From Acidobacteriota bacterium (GTDB lineage Bacteria > Acidobacteriota > Terriglobia > Terriglobales > Acidobacteriaceae): 64,000 bases of DNA. The DNA lies in the NCBI GenBank assembly GCA_013289765.1, contig JABCZI010000003.1, forward strand, positions 186,001-250,000. The letters are read 5' to 3'. The position numbers and the translations under genes were made by a program. The notes beneath the pieces were generated by a model, which was not told the DNA's origin, did not search any database, and was given only the letters and a program-made list of their open reading frames with translations. Below, in pieces: positions 1 through 64,000 of this stretch (position 1 is its first letter; every line of letters begins with the position of its first letter).

Positions 1-265
1 CATGACCCGGTGCCGTGCACTGCCCACTCCAGCCGCATCCCAATGGAAGCCGACCCGCATGCATCCACGCTCCGTTCTCGAACTTCTCCATCGGCATAAA
101 AAACGGACACGCCACCAGTCGCCCCTCCTGCACAATAAATAATGGAATCCAAACGATTGCCTATTCTACTCACCGATCTATGCCAGGGCCATATCGTAAA
201 CCGAAACTGAATACTCCGTTTGTAGTAACCTCATCTCACTGGCCGCCGACCACTGGCCACGCCTT
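1..265. other. Window edge, no gene seen
   Basis: No convincing coding region, RNA gene or hairpin was found upstream of the TPR gene. An open frame on the plus strand (15-305) runs into the TPR gene in another frame and has a composition rich in His, Pro, Ser and Thr that looks non-coding. The stretch may hold the promoter of the TPR gene or the end of a gene lying outside the window. Confidence 0.4.
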
Positions 266-574
266 ATGGACCGAATCACCGCCCTCAACGACGTACTCAC
301 TCTGAATCCGCACGACACCTTCGCCCGCTACGGGCTGGCGATGGAATACTCCAAGCAGGGCGACCTGGATCGCTCATTGGCAGAATTCTCGATTCTGCTT
401 AAGGCGAGCCCTGATTACACTCCTGGCTACTTCATGGCGGCGCAAACACTAGCCAAGGCCGACCGAATCGCCGACGCGAAGACGATGCTGACCGATGGCA
501 TCGCCTCCGCTCGCCGCACCGGCAATCTACACGCCCAGTCGGAAATGGAAGCCATGCTGGCCGAACTGGGATAG
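266..574 (+). CDS. Small TPR-repeat protein
   Basis: A 102-residue soluble protein with no signal peptide. About two and a half tetratricopeptide units can be read: residues 1-33 (Leu-Asn-Pro-His then Ala-x-Tyr-Gly-Leu-Ala), 34-67 (Gly-Asp-Leu-Asp-Arg-Ser-Leu-Ala-Glu-Phe then Ala-Ser-Pro-Asp-Tyr) and 68-100 (Ala-Lys-Ala-Asp-Arg). TPR units form paired helices that bind protein partners, and the partner here is unknown. The gene converges with the dehydrogenase gene downstream on the opposite strand. The start is the ATG at 266; no strong ribosome-binding site is seen. A short dispersed repeat follows the stop. Confidence 0.8.
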   Translation: MDRITALNDVLTLNPHDTFARYGLAMEYSKQGDLDRSLAEFSILLKASPDYTPGYFMAAQTLAKADRIADAKTMLTDGIASARRTGNLHAQSEMEAMLAELG

Positions 575-594
575 CTTCAGAAATCCCCCGTGAA

Positions 595-622
595 CCCCTG
601 TGTCCTTGCGTTAAAGGATTTA
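595..622 (+). repeat. Dispersed CCTGTG..TTAAAGGATTT repeat, copy A
   Basis: Reads CCCCTGTGTCC then TTGCGTTAAAGGATTTA. It is a diverged copy of the sequences at 2192-2220 and 5137-5166. All three lie shortly after a stop codon, here 21 nt after the TPR gene. It does not form a strong hairpin by itself. Confidence 0.5.
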
Positions 623-642
623 CCTGCCAATAAAATCCACAA

Positions 643-1425
643 TCACCCCGCCATCCGTCCCATACCCCATTCCACCAGTCCTGGAAAGAACTGATAAAGT
701 TTCACCGGCACGTGCATCGTCCAAGGCACAATCACTTCCCTTTTCTTCTTCAAGTATCCCCCCAGCGTAGCCCGCGCCACGCGCTCAGCCGTTATCCCGC
801 GCACTGATCCCGGACGCACGCGCTTCAACTCATTGCCTAGCACCGCGTTCTCGCCGAACGCGGTCCGTACATACCCGGGACAAACGGTGAGCACATGGAT
901 CCCGTCCTTTTTCAGTTCTACGGTGGCCGCCTTGCCCATCGCGTTCAGCGCAAACTTGGTGGCACCATAGGCCGCGTGAAACGGCAGCGGAATGTGGCCG
1001 GCCACGCTCGATATATTGATGATCGTCCCGCCTCCCTGCTGCCGCATCACAGGGATCACCGCCTGCATCGCCGCGACCGCGCCGAATAAATTCGTCTCAA
1101 ACATTTCCCGGCACGCCGCCATTTCCATCTGCGCCACCGAATCCAGCAACCCATGACCCGCGTTGTTCACCCAAACGTCAATCCTCTGAAAATGATGCAT
1201 CGTCAGGCCAACCGCGCGATCGATTTCTTCACGGTGCCTTACATCACAAGCCATCGCCAGCGTTCGCTCGGTATTACCAACTCGGTCTCGAGCGGCCTCC
1301 ACTCGGCCCGCATCGCGCGACAGCATCACCACGTTCGCTCCATGATCGGCAAAAATCTTCGCCAACGCTTCCCCAATCCCCATCGAAGCGCCCGTAACCA
1401 CCACGATCTTTCCCGTAAGTTCCAT
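643..1425 (-). CDS. Short-chain dehydrogenase/reductase
   Basis: A 260-residue classical SDR, an NAD(P)-dependent oxidoreductase with a single Rossmann domain. The cofactor-binding motif Thr-Gly-Ala-Ser-Met-Gly-Ile-Gly is at residues 12-19, Asn-Asn-Ala-Gly at about 87-90, the catalytic Ser in Asn-Ile-Ser-Ser-Val-Ala at about 139, and Tyr-x-x-x-Lys (Tyr-Gly-Ala-Thr-Lys) at about 153-157. The C-terminal tail is rich in aromatic and basic residues and may touch the membrane, as in DHRS7-like members. Substrate cannot be told from sequence. It stands alone between two plus-strand genes. Confidence 0.92.
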   Translation of the reverse strand: MELTGKIVVVTGASMGIGEALAKIFADHGANVVMLSRDAGRVEAARDRVGNTERTLAMACDVRHREEIDRAVGLTMHHFQRIDVWVNNAGHGLLDSVAQMEMAACREMFETNLFGAVAAMQAVIPVMRQQGGGTIINISSVAGHIPLPFHAAYGATKFALNAMGKAATVELKKDGIHVLTVCPGYVRTAFGENAVLGNELKRVRPGSVRGITAERVARATLGGYLKKKREVIVPWTMHVPVKLYQFFPGLVEWGMGRMAG

Positions 1426-1539
1426 GACGTGCTTTTATTCTCCCCCGCGGTTCCAGTCAATCACGAAATTTCCGGCCACTCGGTCACGCTTCACAGTTAG
1501 CGTACAATCGTACAGCGCCGCCTGCCGCTGGAGATTCAC

Positions 1540-2148
1540 TTGCCCTCTCTGATCCCCCTCTTCCCGCTCGACGTTGTCCTGTTCCCCGGCACACCTCTGC
1601 CGTTGCACATTTTCGAGCCCCGTTACAAAGAGATGATCGGCGAATGCCTCGCCCGGCGCCAAACTTTCGGAGTCGTGCGAGCCCTCGAGCAGGGCCTTGC
1701 CGAGGTGGGATGCACCGCCGAAATTATGACGGTCGTCAAAGAATATTCCGATGGGCGCCTCGACCTCGTCACCGTGGGCCGCCAGCGTTTTGAACTCGTC
1801 AGCGTGAATCAAGACCGCTCTTTTCTCCGGGCCGAAATTCTCTCGATCGCGGACGATCCGGTTACGCCGTCACAGGAAGAAACTTCCCGCGCCATCCAGC
1901 TGCACGCGGAACTACTGGCCATCGCCGGCGCTACACCGGATCTCTCCGCCGCTGATCCTTCGGCTTTGTCGTTCTATCTCGCAGGCTCGCTACCGCTCGA
2001 TTTGGATTTCAAGCAAAAACTTCTGGCCCTCCGCTCCGAACCCGGACGCCTTTCCCTGCTCATCACTTATCTCGAAACACTTATTCCCAATCTCCATCGC
2101 GCCGCCCGTGCCCGCGAAAAATCCGGCGGCAACGGCCACGTCCACTAA
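1540..2148 (+). CDS. LON substrate-binding domain protein, TTG start
   Basis: A 202-residue solo version of the LON N-terminal (PUA-like) domain, without the ATPase and protease domains of Lon. The opening Pro-Leu-Phe-Pro-Leu-Asp-Val-Val-Leu-Phe-Pro-Gly, followed by Pro-Leu-His-Ile-Phe-Glu-Pro-Arg-Tyr, is diagnostic of the family. The last 25 residues are basic. In Lon this domain selects substrates; the role of solo forms is not established. The start is a TTG at 1540 because the family motif begins at residue 6 and GGAG lies 8 nt upstream; the next ATG would cut off the motif. Confidence 0.88.
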   Translation: MPSLIPLFPLDVVLFPGTPLPLHIFEPRYKEMIGECLARRQTFGVVRALEQGLAEVGCTAEIMTVVKEYSDGRLDLVTVGRQRFELVSVNQDRSFLRAEILSIADDPVTPSQEETSRAIQLHAELLAIAGATPDLSAADPSALSFYLAGSLPLDLDFKQKLLALRSEPGRLSLLITYLETLIPNLHRAARAREKSGGNGHVH

Positions 2149-2191
2149 CTTACTTCCTGGACGTTGCAAGAACCAAGCCCTGCCTTGGCCT

Positions 2192-2220
2192 TACCCTGTG
2201 CCCCCTGTGTTAAAGATTTT
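2192..2220 (+). repeat. Dispersed CCTGTG repeat, copy B
   Basis: Reads TACCCTGTGCCCC then CTGTGTTAAAGATTTT. It matches copy C (5137-5166) at nearly every position and copy A (595-622) more loosely. It sits 44 nt after the LON-domain gene and about 90 nt before the AAA+ ATPase gene. Confidence 0.6.
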
Positions 2221-2311
2221 GGTTTAGCTCAGGTTGCATCCTCGCCCCGAATCCCGAACTCTCTCTTCCCGCGTATAATCCAGGAAAGTATTCTTCTTCT
2301 GGGGGTTCCTC

Positions 2312-3808
2312 ATGAGTCTTCCTCGCACGCTTGGCGAATTGCGCCGCAGCACTTTTTCCGAAGAACGTATGCGCACCCGCCGCGTGAAAGACGAACTCCG
2401 CGACAACCTCATCCTCCGCCTGCGCCAGCATGACGATTCCAGCCTCTTCCCCGGTATCGTCGGCTTCGACGATACCGTAGTTCCCCAAATTGTGAATGCG
2501 GTTCTCTCCCGTCACAATTTTATTCTGCTCGGACTGCGCGGCCAGGCTAAAAGCCGCATCCTGCGCGCTCTGACCACGCTCCTCGATCCTCACATGCCCT
2601 ACGTCGCCGGATGCGAGATTCGTGACAACCCTTACGCTCCCATCTGCCGCCGTTGCCGCGAAGAGGTCGCGCGCCTCGGCGATGCCACTCCTGTTTCCTA
2701 TCTCACTCCCGACGATCGTTACGTGGAAAAATTAGCCACGCCCGACGTCACCATCGCCGACCTCATCGGCGATATCGATCCCATCAAAGCCGCGCGCGGC
2801 GGCCACGAACTCGCGAGCGAGTTCACCGTTCACTACGGACTCCTTCCGCGCGCCAACCGCGGCATCTTCGCCATCAACGAACTGCCCGACCTCGCCGGAA
2901 AAATTCAGGTCGGACTTTTTAACATCATGCAGGAAGGCGACGTGCAGATTAAAGGCTATCCCATTCGCCTCCCACTAGACGTCGCCATCGTCTTCAGCGC
3001 GAATCCCGAGGACTACACCGCCCGCGGAAAAATTATCACTCCGCTTAAAGACCGCATCGGCTCCGAGATTCGCACCCACTATCCCGCAACCGTGGACGAA
3101 GGCATCGCCATCACCGCGCAAGAAGCCTGGACCAGCCGGAACGGCAACGCCATGCATCTGCCGGTCTACATTCAACAGGTAATTGAACGCATCGCCTTCG
3201 CGGCCCGCGAAGATAAAAAAATCGACAAACGAAGCGGCGTGAGCCAGCGCCTTCCGATTTCCGCCATGGAGAACGTCATCTCGAACGCCGAGCGTCGCGC
3301 TCTCCGCAACGACGAAAAACTCGTGGTCCCGCGCGTCAGCGACGTCTACGCCGCCTTGCCAGCGATTACAGGAAAGCTCGAACTTGAATACGAAGGCGAG
3401 ATGAAAGGCGCCGATTATGTAGGCCGCGAACTGATTCGTGCCGCCATCGCCAAGACCTACGACGAATATTTCACTGGCGCCAACGTGCAGCAGATCGTGC
3501 AATGGTTCGACCTTGGCGGCGAAATTCAATTGTCGGATTCCGTCTCCGCTCTGGAAGCGCTTGAGAACTTGAAAGAAATTCAGGGTTTGGTGGATAAACT
3601 GGGCCCACTCGGCATCTCCCAAAAAGAAAGTCCGGAGCAGCAGGTATCGGCGGCGGAATTCATCCTTGAAGGCCTGCATGCGCACAAGCGCATCGGCCGG
3701 AATGAAGAACGCGTATTCAAGGCCGGGGAGAAAAAACCGGAGCCGGTGCGCGAGAAGAGTTTCGACAAAGAAGAACCGCCGTATCGGCAGAGAAGGCAAT
3801 TTAACTAG
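2312..3808 (+). CDS. AAA+ ATPase of the Mg-chelatase/MoxR type
   Basis: A 498-residue cytoplasmic AAA+ ATPase resembling the I subunit of magnesium chelatase and MoxR proteins. Walker A is Gly-Leu-Arg-Gly-Gln-Ala-Lys-Ser at 74-81. The Walker B region is Gly-Ile-Phe-Ala-Ile-Asn-Glu-Leu at 184-191, with Asn in place of the usual Asp. Sensor 1 is Ser-Ala-Asn-Pro-Glu, and an Arg-finger candidate lies in Pro-Leu-Lys-Asp-Arg. Between Walker A and B sits Cys101-x10-Cys112-x2-Cys115, a possible metal site. The VWA-domain gene follows, the usual arrangement of an ATPase acting on a VWA partner. There is no other chlorophyll gene here, so a chaperone role is more likely than metal insertion into porphyrin. 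Confidence 0.85.
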   Translation: MSLPRTLGELRRSTFSEERMRTRRVKDELRDNLILRLRQHDDSSLFPGIVGFDDTVVPQIVNAVLSRHNFILLGLRGQAKSRILRALTTLLDPHMPYVAGCEIRDNPYAPICRRCREEVARLGDATPVSYLTPDDRYVEKLATPDVTIADLIGDIDPIKAARGGHELASEFTVHYGLLPRANRGIFAINELPDLAGKIQVGLFNIMQEGDVQIKGYPIRLPLDVAIVFSANPEDYTARGKIITPLKDRIGSEIRTHYPATVDEGIAITAQEAWTSRNGNAMHLPVYIQQVIERIAFAAREDKKIDKRSGVSQRLPISAMENVISNAERRALRNDEKLVVPRVSDVYAALPAITGKLELEYEGEMKGADYVGRELIRAAIAKTYDEYFTGANVQQIVQWFDLGGEIQLSDSVSALEALENLKEIQGLVDKLGPLGISQKESPEQQVSAAEFILEGLHAHKRIGRNEERVFKAGEKKPEPVREKSFDKEEPPYRQRRQFN

Positions 3809-3878
3809 GCTTCCGGATCCCGGCGTCCGGCTTCCGGTTCTCGGAAGTTACGCCGGAAGCCGGAAGCCGGAAGCCGAA
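3807..3878 (+). repeat. CCGGAAG tandem and inverted repeat before the VWA gene
   Basis: The 70-nt spacer is built from GGCTTCCGG and its complement. CCGGCTTCCGG (3827-3837) is exactly complementary to CCGGAAGCCGG (3853-3863), with a 15-nt loop, and three direct CCGGAAG-type units follow up to 4 nt before the ATG at 3880. The only ribosome-binding candidate, GGAAG, is inside these units, so the hairpin could mask it. Confidence 0.7.
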
Positions 3879-3879
3879 C

Positions 3880-5118
3880 ATGAAACGCATACGCTACTCC
3901 AAATACGTTCCCGACCCCGCCGGCGAAATGAGCATGGAAGACCTGCTCGGAGCCCTCTCCGACTACCTGCTGCAGAGCGGCTTCCAGAGCGACATGTGGT
4001 TCGAGATGCCTGAGGGCGAACAAACCCTCGATGACCTTCGCCGCGCCATCGAACAAGCTCTGATGGAAGGCGATCAGTTCGACGATGACATGCGCGAACG
4101 CCTGCAGCAGATGGCGGCCGACGGCGAACTCGACGAACTCATCGAAAAACTGATCGAGCGCATGCAGCAGGAAGATTACATTTCCATCGACCAGCCCCCT
4201 GACCCATCGCGCCCATCCGGCGCCGGTGGCCAACTCGGCGAAAACGCGCCGCAGGCCAAATTCGAAATCACCGACAAGAGCCTGGACTTCCTCGGCTTCA
4301 AGTCTTTGCGCAACCTGCTCGGCTCGCTTGGCAAATCCAGTTTCGGACGCCACGACACGCGCGATCTCTCGACCGGCATCGAAGCCAGCGGCGCCTCCCG
4401 CACTTACGAATTTGGCGACACCCTCAACCTCGATATCACCGCCACGCTTTCGAATGCGATTCAACGCGAGGGCCTCAGTCTCCCGCTCAACATCGAATAC
4501 TCTGACCTGCAAGTCCACCAGTGCGAATATCAATCGTCGTGCGCCACAGTCCTCATGCTCGACTGCTCGCACTCGATGATTCTCTACGGCGAAGATCGTT
4601 TCACTCCCGCCAAAAAAGTCGCCATGGCGCTCTCGCACCTGATCCGCACGCAATATCCCGGCGACTCGCTGTCGCTCGTGCTCTTCCACGATTCCGCCGA
4701 AGAAGTCCCGCTGTCGCAACTGGCCCGCGTCAAGGTCGGCCCCTATTACACCAATACGCGCGAAGGCCTCCGCATGGCGCAACGAATTTTGCAGCGCCAA
4801 CGCAAAGACATGAAGCAGATCGTCATGATCACCGACGGCAAACCTTCCGCCCTCACCCTCGAAGACGGACGCGTCTACAAAAATGCCTTCGGCCTCGACC
4901 CTCTGGTCGTCAGCCAGACCCTGGAAGAAGTTTCGAAGTGCAAGCGCGCCGGCGTTCTCATCAACACCTTCATGCTCGCCTCCGATTATGGCTTAGTGCA
5001 GTTCGTCCAGAAGGTCACCGAGATGTGCCGCGGCAAAGCCTACTTCACCACACCCTACACGCTCGGCCAATATCTGCTGATGGACTACATGTCGCGCAAG
5101 ACGAAAACCATCCACTGA
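3880..5118 (+). CDS. VWA-domain protein, partner of the AAA+ ATPase
   Basis: A 412-residue cytoplasmic protein with a C-terminal von Willebrand A domain (about 215-405). The MIDAS metal-binding motif is Asp-Cys-Ser-His-Ser-Met at about 227-232, with the later Thr in the Thr-Asn-Thr-Arg-Glu segment and Asp in Met-Ile-Thr-Asp-Gly-Lys. The N-terminal half is acidic and helical, with Glu/Asp clusters at about 45-105. Such proteins pair with MoxR or chelatase-type ATPases and bind their target through MIDAS. The target here is unknown. The gene follows the ATPase by 71 nt across a hairpin-forming repeat. The start ATG gives Met-Lys-Arg-Ile-Arg-Tyr-Ser-Lys-Tyr. Confidence 0.88.
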
Positions 5119-5136
5119 TCAGCAGCGCGCTCGTAC

Positions 5137-5166
5137 TACCCTGTGGTCCCCTGTGTTGAGGATTTT
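5137..5166 (+). repeat. Dispersed CCTGTG repeat, copy C
   Basis: Reads TACCCTGTGGTCCC then CTGTGTTGAGGATTTT, nearly identical to copy B at 2192-2220. It starts 19 nt after the VWA gene stop codon. Confidence 0.6.
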
Positions 5167-5271
5167 CCGCCCCTCCGCTGGTGCGAAAGTCCTTCCCTTA
5201 CCAGAAACCTACCTTCCGCTTGCATCCATGACTAAACTGTCTCCGGGGAATCCCCCACTATAGGAGAGACT

Positions 5272-5442
5272 ATGAAACGCATTCTCGCAGTTACCTTGTT
5301 GCTCATGTCATTTGCTTCGGCAGCTTTCGCGGATGGGCCGGGACTTCCGCCGGTAAAGTCGACAACTTCAGCCGCTCTAACGGACGGTCCGGGACTTCCC
5401 CCAATAAAGTCGACAACTTCAGCCGCCGTAAGAACCATGTAA
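5272..5442 (+). CDS. Small secreted peptide with two 17-residue repeats
   Basis: A 56-residue open frame with a strong ribosome-binding site (AGGAG at 5262-5266, 5 nt before the ATG). Residues 1-20 are a classic signal peptide: Lys-Arg, a hydrophobic core, then Ala-Ala-Phe-Ala as the cleavage site. The mature part is two tandem 17-residue units, DGPGLPPVKSTTSAALT and DGPGLPPIKSTTSAAVR, plus Thr-Met. The repeat is visible in the DNA as a 51-bp unit with mostly silent differences. The peptide would be released to the periplasm or outside. It is 53 nt upstream of a 7-TM protein gene, and function is unknown. Confidence 0.7.
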   Translation: MKRILAVTLLLMSFASAAFADGPGLPPVKSTTSAALTDGPGLPPIKSTTSAAVRTM

Positions 5443-5495
5443 CTGGAATTACCTTCGAGAACCGGGAGCAGATGAGATAAGCTGCTCCCGGCCAT

Positions 5496-6212
5496 ATGAA
5501 TCTGCTCGAATGGTACATTCCGCTGGGCCTGCTGGTACTCTTGCTCGGAGTTTTGGTGCGGGCGCACGCCTACAAAGTGTGCCCCTGTTTTTTCTCGTAC
5601 GTGACCTTTGCGTCAGTTGCGGGTGCCGTACGCTTCTTGGTTCGCAACCAACCCGCTTACTACGCCACCTACTGGATCACCGAAGCCGGCTACGACATCC
5701 TTGGAATCCTCGTAATGTATGAGGTTCTCCGCACGCTGCCCGGAACATCCACCCGTGCATGGTGGGCACGGCTTATCTTCCCGTCCGTCGTCTTGGTAGG
5801 CATAGCGATGAGCCTAGCCCGCACTGACGCGGTCCCAACGCGAATCGTCGGCCTACCGCATTACATGGTCGTAGGCGAAATTGCTGTCCGCTTCGTGCAG
5901 GTTTTCGTCTTCGCTATATTGGTGACGCTTGTGCCGCTCCTCGGCCTGCGCTGGCGCCAATACTCGTTTGGGATAGCCACGGGCTTCGGACTCTACGCCA
6001 CCGTCATGCTCCTGACGACCATCAAGTTTTCGGATTTTGGAACAACATTCAAATTGTTGTGGGGCTGGACGTCACTTGTGGCATACTCTGTTGCCGTGCT
6101 GATCTGGATCTGGTTTTTTAGCGTTCCCCAGAAAGTAACGACTTCTGAACTATCGGCCCCTGCTCCCGGTGTATTGAAAGAATACAAGGACGCTTTACGG
6201 AGGATGCGCTAG
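5496..6212 (+). CDS. Seven-TM integral membrane protein, unknown function
   Basis: A 238-residue polytopic protein. Hydrophobic segments at about residues 5-24, 33-50, 61-81, 91-108, 126-154, 161-180 and 187-208 suggest seven membrane helices, followed by a short basic cytoplasmic tail. No catalytic motif, nucleotide site or transporter signature is seen. The shape recalls 7-TM sensor input domains, but no output domain is attached. The next gene starts 3 nt after the stop, so the two are almost certainly co-transcribed and may form a complex. The repeat-peptide gene is just upstream. Confidence 0.75.
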   Translation: MNLLEWYIPLGLLVLLLGVLVRAHAYKVCPCFFSYVTFASVAGAVRFLVRNQPAYYATYWITEAGYDILGILVMYEVLRTLPGTSTRAWWARLIFPSVVLVGIAMSLARTDAVPTRIVGLPHYMVVGEIAVRFVQVFVFAILVTLVPLLGLRWRQYSFGIATGFGLYATVMLLTTIKFSDFGTTFKLLWGWTSLVAYSVAVLIWIWFFSVPQKVTTSELSAPAPGVLKEYKDALRRMR

Positions 6213-6215
6213 GTT

Positions 6216-6797
6216 ATGTTTTCTATCATTCTTACCTGGCTGATTGTTGCGTGGGGCGCGCTGTCCTGCATCTACATGCTGCGCTGCGCCTGGCGTCGTT
6301 TTCCCAAGCGCGATGTGGATGACGTCATTCCCTTCCTTTATCCGGTTGATATTTCGCTGGCCGAATCGCTGCTTGATCCCGCCGCGGAGTTTGAATTTCG
6401 CTGGAAGCTTCAACCGCCGCAGTTCCGCGAAGCCCAGCGCAAGCGCATGCGCTTGTATCTCGAACTGACCCGCCGCATGTCACACAATGCCACCGTGCTG
6501 GTGGCGTACGCCGACGCCGAAAAGAACAGCCAGGATCCTCGGCGCGTCAGTCTCGCTTCTACCCTGCAAGAGAAGGCAGTCGAGGTCCGCCTTTATGCCC
6601 TCCTCACCAGGTTCAAGCTTCGCCTTCGGTTGCTTCTCCGCTCTGACATCCTGATCTCCAAGCCCGTCCTGCCACATCTGCGCAAGGCCTGTGACATCGA
6701 CGGCCTTCAAACCTACAGCGCTCTAAAAGTCGCCGCCGCCGCGGCCTTTGTTCAGTTACCCCCCGAGGAACTTGCTTCCCTGACTCGAAATCTCTGA
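6216..6797 (+). CDS. Membrane-anchored protein, partner of the 7-TM protein
   Basis: A 193-residue protein with one N-terminal membrane helix (about 3-25), followed by a soluble helical domain. A conserved-looking segment Arg-Asp-Val-Asp-Asp-Val-Ile-Pro-Phe-Leu-Tyr-Pro-Val-Asp lies at about 32-45. The remainder is Arg- and Leu-rich and predicted to lie in the cytoplasm. No known enzyme motif is visible. It follows the 7-TM gene by 3 nt. Function is unknown. Confidence 0.75.
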   Translation: MFSIILTWLIVAWGALSCIYMLRCAWRRFPKRDVDDVIPFLYPVDISLAESLLDPAAEFEFRWKLQPPQFREAQRKRMRLYLELTRRMSHNATVLVAYADAEKNSQDPRRVSLASTLQEKAVEVRLYALLTRFKLRLRLLLRSDILISKPVLPHLRKACDIDGLQTYSALKVAAAAAFVQLPPEELASLTRNL

Positions 6798-6881
6798 GCC
6801 ATAAATCATCTGCTCAGACTCTGCTCGGCTTTATGGCTGCATGCAGTCAATAATATGAGGTGATTGAAACAGGAATGTTTC

Positions 6882-6955
6882 TGGCTGCCCCCCAGGGATT
6901 CGAACCCCGATACCCTGCTCCAGAGGCAGGTGTCCTACCGTTGAACGAGGGGGCA
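6882..6955 (-). tRNA. tRNA-Gln (anticodon CUG)
   Basis: A full cloverleaf is legible on the minus strand. The acceptor stem is TGCCCCC with GGGGGCA, the discriminator is G, and the CCA end is encoded. The D arm contains GTTCAACGGTAGGAC, the anticodon stem is CCTGC/GCAGG around the loop CTCTGGA (anticodon CTG), and the T arm is CGGGG-TTCGAAT-CCCTG with one G-T pair. It decodes CAG. It lies alone between a plus-strand gene and the isochorismatase gene, transcribed opposite to both. Confidence 0.95.
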
Positions 6956-7055
6956 CTGCGCTTATTATCCAACGAGTAGCAGAGGTGGTCAAATCGTTGC
7001 CGGCATTGGCGGCGATTCGTTTGGCGGCAAAATAGTCGAGTTTCGCTCGATGGAC

Positions 7056-7079
7056 GGCCGAGGGCGGCTGCCCCCACAT
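7056..7079 (+). repeat. Dispersed GCCGAG-GCGGCTG-CCCACAT element, copy 1
   Basis: Reads GGCCGAGGGCGGC then TGCCCCCACAT. It matches the element at 13202-13225 at about 20 of 23 positions. The core GCCG-AGGG-CGGC can form a small hairpin. It lies in the spacer between the tRNA gene and the isochorismatase gene. Confidence 0.5.
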
Positions 7080-7140
7080 GAGCTTCTTTGATAGGTTCGC
7101 GCTAAACTTTTTTTGAAACGTTGTTTCTGACGGAGTGTTT

Positions 7141-7743
7141 ATGGTCATAGCGTTCGAGAATGCTTTCCCCGACTACGCCGAAATTACGCGCCGTCCACTC
7201 GAAGCCGATCAGTGCGCCCTGATCGTGGTGGACATTCAGGAAAAACTTCTGCCGCCAATTTTCCAGAAAGAGGAATTGGTGCGCAACGCGAAGCTGCTGA
7301 TCCGCGCCGCGGCCTTGCTAAAGATTCCCGCGCTCATGAGCACACAATACGCGAAGGGATTGGGCCAAACCGTGCCGGAGATTGCTTCCCTGCTGCCAGA
7401 GACCGAAGCTATCGACAAAGATCAGTTCTCCTGCTTCGGCAGCGATGCTTTTTGTACACTGCTCAAACGTCTGCCAGGCAAGCGCAATAGCCTGCTCTTG
7501 TGTGGAATGGAAAGCCACATCTGCGTGACGCAAACGGCGCTCGGCGCGCTGCGCGAGGGCTACCTTGTGCATGTGGCTTCGGATGCGGTCAGTTCGCGGA
7601 CGGATTGGAATTGGAAGATTGGTTTGGAAAGGATGCGCGTGGCAGGAGCCGTGATTTCTTCGACCGAGATGATGATTTATGAATTGATGCGCTCATCGTC
7701 CTCGCCGGCGTTCAAGGAGTTGCTGCCGCATCTAAAGGGATAG
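7141..7743 (+). CDS. Isochorismatase-family cysteine hydrolase
   Basis: A 200-residue member of the isochorismatase/nicotinamidase superfamily. The triad is recognisable: Asp in Val-Val-Asp-Ile-Gln-Glu-Lys at about 28, a Lys in the Gln-Tyr-Ala-Lys-Gly segment, and the nucleophilic Cys in Gly-Met-Glu-Ser-His-Ile-Cys-Val. The exact substrate of this YcaC-like group cannot be told. The ATG at 7141 is preferred over a GTG at 7135, because GGAG at 7132-7135 is the likely ribosome-binding site and overlaps the GTG. Confidence 0.87.
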   Translation: MVIAFENAFPDYAEITRRPLEADQCALIVVDIQEKLLPPIFQKEELVRNAKLLIRAAALLKIPALMSTQYAKGLGQTVPEIASLLPETEAIDKDQFSCFGSDAFCTLLKRLPGKRNSLLLCGMESHICVTQTALGALREGYLVHVASDAVSSRTDWNWKIGLERMRVAGAVISSTEMMIYELMRSSSSPAFKELLPHLKG

Positions 7744-7781
7744 ATTCACCGGGAGCAAAGGCTATCATTAGAAAAGAGCTT

Positions 7782-7808
7782 GTCATCCCGAGCGAAGCGA
7801 GGGATCAC
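7782..7808 (+). repeat. CATCCCGAGCGAAGCGAGGGATC intergenic hairpin element
   Basis: TCCCGAGCGAAGCGAGGGA at 7786-7804 folds as TCCC/GGGA, then two stacked G-A mismatches, then GC-GAA-GC. The inner GCGAAGC is the known unusually stable mini-hairpin. Very similar sequences (CATCC[CT]GAGCGAAGCGA) are scattered through many bacterial genomes. It sits between two convergent genes and may end transcription from both sides or simply be a repeat. Confidence 0.65.
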
Positions 7809-7838
7809 AAGTGTGCTTGGTGAGCGCGATCGCAACGG

Positions 7839-8834
7839 CTAGGCTTCGCCCTCTTTCTTTTTCACGCGCACGACCGTGATCTTGGCAAAGCCCTCTTCGA
7901 ACGCCGGCGGCTTCAGCTTCGCAGCCATGCGCCGCATCACATCTTCCGGCACAACCCGGTCGCGGCGCTCGTGGCGTTCAATGCAGACCTCGAGCGGAAC
8001 ATCGAAGAAAACCGCCTGCACTTCGTATTGATAATCCTTGGCTAGCTTGATCCAGTGTTGCCGTTCCTGCGGCGTGAGGTTGGTAGCATCCACATAATTC
8101 ATTGGGCGCTTGGCAATCAGCCGCGCTTTAAGCATGGAGCGCAGATTGGAAAAGACCAAGTCCTGAAAACGCTGTTCGCGGATATCGTCAAACAACAGCG
8201 AGCGTACCAGGTCGCTCGAGAGCGGGACCACATTGTGACGCTTGAACCATGAGCTTTTGCCCGATCCGGGCAGCCCGATCGCGAGTACTACCACGCCTTT
8301 CGGCAAACCTTGCGCCGCAGGAGTTGCGGCGGCCCTCGGCGGCGCCGGGCTTCGAATTGGAACTGACGGTTGAATTTGCGCTTGGGCTTCCGCTTCACTC
8401 CCGACTGAGGATTCTCCTTCTCCTGCATCCACCGGCGCGCCCGGAATGCTCCCTTTTGCTGCAGCCGGAGCAAAGGCTTGGGCAACCGCCTGCTCGCGTC
8501 CGCGGCCCCCTCGTCCCCGCCCCCCGCGGCGGCGGCGGCCACGGCCAGCCTGGCCTGCACTTCTCGGGGCTTGCTGCGAACTTCTGGCTTGGTCGTCCGG
8601 GGCAGATTCTTCGGACTGAGCGCGCACGCTTTGAATGGGTGGAAGGTCCGCTGCGGCGGGAGCCGGCTCTGATCTCTCTTCTTCGAGTTCGACGTGCCCG
8701 GAACTTGTCGACGATTCGGGCTCTTGTTCTGCATCGAAATATGCCGGCTGTAAAGGCGGAGGAGCCGGTTGCTCGGAAGCCTCTGCGGGTTTCTTTTTGC
8801 GCCCCTGCAAACGGTCGCGCATCCATTTACGCAT
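7839..8834 (-). CDS. P-loop kinase (PNK-like) with long RG-rich N-terminal tail
   Basis: A 331-residue protein in two parts. Residues 1-175 are low-complexity, rich in Pro, Glu, Ala and Gln, with an Arg/Gly block at about 98-113 resembling an RGG RNA-binding box. Residues 178-331 form a P-loop kinase domain of the polynucleotide-kinase/zeta type. Walker A is Gly-Leu-Pro-Gly-Ser-Gly-Lys-Ser, followed by Leu-Ser-Ser-Asp-Leu-Val-Arg, Asp-Ala-Thr-Asn-Leu-Thr and a lid Arg-x4-Arg-Arg-Asp-Arg. RNA or nucleotide phosphorylation is likely but unproven. It starts at the ATG on 8834. Confidence 0.8.
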   Translation of the reverse strand: MRKWMRDRLQGRKKKPAEASEQPAPPPLQPAYFDAEQEPESSTSSGHVELEEERSEPAPAAADLPPIQSVRAQSEESAPDDQARSSQQAPRSAGQAGRGRRRRGGRGRGGRGREQAVAQAFAPAAAKGSIPGAPVDAGEGESSVGSEAEAQAQIQPSVPIRSPAPPRAAATPAAQGLPKGVVVLAIGLPGSGKSSWFKRHNVVPLSSDLVRSLLFDDIREQRFQDLVFSNLRSMLKARLIAKRPMNYVDATNLTPQERQHWIKLAKDYQYEVQAVFFDVPLEVCIERHERRDRVVPEDVMRRMAAKLKPPAFEEGFAKITVVRVKKKEGEA

Positions 8835-8955
8835 GCAAGGCTTTTAACACAGAAGAGAGGGCGGGATCAAACGCCTGACCTCGTGACGAACCACAGGCGC
8901 CAGCCGCGAGGAGTAACCCAGCACCTGCTCGCACAGGCTGGTTGTCAGAGTTAGA

Positions 8956-9330
8956 ATGTTTCCCATGCCCGGGGAAATCCCAGCCGCCATTCGGGGCCAA
9001 AAATATATCTCCCTCACCACCTTTCGCAAGAGCGGCGAAACGGTTGCTACTCCGGTATGGTTCGGAGAAGATGGCAACAAGCTGTACGTGATGACGCGCA
9101 GCGATATGGGCAAGACGAAGCGCATTCGCAATAACCCGCAGGTGCTCGTTGCTCCCTGCACCATGCGAGGGAAAGTGACCGGGGCAGAATATCCAGCGGT
9201 AGCCCACATCCTTCCGCCGGAAGAACATGCGCATGCCCGGCAACCCATCAACCGAAAATACTTGATGGCACGCCTGACGCAGCCCTGGAGCAAGGCGGAC
9301 ATTTATCTGGAGATTATCTTTCCCTTATGA
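8956..9330 (+). CDS. PPOX-class flavin/F420-type split-barrel protein
   Basis: A 124-residue protein of the pyridoxamine-phosphate-oxidase-like split-barrel superfamily. Typical elements are Lys-Tyr-Ile-Ser-Leu-Thr-Thr-Phe-Arg-Lys-Ser-Gly-Glu near residues 17-29, then Thr-Pro-Val-Trp-Phe, Met-Thr-Arg-Ser-Asp and Lys-x-Lys-Arg-Ile-Arg-Asn-Asn-Pro. Members of this length use F420 or flavins in reductions, or only bind them. Cofactor here is not certain. Two in-frame ATGs (8956 and 8965) are possible starts. It stands alone, divergent from the kinase gene. Confidence 0.82.
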   Translation: MFPMPGEIPAAIRGQKYISLTTFRKSGETVATPVWFGEDGNKLYVMTRSDMGKTKRIRNNPQVLVAPCTMRGKVTGAEYPAVAHILPPEEHAHARQPINRKYLMARLTQPWSKADIYLEIIFPL

Positions 9331-9369
9331 TCGATCAGAATACCTTCGTGTAGTAGTCGTAGGCCTGGA

Positions 9370-9398
9370 TTTACGCCGCTTCTTCATCCTGCTAACAT
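9370..9398 (+). promoter_or_regulatory. Candidate promoter of the glycolytic operon
   Basis: TTTACG at 9370-9375 and TAACAT at 9393-9398 are separated by 17 nt, and TGC just before the second box gives an extended -10. It lies 70 nt upstream of gap. This is from consensus matching only. Confidence 0.45.
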
Positions 9399-9467
9399 CA
9401 TTAGTTCGTTTAACAGACGACTAGATTCTGATGGCGCGTTTAACGCATTCATAGAACGGAGAAACGA

Positions 9468-10478
9468 ATGGCAATCAAAGTTGGCATCAATGGCTTCGGG
9501 CGCATCGGCCGCAATGTTTTTCGAGCGTCGCTCAACGACCCCAACCTGGAATTCGTGGCGGTCAACGATCTCACCGATCCAAAGACGTTGGCACACTTGC
9601 TGAAATACGATTCCATTCTTGGCAACCTGCCGCACAAGATCAGCGCCAGCGCCGACAGCATTCATATCGACAATAAGACGATCAAAGTGTTCAAGGAAAG
9701 AGATCCGGGCGCGCTGCCCTGGGACTCCGTGGGAGCGCAGGTAGTGATCGAATCCACCGGACACTTCACCGACGCGAACGATGCGAAGAAACATCTGCGC
9801 GGCTCGGTGAAGAAGGTGATCATTTCAGCCCCGGCAAAAAATGAAGACATCACACTGGTGCTGGGAGTGAATCAGGAAAAGTACGACGGAGCCAAGCATC
9901 ACATTATTTCGAACGCATCCTGCACTACGAACTGTCTGGCTCCGATCGCCAAGGTGATCAACGACACATTCAAGATCATCAGCGGGACCATGACCACGAT
10001 TCACTCCTACACCAACGATCAGGTGATTCTCGACTTCCCGCACAAGGATCTACGGCGTGCTCGAGCGGCGGCAATCAATATGATCCCAACGTCCACGGGC
10101 GCGGCGAAAGCTCTCAAGCTAGTGATCCCGGATCTTGCCGGAAAACTGGATGGCTTCGCCATGCGCGTGCCCACGCCGAATGTCTCGGTCGTCGATCTCG
10201 TGGCCTGGGTAGAAAAAAAGACTACAAAAGAAGAAGTAAACTCGGCGCTGAAAAAGGCATCTGAAAGCGGACCACTCAAAGGTTATCTGGGCTTTGAAGA
10301 GAATGAATTGGTGTCGTCGGATTTCAAAGGCGATTCGCGCTCTTCCATCGTCGATGCGCCGATGACCCTGGTGGTGGCCGGCAACTGCGTCAAGGTAATC
10401 TCCTGGTATGACAACGAATGGGGATACTCCTGCCGCGTGCGTGACCTGATCCATTACATCGGCGATAAAGGCTTGTAA
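9468..10478 (+). CDS. gap: Glyceraldehyde-3-phosphate dehydrogenase
   Basis: A 336-residue type I GAPDH, which oxidises glyceraldehyde-3-phosphate to 1,3-bisphosphoglycerate in the cytoplasm. The NAD-binding start [11 protein letters not shown] is at 5-15. The catalytic motif Ser-Asn-Ala-Ser-Cys-Thr-Thr-Asn places the nucleophile at Cys152, and the end Trp-Tyr-Asp-Asn-Glu-Trp-Gly-Tyr is typical. GGAG lies upstream of the ATG. It is first in the run gap-pgk-macro-tpiA. A strong hairpin in the 88-nt gap to pgk may set the ratio of the two messages. Confidence 0.98.
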
Positions 10479-10490
10479 AACATCGCAGAA

Positions 10491-10518
10491 CCCACCTCTG
10501 CAAAAGCGCGGAGGTGGG
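10491..10518 (+). terminator. Hairpin between gap and pgk
   Basis: CCCACCTCTGC (10491-10501) pairs with GCGGAGGTGGG (10508-10518) in 11 pairs, one a G-T wobble, around a 6-nt loop AAAAGC. No T-run follows, so it may partially end transcription or protect the upstream message rather than stop transcription fully. Confidence 0.6.
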
Positions 10519-10566
10519 AGCCGTTTACATCCTTACCAGTCAAGCCTGCTAAAGGACGCACAGTCA

Positions 10567-11778
10567 ATGTCGAAGTTGTCTATCCGTGATCTCCCTCTTA
10601 ATGGCAATCGCATCTTGATGCGCGTCGACTTCAACGTTCCGCTTGAAGACGGGCGCGTCATGGACGACACACGCATCCGCGAAACTTTGCCCTCGATTGA
10701 ATACGCCCTGCGTCACGGGGCGCGATTAATTCTGGCTTCGCACCTGGGACGGCCGAAAGGTAAGCCGAATTTAAAGCTGAGTCTGAAGCCCGTGGCGGAG
10801 CGGCTGCGCATGGTCCTCGACAAAGAATTGGCGCGCGGCGAAAACGTAGGCTTCTGCCCGGAGTGCGTCGGACCCGAAGCTGAGGAAGTCGCCACGCAAT
10901 TGGAGAAGGGCCAGACATTGCTTCTTGAAAATCTTCGCTTTCACGCTGAGGAAGAAGCCAACGATGAGAATTTCGCGCGGCAATTAGGAAGTCTGGCGGA
11001 GTTCTACGTCAACGACGCCTTCGGCGCGGCGCATCGGGCGCACGCCTCCACGGTTGGCATCACGAAGTTCGTTTCAAAATCGGCGGCGGGGCTGCTGATG
11101 GAAAAAGAGTTGCAGTATCTGGGGAAAGCGCTGGAACATCCGGAGCCGCCGTTCGTGGCGATTCTCGGTGGCGCGAAGGTCAGCGACAAAATCGGCGTGA
11201 TTCGGAATCTCATGGGCAAAGTTGATTCGCTGATTATCGGCGGTGGCATGGCTTATACCTTCCTCAAGGCTCAGGGAAAAGAAATCGGCAAGTCGCTGCT
11301 CGAAGCCGACAAAATCGATCTGGCGCGGCAACTGCTGGAGGAAGCCAAGCAACGAAATGTGAAGTTCCTGCTCCCCATCGATCACGTGGTGGCGACGAAG
11401 CCTGAGACGAATACGGTGGTGCAGCAGGTCGGTGAAGGCCAACCCATTCCCGCCGATCGGATGGCGCTCGACATTGGCCCGAAAACCATCGAACTGTTTT
11501 CGGAAGAAATTTCGCGAGCCCGAACCATTGTGTGGAATGGACCGATGGGAGTGTTTGAGATTCCGGGGTTTTCGCGCGGGACGTTCAAGATCGCACATGC
11601 AATCGCGGAAAACGTAGGCGCGATTTCAATTGTGGGCGGGGGCGATACCGTCTCAGCGGTACACGGTGCGGAAGTTGCCGACAAGATGACGCATATCTCC
11701 ACCGGGGGCGGAGCGTCGCTGGAATTTCTGGAAGGCAAAAAGCTGCCGGGAGTTGAGGCGCTCACGGACAAGAAGTGA
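10567..11778 (+). CDS. pgk: Phosphoglycerate kinase
   Basis: A 403-residue two-domain kinase, the usual length, moving a phosphate from 1,3-bisphosphoglycerate to ADP. Seen are Arg-Val-Asp-Phe-Asn-Val-Pro-Leu at 20-27, the substrate-binding Leu-Ala-Ser-His-Leu-Gly-Arg-Pro at about 57-64, [10 protein letters not shown] at about 196-205, and the nucleotide-loop Ile-Val-Gly-Gly-Gly-Asp-Thr near 358-364. It follows gap. Its TGA stop overlaps the GTG start of the macro-domain gene. Confidence 0.98.
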
Positions 11779-12416
11779 TCGGCGTGGATACGAGCGTGCG
11801 CGATTTTACAATTCGGCTGGTGATGGAAAACGGTGACAGTGCGGACAAGAGTATTGAGTTCAGCGGTCCAGCCGATATTACTCACGAGGCGACTGACGCG
11901 ATCGTGAACGCAGCCAACTCATCGCTCTTGGGCGGTGGCGGAGTCGATGGAGCCATTCATCGCGCCGGCGGACCCGCCATACTCGCCGAGTGCCGTCAGA
12001 TTGTGAGCAAGATTAGTATCTTGCCCGCGGGAAAGGCTGTCATCACGACCGGCGGACGGCTGGCTGCGAAGCACGTCATTCACACAGTGGGCCCGGTTTA
12101 TTACGGTGGAGATAAAGGCGAAGCCGAGAAATTGGCCAGTTGTCATCGCGAATCCATCTGGCTGGCCGATGAGCAAGGTCTTCGATCGATATCGTTTCCC
12201 GCCATTTCAACCGGAGCTTTCGGGTATCCAGTTGCGCACGCCGCGGCGATAGCCGTCTCGTCCACGGTTGGGGCTCTGGCAGGGGCTAGCCAAGTAAAAA
12301 AGGTTCGGTTCGTGCTCTTTGATGCTGCTACTTTGAGAGAGTACGAGCGAGCTGCCGAAACCTTTCTCCGTTCAAATCCCGCTCCTCCATTCCGAATCGA
12401 AAAGGCCTCCTCATGA
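11775..12416 (+). CDS. Macro-domain (ADP-ribose-binding) protein
   Basis: A 213-residue protein containing one macro domain, which binds or hydrolyses ADP-ribose derivatives. The core is [18 protein letters not shown], then a [10 protein letters not shown] loop and [12 protein letters not shown], as in YmdB/MacroD enzymes. The GTG start overlaps pgk by GTGA, and the stop overlaps tpiA by ATGA, so translation is probably coupled. A later in-frame ATG at 11823 is a possible start and would still keep the domain. Its place between glycolytic genes is unusual. Confidence 0.88.
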
Positions 12417-13162
12417 GAAAGAAGCTGCTTGCCGCCAATTGGAAGATGCACAAAACTCCGGAGGAAACTCTGGCCTTCTTTCGCGAGTTTCTGCCTCTGG
12501 TCGCGGGGCACAGCCGCGATGAGATTGTGGTGTGTCCTCCCTATACCGATGTGCATGCCGCAATTCAATCTGCAGAAGGTTCTGGCGTGGCTATTGGCGT
12601 TCAGAACGTGCATTGGAAAGCGGATGGCGCTTATACGGGTGAAATTTCGGCTCCAATGTTGGTGTCGCTGGGCGTGACCCATGTGATTGTCGGGCACTCC
12701 GAGCGGCGGCAGTATTTTGGCGAGACCGACGACACAGTAAACCTGCGCTTGAAGACCGCGCTGGAAGCGGGACTCACGCCGATCTGCTGCGTGGGGGAAG
12801 TGCTCGAAGAGCGCGAGGCCGGACTTTGCGACGATGTTCTGCGCCGGCAGTGCGTCCGCGCTTTTCATGCAATTTCCGCGAAGAAAGCTGCGAAGCTGGT
12901 CGTGGCCTATGAGCCGGTATGGGCGATTGGTACAGGCAAGACGGCGACCCCGGAAGTTGCGGCGGAAGCGCACGCGGTCATCCGAAGCGAAGCTGCCGAG
13001 GTGTTTGGCCCGGAGTTCGCGGTCAATCTTCGCATTCTCTATGGAGGATCGGTGAAGCCGGATAACGCTTCGTCGCTGATGGCGCAACCGGAAATCGACG
13101 GGGCGCTGGTGGGCGGGGCGTCGCTCGATCCGAAATCTTTTACGGCGATTGTGAAGTACTAG
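12413..13162 (+). CDS. tpiA: Triosephosphate isomerase
   Basis: A 249-residue TIM barrel interconverting dihydroxyacetone phosphate and glyceraldehyde-3-phosphate. It opens with Ala-Ala-Asn-Trp-Lys-Met-His-Lys. The catalytic His95 is in Val-Gly-His-Ser-Glu-Arg-Arg and Glu167 in [11 protein letters not shown]; the phosphate-binding Tyr-Gly-Gly-Ser-Val and Gly-Gly-Ala-Ser-Leu follow. The start overlaps the macro gene by 4 nt. It is last in the operon. A hairpin-forming dispersed repeat follows about 40 nt later. Confidence 0.98.
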
Positions 13163-13201
13163 TGATCCTGGTGAGCGCGGCTTCGGGCGCCGACCGGATA
13201 A

Positions 13202-13225
13202 CAGCCGAGAGCGGCTGTCCCACAT
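13202..13225 (+). repeat. Dispersed GCCGAG-GCGGCTG-CCCACAT element, copy 2
   Basis: CAGCCG (13202-13207) pairs with CGGCTG (13212-13217) around AGAG, then TCCCACAT. It matches the element at 7056-7079. Placed just after tpiA, it could serve as a 3' end hairpin of the glycolytic message. Confidence 0.5.
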
Positions 13226-13334
13226 CGATTGTGCTGCTAGCAAGAGCTTCGCCGGTGCTAACTTTTCTTTGATCTGCTAATCTGCCTGCTCGCAATCCTG
13301 GGAGTTCAATTCTGCTGGAAAATAGAGAGCACGG

Positions 13335-14612
13335 ATGATGGAAACTGAGCGTCCTGAGCCGAGCCCGCTCTACCGGTGGCTGGTGCTGATTTTTGTAAGC
13401 CTGGCGATGTTTGGCAGTTACTACGTGTATGACGCACTTAGTCCACTGGCCGATGTGCTCAAGCAGCAGTTGGGATTTACGGACCTGGACATCGGGTTTC
13501 TACAGGCGATCTACAGCTTTCCCAACATTTTCACGGTGGTGATCGGCGGGTTCATCATTGACCGCTTGGGGCTGCGGAAATCGCTGATGATCTTCGCCGT
13601 GCTTTGCTTCATTGGTCCGGCGATCACGGTTATCTCGGGCCACCTTCCTCTCATGGCCGCCGGACGCCTGATTTTTGGCATGGGCGCGGAGTCGCTCAAC
13701 GTGGCTGTGGTCACCGCGCTGGCGCGCTGGTTTAAGGGCAAAGAACTGAGCTTTGCATTTGGATTGAACTTGACTGCATCCCGCCTGGGTACATTCGCCG
13801 CGCTGAACTCTCCGACATGGGCGCGCTGGGCCTATGCCAACTGGCGAACTCCGTTCGTGATCGCATTGGCCTTCTCGGGATTATGCGTGGTGGGAGCGAT
13901 CATTTACTGGGCGATGGAAGTGTGGGCCGAGAAGAACTACAGTCTGGGAAAAATCTCTACCGACAAAGTTGTGTTCGCAGACTTGTGGAAGTTCGGCGTG
14001 AGTTACTGGCTGATTGTCGCATTGTGCATTGTGTTCTACTCGGCGATCTTCCCTTTTCAGACTTTCGCGGTGAAGTTTTTCATGGAAGTGCACGGCACAT
14101 CGCGGGAGTTTGGCGGCTTTCTGTCGAGCATGCTTACGCTGTTCGCGATGATCGCGACGCCGTTATTTGGTCTTTGGGTCGATCGCATTGGCAGGCGCGC
14201 GCTGTTGATGATGTTTGGGTCTGTGCTGTTGATTCCAGTTTATCTGATGATGGGCTATACGCGCGTCAACTTATACATTCCGATGGCGATGATGGGAGTG
14301 GCGTTTTCGTTGATCCCGGCGGTGATGTGGCCTTCGGTGGCCTATATTGTGGACCAGTCGAAACTGGGGACAGCGTATGGGTTGATGACGATGATTCAGA
14401 ACATCGGGCTGTTCGGGCTCAACTTACTGGTGGGATGGGCCAACGAATATGGCCACGCGGATGCAAGTAACCCGGCGGGTTACCACTTGGGGATGTGGAT
14501 TTTTTCTATCCTGGGAATACTTGGGGTGGTGTTCGCGTTCCTCCTACGGCAGCGGGAAATGGGACCGCATGGGCACGGGCTGGAGACGATCACTACTAAA
14601 AGCGCGGCGTAG
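13335..14612 (+). CDS. MFS transporter
   Basis: A 425-residue major facilitator protein with about 12 membrane helices in two halves. Family-type loop motifs are seen after helix 2 (Gly-Gly-Phe-Ile-Ile-Asp-Arg-Leu-Gly-Leu-Arg-Lys) and in the second half (Gly-Leu-Trp-Val-Asp-Arg-Ile-Gly-Arg-Arg). It probably moves an organic anion or sugar-type solute with protons, but the substrate cannot be read. It lies alone, 170 nt after tpiA, and is not part of an evident pathway cluster. Two ATGs adjoin at the start; 13335 is used. Confidence 0.88.
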   Translation: MMETERPEPSPLYRWLVLIFVSLAMFGSYYVYDALSPLADVLKQQLGFTDLDIGFLQAIYSFPNIFTVVIGGFIIDRLGLRKSLMIFAVLCFIGPAITVISGHLPLMAAGRLIFGMGAESLNVAVVTALARWFKGKELSFAFGLNLTASRLGTFAALNSPTWARWAYANWRTPFVIALAFSGLCVVGAIIYWAMEVWAEKNYSLGKISTDKVVFADLWKFGVSYWLIVALCIVFYSAIFPFQTFAVKFFMEVHGTSREFGGFLSSMLTLFAMIATPLFGLWVDRIGRRALLMMFGSVLLIPVYLMMGYTRVNLYIPMAMMGVAFSLIPAVMWPSVAYIVDQSKLGTAYGLMTMIQNIGLFGLNLLVGWANEYGHADASNPAGYHLGMWIFSILGILGVVFAFLLRQREMGPHGHGLETITTKSAA

Positions 14613-14924
14613 ATAGCTGGGCTTCTGGAGCCTTCCCAATTTCCAGATGGCGACCATTACTACCAATTTGCGAAGATTGCGACTCTTGGTTCGACACGGG
14701 GTTGAAGTTACAGCAAGGGTGGGCCTACTCAAATGTCGGAAGAGAAAGGCTTTCCGAGACTGCCTCGCCATGGAAATGGGCCGGACAAGCGCATCCGGAG
14801 ATTGGGAGAAATTCTCTGATATTCTGTAAGTCCGGGACTGACCGTTGGTGCGGCAAAACCCGGCAAATAATACAACACAAACTACTTAAGCCGCATCCCA
14901 ATCAGTGCGGCCGGAAAAGGCGAC
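14613..14924. other. 312-nt spacer with sigma-gene promoter
   Basis: No believable gene is seen. Short open frames on both strands lack codon-like composition and ribosome-binding sites. The right end carries a promoter candidate for the sigma-factor gene. No GGAAC-type box of the kind recognised by many self-regulating ECF factors was found. Confidence 0.5.
14845..14873 (+). promoter_or_regulatory. Candidate promoter of the ECF sigma gene
   Basis: TTGGTG (14845-14850) and TAATAC (14868-14873) are 17 nt apart, a good housekeeping-type match, about 50 nt before the start codon. No experimental support. Confidence 0.5.
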
Positions 14925-15539
14925 TTGACCGAGCCACGACAACGAACCAACACCGAACTTAGCGAAGCTGAGGCAATCGAGCGAGCCAAGCTCGGGGACG
15001 CTGAGGCGTTCCAAGCGCTCTATGACAAGCATAAACGGCGCGTGTACTCGTTGTGTCTACGGATGACGGCTAACACGGCGGAAGCTGAAGATCTGACACA
15101 GGAAGCGTTCCTGCAGCTCTACCGCAAGATCGGAACGTTTCGCGGAGAATCGGCGTTCTCGACCTGGCTGCATCGGTTGTCGGTAAACGTAGTCCTGATG
15201 CATCTAAGAAAGAAAAGTCTTCCAGTAGTCTCGTTGGAGGAGACAACGCAGGGTACCGAGGAAGATTCTCCGAAGAAAGATTTTGGAGCGGAGGATGTGG
15301 CGCTGGCCGGATCGATTGACCGGCTGCAATTGCAGAGAGCAGTGGATAGTCTTCCCCCGGGCTATCGAATGATTTTTGTTCTTCACGATGTGGAAGGTTA
15401 CGAGCATAATGAAATCGCGAAAATTGCGGGATGCTCGATAGGAAACAGCAAGTCACAGTTGCACAAGGCCCGCATGAAGTTGCGGGACCTGCTGAAGCTT
15501 AATAGAGCCGAAAAGGCCGGAAAGTCTCGAGCGGGTTGA
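14925..15539 (+). CDS. ECF-type RNA polymerase sigma factor
   Basis: A 204-residue sigma-70 family factor of the extracytoplasmic-function group. Region 2 spans about 35-105, with [11 protein letters not shown] and Trp-Leu-His-Arg-Leu-Ser-Val-Asn. Region 4 covers about 132-190, with a helix-turn-helix around [15 protein letters not shown]. The start is a TTG at 14925 with AAAGG about 5 nt before it. A membrane anti-sigma factor gene follows, so release from the anti-sigma factor on a surface signal is the likely control. Confidence 0.92.
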
Positions 15540-15625
15540 GGCGCAGGTACAAACAGTAAGGTGAGCGGGAGCGTCAAGAGCTGCGGCCGCTATTTGAGCC
15601 GCGGCCCACTTGGGGAGAGATTGGT

Positions 15626-16246
15626 ATGAATTGCGTTGAGCTGCAGGACAGCTTGGCGGAGGTAGAAGACGCTAGCACGGTAGAACAGCGTGCCCACTTA
15701 ATGGACTGCCCAGCGTGCTATGCGCTGGTGCGAGAATTGGATTTGATCATCGAGGCAGCCGGGCGGTTACAGGCGGCCGATGAACCCAGTCCCCGAGTTT
15801 GGAACTCCATCACCACCGCATTGCGAGAAGAGGGATTGATACGTTCGCAGCGGGCGACGCAGCCCCTGGTATCCTCTTTCAGCGCGCGTTGGGGCGCGGC
15901 GCGATGGCTGGTTCCAGCGGCTGCGATGTTGCTGGTGGCTCTAGGTCTTTACGTGAAGCAGCAGTCGGCGCCGAGACCAATTGCCGAGCAGGCTGCTGTA
16001 GTCGCCCCGATGGTGAAGGCTTCCGATCTGAATGATGATGATCTGATGCAGGAAGTCGCGGTCAACTCGCCGGCGATGAAGGGCCAGTATGAAGACAATC
16101 TGCGGCAAGTAAACGATTCCATCCGCGAGGCGCAGGGGTTCGTGGACGAGAGTCCGAATGACGCGGACGCGCGCCGCTCGCTGATGGATGCGTACCACCA
16201 AAAATCCATGCTTTTTGAAATGGCGATGGATCGTGCTTTGCCGTAA
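15626..16246 (+). CDS. Membrane anti-sigma factor with zinc-finger domain
   Basis: A 206-residue protein. The N-terminal ZAS motif His24-x3-Cys28-x2-Cys31 binds zinc and the sigma factor. A membrane helix lies at about 93-110 (Trp-Leu-Val-Pro-Ala-Ala-Ala-Met-Leu-Leu-Val-Ala). The outer part ends in a helical region with Asn, Asp and Arg. The pair with the sigma gene upstream is typical. Ribosome-binding GGAGAG precedes the ATG. Confidence 0.87.
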   Translation: MNCVELQDSLAEVEDASTVEQRAHLMDCPACYALVRELDLIIEAAGRLQAADEPSPRVWNSITTALREEGLIRSQRATQPLVSSFSARWGAARWLVPAAAMLLVALGLYVKQQSAPRPIAEQAAVVAPMVKASDLNDDDLMQEVAVNSPAMKGQYEDNLRQVNDSIREAQGFVDESPNDADARRSLMDAYHQKSMLFEMAMDRALP

Positions 16247-16306
16247 ATAGCGAGTTTTCGTTAGCACTCGGGGCGATGGCGGGTCAGCAAGCTGGGGGAG
16301 CCGGAC

Positions 16307-17188
16307 ATGTTGAACAAACGAGCGGGTCAACTGGTTGCGGTGGGTTTGATTGCAGCCGGGACGCTGCTGGCGCAGAGCGAACTGGCGGCGCAGAGCAGGA
16401 AAGATTACCGCTTTACGGTGGGAGCGAAAGCGGGGGTTTCGATCATGAACCCGTACGGCTCCATTTCTGTAAAGCCCTCCTTGAATAACACGGTTGTGGT
16501 GAATGCGATTTTGTACTCTGACAAGGTTGAAGTTGACGACATCCAAAACGGAAACCGCGTAGATATTCAATCGCACCTGCTGGCCGGGGCCGACGCGGAA
16601 TCGGGCCGCGTGGATTATGAGGTTCTGGTTCCGGCGGATGCCAGCATTACACTGCATTCAAGCACAGGCTCCCTGCGCGCCGAAAAATTGCACGGCGACG
16701 TCAGCCTGGAAGGCCCGGGAGCGGCGGTTGACCTGCGCGATATTTCCGACGCCCATGTGCATGTAAAGACCATGAATGGCGCGGTGAATCTGGACAATAT
16801 TCAGAACGGACATGTCGAGGTTGACTCCTTGAGCGGCGAAGTGATGCTGAAGGGCGTGAATGGACCGGTGGTGCAGGTGGTTTCAACCAGCGGTAGAATC
16901 ACCTACATTGGCGACTTCGGCAAAAGCGGCGAATACCGTCTCACCAGCCACAGCGGAGATATCGACGCCACCATTCCAGAGTGGACCTCAGCTGATGTCA
17001 GCGCACGATCGGTACGCGGCGAAGTGCACGATGACATTCCTCTCCAACCTAAAACTCATAGCTACTTTCCAGTCGACAAGGGCCGTGCCTTTGCGGGTAC
17101 CATGGGCAAGATGGCGATGTCGTCCACGGTAGTACTGCGTACCTTCAGTGGTAAAATTCACCTCAGAAAACGCTCCGAAAAACAATAA
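16307..17188 (+). CDS. Exported DUF4097-type beta-repeat protein
   Basis: A 293-residue protein with a signal peptide (about 1-28, ending Leu-Ala-Ala-Gln) and a long run of short beta strands of the DUF4097 type: repeating Gly-x-Val-x-Leu/Ile with Ser-Gly-Asp/Glu turns such as Ser-Ser-Thr-Gly-Ser-Leu, Ser-Leu-Ser-Gly-Glu-Val and Ser-His-Ser-Gly-Asp-Ile. This predicts a right-handed helix in the periplasm or on the surface. Role unknown; it often accompanies sigma/anti-sigma pairs, as here. GGGGAG precedes the ATG. Confidence 0.82.
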   Translation: MLNKRAGQLVAVGLIAAGTLLAQSELAAQSRKDYRFTVGAKAGVSIMNPYGSISVKPSLNNTVVVNAILYSDKVEVDDIQNGNRVDIQSHLLAGADAESGRVDYEVLVPADASITLHSSTGSLRAEKLHGDVSLEGPGAAVDLRDISDAHVHVKTMNGAVNLDNIQNGHVEVDSLSGEVMLKGVNGPVVQVVSTSGRITYIGDFGKSGEYRLTSHSGDIDATIPEWTSADVSARSVRGEVHDDIPLQPKTHSYFPVDKGRAFAGTMGKMAMSSTVVLRTFSGKIHLRKRSEKQ

Positions 17189-17307
17189 GCAAAACGAATC
17201 GCAAACCGGGTCGGCGCAAACCGCGTCCTAAGAGGCCAGCGAAGGCGACTGGGGTTGGTCCCGGAAGCGAAGTTGCGGCTGCCGGAAGCGATTGTGGCGC
17301 ACGGGCG

Positions 17308-17853
17308 GTGGTCTTGGTCGGCTTTATGGGCGCTGGCAAGAGCAGCGTGGGCCGGGCACTGGGAGTAAGACTGGGCTGGGCATTCGAGGATCTTGATGAT
17401 CGGATCGAGCGGCGCGAGCAGAGGAAAGTTGCCGAGATCTTTCGCGATTCCGGTGAATCGGGATTTCGCCGGGCGGAGCATGCAGCTTTAAAGGAATTGC
17501 TCGGCGAGTTAAAGCCGGGAGCGGAGAGAGTCATAGCGCTTGGTGGTGGGGCGTTCGTGCAGAAAAGTAATGCGAGGCTGATGGAAGCGAGCGGCGTGTC
17601 TACTGTGTATTTGGACGCGGATGCGGCAGAACTGTGGCGACGTTGCCGCGAACAGGCCGAGCAGCAAGGAGTTCAGCGTCCCTTGCTGGGCAGCACGGAA
17701 AGCTTCCAGCGGCTTTATGAAGACCGGCGGCGGCATTATCTAAAGGCATCGTTCCGGCAAGAGACCGGAGGGAAGACAGTGGATGAGATTGTAGCGGCCC
17801 TGGTTATGGCACTGGGACTGGATCGAAGCGGCACGAGGCGAGGAGAAAAGTAG
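17308..17853 (+). CDS. aroK: Shikimate kinase
   Basis: A 181-residue kinase that phosphorylates shikimate in aromatic amino acid synthesis. Walker A is Gly-Phe-Met-Gly-Ala-Gly-Lys-Ser at 5-12. The shikimate site includes Asp-Leu-Asp-Asp-Arg-Ile-Glu near 28-34, Phe-Arg-x2-Glu at about 53-57 and Leu-Gly-Gly-Gly-Ala-Phe near 77-82. The lid carries Arg in Gln-Arg-Pro-Leu-Leu. The GTG at 17308 is the first canonical start. The reading frame stays open upstream for over 100 nt with a Lys/Arg-rich sequence but no usual start codon, so the true N-terminus is uncertain. Confidence 0.9.
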   Translation: MVLVGFMGAGKSSVGRALGVRLGWAFEDLDDRIERREQRKVAEIFRDSGESGFRRAEHAALKELLGELKPGAERVIALGGGAFVQKSNARLMEASGVSTVYLDADAAELWRRCREQAEQQGVQRPLLGSTESFQRLYEDRRRHYLKASFRQETGGKTVDEIVAALVMALGLDRSGTRRGEK

Positions 17854-18602
17854 TGATTCTGATGGCGCGCATGGGGTGGATAACGGCGGCGGTTCTGGGG
17901 TGCTCGGTGCTGTTGTGCGCCGGCGATAAAAAGGACAAGCCGAAGCAGCAAGCAACGCGGCAAGTTGATGCGGGCTCGTTCGGCATCTTCGTCAGAGGTC
18001 AGCGGGTCGTGACTGAGACCTTCAAGGTGCAGCAAGAGAACGGCATCAGCGACATCAAGGCTAGTCTGCAGGAGACCGGCGGTTCGGCGCATAAGGAGCA
18101 GCATTCAGAACTGCAGATGACGAGCACCGGAGAACTGGTCCGTTATGACTGGAGCGATGGTAGCGGATCGCTGGTGGTAACGCCGAACAATGAATTCCTT
18201 CTGGAGAAGATAGCCGCTTCTGCCGGGGCCAAGCCCGCCGAACAGCCTTTTCTGATGCCGAATACTTCGGCGATCCTGGACAACAACTTTTTTATTCACC
18301 GCCAGGTGCTGGCGTGGCGGTATTTGGCAACCAATTGTCAGACGCAAGGCGGCGCTCTGAGGTGTCAGCAGAGTGGGGTGGAATTTGGCGTGTTGGTGCC
18401 GCAAGACCGCACGTCGGCGCGAGTGCGCATGGAACTGGTGGGAAAAGAGAAAGTGATGATCCGGGGAAACGAACGGGAATTGTTGCGACTGAATTTGAAG
18501 GGCGAAACGTTCTCCTGGGCTCTCTGGGTGGACGAAAAAGACCAGTTCAAATTAATGCGAGTGCTGGTTGCGGACGATAATACAGAAGTCGTACGAGACT
18601 GA
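17853..18602 (+). CDS. Exported protein of unknown function
   Basis: A 249-residue protein with a hydrophobic N-terminal segment (about 6-23) ending in Leu-Leu-Cys-Ala-Gly, then charged Asp-Lys-Lys-Asp-Lys. The Cys does not fit a lipobox well, because Leu precedes it, so an ordinary signal peptide or anchor is more likely. The rest is beta-rich with no known motif. The GTG start shares one base with the aroK stop and has AGGAG about 8 nt upstream, better placed than for the ATG nine bases later. Likely co-transcribed with aroK. Confidence 0.75.
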   Translation: MILMARMGWITAAVLGCSVLLCAGDKKDKPKQQATRQVDAGSFGIFVRGQRVVTETFKVQQENGISDIKASLQETGGSAHKEQHSELQMTSTGELVRYDWSDGSGSLVVTPNNEFLLEKIAASAGAKPAEQPFLMPNTSAILDNNFFIHRQVLAWRYLATNCQTQGGALRCQQSGVEFGVLVPQDRTSARVRMELVGKEKVMIRGNERELLRLNLKGETFSWALWVDEKDQFKLMRVLVADDNTEVVRD

Positions 18603-18666
18603 AATGGTGCGTGACTAGCGAAGTCCAGTTGGCAGGGGGATAGCGAGTCAGGATTAGCAGGCAACG

Positions 18667-19752
18667 ATGCCGATAGCGGATGGACGGACGGCGCGGGTTC
18701 TGATCACAGTGCTGCTGTTCGCGCTTGGGCTGGGATTTCTCTACGCCGCGCGGCAGACTTTAATCGCGTTTCTGTTTGCCATATTCTTTGCTTACCTAAT
18801 GAGTCCGCTGGTCTCTTCGCTGGAAAAACTTCTGCACGGACGAGTACGCGCCATCACGGTAATTTACGTGTTGTTGCTGAGTCTGCTGGTTCTGTTCTTC
18901 GTTTCCATGGGGCCGCGGATCGGGCGGGAAAGTGCGCGCCTTGGACAATCGTTGCCGGCTCTGACCCAACTCAGTTCCGGACAGATCGCGGAGCAATTGG
19001 GCCACGAACACGGCTGGAATGCCCGTCTGGTCGAATTGGCGCGCGACTATCTGGTCAACCATAGCAATCAAATCACGGAAATGGCGAAGAGGGTTGGATT
19101 GCGCGTGGCTGATGTGGCAAAAGAGGCGTGGCTGCTGATCATCGTTCCGCTGTTGTCGATCTTCTTTCTTAAAGACGGCCGCACCTTCAGCCAGATTCTG
19201 CTCGATCTTGTGCAATCGCGTCCGCAGCGTGAACTCTTGCAGGGGGTGTTAAGCGACTTGAACCAGATGCTGGCCCATTTCATTCGAGCGCAGCTTACCC
19301 TTGCGGCTCTCACTTTCATCGCTTACACCATTGTTCTCGCAATCATGAAGATGCCTTATGTGCTGGTATTGGGGACGATCGGTGGCTTGCTGGAATTTAT
19401 CCCGGTGGTCGGGCCGCTATTCGCCGCCATGATTATTGTCAGCGTTGCGTTATTGATCAGCTTTCCGCACTGGCTGGCTCTCGTGATCTTTCTTGGCGCC
19501 TGGAGGCTGATTCAAGACTACGTTACGTCGCCACGCATTATGGGACACAGCATGGAACTGCATCCGCTGGCGGCTATATTTGGCGTGATGGCGGGCGGTG
19601 AGGTGGCTGGGATTCTAGGAATTTTTCTGTCGATTCCTGTGATGGCGAGTCTGCGAATCGTATTCCGGCGCTGGCGGCTCTATGCGGAGAAGAGAAAGTT
19701 CGGGCCGCTGAACGAGTATGTGCTGGATCCGCATGGAGTGCGTCCGAAGTGA
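18667..19752 (+). CDS. AI-2E/PerM-family membrane transporter
   Basis: A 361-residue integral membrane protein of the AI-2E (PerM/TqsA) family with about 7-8 helices. An opening pair of helices lies at 9-50, a cluster at 64-85, and four near 130-320. The family-type segment Leu-Glu-Phe-Ile-Pro-Val-Val-Gly-Pro and the later Gly-His-Ser-Met-Glu-Leu-His-Pro-Leu are present. Members export autoinducer-2 or act in sodium/proton exchange. The substrate here is not known. Confidence 0.88.
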   Translation: MPIADGRTARVLITVLLFALGLGFLYAARQTLIAFLFAIFFAYLMSPLVSSLEKLLHGRVRAITVIYVLLLSLLVLFFVSMGPRIGRESARLGQSLPALTQLSSGQIAEQLGHEHGWNARLVELARDYLVNHSNQITEMAKRVGLRVADVAKEAWLLIIVPLLSIFFLKDGRTFSQILLDLVQSRPQRELLQGVLSDLNQMLAHFIRAQLTLAALTFIAYTIVLAIMKMPYVLVLGTIGGLLEFIPVVGPLFAAMIIVSVALLISFPHWLALVIFLGAWRLIQDYVTSPRIMGHSMELHPLAAIFGVMAGGEVAGILGIFLSIPVMASLRIVFRRWRLYAEKRKFGPLNEYVLDPHGVRPK

Positions 19753-19753
19753 A

Positions 19754-19777
19754 GAGAGCTGTCGGCTGACAGCTCTC
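19754..19777. terminator. Two-way terminator-like hairpin
   Basis: GAGAGCTGTC (19754-19763) pairs perfectly with GACAGCTCTC (19768-19777) around GGCT. It begins 1 nt after the transporter stop and overlaps the last bases of galT on the other strand, so it may end both convergent transcripts. No T-run is present on either side. Confidence 0.65.
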
Positions 19778-20873
19778 AGTTCATGGTTACCGGCTTTCCC
19801 TTTCCCGCATCGGACCCGGCAGGTCGCTGAATCCGGGTGCCTATCCGGCGGTAGCTCACTGCTCCGGTCGCTTTTTCTATTTTAATATTCCGCAGAAATT
19901 CAGCCGCAGCCTCGGGCAGCACCGTATTGATGAACATGCCGGAACCGAGTTCAAACCCCGCAGTGCGTGTGAGCCGGGGAATCACGCTTACATACCAGTG
20001 GAAGTGGCGGGCGCTGCCGTAGTCGGAAGGGCCGCTGCGAATGGTGAAATTCAGGTCTGGATTTTCCAGTCCAATATAGATCCTGGCCAAAAGACCGCGC
20101 AGGACCCGCGCCAAATCGGCGATCTCGGTGGCTGACATGTCGCCAAAGCTGGCCATGTGGCGGAACGGAAAGATGTGAGTGGCAAAGGGCGTAGCCGAGG
20201 CAAACACTTCCATGGCCACGAAGTACTCGCTTTTTTGTACGACGCGAGTTTGCTCTGCGATTTCGCGTTCCACCATATGACAGAACATGCAGTTGCCGTC
20301 ATCATCATAGTGGCGCAGGGCTTCGTGCAGCCGGTGCCGTACCTGGCCCGGAATGACCGGGGTTGCGATGAGCTGCGAATGCGGATGCTGAAGACTTGCA
20401 CCAGCATCCACGCCGTGGCTTTTGAAAATTGTGACGTGGTTAATGCGGCGGTCCATGCCCAGCGAGCTGTAGCGTTCCTTGTAGACGCGCAGGATTCTGG
20501 CCACCTGCTCATCCGGAAGCAGGGCCATGCAAGATGAGTGGTCGGGACTATCGATGACTACCTCGTGAAATCCGAAACCCTCAATGCGCCGCCAGACGTC
20601 CTGCATACTTCGCGTGGGCTGGACGTCGCGGGAAAGCGCCGCGAATTTGTTAGGAATGACGCGCACTTCCCAGGGCTCGGTAGTATTCGCCGGATACCGG
20701 ATAATCTCGGCTGGAGTTTTATTCTCATTGCCCGGGCAGAAGGGACAGGTCTCCACGAACAATGACACGATTTGCAGCGGCCGATGTGTAGCCAATTCCT
20801 CGGGACGCTTGGCACGCTCGGTGGCGATGATGACCCATTCTTTGGTGAAGAAGTTCTGTCGAAGCTCTGGCAT
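19776..20873 (-). CDS. galT: Galactose-1-phosphate uridylyltransferase
   Basis: A 365-residue HIT-superfamily enzyme that exchanges UMP between UDP-glucose and galactose-1-phosphate. A zinc-type Cys-Pro-Phe-Cys-Pro-Gly is near residue 42. The active-site region holds Gln-His-Pro-His-Ser-Gln with the His-Pro-His-x-Gln motif at about 160, and a second His pair Phe-His-Trp near 284. The ATG at 20873 is chosen since GGAGG precedes it at a good distance; a longer frame to 20987 lacks such a site. galK and galE are not nearby. Confidence 0.92.
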   Translation of the reverse strand: MPELRQNFFTKEWVIIATERAKRPEELATHRPLQIVSLFVETCPFCPGNENKTPAEIIRYPANTTEPWEVRVIPNKFAALSRDVQPTRSMQDVWRRIEGFGFHEVVIDSPDHSSCMALLPDEQVARILRVYKERYSSLGMDRRINHVTIFKSHGVDAGASLQHPHSQLIATPVIPGQVRHRLHEALRHYDDDGNCMFCHMVEREIAEQTRVVQKSEYFVAMEVFASATPFATHIFPFRHMASFGDMSATEIADLARVLRGLLARIYIGLENPDLNFTIRSGPSDYGSARHFHWYVSVIPRLTRTAGFELGSGMFINTVLPEAAAEFLRNIKIEKATGAVSYRRIGTRIQRPAGSDAGKGKPVTMN

Positions 20874-20989
20874 GGTGATCCTCCCGCATATTCCATCGGC
20901 AGAACGATGAACGCACTGTAGTGTTGAACTTCTTGGTATTGGATTCGCTGCCCGGAATAACCGCTGTTGTAGAATCCAAGTACCCATTT

Positions 20990-22057
20990 ATGAATAAGAA
21001 ACTACCTATCGGCATTCTGGGAGCTACCGGAGTGGTCGGACAGAGATTCATCCAGATGCTGGAACACCATCCCTGGTTTGAAGTGGCGTGGCTTGCCGCT
21101 TCCGACCGTTCCGAAGGCAAACGCTACGGCGAAGCGGCGCGCTGGCGGTTGAAGACGCCGCTTCCACCGAATATAGCGGCGATGAAGGTTTCGCCGGCCA
21201 CGCCCGCAGGCGCTCCGAAGATAATTTTCGCTGCGCTCGACGCATCGATTGCCGCCGAGATGGAGCCGCGCTTTGCTGAAGCCGGCTGCGCCGTGGTTTC
21301 GAATTCCAGCGCGTTGCGCATGCAGTCCGATGTGCCTTTGGTGATTCCGGAAGTAAATGCTGGGCACATCAAGCTGATCGATGCGCAGGCATGGCGGAAG
21401 AACGGTGGTGGCTACGTTGTGACGAATCCCAACTGCTCAGCGATCGGGCTGGTTCTGGCATTGGCGCCCCTGCAAAAAGCGTTTGGCCTGAAAGCCGTGA
21501 TGGCAGTCACCATGCAAGCGGTCAGCGGAGCGGGCTATCCGGGCGTGGCTTCGCTCGACATCCTGGGAAATGTAATTCCCTACATCCGCAACGAAGAAGA
21601 GAAGATGGAAGAGGAGACTCTGAAGCTGCTGGGACAAATGAATGGAACGAAGATCATGCCGGCAGATTTTGCGATGAGCGCGCAATGCAACCGGGTCGCG
21701 GTGGAAGACGGACATACGGAATCGATTTCGGTAAGTTTGAAAACGCAAGCCAAGCCGGAAGAGATCATCGCTGCGTGGAATGAATTCAGCAGCGAGCCCC
21801 AGGAGTTGAAGCTGCCGAGCGCGCCGGAGCGGCCGGTGGTCTACCTTGCTGCCGATGACCGTCCGCAACCGCGTTTTGATGTTGACATGGGCGCGGGTAT
21901 GACCACTGCCGTAGGGCGTCTGCGGCCATGCGGCGTGCTGGATTGGAAGTTCACCGTGCTATCGCATAACACGATCCGGGGCGCTGCCGGCGCTGCCGTG
22001 CTGAATGCTGAATTGCTCAAGGCCAAAGGTTATCTGGGCGACGGTCAGGCGAAATGA
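20990..22057 (+). CDS. asd: Aspartate-semialdehyde dehydrogenase
   Basis: A 355-residue enzyme reducing aspartyl phosphate to the semialdehyde, shared by lysine, threonine and methionine synthesis. The NADP site Gly-Ala-Thr-Gly-Val-Val-Gly-Gln-Arg is at about 9-17. The nucleophile Cys149 is in Asn-Pro-Asn-Cys-Ser-Ala-Ile, and Gly-Ala-Gly-Tyr-Pro-Gly follows. The sequence resembles the archaeal/fungal subtype of the family. The ATG at 20990 is used. No ribosome-binding site is seen and TAGAAT lies about 15 nt upstream, so the message may have a very short leader. Confidence 0.94.
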   Translation: MNKKLPIGILGATGVVGQRFIQMLEHHPWFEVAWLAASDRSEGKRYGEAARWRLKTPLPPNIAAMKVSPATPAGAPKIIFAALDASIAAEMEPRFAEAGCAVVSNSSALRMQSDVPLVIPEVNAGHIKLIDAQAWRKNGGGYVVTNPNCSAIGLVLALAPLQKAFGLKAVMAVTMQAVSGAGYPGVASLDILGNVIPYIRNEEEKMEEETLKLLGQMNGTKIMPADFAMSAQCNRVAVEDGHTESISVSLKTQAKPEEIIAAWNEFSSEPQELKLPSAPERPVVYLAADDRPQPRFDVDMGAGMTTAVGRLRPCGVLDWKFTVLSHNTIRGAAGAAVLNAELLKAKGYLGDGQAK

Positions 22058-22074
22058 CAGCGGATTCGCACGCT

Positions 22075-22080
22075 TATAAT
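22075..22080 (+). promoter_or_regulatory. Consensus -10 box before lysC
   Basis: A perfect TATAAT, about 20 nt before the lysC ATG. The nearest upstream match to a -35 box, ATGACA at 22054-22059, is only 15 nt away, shorter than ideal. It suggests lysC may have its own promoter as well as read-through from asd. Confidence 0.35.
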
Positions 22081-22100
22081 GCTGGCAGGAAGCGACGCCG

Positions 22101-23474
22101 ATGATCGTGATGAAATTCGGCGGCACTTCTGTGGAGGACGCGCGGGCCATCGAGCGCGTGGCCGCAATTGTCAAAGACCGGTTGCCGCAGAAACCGGTGG
22201 TCGTGGTCAGCGCCATGGCAAAAGTGACCGACACGCTGCTCACCATGGCGCGCGCCGCAGGCGCAGGAGAGCGCAAGACCGCACTGAAGCTTTGCCGGTC
22301 GCTCCAGGAAAGACACTACAACACGGCGAGCGAATTGCTGGGTACCGCGTTGTTTACCGAGTTCCACTCCGATTTGGGAGCCGACTTCGAAGGCCTCGAC
22401 GAACTGTTGCGGGGAATTTCCGCGGTCGGTGAGATCACTCCGCGCACCACGGACCATGTTGCCGCATTCGGCGAAATGCTTTCCAGCAAGATTGTTGCCG
22501 CCGCATTTTCTGCCCACGGATTAAAGGGCGTGCATGTCGACTCGCGCGACGTTCTGGTCACCGACAGCAGTTACATGGAGGCGGTGCCGCAAACCGAAGA
22601 AACCAACCAGCGGTTGCAATCCAAAGTGAAGCCGCTGCTCGATGCCGGCCAGGTTCCCGTGATGGGCGGATTCATTGGCGCGAACCGTGCGGGCATCACC
22701 ACGACCATCGGCCGCGGCGGCTCCGATTTCTCGGCAGCGATTGTGGGCGCGGGCCTGAACGCCGAGCGCATTGAAATCTGGACGGATGTTGACGGTATTC
22801 TCACCACCGACCCGCGTATCTGTCCGGATGCGCGCCGCATCAAGGTAATCAGCTTCGATGAAGCGGCCGAACTCGCATACTTTGGGGCGAAGGTGTTGCA
22901 TCCGGCGACGGTGCTGCCCGCCATTCAGAAAAATATTCCGGTGTACGTGTTGAATTCGCGCAACCCGTCGTGTGAAGGAACGAAGATCACGGCCCGCGCT
23001 CCTCAGGGAAAAAACATTTTCAAGGCAATCGCAGTGAAGAAGCGGATCACAATCGTGGATGTGGCCGCACCGCGCATGCTGCTGGCTCATGGATTCTTGC
23101 GGGCGATTTTTGAGGCCTTTGACCGGCACAGGGTCGCGGTCGATGTGGTTTCGACATCCGAAGTGAGCGTGTCGCTCACGGTCGATTCCAACCATGCCAT
23201 TCCTGCTTTGGCCGCCGATCTGGCTAAGCTGGCGGACGTGAAATACGAGGGGCGGAAGGCTATCATTTGTCTTGTGGGCGAAAGCCTGCGGGACAAACCG
23301 GGTGTGGCCGCGCTGGTTTTTGGCAAGCTGGTGGATAAAAAGATTCGCATGATTTCGCAGGGCGCATCTGAAATTAACCTGACCTTTGTTATTGAAGAAG
23401 ATGAAGTGCCCGAGGTGGTCCAGCGGCTGCACAGCACGTTTTTTGCGGAGCTGGATCCGGATGTATTCGCATAA
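22101..23474 (+). CDS. lysC: Aspartokinase
   Basis: A 457-residue enzyme phosphorylating aspartate, the first step towards lysine and threonine. The kinase domain starts Val-Met-Lys-Phe-Gly-Gly-Thr-Ser-Val and includes Thr-Thr-Ile-Gly-Arg-Gly-Gly-Ser-Asp-Phe-Ser-Ala. The C-terminal third holds two ACT-type regulatory domains (about 320-455), where end-product amino acids usually bind and inhibit. It follows asd and precedes dapB. GGAAG upstream of the ATG may serve as the ribosome-binding site. Confidence 0.95.
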   Translation: MIVMKFGGTSVEDARAIERVAAIVKDRLPQKPVVVVSAMAKVTDTLLTMARAAGAGERKTALKLCRSLQERHYNTASELLGTALFTEFHSDLGADFEGLDELLRGISAVGEITPRTTDHVAAFGEMLSSKIVAAAFSAHGLKGVHVDSRDVLVTDSSYMEAVPQTEETNQRLQSKVKPLLDAGQVPVMGGFIGANRAGITTTIGRGGSDFSAAIVGAGLNAERIEIWTDVDGILTTDPRICPDARRIKVISFDEAAELAYFGAKVLHPATVLPAIQKNIPVYVLNSRNPSCEGTKITARAPQGKNIFKAIAVKKRITIVDVAAPRMLLAHGFLRAIFEAFDRHRVAVDVVSTSEVSVSLTVDSNHAIPALAADLAKLADVKYEGRKAIICLVGESLRDKPGVAALVFGKLVDKKIRMISQGASEINLTFVIEEDEVPEVVQRLHSTFFAELDPDVFA

Positions 23475-23544
23475 ACACACGATCGCGGAGAACGCTGAGA
23501 ATGGCCGCGGCATTTCTCGTTTATCACGGCGTTAGAGGTTTTCC

Positions 23545-24237
23545 ATGAACGTCCTCATACTCGGCCGCGGGAAGACGGGATCTCTCGTGGCAGAGGTCGC
23601 GCGCCAGCGTCGACACAACATCCAGGTCGTCGGCTCAAGCGAGAATGCAGGCACCGCCGCTCTTACGCCGGATAAGTTACGCGCCATTGATGTGGCGATT
23701 GATTTCACCGTCCCTACCTGCGTCCTGGCTCACATGGAAGCCTGCGTCCGAGCCAATAAAAACATGGTGGTTGGCACGACAGGATGGCACGGAGAACTAG
23801 ATCACATCCGGAAGCTGGTCGAGGAGCACGGCACTGGATTGATTTACGCAGCAAACTTCTCCATCGGCGTGAATATTTTTCTTGAGGCGGCGCGAGCCGC
23901 AGCAGCTGCGCTACGGCACGATTACACCGGACAGATCTTCGAACGCCACCACGCTCATAAGAAAGACGCACCCTCGGGAACTGCCATTGCCTTACAGCAG
24001 GTTATGCGCGACGCCGGAAAAGATGTGAAAAAGGAAGATCTGGAAATTGTCTCGTTCCGCGAAGGCGATGTGGTCGGCATGCACGAAGTCGTGCTCGAAT
24101 CCTCCGCCGACAGAATCTATTTGTGCCATGACGCCAAATCACGCCAGGGATTTGCCGAGGGCGCGGTACGCGCGGCAGAATGGATTGCCGGCAAGAAGGG
24201 CTTCTACGAATTTAAGGACGTGTGGCGGGAGCTGTAG
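23545..24237 (+). CDS. dapB: 4-hydroxy-tetrahydrodipicolinate reductase
   Basis: A 230-residue reductase of the diaminopimelate route. The cofactor motif is Leu-Gly-Arg-Gly-Lys-Thr-Gly at about 6-12, and the hallmark Glu-Arg-His-His-Ala-His-Lys-Lys-Asp-Ala-Pro-Ser-Gly-Thr-Ala lies at about 132-146. It is somewhat shorter than the E. coli enzyme (273 residues), mostly in the N-terminal half. Next gene dapA follows within 42 nt. Confidence 0.92.
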   Translation: MNVLILGRGKTGSLVAEVARQRRHNIQVVGSSENAGTAALTPDKLRAIDVAIDFTVPTCVLAHMEACVRANKNMVVGTTGWHGELDHIRKLVEEHGTGLIYAANFSIGVNIFLEAARAAAAALRHDYTGQIFERHHAHKKDAPSGTAIALQQVMRDAGKDVKKEDLEIVSFREGDVVGMHEVVLESSADRIYLCHDAKSRQGFAEGAVRAAEWIAGKKGFYEFKDVWREL

Positions 24238-24278
24238 TCAGGCGTTCCCACGCGAGCCCATTCGCGCTATCTTATTAC

Positions 24279-25409
24279 ATGCAACTCCGCGGCTGTGGCA
24301 CCGCCCTCGTCACTCCATTCCATCAGGATGGTTCCATCGACGACGTTGCTCTGCGCAACCTCGTCGCATGGCAGGTGGAATCCGGCATCGACTTTCTCGT
24401 ACCTTGCGGAACCACGGGCGAGACACCCACGCTCACGCACGATGAATGGCTATACGTGATCGAGGCGACGATTGAGGTCGTGGCGGGACGAGTCCCCATC
24501 GTTGCGGGAGCGACTTCGAATTCCACCCATGAAGCCGTGGAAAAAGCCAAGGAAGTTGCTTCGCGGCCCGGAGTCGATGCCATCCTCACCGCTTCGCCTT
24601 ACTACAACAAGCCCACGCAGGAGGGCCAGTACCGGCATTTCAAAGCGATTGCGGAAGCAGTCGGCGACAAGCCAATCATTCTCTACAATGTGCCCGGCCG
24701 CACTGCGGCAAATATCGAACCGGCAACGCTGGCGCGCTTGGCGGAGATTCCAAACATCGTGGGCGTCAAGGAAGCCAGCGGCAACATGACGCAGATTGCC
24801 GAAGCCATCAATGCCGTGCCGGAAACTTTTCTGGTTTTTTCTGGAGACGACGCCGTTACGTTGCCGGTGATTGCGCTCGGGGGCGTTGGCATCGTCTCGG
24901 TGGCTTCGAATGAAATTCCGCACGAGATGGCCGCGATGACACGGGCGGCGCTGAACAACGACTGGGACGTGGCGCGCAGCATCCATCGCAAGTACCTGCC
25001 TTTGATGCAAGCGAACTTCATCGAATCCAGCCCGCTGCCGGTGAAGGCCGTGCTCACGATGATGGGCAAGATCGAAGAGAACTACCGCTTGCCGCTTTTG
25101 CCTATGCGCCGTGACACGCGGTCGAAGCTGCAGAAAATCGCGACCGATGTTGGACTGATTGAGAAGGCTGCGGTGGCAGTGCCCGAAGCGGCGGAATTTT
25201 ACATCTATGAAAACTGGACAGCCGGCCCGCATAAAATCGTGCTGCACCGCGGATCGTGCGGACAATGTAATCAGGGTAAAGGCCGCCCTGCTGGCCATGA
25301 CGCGAATCACGCGCGCTGGCACGGACCCTACGCTACTCTGACCCAGGGCCGCGAGACCGCGCATGGCATGACCGGAGTGCTGATTCGCAGCGAATGCAAG
25401 TGTGTGTGA
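24279..25409 (+). CDS. dapA: 4-hydroxy-tetrahydrodipicolinate synthase with Cys-rich C-terminal extension
   Basis: A 376-residue protein. Residues 1-295 are a normal DapA TIM barrel condensing pyruvate with aspartate semialdehyde: Gly-Thr-Thr-Gly-Glu near 41-45, Tyr-Asn-Val-Pro-Gly-Arg-Thr near 136, and the Schiff-base Lys164 in Gly-Val-Lys-Glu-Ala-Ser. Normal DapA is about 290-300 residues. Here about 75 more follow, with His323, Cys327-x2-Cys330, a Gly-Lys-Gly and Arg-Trp-His-Gly-Pro-Tyr segment, and Cys373-x-Cys375 at the end, suggesting a small metal-binding domain. The ATG at 24279 is used since a longer frame has no DapA homology. Confidence 0.93.
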   Translation: MQLRGCGTALVTPFHQDGSIDDVALRNLVAWQVESGIDFLVPCGTTGETPTLTHDEWLYVIEATIEVVAGRVPIVAGATSNSTHEAVEKAKEVASRPGVDAILTASPYYNKPTQEGQYRHFKAIAEAVGDKPIILYNVPGRTAANIEPATLARLAEIPNIVGVKEASGNMTQIAEAINAVPETFLVFSGDDAVTLPVIALGGVGIVSVASNEIPHEMAAMTRAALNNDWDVARSIHRKYLPLMQANFIESSPLPVKAVLTMMGKIEENYRLPLLPMRRDTRSKLQKIATDVGLIEKAAVAVPEAAEFYIYENWTAGPHKIVLHRGSCGQCNQGKGRPAGHDANHARWHGPYATLTQGRETAHGMTGVLIRSECKCV

Positions 25410-25430
25410 GAGGTTCAATTACTTGATTGC

Positions 25431-25496
25431 TGATTTCTGATTGTTGAGTGAACAGCGGCTCGGCCAGCGATTGTTTTGATCAACAATCAGAAATCA
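25431..25496. repeat. 17-bp perfect inverted repeat between dapA and dapD
   Basis: TGATTTCTGATTGTTGA (25431-25447) and its exact complement TCAACAATCAGAAATCA (25480-25496) flank a 32-nt loop. More partial copies of the unit (AAATCAGAAATCAACAATT) follow up to the dapD start. It could end transcription, control dapD translation or be a repeat element. Confidence 0.75.
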
Positions 25497-25526
25497 GAAA
25501 TCAACAATTCAGAATTCAACAACCCC

Positions 25527-26357
25527 ATGCAATCCCTAAAATCTTCTATCGAACGCCTGGCAGGGCTGGGCGAAGTTGAACACAACCCGGAGGCGCGGCC
25601 CGCGTTTCTCGAATTCCGCGACGCGCTTACACAAGGCAAGATCCGTGCCGCCGAAAAGATCGACGGCCGCTGGATCGTTAACACCTGGGTGAAGCACGGG
25701 ATTCTGCTTGGCTTTCGGCTTGGCGAACTGGTAGAGACGGGCTGTGCTGCGCTGACGTTCGTCGATAAAGATACCTTCCCTGCCCGCCAGTTTTCTCTCG
25801 CAGACCGCATACGCGTAGTTCCGGGCGGGTCTTCGGTGCGCCTTGGAGCGTATGTTGCACCATCTGTGATCTGCATGCCGCCGATGTTCATCAACGTGGG
25901 GGCTTACGTCGATGAAGGCACCATGATTGACTCGCACGCGCTGGTTGGGTCGTGCGCCCAAGTCGGCAAGCGCGTGCATCTGAGCGCGGCGGCGCAGATT
26001 GGCGGCGTGCTCGAGCCAGTGAATGCCGCACCCGTGATCATTGAAGACGACGTCCTAATTGGTGGCAATTGCGGAGTGTATGAAGGCACGCTGGTGCGTG
26101 CGCGGGCGGTGCTGGGAGCGGGAACGATTCTGACGCGATCGACTCCGCTCTACGACTTGGTGCGCGATGAAGTTTACCGGGCTACGCCGGAAGCGCCACT
26201 TGAAGTTCCCGAAGGCGCGGTGGTTGTGCCGGGATCGCGAGCGGTGAAAAAGGGGGCAGCGGCAAAGTTAGGGATTTCTCTGTACACGCCGGTGATTGTG
26301 AAATATCGCGACGAGAAGACCAACCGTGGAATCGAGCTTGAAGATTGGCTGCGGTAG
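25527..26357 (+). CDS. dapD: Tetrahydrodipicolinate N-succinyltransferase
   Basis: A 276-residue enzyme that puts succinyl-CoA on tetrahydrodipicolinate in the succinylase DAP route. The C-terminal half is a left-handed beta helix of hexapeptide repeats: [11 protein letters not shown] near 129-139, Val-Gly-Ser-Cys-Ala-Gln-Val-Gly, then [12 protein letters not shown]. The ATG at 25527 starts the standard N-terminus; an upstream frame runs into the AT-rich repeat. It is the last gene of the asd-lysC-dapBAD run. Confidence 0.94.
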
Positions 26358-26399
26358 TCGCGATTCATGCTAGAATTTCGCGCGACGTAGGCGGCCAAG

Positions 26400-27731
26400 A
26401 TGCACTTCACTCGGAATTCTCAACTGGCTGTACTGGGGATTGCCTTTGCATTTATAGCTGGCGTGTGCAGCGCGCAAGCGTCTAGCGAGCGCCTGCAACA
26501 GATTCTGCAGCCTTATGCCGACGCCCAGCTCTTCATGGGCAGCGTTCTGGTAGCACAACACGGCAACGTCATGTTCAGCAAGAGTTACGGCTGGGCGGAC
26601 ATCGAATGGAACATACCGAATTCCTCCACGACCAGATTCCAGATCGCATCGGTGACCAAACAATTCACTGCGGCCTCGATCCTGCTCCTGGAAGATCGTG
26701 GAAAGCTCAAGACCGACGACCTAGTCAAGAAATACCTCCCCGACGCGCCAGCGTCGTGGAATAAGATCACAATTTACAACCTCCTGACTATGACGTCCGG
26801 TATCTCAGGTGACGGGGCAAAGTATGAGCCAGGCACGCCTGACAAGCTGATCTTCGCCGACAAGCCACTCGACTTTCAGCCCGGCGAAAAATGGGACTAC
26901 AGCAACTTGGGGTACGATGTGCTCGGGTATCTGTTGGAAAAAGTCAGCGGCCAATCCTACGCGGATTTCCTTCAGGAAAACATTTTTAAGCCGCTGGGCA
27001 TGAACGATTCAGGAGTAGACTCCAACGTCTCGATCGTTCCGCACCGGGCGTCCGGTTATTGGCCCGGCGCCGACGGAATCGAAAATGCGGAGCGCACCAA
27101 TATCACCGCGGCCTTTGCGGCGGGCGCACTCTACTCCACAACCGAAGACATGCTCCGCTGGGAAGAGGGACTGTTCGGCGGAAAAGTGCTGATGCCTGCG
27201 TCCCTGCGCAAGATGACCACGCCCTTCAAACACACGATATTCCAGCATGACTATGCCTGCGGTTTATACGTCTATCGTGCAAGTGGCCGCCTGGTAATCG
27301 ATTATGACGGGAATGGAATCGGGTTCAACGCGCAATTGGCTTATTATCCCGAAGAAAAACTCGCCGTGATCGTTCTAGCGAATCTGAATGGCATTGTGAC
27401 CGGCAAAATCAACACCGCACTCGCGGCGGCAGTGCACGGAGAAACCGTGGCATTTCCCTCACCGCCAAGGGAAATCGCCTTGCCCAAAGAAGTGCTGGCG
27501 CGGTACGTGGGCACTTACGAATTCTCGGATGGCCGCATTGTGTTTACGCTCCAAGGCAGTCATTTGATGGCCCACTTCGGAGCAATTTTTCCGCTCTTCG
27601 CCGAGTCAGAAACGAAGTTCTTTTCTAAGGGGTGGGATATACAGTACGAGTTCTCAAAGAACGATAAAGGCGAGTTCGTATTTGTAACGGAGCACTTCAA
27701 TGGTAAGGATGAGAAGGCGACGAAAAAATAG
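26400..27731 (+). CDS. Exported serine hydrolase (beta-lactamase class C family)
   Basis: A 443-residue protein with signal peptide (about 1-24, ending Cys-Ser-Ala-Gln). The beta-lactamase/PBP-like domain shows Ser84-Val-Thr-Lys87 (nucleophile and base) and Tyr167-Ser-Asn169. A second, C-terminal domain of beta strands follows (about 360-440). Family members are esterases, D-aminopeptidases or carboxypeptidases in the periplasm, and few are real beta-lactamases. Substrate unknown. It stands alone, 42 nt after dapD. Confidence 0.9.
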   Translation: MHFTRNSQLAVLGIAFAFIAGVCSAQASSERLQQILQPYADAQLFMGSVLVAQHGNVMFSKSYGWADIEWNIPNSSTTRFQIASVTKQFTAASILLLEDRGKLKTDDLVKKYLPDAPASWNKITIYNLLTMTSGISGDGAKYEPGTPDKLIFADKPLDFQPGEKWDYSNLGYDVLGYLLEKVSGQSYADFLQENIFKPLGMNDSGVDSNVSIVPHRASGYWPGADGIENAERTNITAAFAAGALYSTTEDMLRWEEGLFGGKVLMPASLRKMTTPFKHTIFQHDYACGLYVYRASGRLVIDYDGNGIGFNAQLAYYPEEKLAVIVLANLNGIVTGKINTALAAAVHGETVAFPSPPREIALPKEVLARYVGTYEFSDGRIVFTLQGSHLMAHFGAIFPLFAESETKFFSKGWDIQYEFSKNDKGEFVFVTEHFNGKDEKATKK

Positions 27732-27749
27732 AAATCCCGCATCGCTCCT

Positions 27750-28403
27750 CTATTGGACAATTTCTATACTTAGCGTGCCTGCCCCGTTCGACGTAACTTG
27801 AATCTGCTCAAGCTTCTTTACTGTCGTATCGGCCTCAAGCAATTTCGCCGCGGGATAGGTGCTCGTCAGTGCCATCGCCTTCATCCCGGCCGCGTGCGCC
27901 GACCGAATCCCCGCGGGTGCGTCTTCGATTACCAAACAGTCCGCCGGTTTAAATCCCAGGAGTTCCGCGCCCTTCAAATATGGCTCCGGATGCGGCTTTC
28001 CGTTCGTCACATCGTCCGCGGTGACCAGAACTTTGGGAACCGGCAGGCCGCCCAATCGCAGGCGCGCCGTAGCCAGATAGCGAGTTCCGGACGTAACCAC
28101 GCACCAGTGTCCGTCCGGAATGGAGCGAATCAGTTCAGCAGCGCCGGGCATCACAGTCACATCCACCTGATCCTCCGCCTCATGGCTTTCCAGCCATTGC
28201 ACCTCCGCGGGGGCATTGAGATGCGGGGCCACGGCACGAATCACTTCAATCGAGCGCACGCCATGCGCGATAGCCATGACCTTCTCCTCATCAATTCCCT
28301 TTTCGTGCGCCCATGCACGCCATTGCCGGTCAACGGAACGAGTGGAATCGATGAGAACGCCATCGAGATCAAACAGGATGGCAGAGCAGCGAAACTCTAT
28401 CAT
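27750..28403 (-). CDS. HAD-superfamily sugar-phosphate-type phosphatase
   Basis: A 217-residue hydrolase. The nucleophile motif is Phe-Asp-Leu-Asp-Gly-Val-Leu-Ile-Asp at about 11-19, motif II is Val-Thr-Ser-Gly-Thr near 107-111, a Lys precedes Pro-His-Pro-Glu-Pro-Tyr in motif III, and motif IV is Val-Ile-Glu-Asp-Ala-Pro-Ala-Gly-Ile. The cap sits after the first motif, as in subfamily IA (phosphoglycolate, 2-deoxyglucose-6-P or glycerol-3-P phosphatases). The gene converges with the serine hydrolase and is followed upstream by the EcsC gene. Confidence 0.9.
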   Translation of the reverse strand: MIEFRCSAILFDLDGVLIDSTRSVDRQWRAWAHEKGIDEEKVMAIAHGVRSIEVIRAVAPHLNAPAEVQWLESHEAEDQVDVTVMPGAAELIRSIPDGHWCVVTSGTRYLATARLRLGGLPVPKVLVTADDVTNGKPHPEPYLKGAELLGFKPADCLVIEDAPAGIRSAHAAGMKAMALTSTYPAAKLLEADTTVKKLEQIQVTSNGAGTLSIEIVQ

Positions 28404-28428
28404 GTTTCATTTTTAACACGGACAGGGC

Positions 28429-29130
28429 CTAATCCTTCGACGCTGGAAGAATTTGCTGCGCCGGTGGGGCTAATACTGCATGAGCGGCCTGCTGCCGGAT
28501 CTGCAAATGTCGCTCGCGAAAGTGCGCCCTGGCGCGCTCACCCCACGTACGCACGAACCAGTAGTTCAATCCCGCTCCCAGCGCCGAACTCACCAGAGGG
28601 ATCACCCGTCCCGCCCATTTTTCCACGACCTCTACACTGGCCCGCGCGGCGATGCGCTGAATGACGCGCGGAACGAACTTGTTCACGACTTCTTTTTCCA
28701 GCAGGTCGCGGCTGATGTCGACTCCAGCCGCGCTAGCCGCAGCCATCCAGAGTTCCGCAATTTCGTCGTCGGTGTTGAACTGAAAGCCGTAAACCAGACT
28801 AAGCTTCTGTATGGTACGCATGGTAATGGCTGAGAGAACGCCAATGTCCGGCACGATCGTGAGGAATCCACCGAGCCCGAATCCCGCGCCCTCGACCGCG
28901 GCCAATTTCATTCCGCTACGAATAATTTCGTCGGCGACTATATCGATCTCGCGCATCTCCAGCGAATACACGCCGTGATAGCCACTGATCGGCAGCCGGT
29001 AGGCGGCGCGCAGTTGCAATAAAAACTTGTCGGGATTGACCTGAACCGTCGAGTAAGCCCGCGTCAGTCCTTGCGTCAGCGCGTTTTCAATCTGCCCACG
29101 AAGCCACGACTTGGATTTACTATCAGCCAT
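28429..29130 (-). CDS. EcsC-family protein
   Basis: A 233-residue protein of the EcsC family, named after the third gene of the Bacillus ecs transport locus. Characteristic are a Gly/Ala-rich hydrophobic segment Val-Glu-Gly-Ala-Gly-Phe-Gly-Leu-Gly-Gly-Phe-Leu near 78-89 and Pro-Leu-Val-Ser-Ser-Ala-Leu-Gly-Ala-Gly-Leu-Asn near 175. It may sit at the membrane. No ABC transporter genes are near. Role unknown. Confidence 0.82.
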   Translation of the reverse strand: MADSKSKSWLRGQIENALTQGLTRAYSTVQVNPDKFLLQLRAAYRLPISGYHGVYSLEMREIDIVADEIIRSGMKLAAVEGAGFGLGGFLTIVPDIGVLSAITMRTIQKLSLVYGFQFNTDDEIAELWMAAASAAGVDISRDLLEKEVVNKFVPRVIQRIAARASVEVVEKWAGRVIPLVSSALGAGLNYWFVRTWGERARAHFRERHLQIRQQAAHAVLAPPAQQILPASKD

Positions 29131-29239
29131 TGATTCAACCCTATCTTAGCCAGACCAAGAATGCTATGGGTTACGCCCCTTAGAAACCGGCGGTGCGTAC
29201 GGTAGGCAACACAGTCTGTGCTAGCATCATTAGTTACCA

Positions 29240-30904
29240 ATGCCAACAGGAAAATTGCAAATAATCCCCCTGGGGGGGCTCGGCGAGTTCGGTATGAACT
29301 GCATGGCCGTCCGCTGGGGCGATGACATCATCGTCATCGACGCGGGCCTTATGTTCCCCGAGGCTGAATTGCTGGGCGTCGATATCGTTGTCCCGGATAT
29401 TTCCTATCTTATCGAGAACCGCGAGCGAGTTCGCGGCATCATTCTTACTCATGGCCACGAGGATCACATCGGCGCGCTGCCGTGGATTCTCTCTGAACTC
29501 AACGTGCCAGTCTGGGGCACGGAATTCACCTTGGCTTATGTCGAGGATAAACTCGACGAGCACGGCCTGCTCGACGATGCCGATCTACGCGAGATGCGCG
29601 CCAACGAGCGCTTCAAGGCCGGCATATTCACTATTCATCCCATTCGCGTTACACACAGTCTGGTGGATTGCGTCGCGCTCGCAATCCATACTCCGCTTGG
29701 CGTGGTGATTCATACGGGAGATTTCAAAGTCGATCCCACTCCCACCGACAACCATCTTTTCGACCTGCATTCTTTCGCGGAATATGGCAAACAGGGTGTG
29801 CTGGCGCTGTTTCAGGATTCCACCAACGTCGAGCGCAAGGGATACACGCCCAGCGAGCGCGCGGTGCGGCGCAAGTTCGACGAAGTATTCGCACACACCC
29901 AGCGCCGACTGTTCATCTCTTGCTTCTCTTCGTCAATCCACCGCATCCGGCTGGCGGTGGAGTTGGCTCACCAGCACGGGCGCAAAGTTGCCTTTATCGG
30001 CCGCTCCATGAACAACTCCGCTGAGATCGCGGAAGACTTGGGCTATCTCGAAATTCCTGAAGGGCTGGTGATCAATCCCGGCGAGATGAAGAATCTCGCT
30101 CCGGAAAAAGTCTGCGTCATGATTAGCGGTACCCAGGGCGAACCCATGTCAGCGCTCTCGCGCGCGGCGGTCGATAATCACAAGCACGCCAAAATCGAGA
30201 AAGGCGATACCGTCGTGCTCTCATCGCGCATTATCCCCGGCAATGAGAAAACGATCTACCGCATGATCGATCACCTTTTCCGGCGCGAAGCGCACGTGAT
30301 TTACGAAGACGGAACCTCGCCGCCGATTCATGTCAGCGGACACGCCAGCCAGGACGAACTTAAGCTGATTATCAATCTGGTGAAGCCGAAGTACTTCATT
30401 CCCATCCACGGGGAGTATCGGCAACTGAAACTGCATGCCGAAATGGCAGGAGCGATGCACAGTTCAGTCGGCAAAGTAATCCTGATCGAAAGCGGCGACA
30501 TACTTGAGTTCGACGATCACAACGCACGCAAGGCCGGCAAGGTTAATGTAGGGCGCGTGTGTATCGATTCCGGCTCGCGCACCGATGTGGTTGAGGATTT
30601 AATTATTAAAGATCGGCGGCACTTGAGCGAAGACGGGATCGTGCTGCCGATTATCGCCATCAACAAGCTGTCAGGACGCGTGGAAACCGCTCCGGAGATT
30701 GTGACGCGCGGCTTTAATCCCGGCGATGATGGTTTAATGGAAGGTGCGAAGCGCATCGTTGAAGACACCTTGGCGCATTCGAGCGAAGAAGAAAAAGCCG
30801 ATTATGGCGTGATTAAGGAAAAAATCCGCGCCGATTTGAAGCGTTATATTTCCAGGCAAACGGCGAAGCGGCCGCTGATTATGCCGGTGATATTGGAGAT
30901 TTAA
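29240..30904 (+). CDS. rnj: Ribonuclease J
   Basis: A 554-residue metallo-beta-lactamase fold ribonuclease with 5'-exonuclease and endonuclease activity on mRNA and rRNA precursors. The metal motif His71-x-His73-x-Asp75-His76 lies in Thr-His-Gly-His-Glu-Asp-His-Ile-Gly-Ala. The beta-CASP region has Ser-Thr-Asn and Ser-Gly-Thr-Gln-Gly-Glu-Pro, followed by His-Val-Ser-Gly-His-Ala and Ile-His-Gly-Glu-Tyr-Arg. The C-terminal domain is present. No ribosome-binding site precedes the ATG, and TGCTAGCAT just upstream looks like an extended -10, so the leader may be very short. Confidence 0.95.
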   Translation: MPTGKLQIIPLGGLGEFGMNCMAVRWGDDIIVIDAGLMFPEAELLGVDIVVPDISYLIENRERVRGIILTHGHEDHIGALPWILSELNVPVWGTEFTLAYVEDKLDEHGLLDDADLREMRANERFKAGIFTIHPIRVTHSLVDCVALAIHTPLGVVIHTGDFKVDPTPTDNHLFDLHSFAEYGKQGVLALFQDSTNVERKGYTPSERAVRRKFDEVFAHTQRRLFISCFSSSIHRIRLAVELAHQHGRKVAFIGRSMNNSAEIAEDLGYLEIPEGLVINPGEMKNLAPEKVCVMISGTQGEPMSALSRAAVDNHKHAKIEKGDTVVLSSRIIPGNEKTIYRMIDHLFRREAHVIYEDGTSPPIHVSGHASQDELKLIINLVKPKYFIPIHGEYRQLKLHAEMAGAMHSSVGKVILIESGDILEFDDHNARKAGKVNVGRVCIDSGSRTDVVEDLIIKDRRHLSEDGIVLPIIAINKLSGRVETAPEIVTRGFNPGDDGLMEGAKRIVEDTLAHSSEEEKADYGVIKEKIRADLKRYISRQTAKRPLIMPVILEI

Positions 30905-31071
30905 GGGTGGAATCTCAGAGCAGTCGCAAAGCGTCCGCCCCGAGGGGCTAATCGGGCGTAACCCATCCGTTCTTACCACACGACGCTGCGGCAACCTCCG
31001 ATCCCGGTAATGTTGGAACAATTTCGGCGGTTATAATCGGCATCTTACTTATCATCATTCGAAGGAGCCGT

Positions 31072-32037
31072 ATGACCCTCCGTCATTTGTTTATTTGCGC
31101 CGTGCTGCTCGTCTACCCTTGTTTCGCATTTGCCCAAGCCCAGCGCGCGACGCTCGTGCATGAGGAGACCTTGCGTGTCTCGCCCAGCAGCGACGCTGCC
31201 AAGCTAGGGCAAGCTGCCCGTGGACACGAGTTGATTATCTTAGACACCAGCCGCGACTGGGTTCACGTGCAGGCCATTCTTCGCGAAGCGCGCAACGAGG
31301 AAGGTCTGACCGATGAAGAGGCCGAGGCTAAGACGATCAGTGGCTGGATTCTGGCGAAAGGTATGGTAAGCGCCACGACTCAGGATGGCGACAAGGTTAT
31401 CTTCGGAGAAGCGGCGGACTCCGAAGACCAAGCCAGCCGCCGCCGCGGGCGCCGTGACGCCGCGCAGGATGCGATGCGGCTTTACTACCGCTTGTATGAC
31501 TTGATGCCCACTTCGCCGCTAGCGGCAGAGGCGTTATATCGGGCGGCCGACATACGCTGGCAGATCGAGCGGTCGGATGTGATGACGCGGCCTTCCGCCC
31601 ACGAGCGTGAAGCGTATATGCGTGGGCAGATCAATGAAGAGTGGATGAAGCTGGTAAACAAAAAATATCCCGGCACCAAGTGGGCGGAATTAGCCAGCTT
31701 CCGCATGATCGACAATAAGCTCTGCGGCGATTGGGAAGGCATGTCTAAGTGTCCCGACAAAGAAGCGGACATCTATGAGAAGTATGCCAATGAACACCCC
31801 CAGTCTCCAGTTGCGCCGGAGGCCTTGTACAACGCGGCGTGGCGCCGCTCGGCGATGATTGAAATTTATAAGACCGAACCGAATCAGAAGAAGTCGGGGG
31901 AATCGAAAGATCGGGCGCTAGCACTGGCACAGAAGATTGTCAGTCAATATGGGCAGAGCGATTGGGCCTTGCGCGCGCGGCGACTGATTTTTTACGTTCA
32001 ACAAGATATTCCCACGTATGGAAATGCCACCGACTAG
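31072..32037 (+). CDS. Exported protein with SH3-like and TPR-like regions
   Basis: A 321-residue protein with a signal peptide (1-22, ending Phe-Ala-Gln-Ala). Residues 25-105 resemble a bacterial SH3 domain (Glu-Thr-Leu-Arg-Val-Ser-Pro, then Trp-Val-His-Val, then Gly-Trp-Ile). Residues 140-320 are helical and TPR/BamD-like: Tyr-Asp-Leu-Met-Pro-Thr-Ser-Pro-Leu-Ala-Ala-Glu-Ala-Leu-Tyr and Glu-His-Pro-Gln-Ser-Pro-Val-Ala-Pro-Glu-Ala-Leu-Tyr. Envelope scaffolding is plausible. GGAG lies before the ATG. No closely linked partner is seen. Confidence 0.78.
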   Translation: MTLRHLFICAVLLVYPCFAFAQAQRATLVHEETLRVSPSSDAAKLGQAARGHELIILDTSRDWVHVQAILREARNEEGLTDEEAEAKTISGWILAKGMVSATTQDGDKVIFGEAADSEDQASRRRGRRDAAQDAMRLYYRLYDLMPTSPLAAEALYRAADIRWQIERSDVMTRPSAHEREAYMRGQINEEWMKLVNKKYPGTKWAELASFRMIDNKLCGDWEGMSKCPDKEADIYEKYANEHPQSPVAPEALYNAAWRRSAMIEIYKTEPNQKKSGESKDRALALAQKIVSQYGQSDWALRARRLIFYVQQDIPTYGNATD

Positions 32038-32143
32038 ACGCTCTGCGAGTTCTTCTCAGCGACTTCGGCGACTCAGGCAGTCCTCTGATTAACGCTCACG
32101 CAAACTTTTTCTGCGATACTGTTCCCTTACTTTTGGAGGCTGA

Positions 32144-33037
32144 TTGAACGACTACTTGCTGTCTCTTGTGCTAGGAATTGTGGAAGGCCTGACGGAATTT
32201 CTACCGGTTAGCTCAACCGCGCATCTCCGGCTGTCTGAGGCGCTGCTGCATATCAGCCTGTCGGACGGCTACTGGAAGATGTATTCCATCGTCATACAAC
32301 TGGGCGCAATCTTGTGCCTGCCGGTATATTTTCGCAGCCGCATTGCAAAATTTCTTTCCACGTTTCCGCGCGGCGAACGGGGCGACCGCACTCCGCTGAC
32401 GCACCCACTAGGATTGGTCACAATCGCATTTGTGGTAACTGCGATTCCTTCATTCCTACTGACCAAAGTTATTGGCAAACATCTGGAGAACCTGCACATC
32501 ATCGGCTGGTCTTTGCTGATCGGCGGAATCGTTATGTGGATGGTTGATGCGATAAACGCGAAGTGGGAGGCTGCTGGACCGTCCGCTGCCGGGAGCCGCA
32601 TCCACACCTGGAAGATGGAAAACATGAGCCTGGGACAAGCCGTCTGGATCGGCTTCTGCCAGATCTTCTCGGGAGTGTTTCCTGGGACGTCACGTTCGAT
32701 GTCGACCATCGCTGCGGGTCAGCTTGCGGGCATGTCAAGGGCCTCAGCTCTCGAATTCTCATTCTTCGTGTCGATCCCGACCATGGTTGCGGCTACCGGA
32801 TATACGCTGCTGAAGTCGCTCCGTGGCAAGGGCGAGAACCCGATAGGCGTTTCGCAGATCGACGCTCATGGATGGATCGTGCTGGCCATCGGCTTCGTGG
32901 TCTCTTACATCGTGGCCTACGCCTCGGTTGCGTGGTTCATGGCCTATGTGCGCAAGCATGGTTTTGTGCCGTTTGCGGTGTATCGCATCATTGTCGGCGC
33001 GCTGGTGCTGGTATTCGCGGCGAGGTTGGCTGGATAA
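32144..33037 (+). CDS. uppP: Undecaprenyl-diphosphatase, TTG start
   Basis: A 297-residue polytopic membrane phosphatase that recycles undecaprenyl diphosphate for cell-wall synthesis and confers bacitracin tolerance. The first catalytic motif is Glu-Gly-Leu-Thr-Glu-Phe-Leu-Pro-Val-Ser-Ser-Thr-Ala-His at about 14-27, the second is Pro-Gly-Thr-Ser-Arg-Ser near 183. About eight helices are visible. The TTG at 32144 is the start because GGAGG (32135-32139) lies just before and the family motif begins at once. Confidence 0.94.
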   Translation: MNDYLLSLVLGIVEGLTEFLPVSSTAHLRLSEALLHISLSDGYWKMYSIVIQLGAILCLPVYFRSRIAKFLSTFPRGERGDRTPLTHPLGLVTIAFVVTAIPSFLLTKVIGKHLENLHIIGWSLLIGGIVMWMVDAINAKWEAAGPSAAGSRIHTWKMENMSLGQAVWIGFCQIFSGVFPGTSRSMSTIAAGQLAGMSRASALEFSFFVSIPTMVAATGYTLLKSLRGKGENPIGVSQIDAHGWIVLAIGFVVSYIVAYASVAWFMAYVRKHGFVPFAVYRIIVGALVLVFAARLAG

Positions 33038-33046
33038 GACCTCGAT

Positions 33047-33370
33047 CTAGCTTAGATCGAGGGCCATTTTAAGAGCGCGGTTGAGTTGAACCGCTTTGGC
33101 GCCCGAGACCGAGCCGACGTAGTGCGTGAGGTCAGACTTTCGCAGGCTCACCAGGTTGTCACACATAATCCAACTGAGGTGCTTCAGTCCCTCGTCGACT
33201 CCAACGGCGACTTGAGTGGAGAGTTCCTGGCCGCTGGTGAACACTGGAGCGCAAACAACAGTTGAGAACCGCGAGTCGATCAGGGCTTGCCTGCTGACCA
33301 CGGCAAAAACCCGGTAAGCTTTTGGATCGCCTTTGCGTTTATACACACGATAGAGGTCGCCGCGTCTCAT
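33047..33370 (-). CDS. MazF/PemK-type toxin ribonuclease
   Basis: A 107-residue protein of the PemK/MazF fold, sequence-specific mRNA interferases. It starts Met-Arg-Arg-Gly-Asp-Leu-Tyr, then [12 protein letters not shown], Val-Val-Cys-Ala-Pro-Val, and Asp-Asn-Leu-Val-Ser-Leu-Arg-Lys. The antitoxin gene is 52 nt upstream on the same strand, and the two would form one transcript. The cut site cannot be inferred. Confidence 0.85.
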
Positions 33371-33422
33371 TCTTGGCTACTCATACTTTGGCTGGTCGTC
33401 CTTGCCTAGTCGTCCATCCTCG

Positions 33423-33656
33423 CTAATCGTCCGATGCCTGATAGTCCAGCACGTCGGCGCTCTCGGAATTTAATTGGTCGGCCGCGCTATTGATGCGTTC
33501 CAAATCCTGGGCATGGGCCTGCGCCCGGCGCTTCTCTCGAATGTAGCGGCGCAGCACGAACTCAATAAACGCCGAGCGGGAGACTTTGCGGCCCGCTAAC
33601 TGGTCCACATCCGCCAGAATGTCGGCTGACAGTGTGATGGATGTCTTCTCTTTCAT
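33423..33656 (-). CDS. Ribbon-helix-helix antitoxin
   Basis: A 77-residue protein. Its N-terminus Lys-Thr-Ser-Ile-Thr-Leu-Ser followed by a helix with Val-Asp-Gln-Leu-Ala and a second helix Ser-Arg-Ser-Ala-Phe-Ile-Glu-Phe-Val-Leu-Arg-Arg-Tyr matches RHH DNA-binding antitoxins. The acidic tail (46-77) probably wraps the toxin. The start codon sits inside an 11-bp-period direct repeat, likely its own binding site, so autorepression is expected. Confidence 0.85.
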   Translation of the reverse strand: MKEKTSITLSADILADVDQLAGRKVSRSAFIEFVLRRYIREKRRAQAHAQDLERINSAADQLNSESADVLDYQASDD

Positions 33657-33673
33657 ACTACCAATATACTACC
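33655..33673 (-). promoter_or_regulatory. Putative antitoxin operator
   Basis: ATACTACC occurs at 33655-33662 and again at 33666-33673, an 11-bp step or one helical turn. One copy overlaps the antitoxin start codon. TATATT on the minus strand (33668-33663) between them resembles a -10 box, implying little or no leader. Confidence 0.5.
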
Positions 33674-33864
33674 ACAACCGGACTCAGGTTGCCGCGTTGT
33701 TCAATAGCGACACGGGCAGCAGTTCCGTCCGGCGTAGTAATCCAACTGTATACTGCGACCGAAATCCGCCATTGCTGCCGCGTCCGGTTCTTGAGATAAT
33801 GATGAGGCTCTGGCCGATTTGCGCCACAGGACTGTTTTGCGTCCCGTGTAACGACGGCCCATAA

Positions 33865-36270
33865 ATGCGTCTTCTGGCAAGCATCTTTGTCCCCACGGGC
33901 AACCGGCGGCTTAACGAGCTGATCGGATTCCTGTTGTGCGTCTCTGCGCTCCTCCTCTTCCTCGCGCTGGCGTCGTATTCCCCACTCGATCCTTCGTTTA
34001 ATAGCGCTTCGGTTCTGACTGGAACGCACGTTGCCCGCAACTGGATCGGCATGGTCGGCGCGGTCATCTCCGACTTGGCACTGCAATTCTTCGGGATGAG
34101 CGCCTTTCTATTGCCAGTATTTTTCGGAGTGTTGGGAATCCGCTGGTTTGCGTCGCGGAAGGTTCAATCTCCAATCGCGAAGAGTCTTGGCGGAGTTTGG
34201 CTGGTCATTTTTACTCCGGCCTTGCTGGCGCTGCTGCCGGGCAACTTGCGCTGGCTGAACGTGATTCCGATCGAAGGCATGGTGGGACGAGTTGTTGGAG
34301 ACGTGCTGATCCACTATTTAAATCTGGCGGGCGCCTACATCGTGTGCGCCACCGTGCTGGCCGTCGCACTGTATCTTTCTACGGCGTTCTCGTTCTCATC
34401 GATTCGGCTCTGGGCGCCGACGCGGTTCGCGTTTGTGACCGCCCTTTGGAACCGTTATCAGGATTGGCAGGAAGAACGAATCAAGCGCCATCAGCAGAAG
34501 GAACTCGAGAAGCGCCGCAATGCAAAACCCACGGTAAAGACGCAATTGATTCCTTCGCGGCCCGTCGCAACCGAGGAACCGTCAGTGCAACCACGAGTCG
34601 CTCCGCCGCCACGACGGACTGGAATTGAGCGCACGCTCGGACCTTTAGTGGAAGAAGGAGCTGTGCCGACAGGAGGAACTCTCGCTGAATCTTTAGCCAG
34701 CGTGGAACCGCTGCCGGATCTGGAGGTGACACGGCGCGCCGATAGCGATCACAAGGCCAAGACCACGATGCCGAAGATCGCAGGCGGATACAAGTTGCCC
34801 TCGAGCAGTTTGCTGCAGCGTCCCGACGAGCAGCATGCCGTGGATGCCGACGAACTCAAGCTCCTGGCACAAGTGCTCACAGAGAAGTATGCCGAGTTCG
34901 AAGTACACGGACAAATCACTCAAATTAATCCCGGCCCCGTAGTCACCACGTTCGAGTTCAAGCCCGACGCGGGAATCAAATACAGCCGCATCACCAACCT
35001 CACAGACGATCTGTGCCTCGCGCTGAAGGCGGAAAGCATTTTGATCGAACGCATGGCCGGGAAATCGACCGTCGGGATTCAGGTGCCGAACCGCGAACGC
35101 GAGATCATCTGGCTGCGCGAGAACATCGAGTCCCAGGAATTCATGGGCCACAAGTCGAAGCTGACGATGGCCCTGGGCAAAGACATCAACGGCAGAATCG
35201 TAGTCGCGGACCTCGCTGGAATGCCTCACCTGCTGATCGCAGGATCGACCGGCGCGGGCAAAAGCGTGGCCATCAACGCCTTCATCATGTCGATTCTGTA
35301 CAAGGCGACGCCGGACCAGGTGCGGCTGATTCTAGTCGATCCCAAGCGGCTGGAGCTGGGCAACTACGAAGGCGTGCCGCACTTGTATACACCGATCATC
35401 ACCGAGCCAAAGCTGGCGGCGAATGCGCTACGCAATGCCGTGCGCGAAATGGAGCGACGGCTCAAACTGCTTGCTGCAAAAGGCGTCCGCAATATCGACC
35501 AGTACAACCGGCTCTTCGATAAGGGCGGCACACCCAGTCTGTTTGAAGAAGAGTCTGACGAAAAGCCGATTCCTTTCATCGTGATCATCATCGACGAATT
35601 GGCTGACCTGATGATGCTCGATTCCAGCAACGTTGAGGAATCGATCACTCGCCTGGCCCAAATGGCGCGGGCCGTGGGCATTCACCTCGTGCTGGCAACG
35701 CAACGTCCCTCGGTCGACGTGATTACGGGATTAATCAAAGCGAACTTCCCGGCGCGAATTTCATTCCGCGTGGCCACCAAGGTGGACTCGCGAACCATTC
35801 TTGACGCCAACGGAGCCGAAGCCCTGCTGGGCAAAGGCGACATGCTTTATCTTCCTTCAGGATCGGCTCGCGTGCACCGCCTGCACGCACCGCTGGTCAC
35901 AGAAAAGGAAATCGCGGCCGTCGTCGAATTCTGGAAGGCTCAGGGCTCGGCGGAATATCAGCAGCAGTTCCTGGAAGCTCCGAAAGATGAGCGTGATGGC
36001 GGAACCACCGGAGGAAGCAGCGAAGGATCTGCGGAAGGCGGAAGCGATGACGATCCCCTCTATCAGGATGCGGTGAAGCTGGTCATTGAGTTTGGCAAAG
36101 CCTCCACTTCCCTGCTGCAACGCCGCCTGCGCATCGGCTATGGCCGCGCCGCGCACCTCATCGATCTCATGGAGCAGGATGGAATTGTCGGCGCCGCTGA
36201 TGGCCCCAAGCCGCGCGAAGTGTTGAAGCGTCCCGACTGGATATCTGAGATCGAACAGACCATGCGCTAG
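33865..36270 (+). CDS. ftsK: DNA translocase FtsK
   Basis: An 801-residue septal DNA pump which aligns chromosomes during division. Four membrane helices lie in about 15-185, a short linker of about 120 residues (Pro/Arg/Glu-rich) follows, then the alpha/beta motor (about 320-690): Walker A Gly-Ser-Thr-Gly-Ala-Gly-Lys-Ser near 459-466 and Walker B Ile-Ile-Ile-Asp-Glu-Leu-Ala-Asp. The winged-helix gamma domain (about 735-801), Gly-Lys-Ala-Ser-Thr-Ser-Leu-Leu-Gln-Arg-Arg-Leu, reads orientation sites on DNA. The linker is much shorter than in E. coli. Start is ATG, ribosome site weak. Confidence 0.96.
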   Translation: MRLLASIFVPTGNRRLNELIGFLLCVSALLLFLALASYSPLDPSFNSASVLTGTHVARNWIGMVGAVISDLALQFFGMSAFLLPVFFGVLGIRWFASRKVQSPIAKSLGGVWLVIFTPALLALLPGNLRWLNVIPIEGMVGRVVGDVLIHYLNLAGAYIVCATVLAVALYLSTAFSFSSIRLWAPTRFAFVTALWNRYQDWQEERIKRHQQKELEKRRNAKPTVKTQLIPSRPVATEEPSVQPRVAPPPRRTGIERTLGPLVEEGAVPTGGTLAESLASVEPLPDLEVTRRADSDHKAKTTMPKIAGGYKLPSSSLLQRPDEQHAVDADELKLLAQVLTEKYAEFEVHGQITQINPGPVVTTFEFKPDAGIKYSRITNLTDDLCLALKAESILIERMAGKSTVGIQVPNREREIIWLRENIESQEFMGHKSKLTMALGKDINGRIVVADLAGMPHLLIAGSTGAGKSVAINAFIMSILYKATPDQVRLILVDPKRLELGNYEGVPHLYTPIITEPKLAANALRNAVREMERRLKLLAAKGVRNIDQYNRLFDKGGTPSLFEEESDEKPIPFIVIIIDELADLMMLDSSNVEESITRLAQMARAVGIHLVLATQRPSVDVITGLIKANFPARISFRVATKVDSRTILDANGAEALLGKGDMLYLPSGSARVHRLHAPLVTEKEIAAVVEFWKAQGSAEYQQQFLEAPKDERDGGTTGGSSEGSAEGGSDDDPLYQDAVKLVIEFGKASTSLLQRRLRIGYGRAAHLIDLMEQDGIVGAADGPKPREVLKRPDWISEIEQTMR

Positions 36271-36287
36271 CGGCGCATCAAACTGCC

Positions 36288-36482
36288 ATGCTGAAGCGCA
36301 ATCTGCGCGTGCTGAAATGGCTTGGAACTACCCCGGCCATCGCAGTCTGCACCGCATGCGATCGCGAATTTAAAGTTCCTCTCGATATTTTGAAACGCGT
36401 TGGCGGAGCGGTGGAAAACCTGAAACTCCAATTCTCCGAGCATCAATGCAAAAAAGACGAGGCCGATTCGACGGCTGATTAA
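36288..36482 (+). CDS. Small Cys-containing protein
   Basis: A 64-residue cytoplasmic protein following ftsK by 17 nt. Cys-Thr-Ala-Cys at about 21-24 and a third Cys in Glu-His-Gln-Cys-Lys near 54 suggest a metal-binding site: Cys-x2-Cys plus His-x-Cys. It is basic at the N-terminus. I associate similar small proteins with this phylum but cannot name a family. Role unknown; co-transcription with ftsK is likely. Confidence 0.7.
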   Translation: MLKRNLRVLKWLGTTPAIAVCTACDREFKVPLDILKRVGGAVENLKLQFSEHQCKKDEADSTAD

Positions 36483-36534
36483 TTCCTATCAACCGTTCGA
36501 ACCGGCCACTTAAAGACTTTCGGTGTCGGAGTAT

Positions 36535-37515
36535 TTACCGGCGATGCTCCTCATGATGATTCTCCTGCGGATGCGCATGGCCTTCCCGGGGTGCGCGCCG
36601 TTCTTCTTCGCTACGCCGGATCAATTGATGCCCTTCCACACGGTTTTCCGGTCCCCAGCGTCGCACGCCCGGACCATAAGGATGCGCGTATACCACCCGA
36701 TTTCCCCACCCGCGTCCCCACGGAGCGTCGCCAATAAATACCGCGTGCCTGCCCCAGTCGAAACGGCTATAACCCCATCCCCAGGGACGAAATGCCAGGC
36801 CGAGGCCGACTCCGAAGCCAAAACCGATCGCGCCGCCCACATAGAATCCCGGACGAGGCGGAGCGAACACAATGAAGGGATCGTAAGCGGGCACGACGAC
36901 AAATGCGGGATCGACCGGCTCAATTTCTATGTAAGGTCCGCCGCTGACTGTGATTCGATCGTTGCTGCGGAGGTAACCGTAGTCTCTCGCTTTCTGTCGC
37001 ATGCGCTGCACCGCATCCATCACATCCTGACGCTGCGCCAGAAACGCGTTGCCCAGGTCGCTGGTCCAGTTCATGTCCGACGCCATGGTGTCGAGAATCG
37101 AAGGGAAAGGAAGCAAAGCCTGCACGCTGGGATCCCATGGCAGATGGTCCTCCGAGATGCCCCGAGCGAGGTCGTCGCCACGCAAATAATGGTGTTCATC
37201 CGCCCATCGGGCAGCGTCCGGAATCTGGTCGGGAAAAGTTGCGGCCGCAAGAACTTGCGCCAGCAGCGGATCGGGATACAGCGCAATCCGCGACACCAGA
37301 TTGTCGAGCTGCTGCGGTGCATACGAAGGCGGAGGAGCATTGGGCTGTTCCGCATAGGACGGCGGTGCCGCGGGCCGCTGTTCCTGGGCGCTGGAAGGCG
37401 GCGGACCCGGCGGTCCTTCATCCTGACCCTTTGATTGGCTTGCCGACCATCCTACGAAGATCAGGAGGGCCAGAATAAACGCTACGATTTTGCTACTTGG
37501 GACTGAATGGTACAT
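36535..37515 (-). CDS. Exported DUF3300-type protein
   Basis: A 326-residue protein with a signal peptide (about 1-30, ending Gly-Gln) and a Pro/Ala/Gln-rich stretch (30-65). The DUF3300 core follows: Leu-Asp-Asn-Leu-Val-Ser-Arg-Ile-Ala-Leu-Tyr-Pro-Asp-Pro-Leu-Leu-Ala-Gln-Val-Leu-Ala-Ala. The last part is Gly-, Trp- and Tyr-rich (Gly-Phe-Gly-Phe-Gly-Val-Gly) and the tail is very His/Arg/Glu-rich. Function is unknown. AGGAG precedes the ATG. Confidence 0.87.
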   Translation of the reverse strand: MYHSVPSSKIVAFILALLIFVGWSASQSKGQDEGPPGPPPSSAQEQRPAAPPSYAEQPNAPPPSYAPQQLDNLVSRIALYPDPLLAQVLAAATFPDQIPDAARWADEHHYLRGDDLARGISEDHLPWDPSVQALLPFPSILDTMASDMNWTSDLGNAFLAQRQDVMDAVQRMRQKARDYGYLRSNDRITVSGGPYIEIEPVDPAFVVVPAYDPFIVFAPPRPGFYVGGAIGFGFGVGLGLAFRPWGWGYSRFDWGRHAVFIGDAPWGRGWGNRVVYAHPYGPGVRRWGPENRVEGHQLIRRSEEERRAPREGHAHPQENHHEEHRR

Positions 37516-37600
37516 GGTTCTCCTTGTCAGGCTGATGTCCCCAAGCGAATAGTGGATGCCGGTACACCTCTCACCGTTGCCGAGGATTACTGCAGAGTAA

Positions 37601-37825
37601 TTAGTTAACCTCAGGTTTACGCCACGAGTGAAGATTTACCGCGTAAAGAGCAATGCAGAATACATTGGCGGGGATGAATCCGAATTGCGCGGTACGGAAA
37701 CCGATCACGCAAACGACTACGCTATTGATCGCCGCCAGAATCCAGCCTTCCCAGCAGCGCTTGCCCAGAAGGATTGTCGACATAACCGTAAGTACGCACG
37801 ATATGTAATCAAGCCGGAACAGCAC
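37601..37825 (-). CDS. Small membrane protein, possibly N-terminally truncated
   Basis: A 74-residue protein with about three hydrophobic segments (8-22, 27-46, 49-66) reminiscent of part of a PnuC-type or similar small integral protein. The GTG start has GAGGTG 5 nt upstream. The frame stays open upstream for 57 more codons to about 37996 with protein-like content (Asn-Asp-Tyr-Leu-Arg-Tyr-Pro, Ala-Pro-Tyr-Leu-Val-Tyr-Arg-Gly) but no start codon. The gene may thus be a 5'-truncated remnant or use a non-canonical start. It diverges from yjbQ. Confidence 0.55.
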   Translation of the reverse strand: MLFRLDYISCVLTVMSTILLGKRCWEGWILAAINSVVVCVIGFRTAQFGFIPANVFCIALYAVNLHSWRKPEVN

Positions 37826-37964
37826 CGAAGCACCTCGATAGACTAAGTATGGGGCAAGAAGCTGATGTTTTCTGTGCTCAACGCGCGAAACAGGGTAACG
37901 GAGGTAATCGTTCCAAAGGTGCGAGGCTCCGCTCGGATAGAATTTGGAAGCAGGGAGTAGTGCA

Positions 37965-38378
37965 ATGAAAGTTCTTACCGAATATTTAAAGTTTCATACC
38001 AAGACTCATCGCGCCTACGTCCACATGACGCCGCAGGTAGAGGAAATCGTGCGCAAAAGCGGAGTGAAAGAAGGCATGGTCCTGGTTTCCGCCATGCACA
38101 TCACTGCAGGTGTATATGTGAATGACAACGAGAGCGGCCTGATTGAGGACATCGATCAGTGGCTGGAGCACTTGGCTCCCTTCCGCAAGAACTACAAGCA
38201 TCACGAAACCGGCGAAGACAATGGCGACTCGCACCTGAAAGCTCTGCTGATCCATCACGAAGTGATCGTGCCGATCACGGCCGGCAAACTTGACTTGGGC
38301 ACGTGGCAACGAATCTTCTACGCCGAATTCGACGGGCAGCGCGACAAGAGAGTAATTGTGAAAGTAATGGGCGAGTGA
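37965..38378 (+). CDS. YjbQ-family protein (UPF0047)
   Basis: A 137-residue single-domain protein of the YjbQ/UPF0047 family. Signature segments are [14 protein letters not shown], Asn-Gly-Asp-Ser-His-Leu-Lys-Ala and [13 protein letters not shown]. Some relatives show thiamine-phosphate synthase activity; the biological role remains open. GGGAG precedes the chosen ATG by about 8 nt. A tandem repeat starts 2 nt after its stop. Confidence 0.9.
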
Positions 38379-38380
38379 GC

Positions 38381-38416
38381 GCAGTGGTCGGAGGGCAGTG
38401 GTCGGTGGTCAGTGGA
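38381..38416 (+). repeat. 14-bp tandem repeat
   Basis: GCAGTGGTCGGAGG (38381-38394), GCAGTGGTCGGTGG (38395-38408) and the partial unit TCAGTGGA (38409-38416). Likely a replication-slippage repeat; similar CAGTGGTC repeats are common in some soil bacteria. No coding overlap. Confidence 0.7.
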
Positions 38417-38522
38417 TAGTTGCCAGTTTGTTTTCGACCGCCGCTTGCTCGAAGAACTATGAATCCGTAATATCGTGAGCTGCGTCTGGTATTTTTCAGG
38501 GCGCTGGGAGGATCGAAGATTA

Positions 38523-39065
38523 ATGGGCGATGAACTTCAAGAACTGCAGGAGCATGCCGAACACGGGCATCACAATCCCAGCCTGGCGCCGGTATCGCTG
38601 ACCATGGCCGTGCTCGCCGTGCTGGTAGCGGTGGTCACGCTGCTCGGGCATAGGGCGCATACGGACGAAGTTGTGCAGCAGGCAAAGTCATCGGACCAAT
38701 GGTCGTACTACCAGGCCAAAAATATTCGCGCGCACGAGGACGATTTGTTCAGCGAACTGGCTGTGATCATGAATAGTAACGACGCCGGCGCGGTCGCAAA
38801 GTTCCGCGAAAAGTATTCCCAGGAAGCGGAGCGCTACAAGCATGACAAGGACGAAATCCAGAACGAGGCCCGCAAACTGGAGAGCGAGGTTGCGACCGAA
38901 AGAAAGCGAGCCGATCGCTACGACTTAGCCGAAGTGTTTTTGGAAATAGGACTGGTGATCACCTCGATCACTCTGCTCTCCGGGAGGCGAATCTTCTGGC
39001 ACTTGGGAATTGTGTTCAGCATTTTAGGGATTGTAGTAGCCGTCAGCGGAGCGATCATTCGTTGA
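38523..39065 (+). CDS. DUF4337-type membrane protein
   Basis: A 180-residue protein with an acidic/His N-terminus, a membrane helix at about 24-42, a coiled-coil stretch with many Glu and Lys (about 85-130), and two helices near 140-178. This layout fits DUF4337. The ATG at 38523 is favoured since residues before it are not family-like. Function unknown. Confidence 0.8.
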   Translation: MGDELQELQEHAEHGHHNPSLAPVSLTMAVLAVLVAVVTLLGHRAHTDEVVQQAKSSDQWSYYQAKNIRAHEDDLFSELAVIMNSNDAGAVAKFREKYSQEAERYKHDKDEIQNEARKLESEVATERKRADRYDLAEVFLEIGLVITSITLLSGRRIFWHLGIVFSILGIVVAVSGAIIR

Positions 39066-39429
39066 ACCTGCCACTGGTTTAATGCCTTCTCTCGATCGAC
39101 CGGGGGTCTTTCCGCTAGGTGGCGATTCTTGCCATCGACCACGTCAAAATACGCCGGACGGCATAACAGCACCTGCTTCGTCATTTCTGGAAGTGGTAAT
39201 GGCCCCAAGGAAATGAAGGGCAAGGCATCGAAGCCGAATAGCCGTCACAGTGCCGAAGAATCGGCACTAGGAAACAACTCAGTCGAGGTGCAATTCAGGA
39301 AACCGGGTCGAGAGCGGTATCGTGCTTTGGCCTTCCAGATGCACACTGAGGAATCTGGCAATGTGGCGATTTTGAAAAGTGAGGCCTGCGCCCTCGCACG
39401 TCTCACTTGAAAGAAAGTTGGAAAGAACC
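39066..39429. other. 364-nt spacer with one hairpin
   Basis: No confident gene. A 65-codon plus-strand frame from an ATG at 39213 has a basic composition and an AAGGA too close to the start; I do not call it. A clear hairpin is at 39249-39268. Confidence 0.4.
39249..39268 (+). other. Perfect 8-bp stem-loop
   Basis: AGTGCCGA (39249-39256) and TCGGCACT (39261-39268) around AGAA. It has no T-run. Possible small RNA, transcript end or nothing. Confidence 0.45.
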
Positions 39430-39690
39430 ATGCTCAGCCACTGCGCGAATTTGGAATGTTCAAAACCGTTTCTACAGTTGGGCCAAGGCGAACTGTTTCT
39501 GATCGAGACCGGATGCGTGACCAACCTGGATCAGAACGCAGGCTCGCGCTCTGCCTTCGCGAGGCACGCGCCCCGGCGGGTCGAGCGTTACTGGCTATGT
39601 GATCAGTGTTCGCAAGTTTGGACATTGACTCATGACCTTAATCAGAGAATAGGATTGTTTCCGTTGCCACAGCCTGCCAAAACAGCGTAG
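39430..39690 (+). CDS. Small zinc-ribbon-like protein
   Basis: An 86-residue protein with Cys-Ala-Asn-Leu-Glu-Cys at about 5-10 (Cys-x4-Cys) and Cys-Asp-Gln-Cys at about 57-60 preceded by Tyr-Trp-Leu. The spacing suggests a zinc ribbon. I associate similar proteins with this phylum but cannot assign a role. GGAAAG precedes the ATG at 39430. Confidence 0.72.
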   Translation: MLSHCANLECSKPFLQLGQGELFLIETGCVTNLDQNAGSRSAFARHAPRRVERYWLCDQCSQVWTLTHDLNQRIGLFPLPQPAKTA

Positions 39691-39715
39691 TCCGGTAGAG
39701 TCGCCCAGGATTCGC

Positions 39716-40513
39716 CTACGCTCCTTGGCGGTGATGCGAAACGCGGTATCCCATGCCCATGGAGATGTGCCGGGCCGAGGATTTTAGCGCCTCCAGAATC
39801 CGCGGCATGGTTTGCGGGCTGACTTGCTGGGTCGTGCCGCTCAGACCCAGGCTCGCTTCGACCGATCCGTGATCGTCAAACACAGGCGCGGCCACGCAGC
39901 GTGCGCCCAAATTGTTTTCTTCATCGTCAACTGCATACCCTTGCGCACGCACTTTTTCTAGTTCCTTTAGCAGGCGCGGAAGGGTTGTGATCGTCTTGGG
40001 CGTGCGTTTTTCCATGCCGCTCTTGCGCACAATTCGTTCCAGATGTTCTTGAGGAAGGCCAGCGACAATCGCCTTGCCCACGCTAGTGGCATGCACTCGC
40101 ATGCGTCGTCCGACCCAGGTATCCATGCGGATAAAGCCTTCCGGCTCAACCTTCTCGATATAGACCGCGTCGGAACCATCGAGCACCGCCAAATGACAAG
40201 TGAGGCCGGTCTGCTGGGTCAGGTGGCGCATTATTGGCAGGGCAATTCCACGAACGTCACGACCGCTTAGAGCTCCCCGGCTTAAGCTCAGGATCTTTAA
40301 TCCCACCCGGTATTTCCCCGATTCCGGGTCGCGGGTTAGATAGCCCCGCATTTCGAGGGTGCGCAGGAGGTAGCTCGCTGAACTCTTTGGAATGCTGAGC
40401 AGTCGGCTGATTTCAGCGTTGCTTAAGCCGTCGGACTCCTGCGCTACGGCTTCCAGCATCGCTAGAGCACGTTCAACCGCCGCGGATGGAGACTCGGGAG
40501 ACAGCTTGGACAT
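39716..40513 (-). CDS. IclR-family transcriptional regulator
   Basis: A 265-residue regulator. Residues 1-75 are the winged helix-turn-helix: Leu-Ser-Asn-Ala-Glu-Ile-Ser-Arg-Leu-Leu-Ser-Ile-Pro-Lys-Ser-Ser-Ala-Ser-Tyr-Leu. Residues 80-255 are the effector-binding GAF-like domain with Thr-Gly-Leu-Thr-Cys-His-Leu-Ala and Ala-Thr-Ser-Val-Gly-Lys-Ala. The effector is unknown; glyoxylate or pyruvate would suit the neighbour. The ATG at 40513 has GAGGGGG upstream. The gene diverges from isocitrate lyase. Confidence 0.92.
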   Translation of the reverse strand: MSKLSPESPSAAVERALAMLEAVAQESDGLSNAEISRLLSIPKSSASYLLRTLEMRGYLTRDPESGKYRVGLKILSLSRGALSGRDVRGIALPIMRHLTQQTGLTCHLAVLDGSDAVYIEKVEPEGFIRMDTWVGRRMRVHATSVGKAIVAGLPQEHLERIVRKSGMEKRTPKTITTLPRLLKELEKVRAQGYAVDDEENNLGARCVAAPVFDDHGSVEASLGLSGTTQQVSPQTMPRILEALKSSARHISMGMGYRVSHHRQGA

Positions 40514-40562
40514 ATTTACCCCCTCTAATAGCAAACCTGTAGTCGGCCAATAAAATGAATGT

Positions 40563-40582
40563 ATGTTCATTATACTGAACAT
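40563..40582. promoter_or_regulatory. IclR operator 1
   Basis: The palindrome ATGTTCATTATACTGAACAT has 7-bp arms and a 6-bp centre. It sits in a longer direct repeat which begins TCGGCCA at 40543 and recurs 73 bp later. The IclR gene is 50 bp to the left. Confidence 0.75.
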
Positions 40583-40587
40583 CCGCC

Positions 40588-40616
40588 TTGACTGCATCCT
40601 TCGCCAGCCTTAGGCT
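40588..40616 (+). promoter_or_regulatory. Possible isocitrate lyase promoter
   Basis: TTGACT (40588-40593) and TAGGCT (40611-40616) are 17 nt apart and lie exactly between the two operators. The second box is a weak match. Confidence 0.35.
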
Positions 40617-40635
40617 CGGCCAGTATGATGAATTT

Positions 40636-40655
40636 ATGTTCACTATATTGAACAC
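40636..40655. promoter_or_regulatory. IclR operator 2
   Basis: ATGTTCACTATATTGAACAC, palindrome TGTTCA-CTATAT-TGAACA. It is the second copy of the longer repeat, with TCGGCCA at 40616. The separation of 73 bp from operator 1 is about seven helical turns, so two proteins would bind on the same face. It lies 20 bp before the aceA ATG. Confidence 0.75.
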
Positions 40656-40674
40656 ATAGATGTAATGAGGAGCT

Positions 40675-42150
40675 ATGCAAGTGCCAACCCACGCAAACGG
40701 ATCGAACAAAACCTCGCCACAACGCTCCTATTCCCCGTTGACCAGCGCCGACGAAAAGCTCGCACACAATGCAGCTTCTCTTACCATTGAGTGGAAGAAC
40801 AACCTTCGCTGGAGAGGAATCGAGCGGCCTTACACGGCGGAGGATGTGCTGCGTCTGCGTGGCTCGGTTCACATAGAGCACACTCTGGCCCGTTTGGGAG
40901 CGGAGCGGCTCTGGCAGCTGCTCCAGACTGAACCTTACGTTAACTCGCTGGGCGCGCTTACGGGCAACCAGGCTATCCAGCAAGTGCAGGCAGGGCTGAA
41001 GGCGATCTACGTAAGCGGGTGGCAAGTTGCAGCGGACGCCAATAACGCCGGACAGATGTATCCCGATCAGAGCTTGTATCCGGCTGATAGCGTTCCCAAC
41101 GTATGCCGGCGCATCAACAGCGCCCTACAGCGGGCCGATCAAGTCCATCATGCAGAGGGCAAGGTGGCGCCTGGGCAGACCTGGTTTGCACCCCTGGTTG
41201 CGGATGCCGAAGCTGGCTTCGGCGGCACTCTCAACGCGTTCGAACTGATGAGAGGAATGATCGAGGCGGGTGCGGCCTGCGTACACTTCGAGGATCAGCT
41301 TTCGTCGGCGAAGAAGTGTGGACACCTTGGCGGCAAAGTCCTGGTTTCAACTACAGAGGCCGTGCAGAAATTGGTGGCAGCTCGCTTGGCAGCCGATGTG
41401 ATGGGGGTACCAACACTCGTGATGGCGCGCACCGACGCAAACAGTGCGCACTTGTTGACCAGCGACATCGACGCGCGCGACCGCGACTTCTGCACCGGCG
41501 AGCGCACCACCGAAGGCTTCTTCCGCATTCGTGGTGGCATCGACTCGGCCATCGCGCGTGGCCTGGCTTATGCACCGTACGCGGACTTGCTCTGGTGCGA
41601 AACATCAGAACCTAATCTCGCGGAGGCCAGCCGCTTCGCCGACGCGATCCGCGCGAAGTACCCGGAGAAAATGCTGGCTTACAATTGCTCGCCGAGTTTT
41701 AACTGGCGCAAGAAACTCAACGAGCAAACCATCGCAAGCTTCCAGCGGGAACTGGCGGCCATGGGATACAAGTTTCAGTTCGTGACCCTGGCTGGATTCC
41801 ACGCGCTGAATTTGAGCATGTTCGAACTGGCGCGGCACTATAAAGAAACCGGAATGGCGGCTTACTCGGCCTTGCAAGAAAAGGAGTTCGCCAGCGAGCG
41901 CGAACACGGATACCAGGCAGCAAAACATCAGCGCTTCGTCGGCACGGGATATTTCGATCAGGTACAGCAAGTGATTAGCGGCGGACTAGCCTCAACCATG
42001 GCCCTCGCCGAATCCACCGAAGCAGAGCAGTTTTCGGCTGCAGGAATGATTCCATCTGCGAATTCGAAAAACAGGTCCAAAGCAATCGCACCAGAACAAC
42101 CCTTCCCAGAAATGCCTCAGGAGGAAATGCTCCAGCCCTCGGGAGACTAG
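40675..42150 (+). CDS. aceA: Isocitrate lyase
   Basis: A 491-residue glyoxylate-cycle enzyme splitting isocitrate into succinate and glyoxylate. The signature Lys-Lys-Cys-Gly-His-Leu-Gly-Gly-Lys places the catalytic residue at Cys215. Asn-Cys-Ser-Pro-Ser-Phe-Asn-Trp is also present. Compared with E. coli (434 residues) it has an N-terminal stretch and about 45 extra Pro/Glu/Ser-rich residues at the C-terminus. GAGGAG precedes the ATG. Malate synthase is not in the window. Likely controlled by the IclR neighbour. Confidence 0.95.
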
Positions 42151-42256
42151 CTCGCCACACCGCACCCGAAGCACTGCCTGGGGAAAGAGGTACTCTGTTC
42201 GCAGGGCCTAGATTCGTCGTTCACAAGCCGTCATGCGACGAAACCGTAACTTGGAT

Positions 42257-44755
42257 TTATGGTATGAAACTTACTATCCCCTGCAGATCAACCTCTGCCG
42301 CCGATTTGCCGACCAACACTACAAATTCTCCTGGGCTCGCTTTCCACTGCTTGGCCGTGGAATCGTAATAAGAGAGCGCACGACGATCCAGAGTGATCGA
42401 GACTTTCTGGGTCTCCCTCGGCTTGAGGTTCACCTTGGCAAAACCTTTGAGTTCCTTCACCGGACGGGGCGCGTTCGCATGATGATCGCTGACGTAGAGC
42501 TCGGCAACTTCGGCGCCTTCGCGATTTCCTGTGTTGGTCACGTTGAAGGACACCGTCACAGGCTGATCGCCGGTAATTGACGAAGGAGTAATAGCGAGGT
42601 CGCTAAATTTGAAAGCGGTGTAGGAGAGTCCGAAACCGAAAGGAAACAAAGGTTGGATGCCCGCCTTGTCGTAGTGCCGGTAACCGACGAAGATCCCCTC
42701 GTTGTATTTCACTCGTCTGTCGCTGTCATTGGGATAGTAGTTGGAATAAGTGGGATTGTCCTCGAAGCGTCGCTCGAAACTAACCGGCAGTTTGCCAGAT
42801 GGGCTGAACTCTCCGAACAGAATCTGTGCGAGGGCTGTGCCGCCCTCCTGTCCCGGGTACCAAGCCTGCAGCAAGGCGGGGGAACGATTCACCCACGTAC
42901 TCATGTCCACCGCCCCGCCAGCGTTGACCACGACGATCACATTCTTATTGGCGGCGAGCATGGCCTCGATGAGTTCGTTTTGTCCGGTGGGCAATTGGAA
43001 ACTGCGGTCGGAGCCTTCACTTTCGCTGTAGCGATCAAATCCCACGGCTACAACAACTACGTCGGAATTGGATGCGATTGTGCGGGCTTCGGGATTCACC
43101 AGCGACGCTGCTGCAACGATTCCCAGGCGCAGATGGGGGTTATTCCAGGAATCGGTTCGGTACGCTTCGATACGAATCTTGTGCGCTCCCCGCGCGAGAT
43201 TCAGAGGGACATCGTGGACCAGAGCCGTGTGGCGCTCCCAGTCGTCGATTACCAATTTTTCATCAAGATAGAGCCGGACTCCGCCTTGCTCACCCATTGA
43301 CTGGACGAAAACGTGATAAGGCGCGGCCTCTTTGGCGACGTAATAACCGGTCCAACGGGCCGAGTTGAGGCTTGCTGGAAGAGGATTATCATCGCCATAG
43401 TTCAGGTTCTCATCGATGCTCTTCACGTCTGCCCTACCGCTCAAATCGGTGGAAGCAAAATATTCGACCTTCAGGCCAAGCGTATCCCCTGAAGACTCGG
43501 TGACGAAGCGTGTTTGCTTGGCCATTTCCGAGAGCGAGGGAATACCCGGATCGTACAAGACTTTGATCTTCGCGGAATAGTTGGCGAGACCCTCCAGATA
43601 ACTCACGGCGTTGAACGGGCGCACGGCAGCGCTGCCGCCGCCGACCGGCACGGCGGCATAGGCATCGGGGCCAACGACAGCGATCGTCTTGATTTTTGAT
43701 TTATCCAAAGGCAGAAGACTGCCTTCGTTCTTGAGTAGCACAATGCTGGCACGTGCCGCCTCGAGCGCGACAGCGCGGCCGTCTAGATTGTAACGGGAGA
43801 TGGAAGGGTCAGTCTGATCGCGAGCAAGCCAGCCCATTTGGATGGCGGTCCGCAGAATCCGCCGCACATGCTCATCGATCGTGGATTCGCTGACCTTACC
43901 CGCTTTGATAGCGGGCAGCAGCGTGGCCCGGTTCATGAATTTAGCCCACGGCATTTCCAGATCGAGCCCGCTGTTCACCGCGGCAACTCCGTCGTAGGTG
44001 GACGTCCAGTCCGACATAATGATTCCCTTAAAACCCCATTCCTTCTTGACAACGTCATTATTGAGGTAGGCGTTCTGAGTCATGTGTTCGCCGTTGGTGA
44101 GATTATAGGAATCCATGATCGAGCAAACATGGGCTTCTTTGACGGCCGCTTCAAAAGAGGGTAGATAAATTTCGCGCAGCGTACGCTCGTCGATGATGGA
44201 ATCCACATTGTGGCGGTCGTACTCCGAGTTATTCCCGACGAAATGCTTGATGGTTGCGCAGACTCCTCGGGACTGAACACCCTTTATATAGGCGACCGTG
44301 GTCTGCGCCGCAAGAAAAGGATCTTCGCCGAAATATTCGAAGTTGCGTCCATTCATGGGAGCACGATAGATGTTGACGCCCGGACCGAGGAGAAAGTGGA
44401 CGCCGCGTGCGCGCGCATCATCGCCCAGCACAGTACCGGCGCGGTGAATCAGGTCGAGATCCCAGGTAGCTGCCAGCGCGATTCCGCCTGCCAACGCGGT
44501 GGACGCCCCGTAGTTGCGGATTCCGACCGGCCCATCGGCCATCTTCAGCCGGGGCAGACCGATTTTTTGATTGGCGCGAATATAAAAGTCGTCGACACCG
44601 CCGATCAGATCGATTTTCTCCTCCAGCGTGAGTTGCTTGAGCATGGAATCGATACGCGCCTCGACATCGGCTGGCGGAGCGGCTGTCTGCTGGCATACTG
44701 CGGGAAGAATAAGAAGTAGAAGGAGAAAAGCGAGGGATTGAACTTTGCGCAGCAT
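42257..44755 (-). CDS. Exported GH3 beta-glycosidase with PA14 insert
   Basis: An 832-residue protein with a signal peptide (1-22, ending Val-Cys-Gln). The GH3 N-terminal barrel has the nucleophile Asp249 in Met-Ser-Asp-Trp, followed by the second GH3 domain with a PA14-like insert (about 395-530: Trp-Thr-Gly-Tyr, Val-Arg-Leu-Tyr-Leu-Asp), and a C-terminal fibronectin-III-like domain. Likely releases glucose or xylose from glycans in the periplasm. The ATG at 44755 is better than one 18 nt upstream, since GAGG precedes it. It is downstream of a TonB receptor and GlcG gene on the same strand. Confidence 0.92.
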   Translation of the reverse strand: MLRKVQSLAFLLLLLILPAVCQQTAAPPADVEARIDSMLKQLTLEEKIDLIGGVDDFYIRANQKIGLPRLKMADGPVGIRNYGASTALAGGIALAATWDLDLIHRAGTVLGDDARARGVHFLLGPGVNIYRAPMNGRNFEYFGEDPFLAAQTTVAYIKGVQSRGVCATIKHFVGNNSEYDRHNVDSIIDERTLREIYLPSFEAAVKEAHVCSIMDSYNLTNGEHMTQNAYLNNDVVKKEWGFKGIIMSDWTSTYDGVAAVNSGLDLEMPWAKFMNRATLLPAIKAGKVSESTIDEHVRRILRTAIQMGWLARDQTDPSISRYNLDGRAVALEAARASIVLLKNEGSLLPLDKSKIKTIAVVGPDAYAAVPVGGGSAAVRPFNAVSYLEGLANYSAKIKVLYDPGIPSLSEMAKQTRFVTESSGDTLGLKVEYFASTDLSGRADVKSIDENLNYGDDNPLPASLNSARWTGYYVAKEAAPYHVFVQSMGEQGGVRLYLDEKLVIDDWERHTALVHDVPLNLARGAHKIRIEAYRTDSWNNPHLRLGIVAAASLVNPEARTIASNSDVVVVAVGFDRYSESEGSDRSFQLPTGQNELIEAMLAANKNVIVVVNAGGAVDMSTWVNRSPALLQAWYPGQEGGTALAQILFGEFSPSGKLPVSFERRFEDNPTYSNYYPNDSDRRVKYNEGIFVGYRHYDKAGIQPLFPFGFGLSYTAFKFSDLAITPSSITGDQPVTVSFNVTNTGNREGAEVAELYVSDHHANAPRPVKELKGFAKVNLKPRETQKVSITLDRRALSYYDSTAKQWKASPGEFVVLVGKSAAEVDLQGIVSFIP

Positions 44756-44833
44756 TGGGAACCTCAGGGCCATCTCTTCGCAAACCGAATCGACACAAAA
44801 AGTTCTTCCGAACCTACGCGAGGATAATGCAGG

Positions 44834-45253
44834 CTACAACTCGGCAATCAACTCGACGCCAAGCGTTGCCAACGCTATGTCTTCATTGGAGGATAGGCCA
44901 CTCACCGCAACCGCTCCCACCACCTCGCCATTTTTCCACACCGGAATGCCGCCACCCCATCCCACATATTTAGGATCGCCATAGTAAGCGATGTCGTGAC
45001 CCTTCTCGGGGTGTTTCACCTTATCTCCAATCTCTTTGGTTGGTTTGCGTTCGCGCGCGGCAGTCCAGGCCTTGTTCATGGCGATAGAAATGGAAGAGAC
45101 AGGAGCGCCATCCATGCGGGCAAAACATAGAAGGTCGCCGTGGGCATCGGCAACCGCTATCGCCGCAGCCTTCTGCATCTGCAAAGCTTTTTCAACGATT
45201 AGACCAACGGCGCTCTTCGCCTCGGAATAATCGATGGTCTGAACTGTTCTCAT
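44834..45253 (-). CDS. GlcG/HbpS-family protein
   Basis: A 139-residue protein of the GlcG/HbpS (DUF336) family: Ala-Ile-Ala-Val-Ala-Asp-Ala-His-Gly-Asp-Leu near 33-43, Met-Asn-Lys-Ala-Trp-Thr-Ala near 63, and Gly-Gly-Gly-Ile-Pro-Val near 103. HbpS binds haem and senses redox. Role of this one is unknown. No signal peptide. It stands between the TonB receptor and the GH3 gene. Confidence 0.87.
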   Translation of the reverse strand: MRTVQTIDYSEAKSAVGLIVEKALQMQKAAAIAVADAHGDLLCFARMDGAPVSSISIAMNKAWTAARERKPTKEIGDKVKHPEKGHDIAYYGDPKYVGWGGGIPVWKNGEVVGAVAVSGLSSNEDIALATLGVELIAEL

Positions 45254-45381
45254 AGGTGGGAAGATACGGAGGTCGACAATTTGCGTTGAAAAGCCAATTC
45301 AGGGCACGGGTGGCAAAGGCAGACGAACTTGCGAGAAGAAATCCGGGTCCGGAAAAATTACCAGACCCGTGATTCCGACTC

Positions 45382-48300
45382 TTAGAACACCACCTTCAAT
45401 GCGAACTGAATCAACCGCTCGGGCGAAGCCACACCCCCCTGAACAGTTGAATTGACAACTCCGAATCCAGCGGTTCCAAAACCGGTGGCCGGCATGGAGA
45501 AGTAGGGATGGTTGAATAGGTTAAAGAACTCGGTCCGGAATTCAACACCTACTCTTTCGCCCATGTTTGTTCTCTTGAAGACCGCGAAGTCAAAGTTATT
45601 GATTCCAGGCCCTCGAAGTACGGGATCGACCCGCGCTTCGGTGCCGGGGCCGTAATCTGGAGCTGATGCGAAGCAACTGGTGTTAAACCACTGGCTAAGG
45701 TGGCCGCCGCCCGCTTTTTTGTCGCACCCGGGAACGACATCTGGCCGGATGTTGCTAACTCCAAGATTTGCGGCTTCCAGTGCGGTCTGGCCGGGCTGAG
45801 TGATCTTCAGTGGGAAGCCGCGCTGGAATGTGGTTATGCCATCGATGCCCCATCCTGAAACCATCTTGTCGGCTATGCCGGTTAGATTTGCGGCGTAGGC
45901 CCTGCCGTGGCCGAATGGAAGATCGAGGACATAGCTGATCACCACGCGCTGCGACACATCCTGCGAAGAGAGTGATCGTTCGCCCTTCAAGTTGTTCCAG
46001 TCCTGCACGCCCCCAACTCCACCGGTCGGCCCTTCAAGCCAACTGGTCAGGGTGTCAGTGTTACTCAGGAGCTTCTCGTTCGTATACGCAACCAACAGTG
46101 TTCCACCGCCCTTGAAGCGGCGAGTCACAGTAGCTTGCAGAGAGTTGTAACTGCTCTCACAGCAACCGTAGCCAGCCAGGTTCAAGTCGTTGTATTGCGG
46201 GTATGGACGTTCCAACTGCCCCGCCGCAACTGTGGCTCCGTTCAGAGACGGATTGGGATTTGTGCCCTTCATCGGGTTTGCAACCTGTACAGTTAGCGCG
46301 GCGCCCTGAGACCAGAGGGTGTCAGGAAGTTGGTCGACGTGGGTCGAATATTGCTGCAGATGAACTCCGTGCGAGCCAGCATAGGCCACATCCGCAAAGA
46401 ACCCAGCAGGGAGTTGGCGCTGGATGTCGAAGTTCCATTGCTCGACGTATCCCCATTTCGGATTGCTGTGCCCATTGATCCCGTAATAGGGAGCCAATGT
46501 CGGGCTGCCGTTAAAAAGCGCGAAACTCGATATGTCGGCAGGAAATGGAGCCAGAGTGCCGGCCAGGGGCGCGAAGTTTCGTCCTGGCGGCGGTAGAATA
46601 CCTGAATTTCCGAAGGGACCGGTCTGAGTGCAGCCAAAGTTGTTTGGTCCCCTTACCGGAAACACCGAGCCGGTTGCGCCAAAGGAGCAACCGGACCCAT
46701 CCAGCATAGCAGCCGGAGTGATGAATGAGTCGTTCGTAGCGTGGAGAGGGGTACTAGCGAGATTCACCACATCGTTGTCGGGGTTCAGCCCGAATGACAC
46801 GTAGTTGGGGATATAGAAGGTGCCAAAGCCTCCTCGGATCACGGTTTTCGAATCCAAAGCGTAGGCGAAGCCTAGCCGTGGGGAGAACGCCGTCTTATCC
46901 ATCGGGATGTTGTTCTTGCTAGTGTTGCGTCCAGTTCCTACAAGGAAAGCATCGCCCGGGCAAGCTGTGCCAGCTCCGAAACAGCCGGATGCGGTTGCAT
47001 TGGTCGCGGTCGGATCCCAGTAGGAAAGCCGCCCGTAGGAGTCAGACCATGTGCCCTGCAATTCATAGCGAACACCCAAATTGACGGTCAACTTAGGGGT
47101 AACGTGCCAAGTGTCGTCCGCGTATAAGGCGCGGTACACTTGCAAGCCCTTGGTCTGGGCGGGGACCTGAGCAACCCCTTCGGTCTGATTGACGAAACTT
47201 CCTTCATTTTGCGACAAGCCAAGCAGGAAGTCGGCGAATGCAAAATTAGGATTAGCCGTTCCCCCAGCAGCTGGCGCTATTTGAGTTGTCCAGTTTCCGC
47301 CGAACGCGAAGGCGCCGCTGGCGATGTTTGTTTGGAAGTAGTTATCGTATCCGTATTCGAACTGGGCGCCAGTCTGAATTGTGTGCTTGCCCCGGATCAA
47401 GGTGAACGCCGGCGTGATGTTGTATTGCGAATTGTGATCGCCGATGGCGCTGTTGCCCTGCGACTTTCCAACATCGTTGTTGAAGGGGAACGCAGGAGTA
47501 GGCGGGGTTCGCATCGTGCTGGGTGGAGTGTTGTAAGTTGACGGCCAGCCTAGAGTCGTTAGGTCAAAGCCTGAGAGAAGTGGCTGACGTCCGTAAACAA
47601 AGCGGCTGGCTGACAGGTTCACGTCGAGAATGGTCGTTGGAGTGAATACATGGTTCACTCCCACAACGATCATTTTCGTGTGATACTTTTCCGCGCAGCG
47701 ATCGAGGCAGAGGCCCGTTCCCAACGGATTCGACGGCAAGTCGGTTAATCCATAGTAGGCGAACCTTCCGAACAGATGGGTGTTGCGGCCAATACTCTGA
47801 TCCCCGCGAGCCACGAACTCGTTGGTATTTCCGCCGGCAGGCGCCGCGCTCAAATAATTTTGTTGATCTCCCGGAAGGTTCGGCGCGGGAAAATATTTCT
47901 TCCATAGCACAGTTGTGGCTGTGCTGAATTCCGAACTCGGAATTTGATTGTTCGGATAAGCTACCGTGCGCGTCCCACCTGCGTTTGCGCTATAAGGGTC
48001 ATACAACTGTCCGGCAGGATTGCTGCACAAGCCGCCGTTGAACGTACCGCCCGCCCCACCTTGACCCGCTGGCAAAGTGCAAAGAGAAGAGAAATCCCCG
48101 CTCAGCATGGCGGTCTGAGGAACGGAAGTAGTAAAGGGAGAACCGGTGCGCTGCCGATATTGCTCCCAACTCACGTAGAAAAATGTTTTATCCTTAATCA
48201 CTGGTCCGCCAACCTGAAACCCATACTGGTTCTGCGTCCACGGAGGAGCGATGTTCTTGGCACCGCTCGCCAACTCAGTCTGCTTATTGAAATATTCATT

Positions 48301-49113
48301 GGCATTTAACACCTTATTGCGGAAGTACTCATAGGCGGAACCATGCCAGGAGTTGGTACCGGACTTGGTGCTGAGGTTCGTGACGCCGCCGGAGAACTTG
48401 CCCCATTCGGCCCCGAGATTGCTGTATTGGACCTTGAACTCGCCGACGGAATCCTGCGTCGGAATGATAATCGGCAAGTTGATATAGCCGATGTTCAGGG
48501 GTTGGCCATCAAGGTACTCCGCACCTTGATTGGCGAACGAACCTCCGATCTGGTAATTGCCCCAACTGAATGGGTTTTGGCCTACTGGCGAACCACCGGA
48601 TCCTCCCTGCGCAACTGCCGCCGGGGAAACTATGATCAGATTGAAGATATTCCGGCCGTTCAGCGGTAACTCGTCCGCTTTGCGCTGCTCCACCACCTGG
48701 CCTAATGACGCAGATTCCGTTTGCAGCAGTGGCGTCTCCGATGTCACCTCCACTATCTGGCTGACCTGGCCCACTTGCAACGGCACGTCCACGCGAGTGC
48801 TCTGCTGCACTTCTACGGTTACATCTGTGCGGGCGAAGTGCTTGAATCCTTGCTTCTCCACATCAACCCGATATTGTCCGGGAAACAGATTCACAAAAGT
48901 GAACAGTCCGTCACTGCCGCTGGACTGGGTGCGCTTCTCTCCTGTCCCAACGTTGGTCAGGGTGACGTTCGCATCCGTGATGGCCGCGCCAGAAGTGTCG
49001 GTCACCGCGCCAGCGATCGAGCCATACGTGGACTGTGCGCACAGGGACAAATTCGCTCCCAGCACAAGAAGACTCAGAGACAGAACAATTATCCAGAACC
49101 TGCGAGAATCCAT
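45382..49113 (-). CDS. TonB-dependent receptor, Oar-like, copy 1
   Basis: A 1243-residue outer-membrane protein. Signal peptide 1-26 (Cys-Ala-Gln). A carboxypeptidase-regulatory-like domain at about 28-110 (Gly-Ser-Ile-Ala-Gly-Ala-Val-Thr-Asp-Thr-Ser-Gly-Ala) precedes the plug (about 120-245: Leu-Pro-Leu-Asn-Gly-Arg-Asn) and a large beta barrel ending in Phe. It imports or exports large substrates, perhaps oligosaccharides. Strongly similar to the receptor at 51571. The ATG at 49113 has a purine-rich GGGGG-AAAC upstream; the longer frame from 49185 lacks support. Follows the sigma/anti-sigma pair. Confidence 0.92.
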   Translation of the reverse strand: MDSRRFWIIVLSLSLLVLGANLSLCAQSTYGSIAGAVTDTSGAAITDANVTLTNVGTGEKRTQSSGSDGLFTFVNLFPGQYRVDVEKQGFKHFARTDVTVEVQQSTRVDVPLQVGQVSQIVEVTSETPLLQTESASLGQVVEQRKADELPLNGRNIFNLIIVSPAAVAQGGSGGSPVGQNPFSWGNYQIGGSFANQGAEYLDGQPLNIGYINLPIIIPTQDSVGEFKVQYSNLGAEWGKFSGGVTNLSTKSGTNSWHGSAYEYFRNKVLNANEYFNKQTELASGAKNIAPPWTQNQYGFQVGGPVIKDKTFFYVSWEQYRQRTGSPFTTSVPQTAMLSGDFSSLCTLPAGQGGAGGTFNGGLCSNPAGQLYDPYSANAGGTRTVAYPNNQIPSSEFSTATTVLWKKYFPAPNLPGDQQNYLSAAPAGGNTNEFVARGDQSIGRNTHLFGRFAYYGLTDLPSNPLGTGLCLDRCAEKYHTKMIVVGVNHVFTPTTILDVNLSASRFVYGRQPLLSGFDLTTLGWPSTYNTPPSTMRTPPTPAFPFNNDVGKSQGNSAIGDHNSQYNITPAFTLIRGKHTIQTGAQFEYGYDNYFQTNIASGAFAFGGNWTTQIAPAAGGTANPNFAFADFLLGLSQNEGSFVNQTEGVAQVPAQTKGLQVYRALYADDTWHVTPKLTVNLGVRYELQGTWSDSYGRLSYWDPTATNATASGCFGAGTACPGDAFLVGTGRNTSKNNIPMDKTAFSPRLGFAYALDSKTVIRGGFGTFYIPNYVSFGLNPDNDVVNLASTPLHATNDSFITPAAMLDGSGCSFGATGSVFPVRGPNNFGCTQTGPFGNSGILPPPGRNFAPLAGTLAPFPADISSFALFNGSPTLAPYYGINGHSNPKWGYVEQWNFDIQRQLPAGFFADVAYAGSHGVHLQQYSTHVDQLPDTLWSQGAALTVQVANPMKGTNPNPSLNGATVAAGQLERPYPQYNDLNLAGYGCCESSYNSLQATVTRRFKGGGTLLVAYTNEKLLSNTDTLTSWLEGPTGGVGGVQDWNNLKGERSLSSQDVSQRVVISYVLDLPFGHGRAYAANLTGIADKMVSGWGIDGITTFQRGFPLKITQPGQTALEAANLGVSNIRPDVVPGCDKKAGGGHLSQWFNTSCFASAPDYGPGTEARVDPVLRGPGINNFDFAVFKRTNMGERVGVEFRTEFFNLFNHPYFSMPATGFGTAGFGVVNSTVQGGVASPERLIQFALKVVF

Positions 49114-49337
49114 GTTTCCCCCTGGCAGATCGATTCTAGAAAGCGCGTTGATGAGAAGCAGTGGCCGTGCCCTTGACTGAACCAAGCATCAAAGGCCTCA
49201 TGAGATTTGTGTACTCTAAAGCTATTACGTGCGGGCGAACGGTTCTGTACCAATGAGGTGTTCGACGCGAAGACAAGTCGCGCAGGGGAAAACCCGGAAG
49301 GGCGAAGGACGGGACACGACGCGAGCGGCTCTTACAA

Positions 49338-50657
49338 CTAAGGGTGATTAGCTTCGTTTCGCAGCAAGGCGAACAGTAGCGGCTTGCCGGTGGGTTTGCG
49401 GCTGCCACCGTGAGGCTCTACCGTGACGAAGACAGCGTCGATTTCCGCGAGTTGCTTGGGATCATCCAGGCGCAATACCCAGCGGCGGTTCGATTCGCTG
49501 TCCATGTAGAGAATTCCGAGATTCGTGGCACGGGCGTTTTTTGTGAGTTCTGCGCCCTTTTGCCCCCAGACCTGGAAAATGCTCGTGTTCCTGACGCCGG
49601 GCTGCCGATCCAAGTCAAATGCGTAGAAGATCAAAGACTTTTTCTGCGTGTAGAAGACGCGGCCGAATGGCTTGCGCGTACGGCTGCCGCTATCGACGTC
49701 GAAAACGTCGGCGATGTAGAGCTTGCGCGCGCCCATAAGTTCGCGGATGTCGCGGTCGGAAGCCAGAAAGCGGTCGTCATCGGCGAGCTTTTGCTCCAGG
49801 CCGCGATTGCTGGCGGCAAGGTCGTCATTTTTCGACTCAAGAGCGGTCATTCGGACCAGAGCGCGATCATGCTCGGCGCGAAGACTTGCCAGTTCCACTT
49901 GTGCCGATCGGTAGGACTGTTCGGCCTGCTGCAGTTCCACGGTAAGACTGTCTCGCTGCCTCGTAACCGCGAGCACCTGCTCTTCGGATTCGCTCTTGGC
50001 CGCCAATAGTTCGCGGGAATGCTGTTCCAAGGCGTGCAATGCCCCTTGCAAACGGCTCACTTCCTGCTGTTGTGCGGCGCTTCGCTCCTCGACTTGAACG
50101 ATTTTCGCGGCCTGCTTCTGCAGCAACTCATCGGCGGAACTCTTCGGCACCGCGAACTCTTGCACCTTCTCTTCGACTGAGGGCAGTGACGAATGTTTTG
50201 GGTTGTCGCGCATAGTCCCGCCCAATCGGTAAGAAGCTAACGAAACCGTCGCTAACAGACAGGCGGCAAGCGCCCCTGTGATCCACTGTCGGGCGGGAGA
50301 GCCCAAAAAGTACGGATAAAGAACCTTCTGGCGAACGCGGGAGTCTTCGACAGAAGTAGCGGCACCTTGCAGGTCTTGAATTTGTAACAACAGTCGCTGC
50401 CGCACTTTCGAATCATTCCACTCCGAATCTTCCTCCAGATTAGGTTGAGCGGTAGCCAGAAATGGCATCCCGACCTTCGCCAGGAGTTGATACTCGCGGT
50501 GGATTTCGCAACATTGGTGACAGGAACTCAGGTGAGCTTCCAGTTCCAGCAATTCGGAAGGAGTGAGCGTGCCGGAATTTACCAGCGCACTCAGCTTCCT
50601 AAATTTCTCATGGCCGTCGGCATCAGGGTCATAGAGACTTCCGCGTTCGCGAATCAT
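49338..50657 (-). CDS. Anti-sigma factor with RskA-like outer domain
   Basis: A 439-residue protein. The N-terminal zinc-finger motif is His42-x3-Cys46-x2-Cys49. A membrane helix lies at about 130-148 (Trp-Ile-Thr-Gly-Ala-Leu-Ala-Ala). A long coiled coil (about 165-300; Gln/Glu/Arg/Leu) leads to an RskA-like domain: Phe-Val-Thr-Val-Glu-Pro-His-Gly-Gly-Ser. The start overlaps the sigma gene stop by 4 nt. The coiled-coil is longer than usual and may reach across the periplasm. Confidence 0.88.
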   Translation of the reverse strand: MIRERGSLYDPDADGHEKFRKLSALVNSGTLTPSELLELEAHLSSCHQCCEIHREYQLLAKVGMPFLATAQPNLEEDSEWNDSKVRQRLLLQIQDLQGAATSVEDSRVRQKVLYPYFLGSPARQWITGALAACLLATVSLASYRLGGTMRDNPKHSSLPSVEEKVQEFAVPKSSADELLQKQAAKIVQVEERSAAQQQEVSRLQGALHALEQHSRELLAAKSESEEQVLAVTRQRDSLTVELQQAEQSYRSAQVELASLRAEHDRALVRMTALESKNDDLAASNRGLEQKLADDDRFLASDRDIRELMGARKLYIADVFDVDSGSRTRKPFGRVFYTQKKSLIFYAFDLDRQPGVRNTSIFQVWGQKGAELTKNARATNLGILYMDSESNRRWVLRLDDPKQLAEIDAVFVTVEPHGGSRKPTGKPLLFALLRNEANHP

Positions 50658-51322
50658 CGTTCGTTTCCCCGAAGCCTCTGGACAGATGGGCTCTTGCGTA
50701 GCCGTTCCAAGCCGCGATAGAAGTGATGGCGCACGTTGCCGAGAGGTTCGTGAAGCCTTTCGCTGATCTCTTTCAGCTCGAAGCCTTCAAAATAAAATAA
50801 CTCCAAGGTGCGGCGCTGCATCAGCGTCAAATCCTCGAAAGCCTTCTGCAGTTGGGCCAGGTCCAGCTTAGCACTGATCTCGCGCTCGACATCGGCCCTT
50901 CCCACTAAAGTATCATCCAGAGAGTCGATTTCTGTACCATCATAAAATCCGCGTCTTGACAGATGAGCCTTCCTGTCGAGCGCTCGACTGAAGGCAATTT
51001 GCACGATCCAGGCCTTCGCGCCGCCTTTTGCGGAATCGAACAGCGCCGCCTTTCGATAGACGTAGAAAAAAGTCTCCTGGACGACTTCCTCGGCCTCGCA
51101 ATGGTCGCGCAGGATGCGGGACGCGATGCCAAACACCAGCCTTGAGTACCGCTGGAATATTGCGTCTAGCGCCTTTGCGTCATAAGCTTGCAGGTTTGCT
51201 AACAACTCTTCATCGCTAGGCGACAGAATCGTGGATGGGCCGGGAAGTTCAACAACTTGTCCCCGCCCTCTGCTCCAAGCCAGGGGCATTGCGAGCGCGC
51301 GTCCATTGGGGGGAGAACTCAT
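50654..51322 (-). CDS. ECF sigma factor, SigK-like
   Basis: A 222-residue factor. Region 2 (about 50-120) shows Cys-Glu-Ala-Glu-Glu-Val-Val-Gln-Glu-Thr-Phe-Phe-Tyr-Val-Tyr and Ala-Trp-Ile-Val-Gln-Ile-Ala. Region 4 (about 155-210) has Phe-Glu-Leu-Lys-Glu-Ile-Ser-Glu-Arg-Leu. The start is uncertain: ATG 51322, an upstream TTG 51340 or a later ATG. The anti-sigma overlap and the flanking receptor genes suggest control of the receptor/hydrolase operon. Confidence 0.88.
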   Translation of the reverse strand: MSSPPNGRALAMPLAWSRGRGQVVELPGPSTILSPSDEELLANLQAYDAKALDAIFQRYSRLVFGIASRILRDHCEAEEVVQETFFYVYRKAALFDSAKGGAKAWIVQIAFSRALDRKAHLSRRGFYDGTEIDSLDDTLVGRADVEREISAKLDLAQLQKAFEDLTLMQRRTLELFYFEGFELKEISERLHEPLGNVRHHFYRGLERLRKSPSVQRLRGNER

Positions 51323-51570
51323 AAGATTGCGCGTCTTCAACTGTTACGCTGCAACGTCAGCCAGTACCGCTTGGCGCACCATACAACACGAGCTAATCAT
51401 TTTTCCAGATAAAAACGATCATAAAATTCGTCGTGGAAAATCTGCTCTGACCTGGTACATCTCCGGCGCCGACGACGTATATATGTGCGCAGCGGTGTTT
51501 TGGCTTGCTCTCCTGTGCTCACTTTGTTTCCGACGTGAAGACTTGCGCGCTGAGGTAAAGTAAAACCGCT

Positions 51571-54500
51571 ATGCGGAGGTGGATCCGAAATGTCTCGTTA
51601 AGCCTTTGTCTCTGCGGCGTTGCCCACGCGCAGTCGGCCAGCGCCTCCTTGGCCGGACGAATCACCGATCCCAACAAAGCGGTGATCAAGGATGCGACCG
51701 TCACCGTTATCAACACAGAAACTGGCGTGCGCTTCCAGGGGCTGACGAACGAAACCGGTACATACTACGTCTCCGACCTGCTCCCTGGCAGGTACCGAAT
51801 TGAAGTCGAAAAACTCGGATTCAAGGCAGTGATTCAGTCTGGCGTCATTCTCCATGTGCAAGACGCCGTGGAGATTAATTTTGAAATGACCTTGGGGTCA
51901 GCTTTAGAAAGCATCACCGTCGAGGGCACGCAGCCTCCGCTTGATACCGAATCGGCGACGGTGGGTACAGTTGTGGAACGTCGCAAGGCCAATGAATTGC
52001 CGCTCAACGGAAGAAATGTTTTCAATCTGATCGTTCTAGCGCCGTCCGTGATTCCGCAGGGCAGTTCGACGGGTACGCCGGTCGGTGTGAATCCCTTCGG
52101 CTGGAACAACTATCAAGTGAATGGCTCGTTCGGGAATCAAAGCGCGGAGTACCTGGATGGGCAGCCGCTCAATATTGGCTATATCAACTTGCCGGTACTG
52201 ATTCCCACTCAGGATTCCATCCAGGAATTCAAAATACAGACCAGCAATCTGGGCCCGGAGTGGGGAAAATTTGCGGGTGGAGTCACCAATCTGAGCACAA
52301 AAAGTGGAACTAACGCTGTCCACGGCGAGGTCTATGAATATCTCCGCAATCGGATTTTCAATGCCAATGATTATTTTCTAAATGCGACGGGCAAACCACG
52401 ACCACCCTGGGTCCAAAACCAGTTTGGTACGAATATAGGTGGGCCGGTCCGGCTGCCGCGCTATGATGGCCGCAACCGTGCGTTCTGGTTTGCCAGTTGG
52501 GAAGGCTTCCGTCTCCGCACTGGAGAACAATTCACCGCCAGCGTTCCAACCCCTGCTGAACGGAACGGGGATTTCTCCGCCATTAGCACGGCTATTGTGG
52601 ATCCCTGCGCCGGCCAAATAAATGCTCAGGGAGCTTGCCCGGGAAGTAACTTAATTCCCACGGCCTTCATGGGAAACAAAATCCCTGCTAACAGGATTAA
52701 TACTACGTCGAAGGCGCTGCTCTCTCTTTGGCCTCTGCCGAATAGTCCTGGCGTAGTAACTCCGTCGGGCACCATCAACAATTTCAACACCGTCGCGAGG
52801 ACCGGCGGCGACCAGGACCAGTTCGTCGCCCGCCTTGATCAGGATCTTACGGACAAGCAGAGACTGTTTGTCCGCTTCAATCACTGGTCTGTGCTGGACC
52901 TGCCTGTCGATCCCCTGGGCGATGGTCTGTGCGCGGACCGCTGTTCAGAAAAGTATTCCACGAACGCGTTGGCGCTCGGGTACAACTACAACATCAGCTC
53001 GAAGACGATTTTTGACTTCAACGCCAGCGTGAGTCGCTTCAAATACAACCGCACACCAACGAATGCGGGATTTGATCTGACGTCGATCGGCTGGCCGGCG
53101 AGCTATAACGCGAGTGTTCCCGCGGTGATGCGCACGCCGCCCACGCCCTGTGTAGCCAATACCACGGACGCAATTATGTGTTCGCAGGGGCAAAGCTTTA
53201 TTCAGGACCGCAATACCCAATACAACCTCGGTCCAAACATTACTCTGATGCGCGGGCATCACCGGTATCGATTTGGCTTTCAATTCGAAGTCGGCTACGA
53301 CAATTATGCTCAAACCAACGTGGCCAGCGGAGCCTTCGATTTCTGTGCACCGAGTCAAGCCTGTTTCAGCGGCTTTCCGTTTGCCGATTTTCTGCTCGGT
53401 TATGCCGATAACTTCAGCAATTTTGAGAATCATTTTTTTTCCCAGGCAGTGGTGCCCAACTTCACGGCGGGCAAGCAAGTGTATCGGGCGCCTTATTTCG
53501 ATGACACCTGGCGTGTGAGTAATCACCTTACCCTGAATCTGGGCCTGAGATATGAGCTGCAAGGTCCGTGGTCGGAACGCTTTAATCGACTGTCGTATTT
53601 CGATCCACACGCCGCCAACTATCTCAATGCGTTTCTTCCGGCAGGCTTACCGACGGTGAGGGGAGAAGCATTCCTGATTCCTGCTGGCACGCGGAATAAC
53701 ATTTCAATGGAGAAAGATAACTTTTCTCCGCGGATCGGGCTCGCCTATAGCATCGGCCAGCAAACAGTTGTTCGGAGCGGGTACGGAATTTTCTGGATCC
53801 CCGATTATGTCTCGTTTGCAGTCAATCCGCTCAATGACATGGTGAACGCAGCTGGTACGACGTACACAGGTACGGTTGACGGCACGCATCCATTCAACTC
53901 GATTTCGCTGCCCTTCCCCGCTGGCATTTCGCCGCCACCAGGGCGCAGCTTGGGAGATAGGGGGACGCAGCAGTTCCTCACCCAGGTGGTGCAATCGATT
54001 ACGGAGGTGGATCGCGAACGCCATCCTGCGGGGTACGTGCAACAGTGGAACTTGAATGTCGAGAGACACCTTCCGGCGGGATTTCTTCTTTCGGTGGCCT
54101 ACGTGGGATCCAAAGGCACCCACCTGGCGCAATACGCGCAACAGGTCAACCAAATCTCAGACAGTCTCCTGACGCAAGCCGCCGCGCAGTATGCTGCTGG
54201 TGGAAGGTCTGCGGTAACTTTGCTCGACTCCGTGCCCAACCCGTTCTTCGTGAATGGTCAAGCCCTCGCCCTGGCTGCACCCACTACCACGGAGGGTCAA
54301 CTTCTTCGGCCGTATCCGCAATACACCAGTGTGGAACTTGCCGGCCAGGGATCGTTCTCCAGCATCTATCATTCATTGCAGATTACGGCGCAGCGCCGGT
54401 TCGCCGGGGCCGGATCACTGCTGGTGGCTTACACCAATGCCAAGCTCATCAGCAATACCGACACGCTTACCTCCTGGCTTGAAACCAGCGTGGGGGGCTT

Positions 54501-55125
54501 GCAAGACAACAACAACCTGCGCGGCGAACGCTCGTTGTCCTCGCAGGATGTCCCGCAACGCTTGGTAGTCAGCTATGTTCTCGACCTGCCGTTCGGACAA
54601 GGCAGAAGATATCTTGGCAATATGGGAGAACTCCAGAACCGGATCGTTGGCGGATGGGGAGTGGATGGAGTGATTACTTTCCAGAGAGGATTTCCTCTCG
54701 TCTTCCGTAACGGTCAAAATAACGACTCTACGCTGTTCGGCACCGGTTCGCGGCCGAATATAGTCGCCGGGTGTGCGAAATCAATCAAAGGCAAATCGAG
54801 GTTGAACCAGTGGTTCAACACCGCTTGTTTCAATGCCCCGCCAGACTTTACCTTCGGCAATGAGCCACGAGTCGATCCCACGCTGCGCGGCGATGGCGTG
54901 AATAACTTCGACTTTGCCCTGTTCAAGAAACTTTCACTGGATTCTTATGAACGCTTCAATTTCGAATTCCGAGTAGAGGTCTTCAATCTTTTTAACCGAA
55001 CCCAGTTTGCTCCACCCAATACGACTTGCTGCAGTACGAACAATGTAAACTTTGGCGCGATAACCGCCACGGCCCCCGGGACCAATCCGAGGTTAGTTCA
55101 GTTTGCAATGAAATTCCTGTTCTGA
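51571..55125 (+). CDS. TonB-dependent receptor, Oar-like, copy 2
   Basis: An 1184-residue outer-membrane receptor with a signal peptide (1-21, Ala-His-Ala-Gln), a regulatory-like domain at about 25-105, plug (around Asn-Glu-Leu-Pro-Leu-Asn-Gly-Arg-Asn-Val) and a barrel ending Phe-Leu-Phe. The segment Ala-Glu-Tyr-Leu-Asp-Gly-Gln-Pro-Leu-Asn-Ile-Gly-Tyr-Ile-Asn is shared exactly with the receptor at 45382-49113. It diverges from the sigma gene, with a 248-nt spacer. The ribosome site is weak. It probably moves a similar substrate. Confidence 0.92.
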   Translation: MRRWIRNVSLSLCLCGVAHAQSASASLAGRITDPNKAVIKDATVTVINTETGVRFQGLTNETGTYYVSDLLPGRYRIEVEKLGFKAVIQSGVILHVQDAVEINFEMTLGSALESITVEGTQPPLDTESATVGTVVERRKANELPLNGRNVFNLIVLAPSVIPQGSSTGTPVGVNPFGWNNYQVNGSFGNQSAEYLDGQPLNIGYINLPVLIPTQDSIQEFKIQTSNLGPEWGKFAGGVTNLSTKSGTNAVHGEVYEYLRNRIFNANDYFLNATGKPRPPWVQNQFGTNIGGPVRLPRYDGRNRAFWFASWEGFRLRTGEQFTASVPTPAERNGDFSAISTAIVDPCAGQINAQGACPGSNLIPTAFMGNKIPANRINTTSKALLSLWPLPNSPGVVTPSGTINNFNTVARTGGDQDQFVARLDQDLTDKQRLFVRFNHWSVLDLPVDPLGDGLCADRCSEKYSTNALALGYNYNISSKTIFDFNASVSRFKYNRTPTNAGFDLTSIGWPASYNASVPAVMRTPPTPCVANTTDAIMCSQGQSFIQDRNTQYNLGPNITLMRGHHRYRFGFQFEVGYDNYAQTNVASGAFDFCAPSQACFSGFPFADFLLGYADNFSNFENHFFSQAVVPNFTAGKQVYRAPYFDDTWRVSNHLTLNLGLRYELQGPWSERFNRLSYFDPHAANYLNAFLPAGLPTVRGEAFLIPAGTRNNISMEKDNFSPRIGLAYSIGQQTVVRSGYGIFWIPDYVSFAVNPLNDMVNAAGTTYTGTVDGTHPFNSISLPFPAGISPPPGRSLGDRGTQQFLTQVVQSITEVDRERHPAGYVQQWNLNVERHLPAGFLLSVAYVGSKGTHLAQYAQQVNQISDSLLTQAAAQYAAGGRSAVTLLDSVPNPFFVNGQALALAAPTTTEGQLLRPYPQYTSVELAGQGSFSSIYHSLQITAQRRFAGAGSLLVAYTNAKLISNTDTLTSWLETSVGGLQDNNNLRGERSLSSQDVPQRLVVSYVLDLPFGQGRRYLGNMGELQNRIVGGWGVDGVITFQRGFPLVFRNGQNNDSTLFGTGSRPNIVAGCAKSIKGKSRLNQWFNTACFNAPPDFTFGNEPRVDPTLRGDGVNNFDFALFKKLSLDSYERFNFEFRVEVFNLFNRTQFAPPNTTCCSTNNVNFGAITATAPGTNPRLVQFAMKFLF

Positions 55126-55145
55126 GGAAAAGTTTCGTAGACCGG

Positions 55146-55180
55146 TCCGGGGTCGTTCAGGGTTTAGGACCTACCCCGGA
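55146..55180. terminator. Inverted repeat after receptor gene
   Basis: TCCGGGGT (55146-55153) and ACCCCGGA (55173-55180) with a 19-nt loop. It lies between the receptor stop and the CRTAC1 gene. No T-run. Confidence 0.4.
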
Positions 55181-55193
55181 ATGAAAAGTCGAC

Positions 55194-56834
55194 ATGTTAA
55201 GCCGTCTTTCCCAAGTCGCCGTTGTTTCGATTCTCGTCGCCTTGCTCGCAGCAATCAGCGCGCCCATTTTCGTGGTGAATCTGCCGCACGGGATCGAGTT
55301 CACTCTGCAAAACTCTCCTACGCCGCAGAAGTATTTGATCGAAACCATGCCCGGCGGTGTTGCCCTTCTCGACTACAACAACGACGGATTGCTCGATATA
55401 TTCTTTGTCAACGGCGGTCGCATCAATAATGTCATGCACGCACCGGAAGACTTTGATCGGCATGATCCGCGCTACTGGAATCGGCTCTACCGCCAAAATC
55501 GTGATGGCAGCTTCACCGACGTGACCGAACAGGCCGGCTTGGCTAACGCCGGAGATGGAAACTACGGCATGGGCGTAGCTGTGGGCGATTACGACAATGA
55601 CGGTTATCCCGATCTCTACGTGACCAGCTACGGCAAGAACATTCTGTATCACAACAATGGCGATGGCACCTTCACCGATGTGACGGCCAAGGCGGGAGTC
55701 GCGGGCGGAGGCTGGTCGGTATCGGCGGGATTTTTCGACTACGATAACGACGGGAAACTGGACTTGTTCGTCACGCGCTATATGGACTGGGACACCGCGC
55801 ACAGCAAGGACTGCGGCGGCAGTTATCACACTTATTGTCCGCCCGGGGAATTTCCCCGCGCCACCAACATTCTCTACCACAATCGCGGGGACGGCACCTT
55901 TGAGGACGTGAGCCAGCGCTCAGGGATTGCCGCCAAGAAAGGGCATGGATTGGGCGTGGCGTTCGCGGACTATGACGGGGATGGATTGACCGATATCTTC
56001 GTCGCCAACGATGGCATGCAGCAGTATCTATTCCACAACAACGGCAACGGCGCGTTCACCGAAGTCGGTTTGGAAGCAGGCACAGCGCTCAACCTGGATG
56101 GTGGCCCGCTCTCCGGCATGGGAGTTGTGTTTCAGGACTACGATAACGACGGCCGGCCCGATGTCATCGTAACCACATTGCCGCGTCAAACCTATGCAGT
56201 CTTTCACAACGATGGCAATGGCTCGTTCAGCGACCGGGGTCTGCAAACCGGAGTCACGATGCTTTCCGGTGTGACTTCGGGCTGGGGCGTGGGACTGGAA
56301 GATTTCGACAATGACGGACAAAAAGACTTGTTTGTAAACCAGGGTCACGTCCTCGATAACGTAGAAAAAATCGACCCGTCGTTGCACTACCTGGAACCAA
56401 CGCTCTTGGCCCTGAATCACAACGGAAAATTCGAGAGCGTCAATCCGGGAACCGATGCGCTGGTATCGGGACGGGGAGCCGCTTTCGGCGACCTCAACAA
56501 CGATGGCTGGATCGATGTTGTGACTTCAGTTCTCGGCGCGCACCCGCAGATTTTTCTCAATCGCGGTGGAAGCGCCAACTGGCTGACCATCACTTTGCGC
56601 GGTACCCGCAGCAACCGCGATGGCCTGGGAGCACGCGTGCAAGTAAACGGGCAAACGCGCTTCGCGACGACCGCCGGGAGTTACGAATCAGCCAACGACA
56701 AGCGTCTGCATTTCGGCTTGGCCACCGCCAAAACCGCACGAGTCGAAGTATTCTGGCCTTCGGGAACGCACCAGGTTCTCAATGATGTGTCCGTGAATCA
56801 ATTTCTTGAAATCCGTGAGCCGGAGCGGCCGTGA
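55194..56834 (+). CDS. CRTAC1-type FG-GAP/ASPIC protein
   Basis: A 546-residue exported protein with a signal peptide or anchor at about 1-28. Eight or so FG-GAP/VCBS blades follow with calcium-type Asp-x-Asn-x-Asp-Gly motifs such as Tyr-Asp-Asn-Asp-Gly-Tyr-Pro-Asp-Leu. The C-terminal ASPIC/UnbV domain is about 460-540. It is common next to TPR proteins and Oar receptors in this phylum. Its role is unresolved; a surface adhesion or substrate-capture role is possible. The next gene overlaps it by 4 nt. Confidence 0.9.
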   Translation: MLSRLSQVAVVSILVALLAAISAPIFVVNLPHGIEFTLQNSPTPQKYLIETMPGGVALLDYNNDGLLDIFFVNGGRINNVMHAPEDFDRHDPRYWNRLYRQNRDGSFTDVTEQAGLANAGDGNYGMGVAVGDYDNDGYPDLYVTSYGKNILYHNNGDGTFTDVTAKAGVAGGGWSVSAGFFDYDNDGKLDLFVTRYMDWDTAHSKDCGGSYHTYCPPGEFPRATNILYHNRGDGTFEDVSQRSGIAAKKGHGLGVAFADYDGDGLTDIFVANDGMQQYLFHNNGNGAFTEVGLEAGTALNLDGGPLSGMGVVFQDYDNDGRPDVIVTTLPRQTYAVFHNDGNGSFSDRGLQTGVTMLSGVTSGWGVGLEDFDNDGQKDLFVNQGHVLDNVEKIDPSLHYLEPTLLALNHNGKFESVNPGTDALVSGRGAAFGDLNNDGWIDVVTSVLGAHPQIFLNRGGSANWLTITLRGTRSNRDGLGARVQVNGQTRFATTAGSYESANDKRLHFGLATAKTARVEVFWPSGTHQVLNDVSVNQFLEIREPERP

Positions 56835-57895
56835 TCCGATCTATTTTGATCCTGTGGCTGGCGTTGCAGACGATTTCGCCGGACGCGATGAAACATCTGG
56901 ACGCTGGCCGTCAGGCCGAAAGCCAGCGCCGCTTTGACGCCGCGGTGGCTGAATTTCTTCAGGTGACTGAACTCGAGCCGAAATTCGCCGCCGGTTTTAT
57001 CAGTCTGGGACAGGCTTATCTCGAGCAGCACAACTATAGCGCAGCGCTCGCGCCTTTAAAGCGGGCTCTGGAACTGGATTCCAGCCTGGTTCCCGCGCAT
57101 CGGTTGCTCGGTTATGCGCTCCTGGCACAGGGTTATGCGGCTCAGGCCGTTCCGCACTTGCAGCAAGCCCAGGAAGTGGCCGCGCTCGGGATCGCGCAAG
57201 CAGAAGCCGGACAATTCAGCGACGCTATCATCAATCTTCAAGCCGCATTGCAAAAACGACCGAACGATCCGGACCTGCTCTATTATTTGGGCCGAGCCGG
57301 CGGGTTGCTTTCCAAGCAGTCGATCGACACGCTGTTGGCCGGCTATCCTGCTTCCGCTCGCGCCCATCAGTCGCTGGCTGAAAATTATTTTGTTCTCCGG
57401 CAAATGGCCGAAGCCGAAAAAGAATATCAGGAGGCGATCCGCCTTCGCCCCGACACTCCCAATCTTCACCTCGAACTGGGACAAGTATTTGCCATGACTT
57501 CACGCTGGCCCCTGGCCGAAGAAAATTTTCGGGCCGAAGCCAAACTGCAGCCTGGAAATGCAGAAGCCGAATATCGATTAGGAGACGCTTTGCTTCAGCA
57601 GGGTAAAGCGCGCGAGGCACGCGCCGAGTTGGAGCGCGCCAACCATCTGCAGCCGCAGATGCCAGAAACTCTCTACGCACTGGGCAAAGCGTTCGCTCTC
57701 GAAGGCGATGCCGCCTCCGCCGAGAAGGCGTGGACGGAATTATTGACGATTGAAAAAGAAGGCCCGCTTGCGGCCCAGGCGCATTTTGGCTTGGCCGGTC
57801 TTTATCGCAAACAAGGGAAAACCGCTGAGTCCGAGCAGCACATGCGCGCGTTCCAATCTCTGCAGGGTTCCTCTCCACCTTCCGAAAAACACTAG
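56831..57895 (+). CDS. TPR-repeat protein, GTG start
   Basis: A 354-residue protein of about eight TPR units throughout (Tyr-Ser-Ala-Ala-Leu-Ala-Pro-Leu-Lys-Arg-Ala-Leu-Glu-Leu and others), with a short hydrophobic start (about 1-15) likely a signal. Translation probably couples with CRTAC1 through the GTGA overlap. No enzymatic domain. It would serve as a binding partner in the envelope. Confidence 0.85.
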   Translation: MIRSILILWLALQTISPDAMKHLDAGRQAESQRRFDAAVAEFLQVTELEPKFAAGFISLGQAYLEQHNYSAALAPLKRALELDSSLVPAHRLLGYALLAQGYAAQAVPHLQQAQEVAALGIAQAEAGQFSDAIINLQAALQKRPNDPDLLYYLGRAGGLLSKQSIDTLLAGYPASARAHQSLAENYFVLRQMAEAEKEYQEAIRLRPDTPNLHLELGQVFAMTSRWPLAEENFRAEAKLQPGNAEAEYRLGDALLQQGKAREARAELERANHLQPQMPETLYALGKAFALEGDAASAEKAWTELLTIEKEGPLAAQAHFGLAGLYRKQGKTAESEQHMRAFQSLQGSSPPSEKH

Positions 57896-57961
57896 TCACC
57901 AATCGCGGATCATCTTTCGTCGGACTCGACCTCGTCCTCAAACCCCTGGTGGACGAATCCA

Positions 57962-58849
57962 CTATGGAGAGACGAGGTAGTTCCCCGCCACCACCGATTT
58001 TGCAGCACCCTGGGGCGTCAAACGCATGTGAATGAGAATCGTTAGATGCTGCCCGACGAGCGAGTTGAAATTCGGCGGACCAGGGAGATCCTCGCCGCTG
58101 GCTGCGTGAGGCACTTCGGGAGGCGCAGGAGTTGCCAAGTATGTTCCTGTGCATTCGGAACCGCTGTAGGCTTCATTTGCGGCCGGCACTTGACAGGCCT
58201 CATCCTGAACCAAAGGCGGCCAGTAGGTGCTGACTACAGTGCTCACCAGTTGGGGAAAGTCCTCGCGGACCATGCTCGTGGATCCCGACAGCTTAATAAA
58301 GTTATCTTTCTGCCCGCTCCCAGCGGCAGCGGGGTCGAAAACGAAAGTGGCGTCGCGCGAGACTCGGTGGATCATTGGTGGGCCGTAGACCGGGCCGGCA
58401 TATGCTTCATTTGGGGTCATCTCAACGTTACGATCTACCCGAGTCACGGCCAGTTCGCCTGTGGCTTGCAGCCGACCGTCCGGCATCCGGACCACCTTCT
58501 TGGAGTGGAAACACACCAACGTGTGGTTCGATAGGTTGGCGAGCCAATGATTCAGGAACTTCCCATCTTCATCAATGACCGGCGACATGGAGGTAGCCGG
58601 ATAGATTCTAAAATCGACACTGGACTTCGTGGGATCAGCATCGTCCAATGTGATTCTTCCGTTAACCCTGGCGAAGCCGAGTGCCAGGTTGATTTTCGTT
58701 TTTCCATAATCCGTGGTCGCATCAGTAGTAAGTCGGGCATCCGAATGGCGTGTGTCCACTCGCCAGGATCCGGCTACGGAGGGAGGGTTACTGGGACCGC
58801 CGAGAGCAAGAATTCCCGCCACCGCGAACAGCGCTGTGTTCTTAAGCAT
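57962..58849 (-). CDS. YceI-like exported protein
   Basis: A 295-residue protein with a signal peptide (1-about 26). Residues 27-165 match the YceI start: Trp-Arg-Val-Asp-Thr-Arg-His-Ser-Asp-Ala-Arg, then Asn-Gly-Arg-Ile-Thr-Leu-Asp, Ser-Ser-Val-Asp-Phe-Arg-Ile. The fold is a lipocalin-like barrel binding polyisoprenoids. The C-terminal extension past about 200 is Pro/Ala-rich and unknown. It converges with the TPR gene. Confidence 0.78.
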   Translation of the reverse strand: MLKNTALFAVAGILALGGPSNPPSVAGSWRVDTRHSDARLTTDATTDYGKTKINLALGFARVNGRITLDDADPTKSSVDFRIYPATSMSPVIDEDGKFLNHWLANLSNHTLVCFHSKKVVRMPDGRLQATGELAVTRVDRNVEMTPNEAYAGPVYGPPMIHRVSRDATFVFDPAAAGSGQKDNFIKLSGSTSMVREDFPQLVSTVVSTYWPPLVQDEACQVPAANEAYSGSECTGTYLATPAPPEVPHAASGEDLPGPPNFNSLVGQHLTILIHMRLTPQGAAKSVVAGNYLVSP

Positions 58850-58980
58850 TTTGTTCTCCTCCTTGCAGATTTGACCTTTCCACCGAAGTGGCTGCGCAGT
58901 TTCGACCCACTAAATGAGATCCTGCTACAGCACCTTTACCTAATAGCAGAATTTGCCCTCACCAGGCCGGTCGGTGAAAC

Positions 58981-59967
58981 CTACTCGCCCTGCGCGAGAC
59001 TCTGGTTCACCAGAACTTTGATATCTACGTGGCGGTTCAGGTCGCGATCCTGGGCGCTATCGTTGCTGACAGCCGGATGGGTCGCTCCATAGCCGACCGG
59101 CACAAGGATTCGTCGCATCGGAATGTCCTTCACTTCCCGAAGATACTGTGCAACGACTGCCGCCCGTTCTTCGCTAAGCTTTTGGTCCGCTTCTTTGCTC
59201 AGGGTATTGGAACTGTATCCTGCGATTTCAATCATGAAGCCATCGAGTGACTTGGCAATGTCAGCCAGATTGTTGAGGTCCTTCTTCGCTTTTTCGTTCA
59301 GAACGGCCGAATCTCTGGGAAAAAAGACGTCAACCTGGAACTCGTTCTTGTAGTCGTCCAACTCCGAAACGCGCTTGTTCAACATGGAAGAAGCTGTCGC
59401 ATTCGCAATACCGAGGGCAACTGCGGCTTGCGCCTCTGCACCAGATTGACTAGCTGAGGCCATTGCCTGATCTGCTGAGGATTGCGCCTGTACCGCCCCT
59501 GCGATGCCTTGCTGCCCCTCGGCGCCAGCTTGTTTTGCGGCCGTTCTGTTCCCTGTGATCTCTTGCTGCTGGGCCACTTCAACTGCGAATTCGTCGGGAC
59601 TGAAAGATATTTTCTCAGCTTCGAGCCGACCCTTTGCATCGCCTCTGCCTTCGGCTTCTATTGTTAAGCCCGGCACCAGTGCCGTCACATCCATGTCCGT
59701 GTGGCGAAAGAACCGTAGATGGCCTTGCTTGCGTTCAATCCTTGTGTTGTCCGTGATGTTCACGACAAACAATTGACCGGATTTTTTGTCTTTGATTCGA
59801 ATAGTGTCACCCTGGCGCGACAGAATTAGGCCGGTGAGTTTTACTTGTTGGTTGACGGGGATGTCAGAAGTTCCTGTCGAAGCTGCGAAGAGCAGAGTCC
59901 CCAAAAGAATGGCGTAGACGGTGCAGCACACCGCGACGCCACTCCACTTGCTAGTCATTAGTTTCAC
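58981..59967 (-). CDS. OmpA-family protein, GTG start
   Basis: A 328-residue exported protein: signal peptide (about 1-31), an OB-like DUF5666-type region (36-115), an Ala/Gln-rich region (125-190), a short coiled coil and a C-terminal OmpA peptidoglycan-binding domain (205-320). The usual Gly-x-Thr-Asp is replaced by Gly-Tyr-Ser-Ser-Asn, though Leu-Ser-x-x-Arg-Ala and Asn-Arg-His-Val are kept. AGGAGG 7 nt before a GTG at 59967 decides the start over two ATGs. Confidence 0.87.
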   Translation of the reverse strand: MKLMTSKWSGVAVCCTVYAILLGTLLFAASTGTSDIPVNQQVKLTGLILSRQGDTIRIKDKKSGQLFVVNITDNTRIERKQGHLRFFRHTDMDVTALVPGLTIEAEGRGDAKGRLEAEKISFSPDEFAVEVAQQQEITGNRTAAKQAGAEGQQGIAGAVQAQSSADQAMASASQSGAEAQAAVALGIANATASSMLNKRVSELDDYKNEFQVDVFFPRDSAVLNEKAKKDLNNLADIAKSLDGFMIEIAGYSSNTLSKEADQKLSEERAAVVAQYLREVKDIPMRRILVPVGYGATHPAVSNDSAQDRDLNRHVDIKVLVNQSLAQGE

Positions 59968-60422
59968 AGAACTTCCTCCTATCATTTTTCATAACCGCCG
60001 GCTTCAGGGTGCGCATCGCTGCATACGATAAGCCCGCCGTGTGGCGTTCTCGCTTCACAGATGCAAAGCGCTTGCCAAAGTCCGATTACATCCCAACCAG
60101 ACTGTTAGTCATTAAATGGAACGAAATTGTGACTTGCGAGATTGCAGTGGGGAGAACCGGTGTCCGTAGTCGGTCACCGTCGAAATGCGGACGCGCGCTG
60201 TCAAACGTCCGACGTCCGTCACATTCTCACTAAACCCTTTCGGAAGATCCCGTTTATCTATCCGTTTGAGAACACAAGAGCAAAAGCCGATAGCCGATTG
60301 GTGACGGACGTGCGATTTAACAATATGACGACGAGTGGCAATCTGAGTCACGTGTATGGAACTGAAACTGTACCCGCCGATCACGGCAGCAAAAGCCCGC
60401 TCTCTGTGATGGAAAGGTTGCA
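59968..60422. other. 455-nt spacer, nothing recognised
   Basis: Divergent spacer between the OmpA-like and porin genes. It should hold both promoters; no confident boxes, operators, RNA gene or ORF with ribosome site are seen. CGTCCGACGTCCGTC at about 60207 is a short internal repeat. Confidence 0.4.
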
Positions 60423-61868
60423 ATGCATAGATGTATCGTGCTGGTTCTCTTGCTGGTTTCGTGTCTGGTGAGGCAGGGCGTCAAGGCTCAAACAGTTTCT
60501 GACTTGAACGCGGATTCTCGATCGAGCACTAATTCGGCCGCCCCGGCCCCATCTGACCCGGCCGGCGACGATGATTCCCTGGACTGGCTGTTTCCCATCC
60601 GCAAGCTGAACCGGTCTCTGCCCAGCTGGTTCCGAATCGGTGGGGAATTTCGTGGTCGTCTCGAGGGTCCGACGGGGATCGGGTTCGCCAGAACGGATGA
60701 TTTCTATTATTTGGACCGCTTGCGCGTGAAGCTGGGTATTAAGCCGAAAGAGTGGCTGCTGTTTTATGGCGAAGTGCAGGATTCTCGCATTTTCTTCAAT
60801 CACCACATCGCCAATGCCAATCCGTACGAGGACAAGTGGACCCTTTGGCAGGCTTTTCCTCAGGTAGGCAGTTCAGAGACAGGTTGGGTGGATGCCCTGG
60901 CGGGACGCCAAGTTCTCCGTTTCGGCGATGAACGCGTCATCGGCCCATCCGAGTGGCTGAACGTCGGTCGAACTTTCAACGTTGCGCGGGTTGACCTTCA
61001 TCATCCAGGCTACGAAGTCAGCGTGTTCGCTTCTTCGGTAGTGCCTGGCGACAACAGTGACCTACATAATGCACTTCCGGGCAACAACATGTACGGAGTT
61101 TACGGAAGCTTTCAGAACATCGTCCCCAAAGCGGACTTCGATCCTTACGTTCTATGGCGCGTCGCGCCATCCAGCTCTGAACTTTCGGAGACGCTTAACC
61201 GTGGCCACCTCAATGAAGTCACCATTGGTCTCCACTGGAAGGGCGATCTCCCCGCCGATTTCGATTACGACACCGAGTTCGACGGACAGACAGGATCGCT
61301 GGGCCCGTCTTCCATTGCTGCGTGGGCGGGCTACGCCAGCGTTGGCAAGACTTTTCGCAAAGTCGCCGCCGCGCCTCACGTTTTTCTCGAGGGCAACTAT
61401 GCCTCGGGAACGAAAAATCCGAAGGGCCACGAGTGGAATACCTTTGACCAGCTCTATCCTTCGAATCACAACAAGTTGGGCTTTGCCGATGAGGTCGGCC
61501 GCCGGAACCTGGTGCATTTCCGAATCGGAGTGGAAGAGGAGCCCACGAAAAAGTGGAAACTCACACAGCAATTTGAAAGTTACTGGTTGGCCACGTCAAA
61601 TGACAACTTCTACGCCAGCAGTGGAACCATTGCGGTTGCGGCCCGCCCCGGCGCGAGCCGGCACATCGGCAACGAATTCGATGCGATTGCCGAATACGTG
61701 GTGAATAAAGGATTGAACTTTGGCTTTGGTTATGCGCGCATGTTCGCCGGACAATTTCTCAACACCACCACGCTGGGGCACGATTACAGCTATCCTTACG
61801 CGTATTTCGAATACAACTTTTCGAAAACCGGCTTTCACTTTCCCGTTACCCCGAATAAGCGGAACTAA
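60423..61868 (+). CDS. Alginate-export-type outer-membrane porin
   Basis: A 481-residue outer-membrane protein with a signal peptide (1-22, Val-Lys-Ala-Gln). The barrel region shares AlgE/alginate-export-family elements: Trp-Phe-Arg-Ile-Gly-Gly-Glu-Phe-Arg-Gly-Arg-Leu-Glu, Leu-Arg-Val-Lys-Leu-Gly, and Gly-Arg-Gln-Val-Leu-Arg-Phe-Gly-Asp-Glu-Arg. The last part has alternating aromatic strands. Substrate unknown, not necessarily alginate. AAAGG precedes the ATG. Confidence 0.85.
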   Translation: MHRCIVLVLLLVSCLVRQGVKAQTVSDLNADSRSSTNSAAPAPSDPAGDDDSLDWLFPIRKLNRSLPSWFRIGGEFRGRLEGPTGIGFARTDDFYYLDRLRVKLGIKPKEWLLFYGEVQDSRIFFNHHIANANPYEDKWTLWQAFPQVGSSETGWVDALAGRQVLRFGDERVIGPSEWLNVGRTFNVARVDLHHPGYEVSVFASSVVPGDNSDLHNALPGNNMYGVYGSFQNIVPKADFDPYVLWRVAPSSSELSETLNRGHLNEVTIGLHWKGDLPADFDYDTEFDGQTGSLGPSSIAAWAGYASVGKTFRKVAAAPHVFLEGNYASGTKNPKGHEWNTFDQLYPSNHNKLGFADEVGRRNLVHFRIGVEEEPTKKWKLTQQFESYWLATSNDNFYASSGTIAVAARPGASRHIGNEFDAIAEYVVNKGLNFGFGYARMFAGQFLNTTTLGHDYSYPYAYFEYNFSKTGFHFPVTPNKRN

Positions 61869-61884
61869 TTTCTCAGGAGCCTGA

Positions 61885-62511
61885 TCAATCGCTCGCGTTT
61901 GCATCCTCGAATCCTCGATATCGGCCGATTTTGAGCGCCCGTTCCTCGCGATCCTTACGCAATCGATAGCGCCAAGCCCAAACCGCCGTCAGCACTACGA
62001 CTAAAAAGCACAATTCCACGAATAACTTTTCTCCATCCAGAGGATCAATTGGGTGCCCCTTCAAGTCCGTATCCGCAAGGATGCCGTGAATGAAGGTGCA
62101 AATAGCGGCTACATAGACAAGGTAATGGAAAAGCTTCCACCGGCTCCGCCCCAGCCGAAGGCGAAAATACGACGTGAGTATGACTACCACGATAAGGTAT
62201 ACGCTCACGGCGCCGACAGTATTCTCGATCGGTTGAACGGGAGACCATATTGGAAGGGCCAAGTCCAACAGACGCCAATGAGTCTGCGTTGAAAACAGTA
62301 ATATGACGGGGTGCGTCAACACTGACGCTAGAAGGACGTATGCGGTCCAGTTGTGTACAGCGAAGATATTGATTCGCCGATGAGGCCACAGCCGCGACGG
62401 ACTGTAACGAACCGCGATTAGCAGTCCAAGACAGATATTTGCCGTCGACAGAAAAACAGCCAGCAATCCGACATCGGCGGAAAAGTCAAGTGCCGTCATT
62501 CCGGCGCTCAA
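61885..62511 (-). CDS. Ferric-reductase-like membrane protein
   Basis: A 208-residue protein with about six membrane helices resembling the ferric-reductase-like domain that carries b haems between helices: His-Asn-Trp-Thr-Ala-Tyr, Thr-His-Pro-Val-Ile near 62, then Phe-His-Tyr-Leu-Val-Tyr and Phe-Ile-His-Gly-Ile near 139. The C-terminal tail is charged. No separate flavin domain is attached. Starts 4 nt inside the preceding cytochrome gene. Confidence 0.82.
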   Translation of the reverse strand: MSAGMTALDFSADVGLLAVFLSTANICLGLLIAVRYSPSRLWPHRRINIFAVHNWTAYVLLASVLTHPVILLFSTQTHWRLLDLALPIWSPVQPIENTVGAVSVYLIVVVILTSYFRLRLGRSRWKLFHYLVYVAAICTFIHGILADTDLKGHPIDPLDGEKLFVELCFLVVVLTAVWAWRYRLRKDREERALKIGRYRGFEDANASD

Positions 62512-63071
62512 TGAACGGGAGGTGCCGATGGTGACGTCGATAAATCTGAAATAAGCACCTTCTTTACGGAATCAGGAATTTCGTTCGCATGCGCGAGTAG
62601 CTCACTTACTTGCCATAGCTGAGTGTCGGTTAGCTTGTTCTTGAAGGAGGGCATCCCCGAAAGTCGAATTCCATTGGCTGCCTTCCAGTAACTCTCCGAC
62701 GCCGGGTCATCGGTAACACCCTTGCCACGGAACAATTGCGGGGGTTTGGGAAACATCGTTGTCGCATAGTCCATGGGTGGCTGCCCCGGAAGTCCGTGAC
62801 ACAAAGCGCAGTGCTGTTTGTATACGCTGGCGCCGGCAAGAAAATTAGGTTCGTCCGCGGGCACAGAAGAGGGAGGAATATGTTGCTTCTCGATATGCGC
62901 ATCCAGGGCCATATTCGCGAACTTTTTTTCAAAGGGCATAGGCGGATCGGCTGTTGCCACCGGAGCCAAGCCGGCAGAAAAGTAGAGGAAGACACAACCC
63001 ACTGAAACCGCAATGGCCAGAATGAAACCGAGTACGATACCCTTTATCACTTGTGAGCTCCTGTCTTGCAT
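62508..63071 (-). CDS. Membrane-anchored c-type cytochrome
   Basis: A 187-residue protein with an N-terminal anchor helix (about 10-32). The haem motif Cys-Ala-Leu-Cys-His lies near 91, and the Met ligand is probable in Leu-Ser-Gly-Met-Pro-Ser-Phe near 140. A single haem. It passes electrons in the periplasm, presumably with the overlapping membrane protein. Preceded by the beta-barrel gene. Confidence 0.9.
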   Translation of the reverse strand: MQDRSSQVIKGIVLGFILAIAVSVGCVFLYFSAGLAPVATADPPMPFEKKFANMALDAHIEKQHIPPSSVPADEPNFLAGASVYKQHCALCHGLPGQPPMDYATTMFPKPPQLFRGKGVTDDPASESYWKAANGIRLSGMPSFKNKLTDTQLWQVSELLAHANEIPDSVKKVLISDLSTSPSAPPVH

Positions 63072-63074
63072 TAG

Positions 63075-63884
63075 TCAGAAATTAAAGCGATAACCCAGAA
63101 TCATCTTCGCAATCAGGTGGTCGGTTGCGCCCGTGAGGCCCACCCCAAGTCCGAAATTGATTTCCCACTGAGGCGCGATATTCAAATCAATTGCGGGGAA
63201 AATCTGATGCTGTTGTTGTGAAATCGCATCGAACCCTGTCACCGGTCCTGCCGAGCCGTAGTATTCGAGACCTCCCGCAACTTTCGGTGTGAGATCGTAA
63301 CTGAATTTGAAGTTTGGAGAAAAAACAACGCCCTGGTTCACGCTCACGCCGTGGAAAGACCGGTCAAGCGTGGGGTTCAGGGACCAATACCATCGGCCTA
63401 CCTTTTGATCCACGATGGGACGGATTTCCCAGGTCCAGGTGTCTACGGAATATTGCCGCCTCTGGTAGCCGATTTCATTCGAGAGGCTCACTCCCACGGG
63501 CCAGTGCCATTTCTTCGGAATGGCGACGCGCGGCCGAATGTGATCTCCTACCCATTGCCAGTTCTGGCCCTCACTTATCGAAGTGAATATGTAAAAGCCG
63601 CACTCGAACCAATCATTGAAGCCGTGAGTGATCTCCACGGTTTCATGCTCTGCATCATTGGTGGGATAAACCCCATTCACCATTGTCTTGGAGCCATCGA
63701 TTGTGAAATTGCTGTGGAGTTCAACCATGGTGTGCCCAGGATCGACCAGATCAGATCCGTACACCTGAATTTCGTAGTTGTCTTGAGCACGGGTGAGAGG
63801 TGCGGCCAAGAGAAAAGTTAGTAGTAGAAGCGTGATTGCAAGATGTCGGCACGTTAACTTCTGATCAGAATCGCCACGTCCCAT
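63075..63884 (-). CDS. Outer-membrane beta-barrel protein, unknown
   Basis: A 269-residue protein with a signal peptide (about 1-33, ending Thr-Arg-Ala-Gln) and alternating beta strands throughout, ending in Arg-Phe-Asn-Phe, a typical outer-membrane C-terminus. No family recognised with certainty. It is first in an operon with cytochrome c and the ferric-reductase-like protein, 3 nt apart. A role in outer-membrane electron or metal passage would be a guess. Confidence 0.75.
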   Translation of the reverse strand: MGRGDSDQKLTCRHLAITLLLLTFLLAAPLTRAQDNYEIQVYGSDLVDPGHTMVELHSNFTIDGSKTMVNGVYPTNDAEHETVEITHGFNDWFECGFYIFTSISEGQNWQWVGDHIRPRVAIPKKWHWPVGVSLSNEIGYQRRQYSVDTWTWEIRPIVDQKVGRWYWSLNPTLDRSFHGVSVNQGVVFSPNFKFSYDLTPKVAGGLEYYGSAGPVTGFDAISQQQHQIFPAIDLNIAPQWEINFGLGVGLTGATDHLIAKMILGYRFNF

Positions 63885-64000
63885 GAGGAAGACTATCAGT
63901 TATATAATGAATTCTGCGTGGCAAGCAGATGACAAGTTGTTCATGTTCTCTTATAAGGCGCACCAACTTGCATCAAGGATAGTATGCGGAGGCTAACAAC

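Follow-up and report, generated by a model that had tools for sequence, protein, structure and literature searches.

DapA (4-hydroxy-tetrahydrodipicolinate synthase, DHDPS) carries out the committed step of its pathway. Its product feeds lysine and the diaminopimelate of peptidoglycan, and the enzyme is both a drug target and an allosteric model. The dapA gene considered here lies in a 64,000-nucleotide stretch of Acidobacteriota DNA (the window) and encodes a protein that continues well past the usual end of the enzyme. An earlier note had claimed that a new Cys/His C-terminal domain follows a complete DapA barrel. Two questions are raised by this locus, namely whether the added block is a real domain, and what such a domain could do for an otherwise ordinary enzyme.

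The dapA gene and its surroundings

The dapA open reading frame (24279-25409, + strand) encodes 376 residues and ends with the stop codon at 25407-25409. The features of the region are listed below in window coordinates.

22101..23474, + strand: lysC, aspartate kinase (Pfam AA_kinase, ACT_9)
23545..24237, + strand: dapB, dihydrodipicolinate reductase (Pfam DapB_N, DapB_C)
24268..24273, + strand: TATCTT box that lies 5 bases upstream of the dapA start codon and may be the -10 element of a leaderless transcript
24279..25160, + strand: DapA barrel with the usual C-terminal helices, residues 1-294 (Pfam DHDPS, TIGR00674)
25161..25196, + strand: Ala/Pro-rich variable linker, residues 295-306, with low identity and raised dN/dS
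25197..25406, + strand: unnamed Cys/His domain, residues 307-376, with H323, C327, C330, W347, G349, P350, C373 and C375
25476..26357, + strand: dapD-like tetrahydrodipicolinate N-succinyltransferase (Pfam THDPS_N_2, hexapeptide repeats)

Pfam DHDPS covered residues 3-289 of the 376 (E 4.9e-89), and the TIGR00674 dapA equivalog scored 337.5 bits against a cut-off of 206.15, so that the curated dapA model was passed. The protein resembles other DapA/DHDPS enzymes (TIGR00674, PF00701) in its whole barrel, its three usual C-terminal helices and its lysC, dapB and dapD neighbors. The barrel is thus complete. In a group of soil Acidobacteria, DapA carries a real, conserved extra C-terminal domain. 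Translation of the open reading frame placed the His, the Cys and the Arg-Trp-His-Gly-Pro residues exactly where they had been numbered before: H323 (codon at 25245-25247), C327 (25257-25259), C330 (25266-25268), C373 (25395-25397) and C375 (25401-25403), together with the R346-W347-H348-G349-P350 segment. The block of about 75 residues described after the barrel is present, but it starts at F307 and not at residue 300, since residues 295-306 form the linker.

The start codon of dapA was set at the ATG at 24279, because this ATG is common to the relatives; an upstream GTG at 24222 is an alternative on paper only. One true DapA was found in the genome. A second match was partial and 28% identical, and it is probably another member of the superfamily.

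A TATC[TC]T box within 16 bases of the start was present in 69 of 74 fused genes compared to 4 of 43 unfused genes, with L045 counted and L026 excluded. This difference may be caused by ancestry, the fused genes also being the closer relatives. According to an excerpt of PMC3160421, a TANNNT signal is linked to leaderless genes. The TATCTT box fits this signal, and dapA, despite closely following dapB, may therefore be transcribed from a promoter of its own and without a leader. The Rfam search at the gathering score returned one tRNA in the window and no match near dapA.

Conservation, distribution and relatives of the domain

The alignment of DapA from related genomes, which the earlier note had proposed as a check, was based on 118 distinct DapA proteins from loci with a near-complete barrel. 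Among them, 74 were fused to the domain, 43 were unfused, and one was fused with unknown linker residues (L045). One of the 74 fused proteins, L026, is cut by the end of its contig and so misses its first 8 residues. The H-x3-C-x2-C, W-x-G-P and C-x-C motifs were all kept in 73 of the 74 fused proteins, and the sole exception, L129, has Tyr in place of C330. With this pattern, and with a barrel above the family cut-offs, the claim of a new Cys/His domain on a complete DapA was borne out. All 43 unfused family members stop where DapA usually does, 0-16 residues beyond residue 293, in agreement with the earlier statement that a normal DapA ends near residue 295.

Linker length, counted from residue 293, was 9-16 residues in 72 of the 74 fused proteins (13 in L026 once its 8 missing residues were added). 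The remaining two, L127 and L129, have Pro/Ala/Glu-rich linkers of 114 and 108 residues, respectively. Because linkers of such lengths are tolerated, no fixed distance between domain and barrel is needed. No Met occurred in the linker of any of the 74 fused proteins, and an internal ATG start is therefore unlikely. The mean pair identity of the linker was 0.43 among 50 sequences.

Selection was estimated from 50 distinct fused genes; from a set of 52, L045 (containing X) and L078 (shortened by alignment) were omitted. Over the usable pairs, mean dN/dS reached 0.060 in the barrel, 0.350 in the linker and 0.077 in the domain (1181, 765 and 1008 of 1225 pairs, respectively, after saturated pairs were dropped). 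For close pairs, the corresponding means were 0.050, 0.226 and 0.048 (119, 84 and 110 of 119 pairs). The linker is thus about 4.5 to 6 times looser than the barrel and the domain. The equal values of domain and barrel indicate that the two are under the same tight purifying selection, unlike the linker.

The earlier note had named two ways in which its claim could fall, a frameshift joining two genes and homologs that lack the Cys residues. The frameshift was ruled out, as a full-length alignment of 52 distinct fused genes contained no stop, and the Cys residues were kept in all but one of the fused homologs. More broadly, an artefact (two genes brought together by a frameshift or by misassembly, or a tail that evolves neutrally) has a negligible likelihood in view of the identical joint in 74 distinct sequences and the strong purifying selection on the domain.

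Some assemblies were broken inside the barrel at N (L053, L014/L040, L195, L196 and L198), and L045 has N at the linker together with a repeated stretch. In L199 (genome G611), a frame change at about 850-855 lies inside the dapA barrel without any N, and it is either an assembly error or a real lesion. Genome G600 has two full-length fused DapA genes on separate contigs (L202 and L203), each 82% identical to that of the window, which are either paralogs or the product of a mixed assembly. A third match in this genome was weak.

Within the genus, strong domain matches were found in 34 of 37 genomes, and the three genomes without a match are 78-87% complete. A search of the public genome collection matched 48 loci. 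In the family sample, the first profile matched 52 of 150 genomes, comprising 47 strong, 4 distant and 1 marginal match (G426, E 8.4e-4). The 47 strong matches (E <= 4.2e-29, open frames of 276-504 codons) came from the window's genus and 29 other genera, and those whose loci were read are DapA fusions. A wider profile gave matches in 112 of 398 genomes, spread over 33 of the 79 genera. The DapA barrel itself was present in 143 of the 150 family-sample genomes.

Beyond the family, samples of the phylum (297 and 396 genomes) gave matches in family members and otherwise marginal ones, and no relative of the domain was found in viral contigs or the phage collection. Other phyla were sampled through plasmids alone, and two plasmid records with relatives were found there. 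Weak matches in G036, G044, G059 and G006 (L088-L092) were rejected as chance-like, since no reading frame with the Cys/His pattern was found there, and the marginal matches in G310 and G233 carry stops.

The suggestion that the block may occur alone elsewhere proved right, as DapA-free relatives were found at L085, L124, L125, L126, L095 and L087. L126 (genome G465) is a stand-alone protein of 72 residues that shares 28-34% identity with the three fused domains it was compared to. Its neighbors, judged by eye, are a PIN-like protein before and a coaD-like gene after it, and no functional clue was found in this neighborhood. The two plasmid relatives, L095 at about 4013-4204 (Mesorhizobium) and L087 at about 3992-4129 (Bradyrhizobium), are small open reading frames absent from the plasmid gene tables. 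L126, L095 and L087 have the H-x3-C-x2-C and W-[HY]-G-P motifs in common with the fused domain. However, L126 and L095 end with C-x2-C, whereas the fused domain ends with C-x-C, and L087 stops before the terminal Cys pair.

L085 (1486-2358, genome G180) encodes 290 residues with an N-terminal copy of the domain that ends in C-x-C and is 33% identical to that of the window. It differs from the fused DapA in its long tail with a hydrophobic stretch (by eye) and in having no DapA attached. The DapA of G180 itself is unfused (L155). The relatives in genus g228, which carry no DapA, are looser: L124 and L125 are without the last Cys, L204 is without the second Cys, and L205 is short. The four-Cys site is therefore not universal in the family. 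Over 12 aligned rows that included distant DapA-free relatives, H323, C327, C330, W347, G349 and P350 were invariant.

In a tree of 92 barrels built by a quick method, the 49 fused rows needed two changes. When all fused rows were grouped, the tree was not rejected (p-AU 0.683) and scored 17.3 log units above the free one. The domains of L127 and L129 averaged 61% and 58% identity to the other fused domains, and they were 28-32% identical to two DapA-free relatives. A single origin, by one fusion event in the common ancestor of a large clade, would be the simplest reading of these comparisons.

Predicted fold and comparison with known enzymes

The enzyme is known, and the Cys/His domain is absent from Pfam, NCBIfam and PHROGs. 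The window's extension had no sequence match in the PDB, and a PDB sequence search with the domain profile gave one chance match (E 7.7). Ada_Zn_binding (PF02805) and DUF6233 (PF19746) presumably have a His/Cys order similar to that of the extension. PF02805 did not match the extension; it matched the genome once, on contig C13 and outside dapA. PF19746 matched nothing in the genome at E <= 0.01 and nothing in the window's domain at E <= 10, and L095 touches it over 15 residues (E 0.0053, below the cut-off). Single relatives also gave sub-threshold Pfam touches to IN_DBD_C (0.099), DUF4170 (0.15), UPF0547 (1.9) and CdhD (0.14). Among the titles and abstract openings listed in the literature searches, none named a zinc domain or this extra domain on DapA.

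Full-length AlphaFold prediction with 38 fused sequences placed strands at 307-312, 319-324 and 345-351, a helix at 354-363 and a strand at 369-372 in the extension (mean pLDDT 75.7 for the best model and 57-59 for the other four). Prediction of the domain alone gave the same elements, with five models at mean pLDDT 76-77. The loop after C327 was under 50 in both predictions. In this predicted beta-beta-loop-beta-alpha-beta fold, C327 and C330 follow strand 2, and C373 and C375 follow the last strand. Therefore, by the model, the CxxC and CxC pairs could meet on one zinc.

The domain model (pLDDT 77) had no match of note among PDB structures by Foldseek (best E 2.1) or VIA-align (best Z 2.1, rmsd 4.5 over 46 residues), a result that does not by itself make the fold new. 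The full-length model matched DHDPS structures over the barrel, with 38-48% identity to the 50 DHDPS chains listed. The window's protein is unlike the DHDPS of the PDB in length, since the 60 chains listed of the 72 found there have 289-330 residues and here 70 conserved residues lie beyond the usual end. In excerpts of published work, the DHDPS 'C-terminal extension' is the ordinary helical part, residues 232-292 in S. pneumoniae (PMC3281039, PMC3862839, PMC5380162), which differs from the Cys/His domain found here.

The catalytic residues T45, T46, Y109, Y136, R141 and K164 were kept in all 49 fused rows. The numbering is shifted by one, as window T45 is taken to be T44 of E. coli. The catalytic residues are thus intact; the catalytic list for DHDPS comprises Thr, Tyr, Tyr, Arg and Lys in the excerpt of PMC5109050.

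For the lysine site, N81 was kept in 92 of 92 rows and Y108 in 91 of 92. Window residues 57, 54 and 85 presumably correspond to E. coli 56, 53 and 84. Residue 57 was Trp in 48 of 49 fused rows (Arg in one) and in 40 of 43 unfused rows, and it stood opposite His in the 3 PDB chains shown. At E. coli position 56, His or Glu marks lysine-sensitive enzymes and Lys or Arg insensitive ones, as stated in the same excerpt (PMC5109050). Judged by sequence, the Trp matches neither the residues that mark sensitive enzymes nor those of insensitive ones, and since it is found in both groups, the fusion is not tied to this marker. Residue 85 was Asp in 34 of 49 fused rows versus Glu in 31 of 43 unfused rows, and residue 54 was His in 45 of 49 versus 14 of 43. 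These leanings may reflect some tuning of the lysine site in the fused enzymes.

Of the 15 alignment columns in which fused and unfused barrels differ most clearly, 5 fall in the last barrel helix (277, 278, 279, 282 and 285). These five could indicate docking of the domain on the barrel instead of free tethering, and shared ancestry would explain them equally well.

Possible roles of the fused domain

The explanation we favor, at somewhat less than an even chance, is that the extension serves as a tethered, zinc-stabilized adaptor. By one gene fusion, the sole DapA would have acquired a self-contained domain of 70 residues that belongs to an unnamed family of small proteins. This domain would hang on a linker that is flexible in solution. 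The accessory domain is probably zinc-stabilized: a single structural zinc is most likely bound by the pairs C327-x2-C330 and C373-x-C375, close to H323. The stabilized surface would bind a partner or ligand and so place or tune the enzyme, which is the purpose that we infer for the domain, and the barrel's own catalysis would stay as in an ordinary DapA. In favor of this reading are the wide occurrence and strict conservation of the domain, the tolerance of long linkers, the separately folded unit in the predictions and the intact catalytic residues. Against it speak the Tyr for C330 in L129, the incomplete Cys sites in genus g228, the low pLDDT of four full-length models and of the loop after C327, and the separating columns of the last barrel helix.

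We rank a role in binding or recruiting a partner first, followed by assembly and by metal or redox sensing. An assembly or stability domain, which would pack on the barrel or a neighboring subunit and set the oligomer or its stability, seems unlikely. The separating columns of the last helix fall within residues 277-285, near the extension. In an excerpt of PMC3862839, the last residues of the S. pneumoniae enzyme occupy a groove where the tight dimer is formed, so that a C-terminal tail can reach this interface, and DHDPS tetramer architecture varies among species according to PMC5109050. However, the very long linkers of two fused proteins and the low linker conservation speak against such packing. 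Unfused relatives with up to 80.6% barrel identity also do without the domain, and the helix signal is confounded by ancestry. A metal or redox sensor is distinctly unlikely; here DapA activity would be switched when metal shortage or oxidation makes the CxxC and CxC pairs lose their zinc or form disulfides. It would suit the two conserved Cys pairs, and a committed step is a sensible control point; however, the sequence does not separate a sensor from a structural zinc site, and no sensor family was matched in Pfam, NCBIfam or PHROGs.

It is also improbable that the domain alters or replaces the allosteric inhibition by lysine. The differences at residues 85 and 54 fit such a module, but Trp57 is shared by both groups, N81 and Y108 are nearly always kept, and the neighboring lysC has its own ACT domain. 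A nucleic-acid binding domain with a second job such as autoregulation would match a small Cys/His domain that has 8 Lys/Arg versus 4 Asp/Glu in 70 residues, and its H-x3-C and Cys pair outline resembles that of Ada-type zinc domains. This role is nevertheless very improbable, since PF02805 misses the extension though the same search finds an Ada-type match in the genome.

In the boldest reading, an undescribed zinc module that stands alone in soil bacteria was captured once by DapA and made this committed enzyme depend on a new input (metal, redox or partner) in about thirty genera of Acidobacteria; this is unlikely as it stands, though conceivable. A lineage-wide, strongly selected extra domain on the sole DapA would point to a mechanism of control or recruitment beyond the textbook enzyme. 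Furthermore, the fusion offers a first entry point for studying what an unnamed family of small proteins does.
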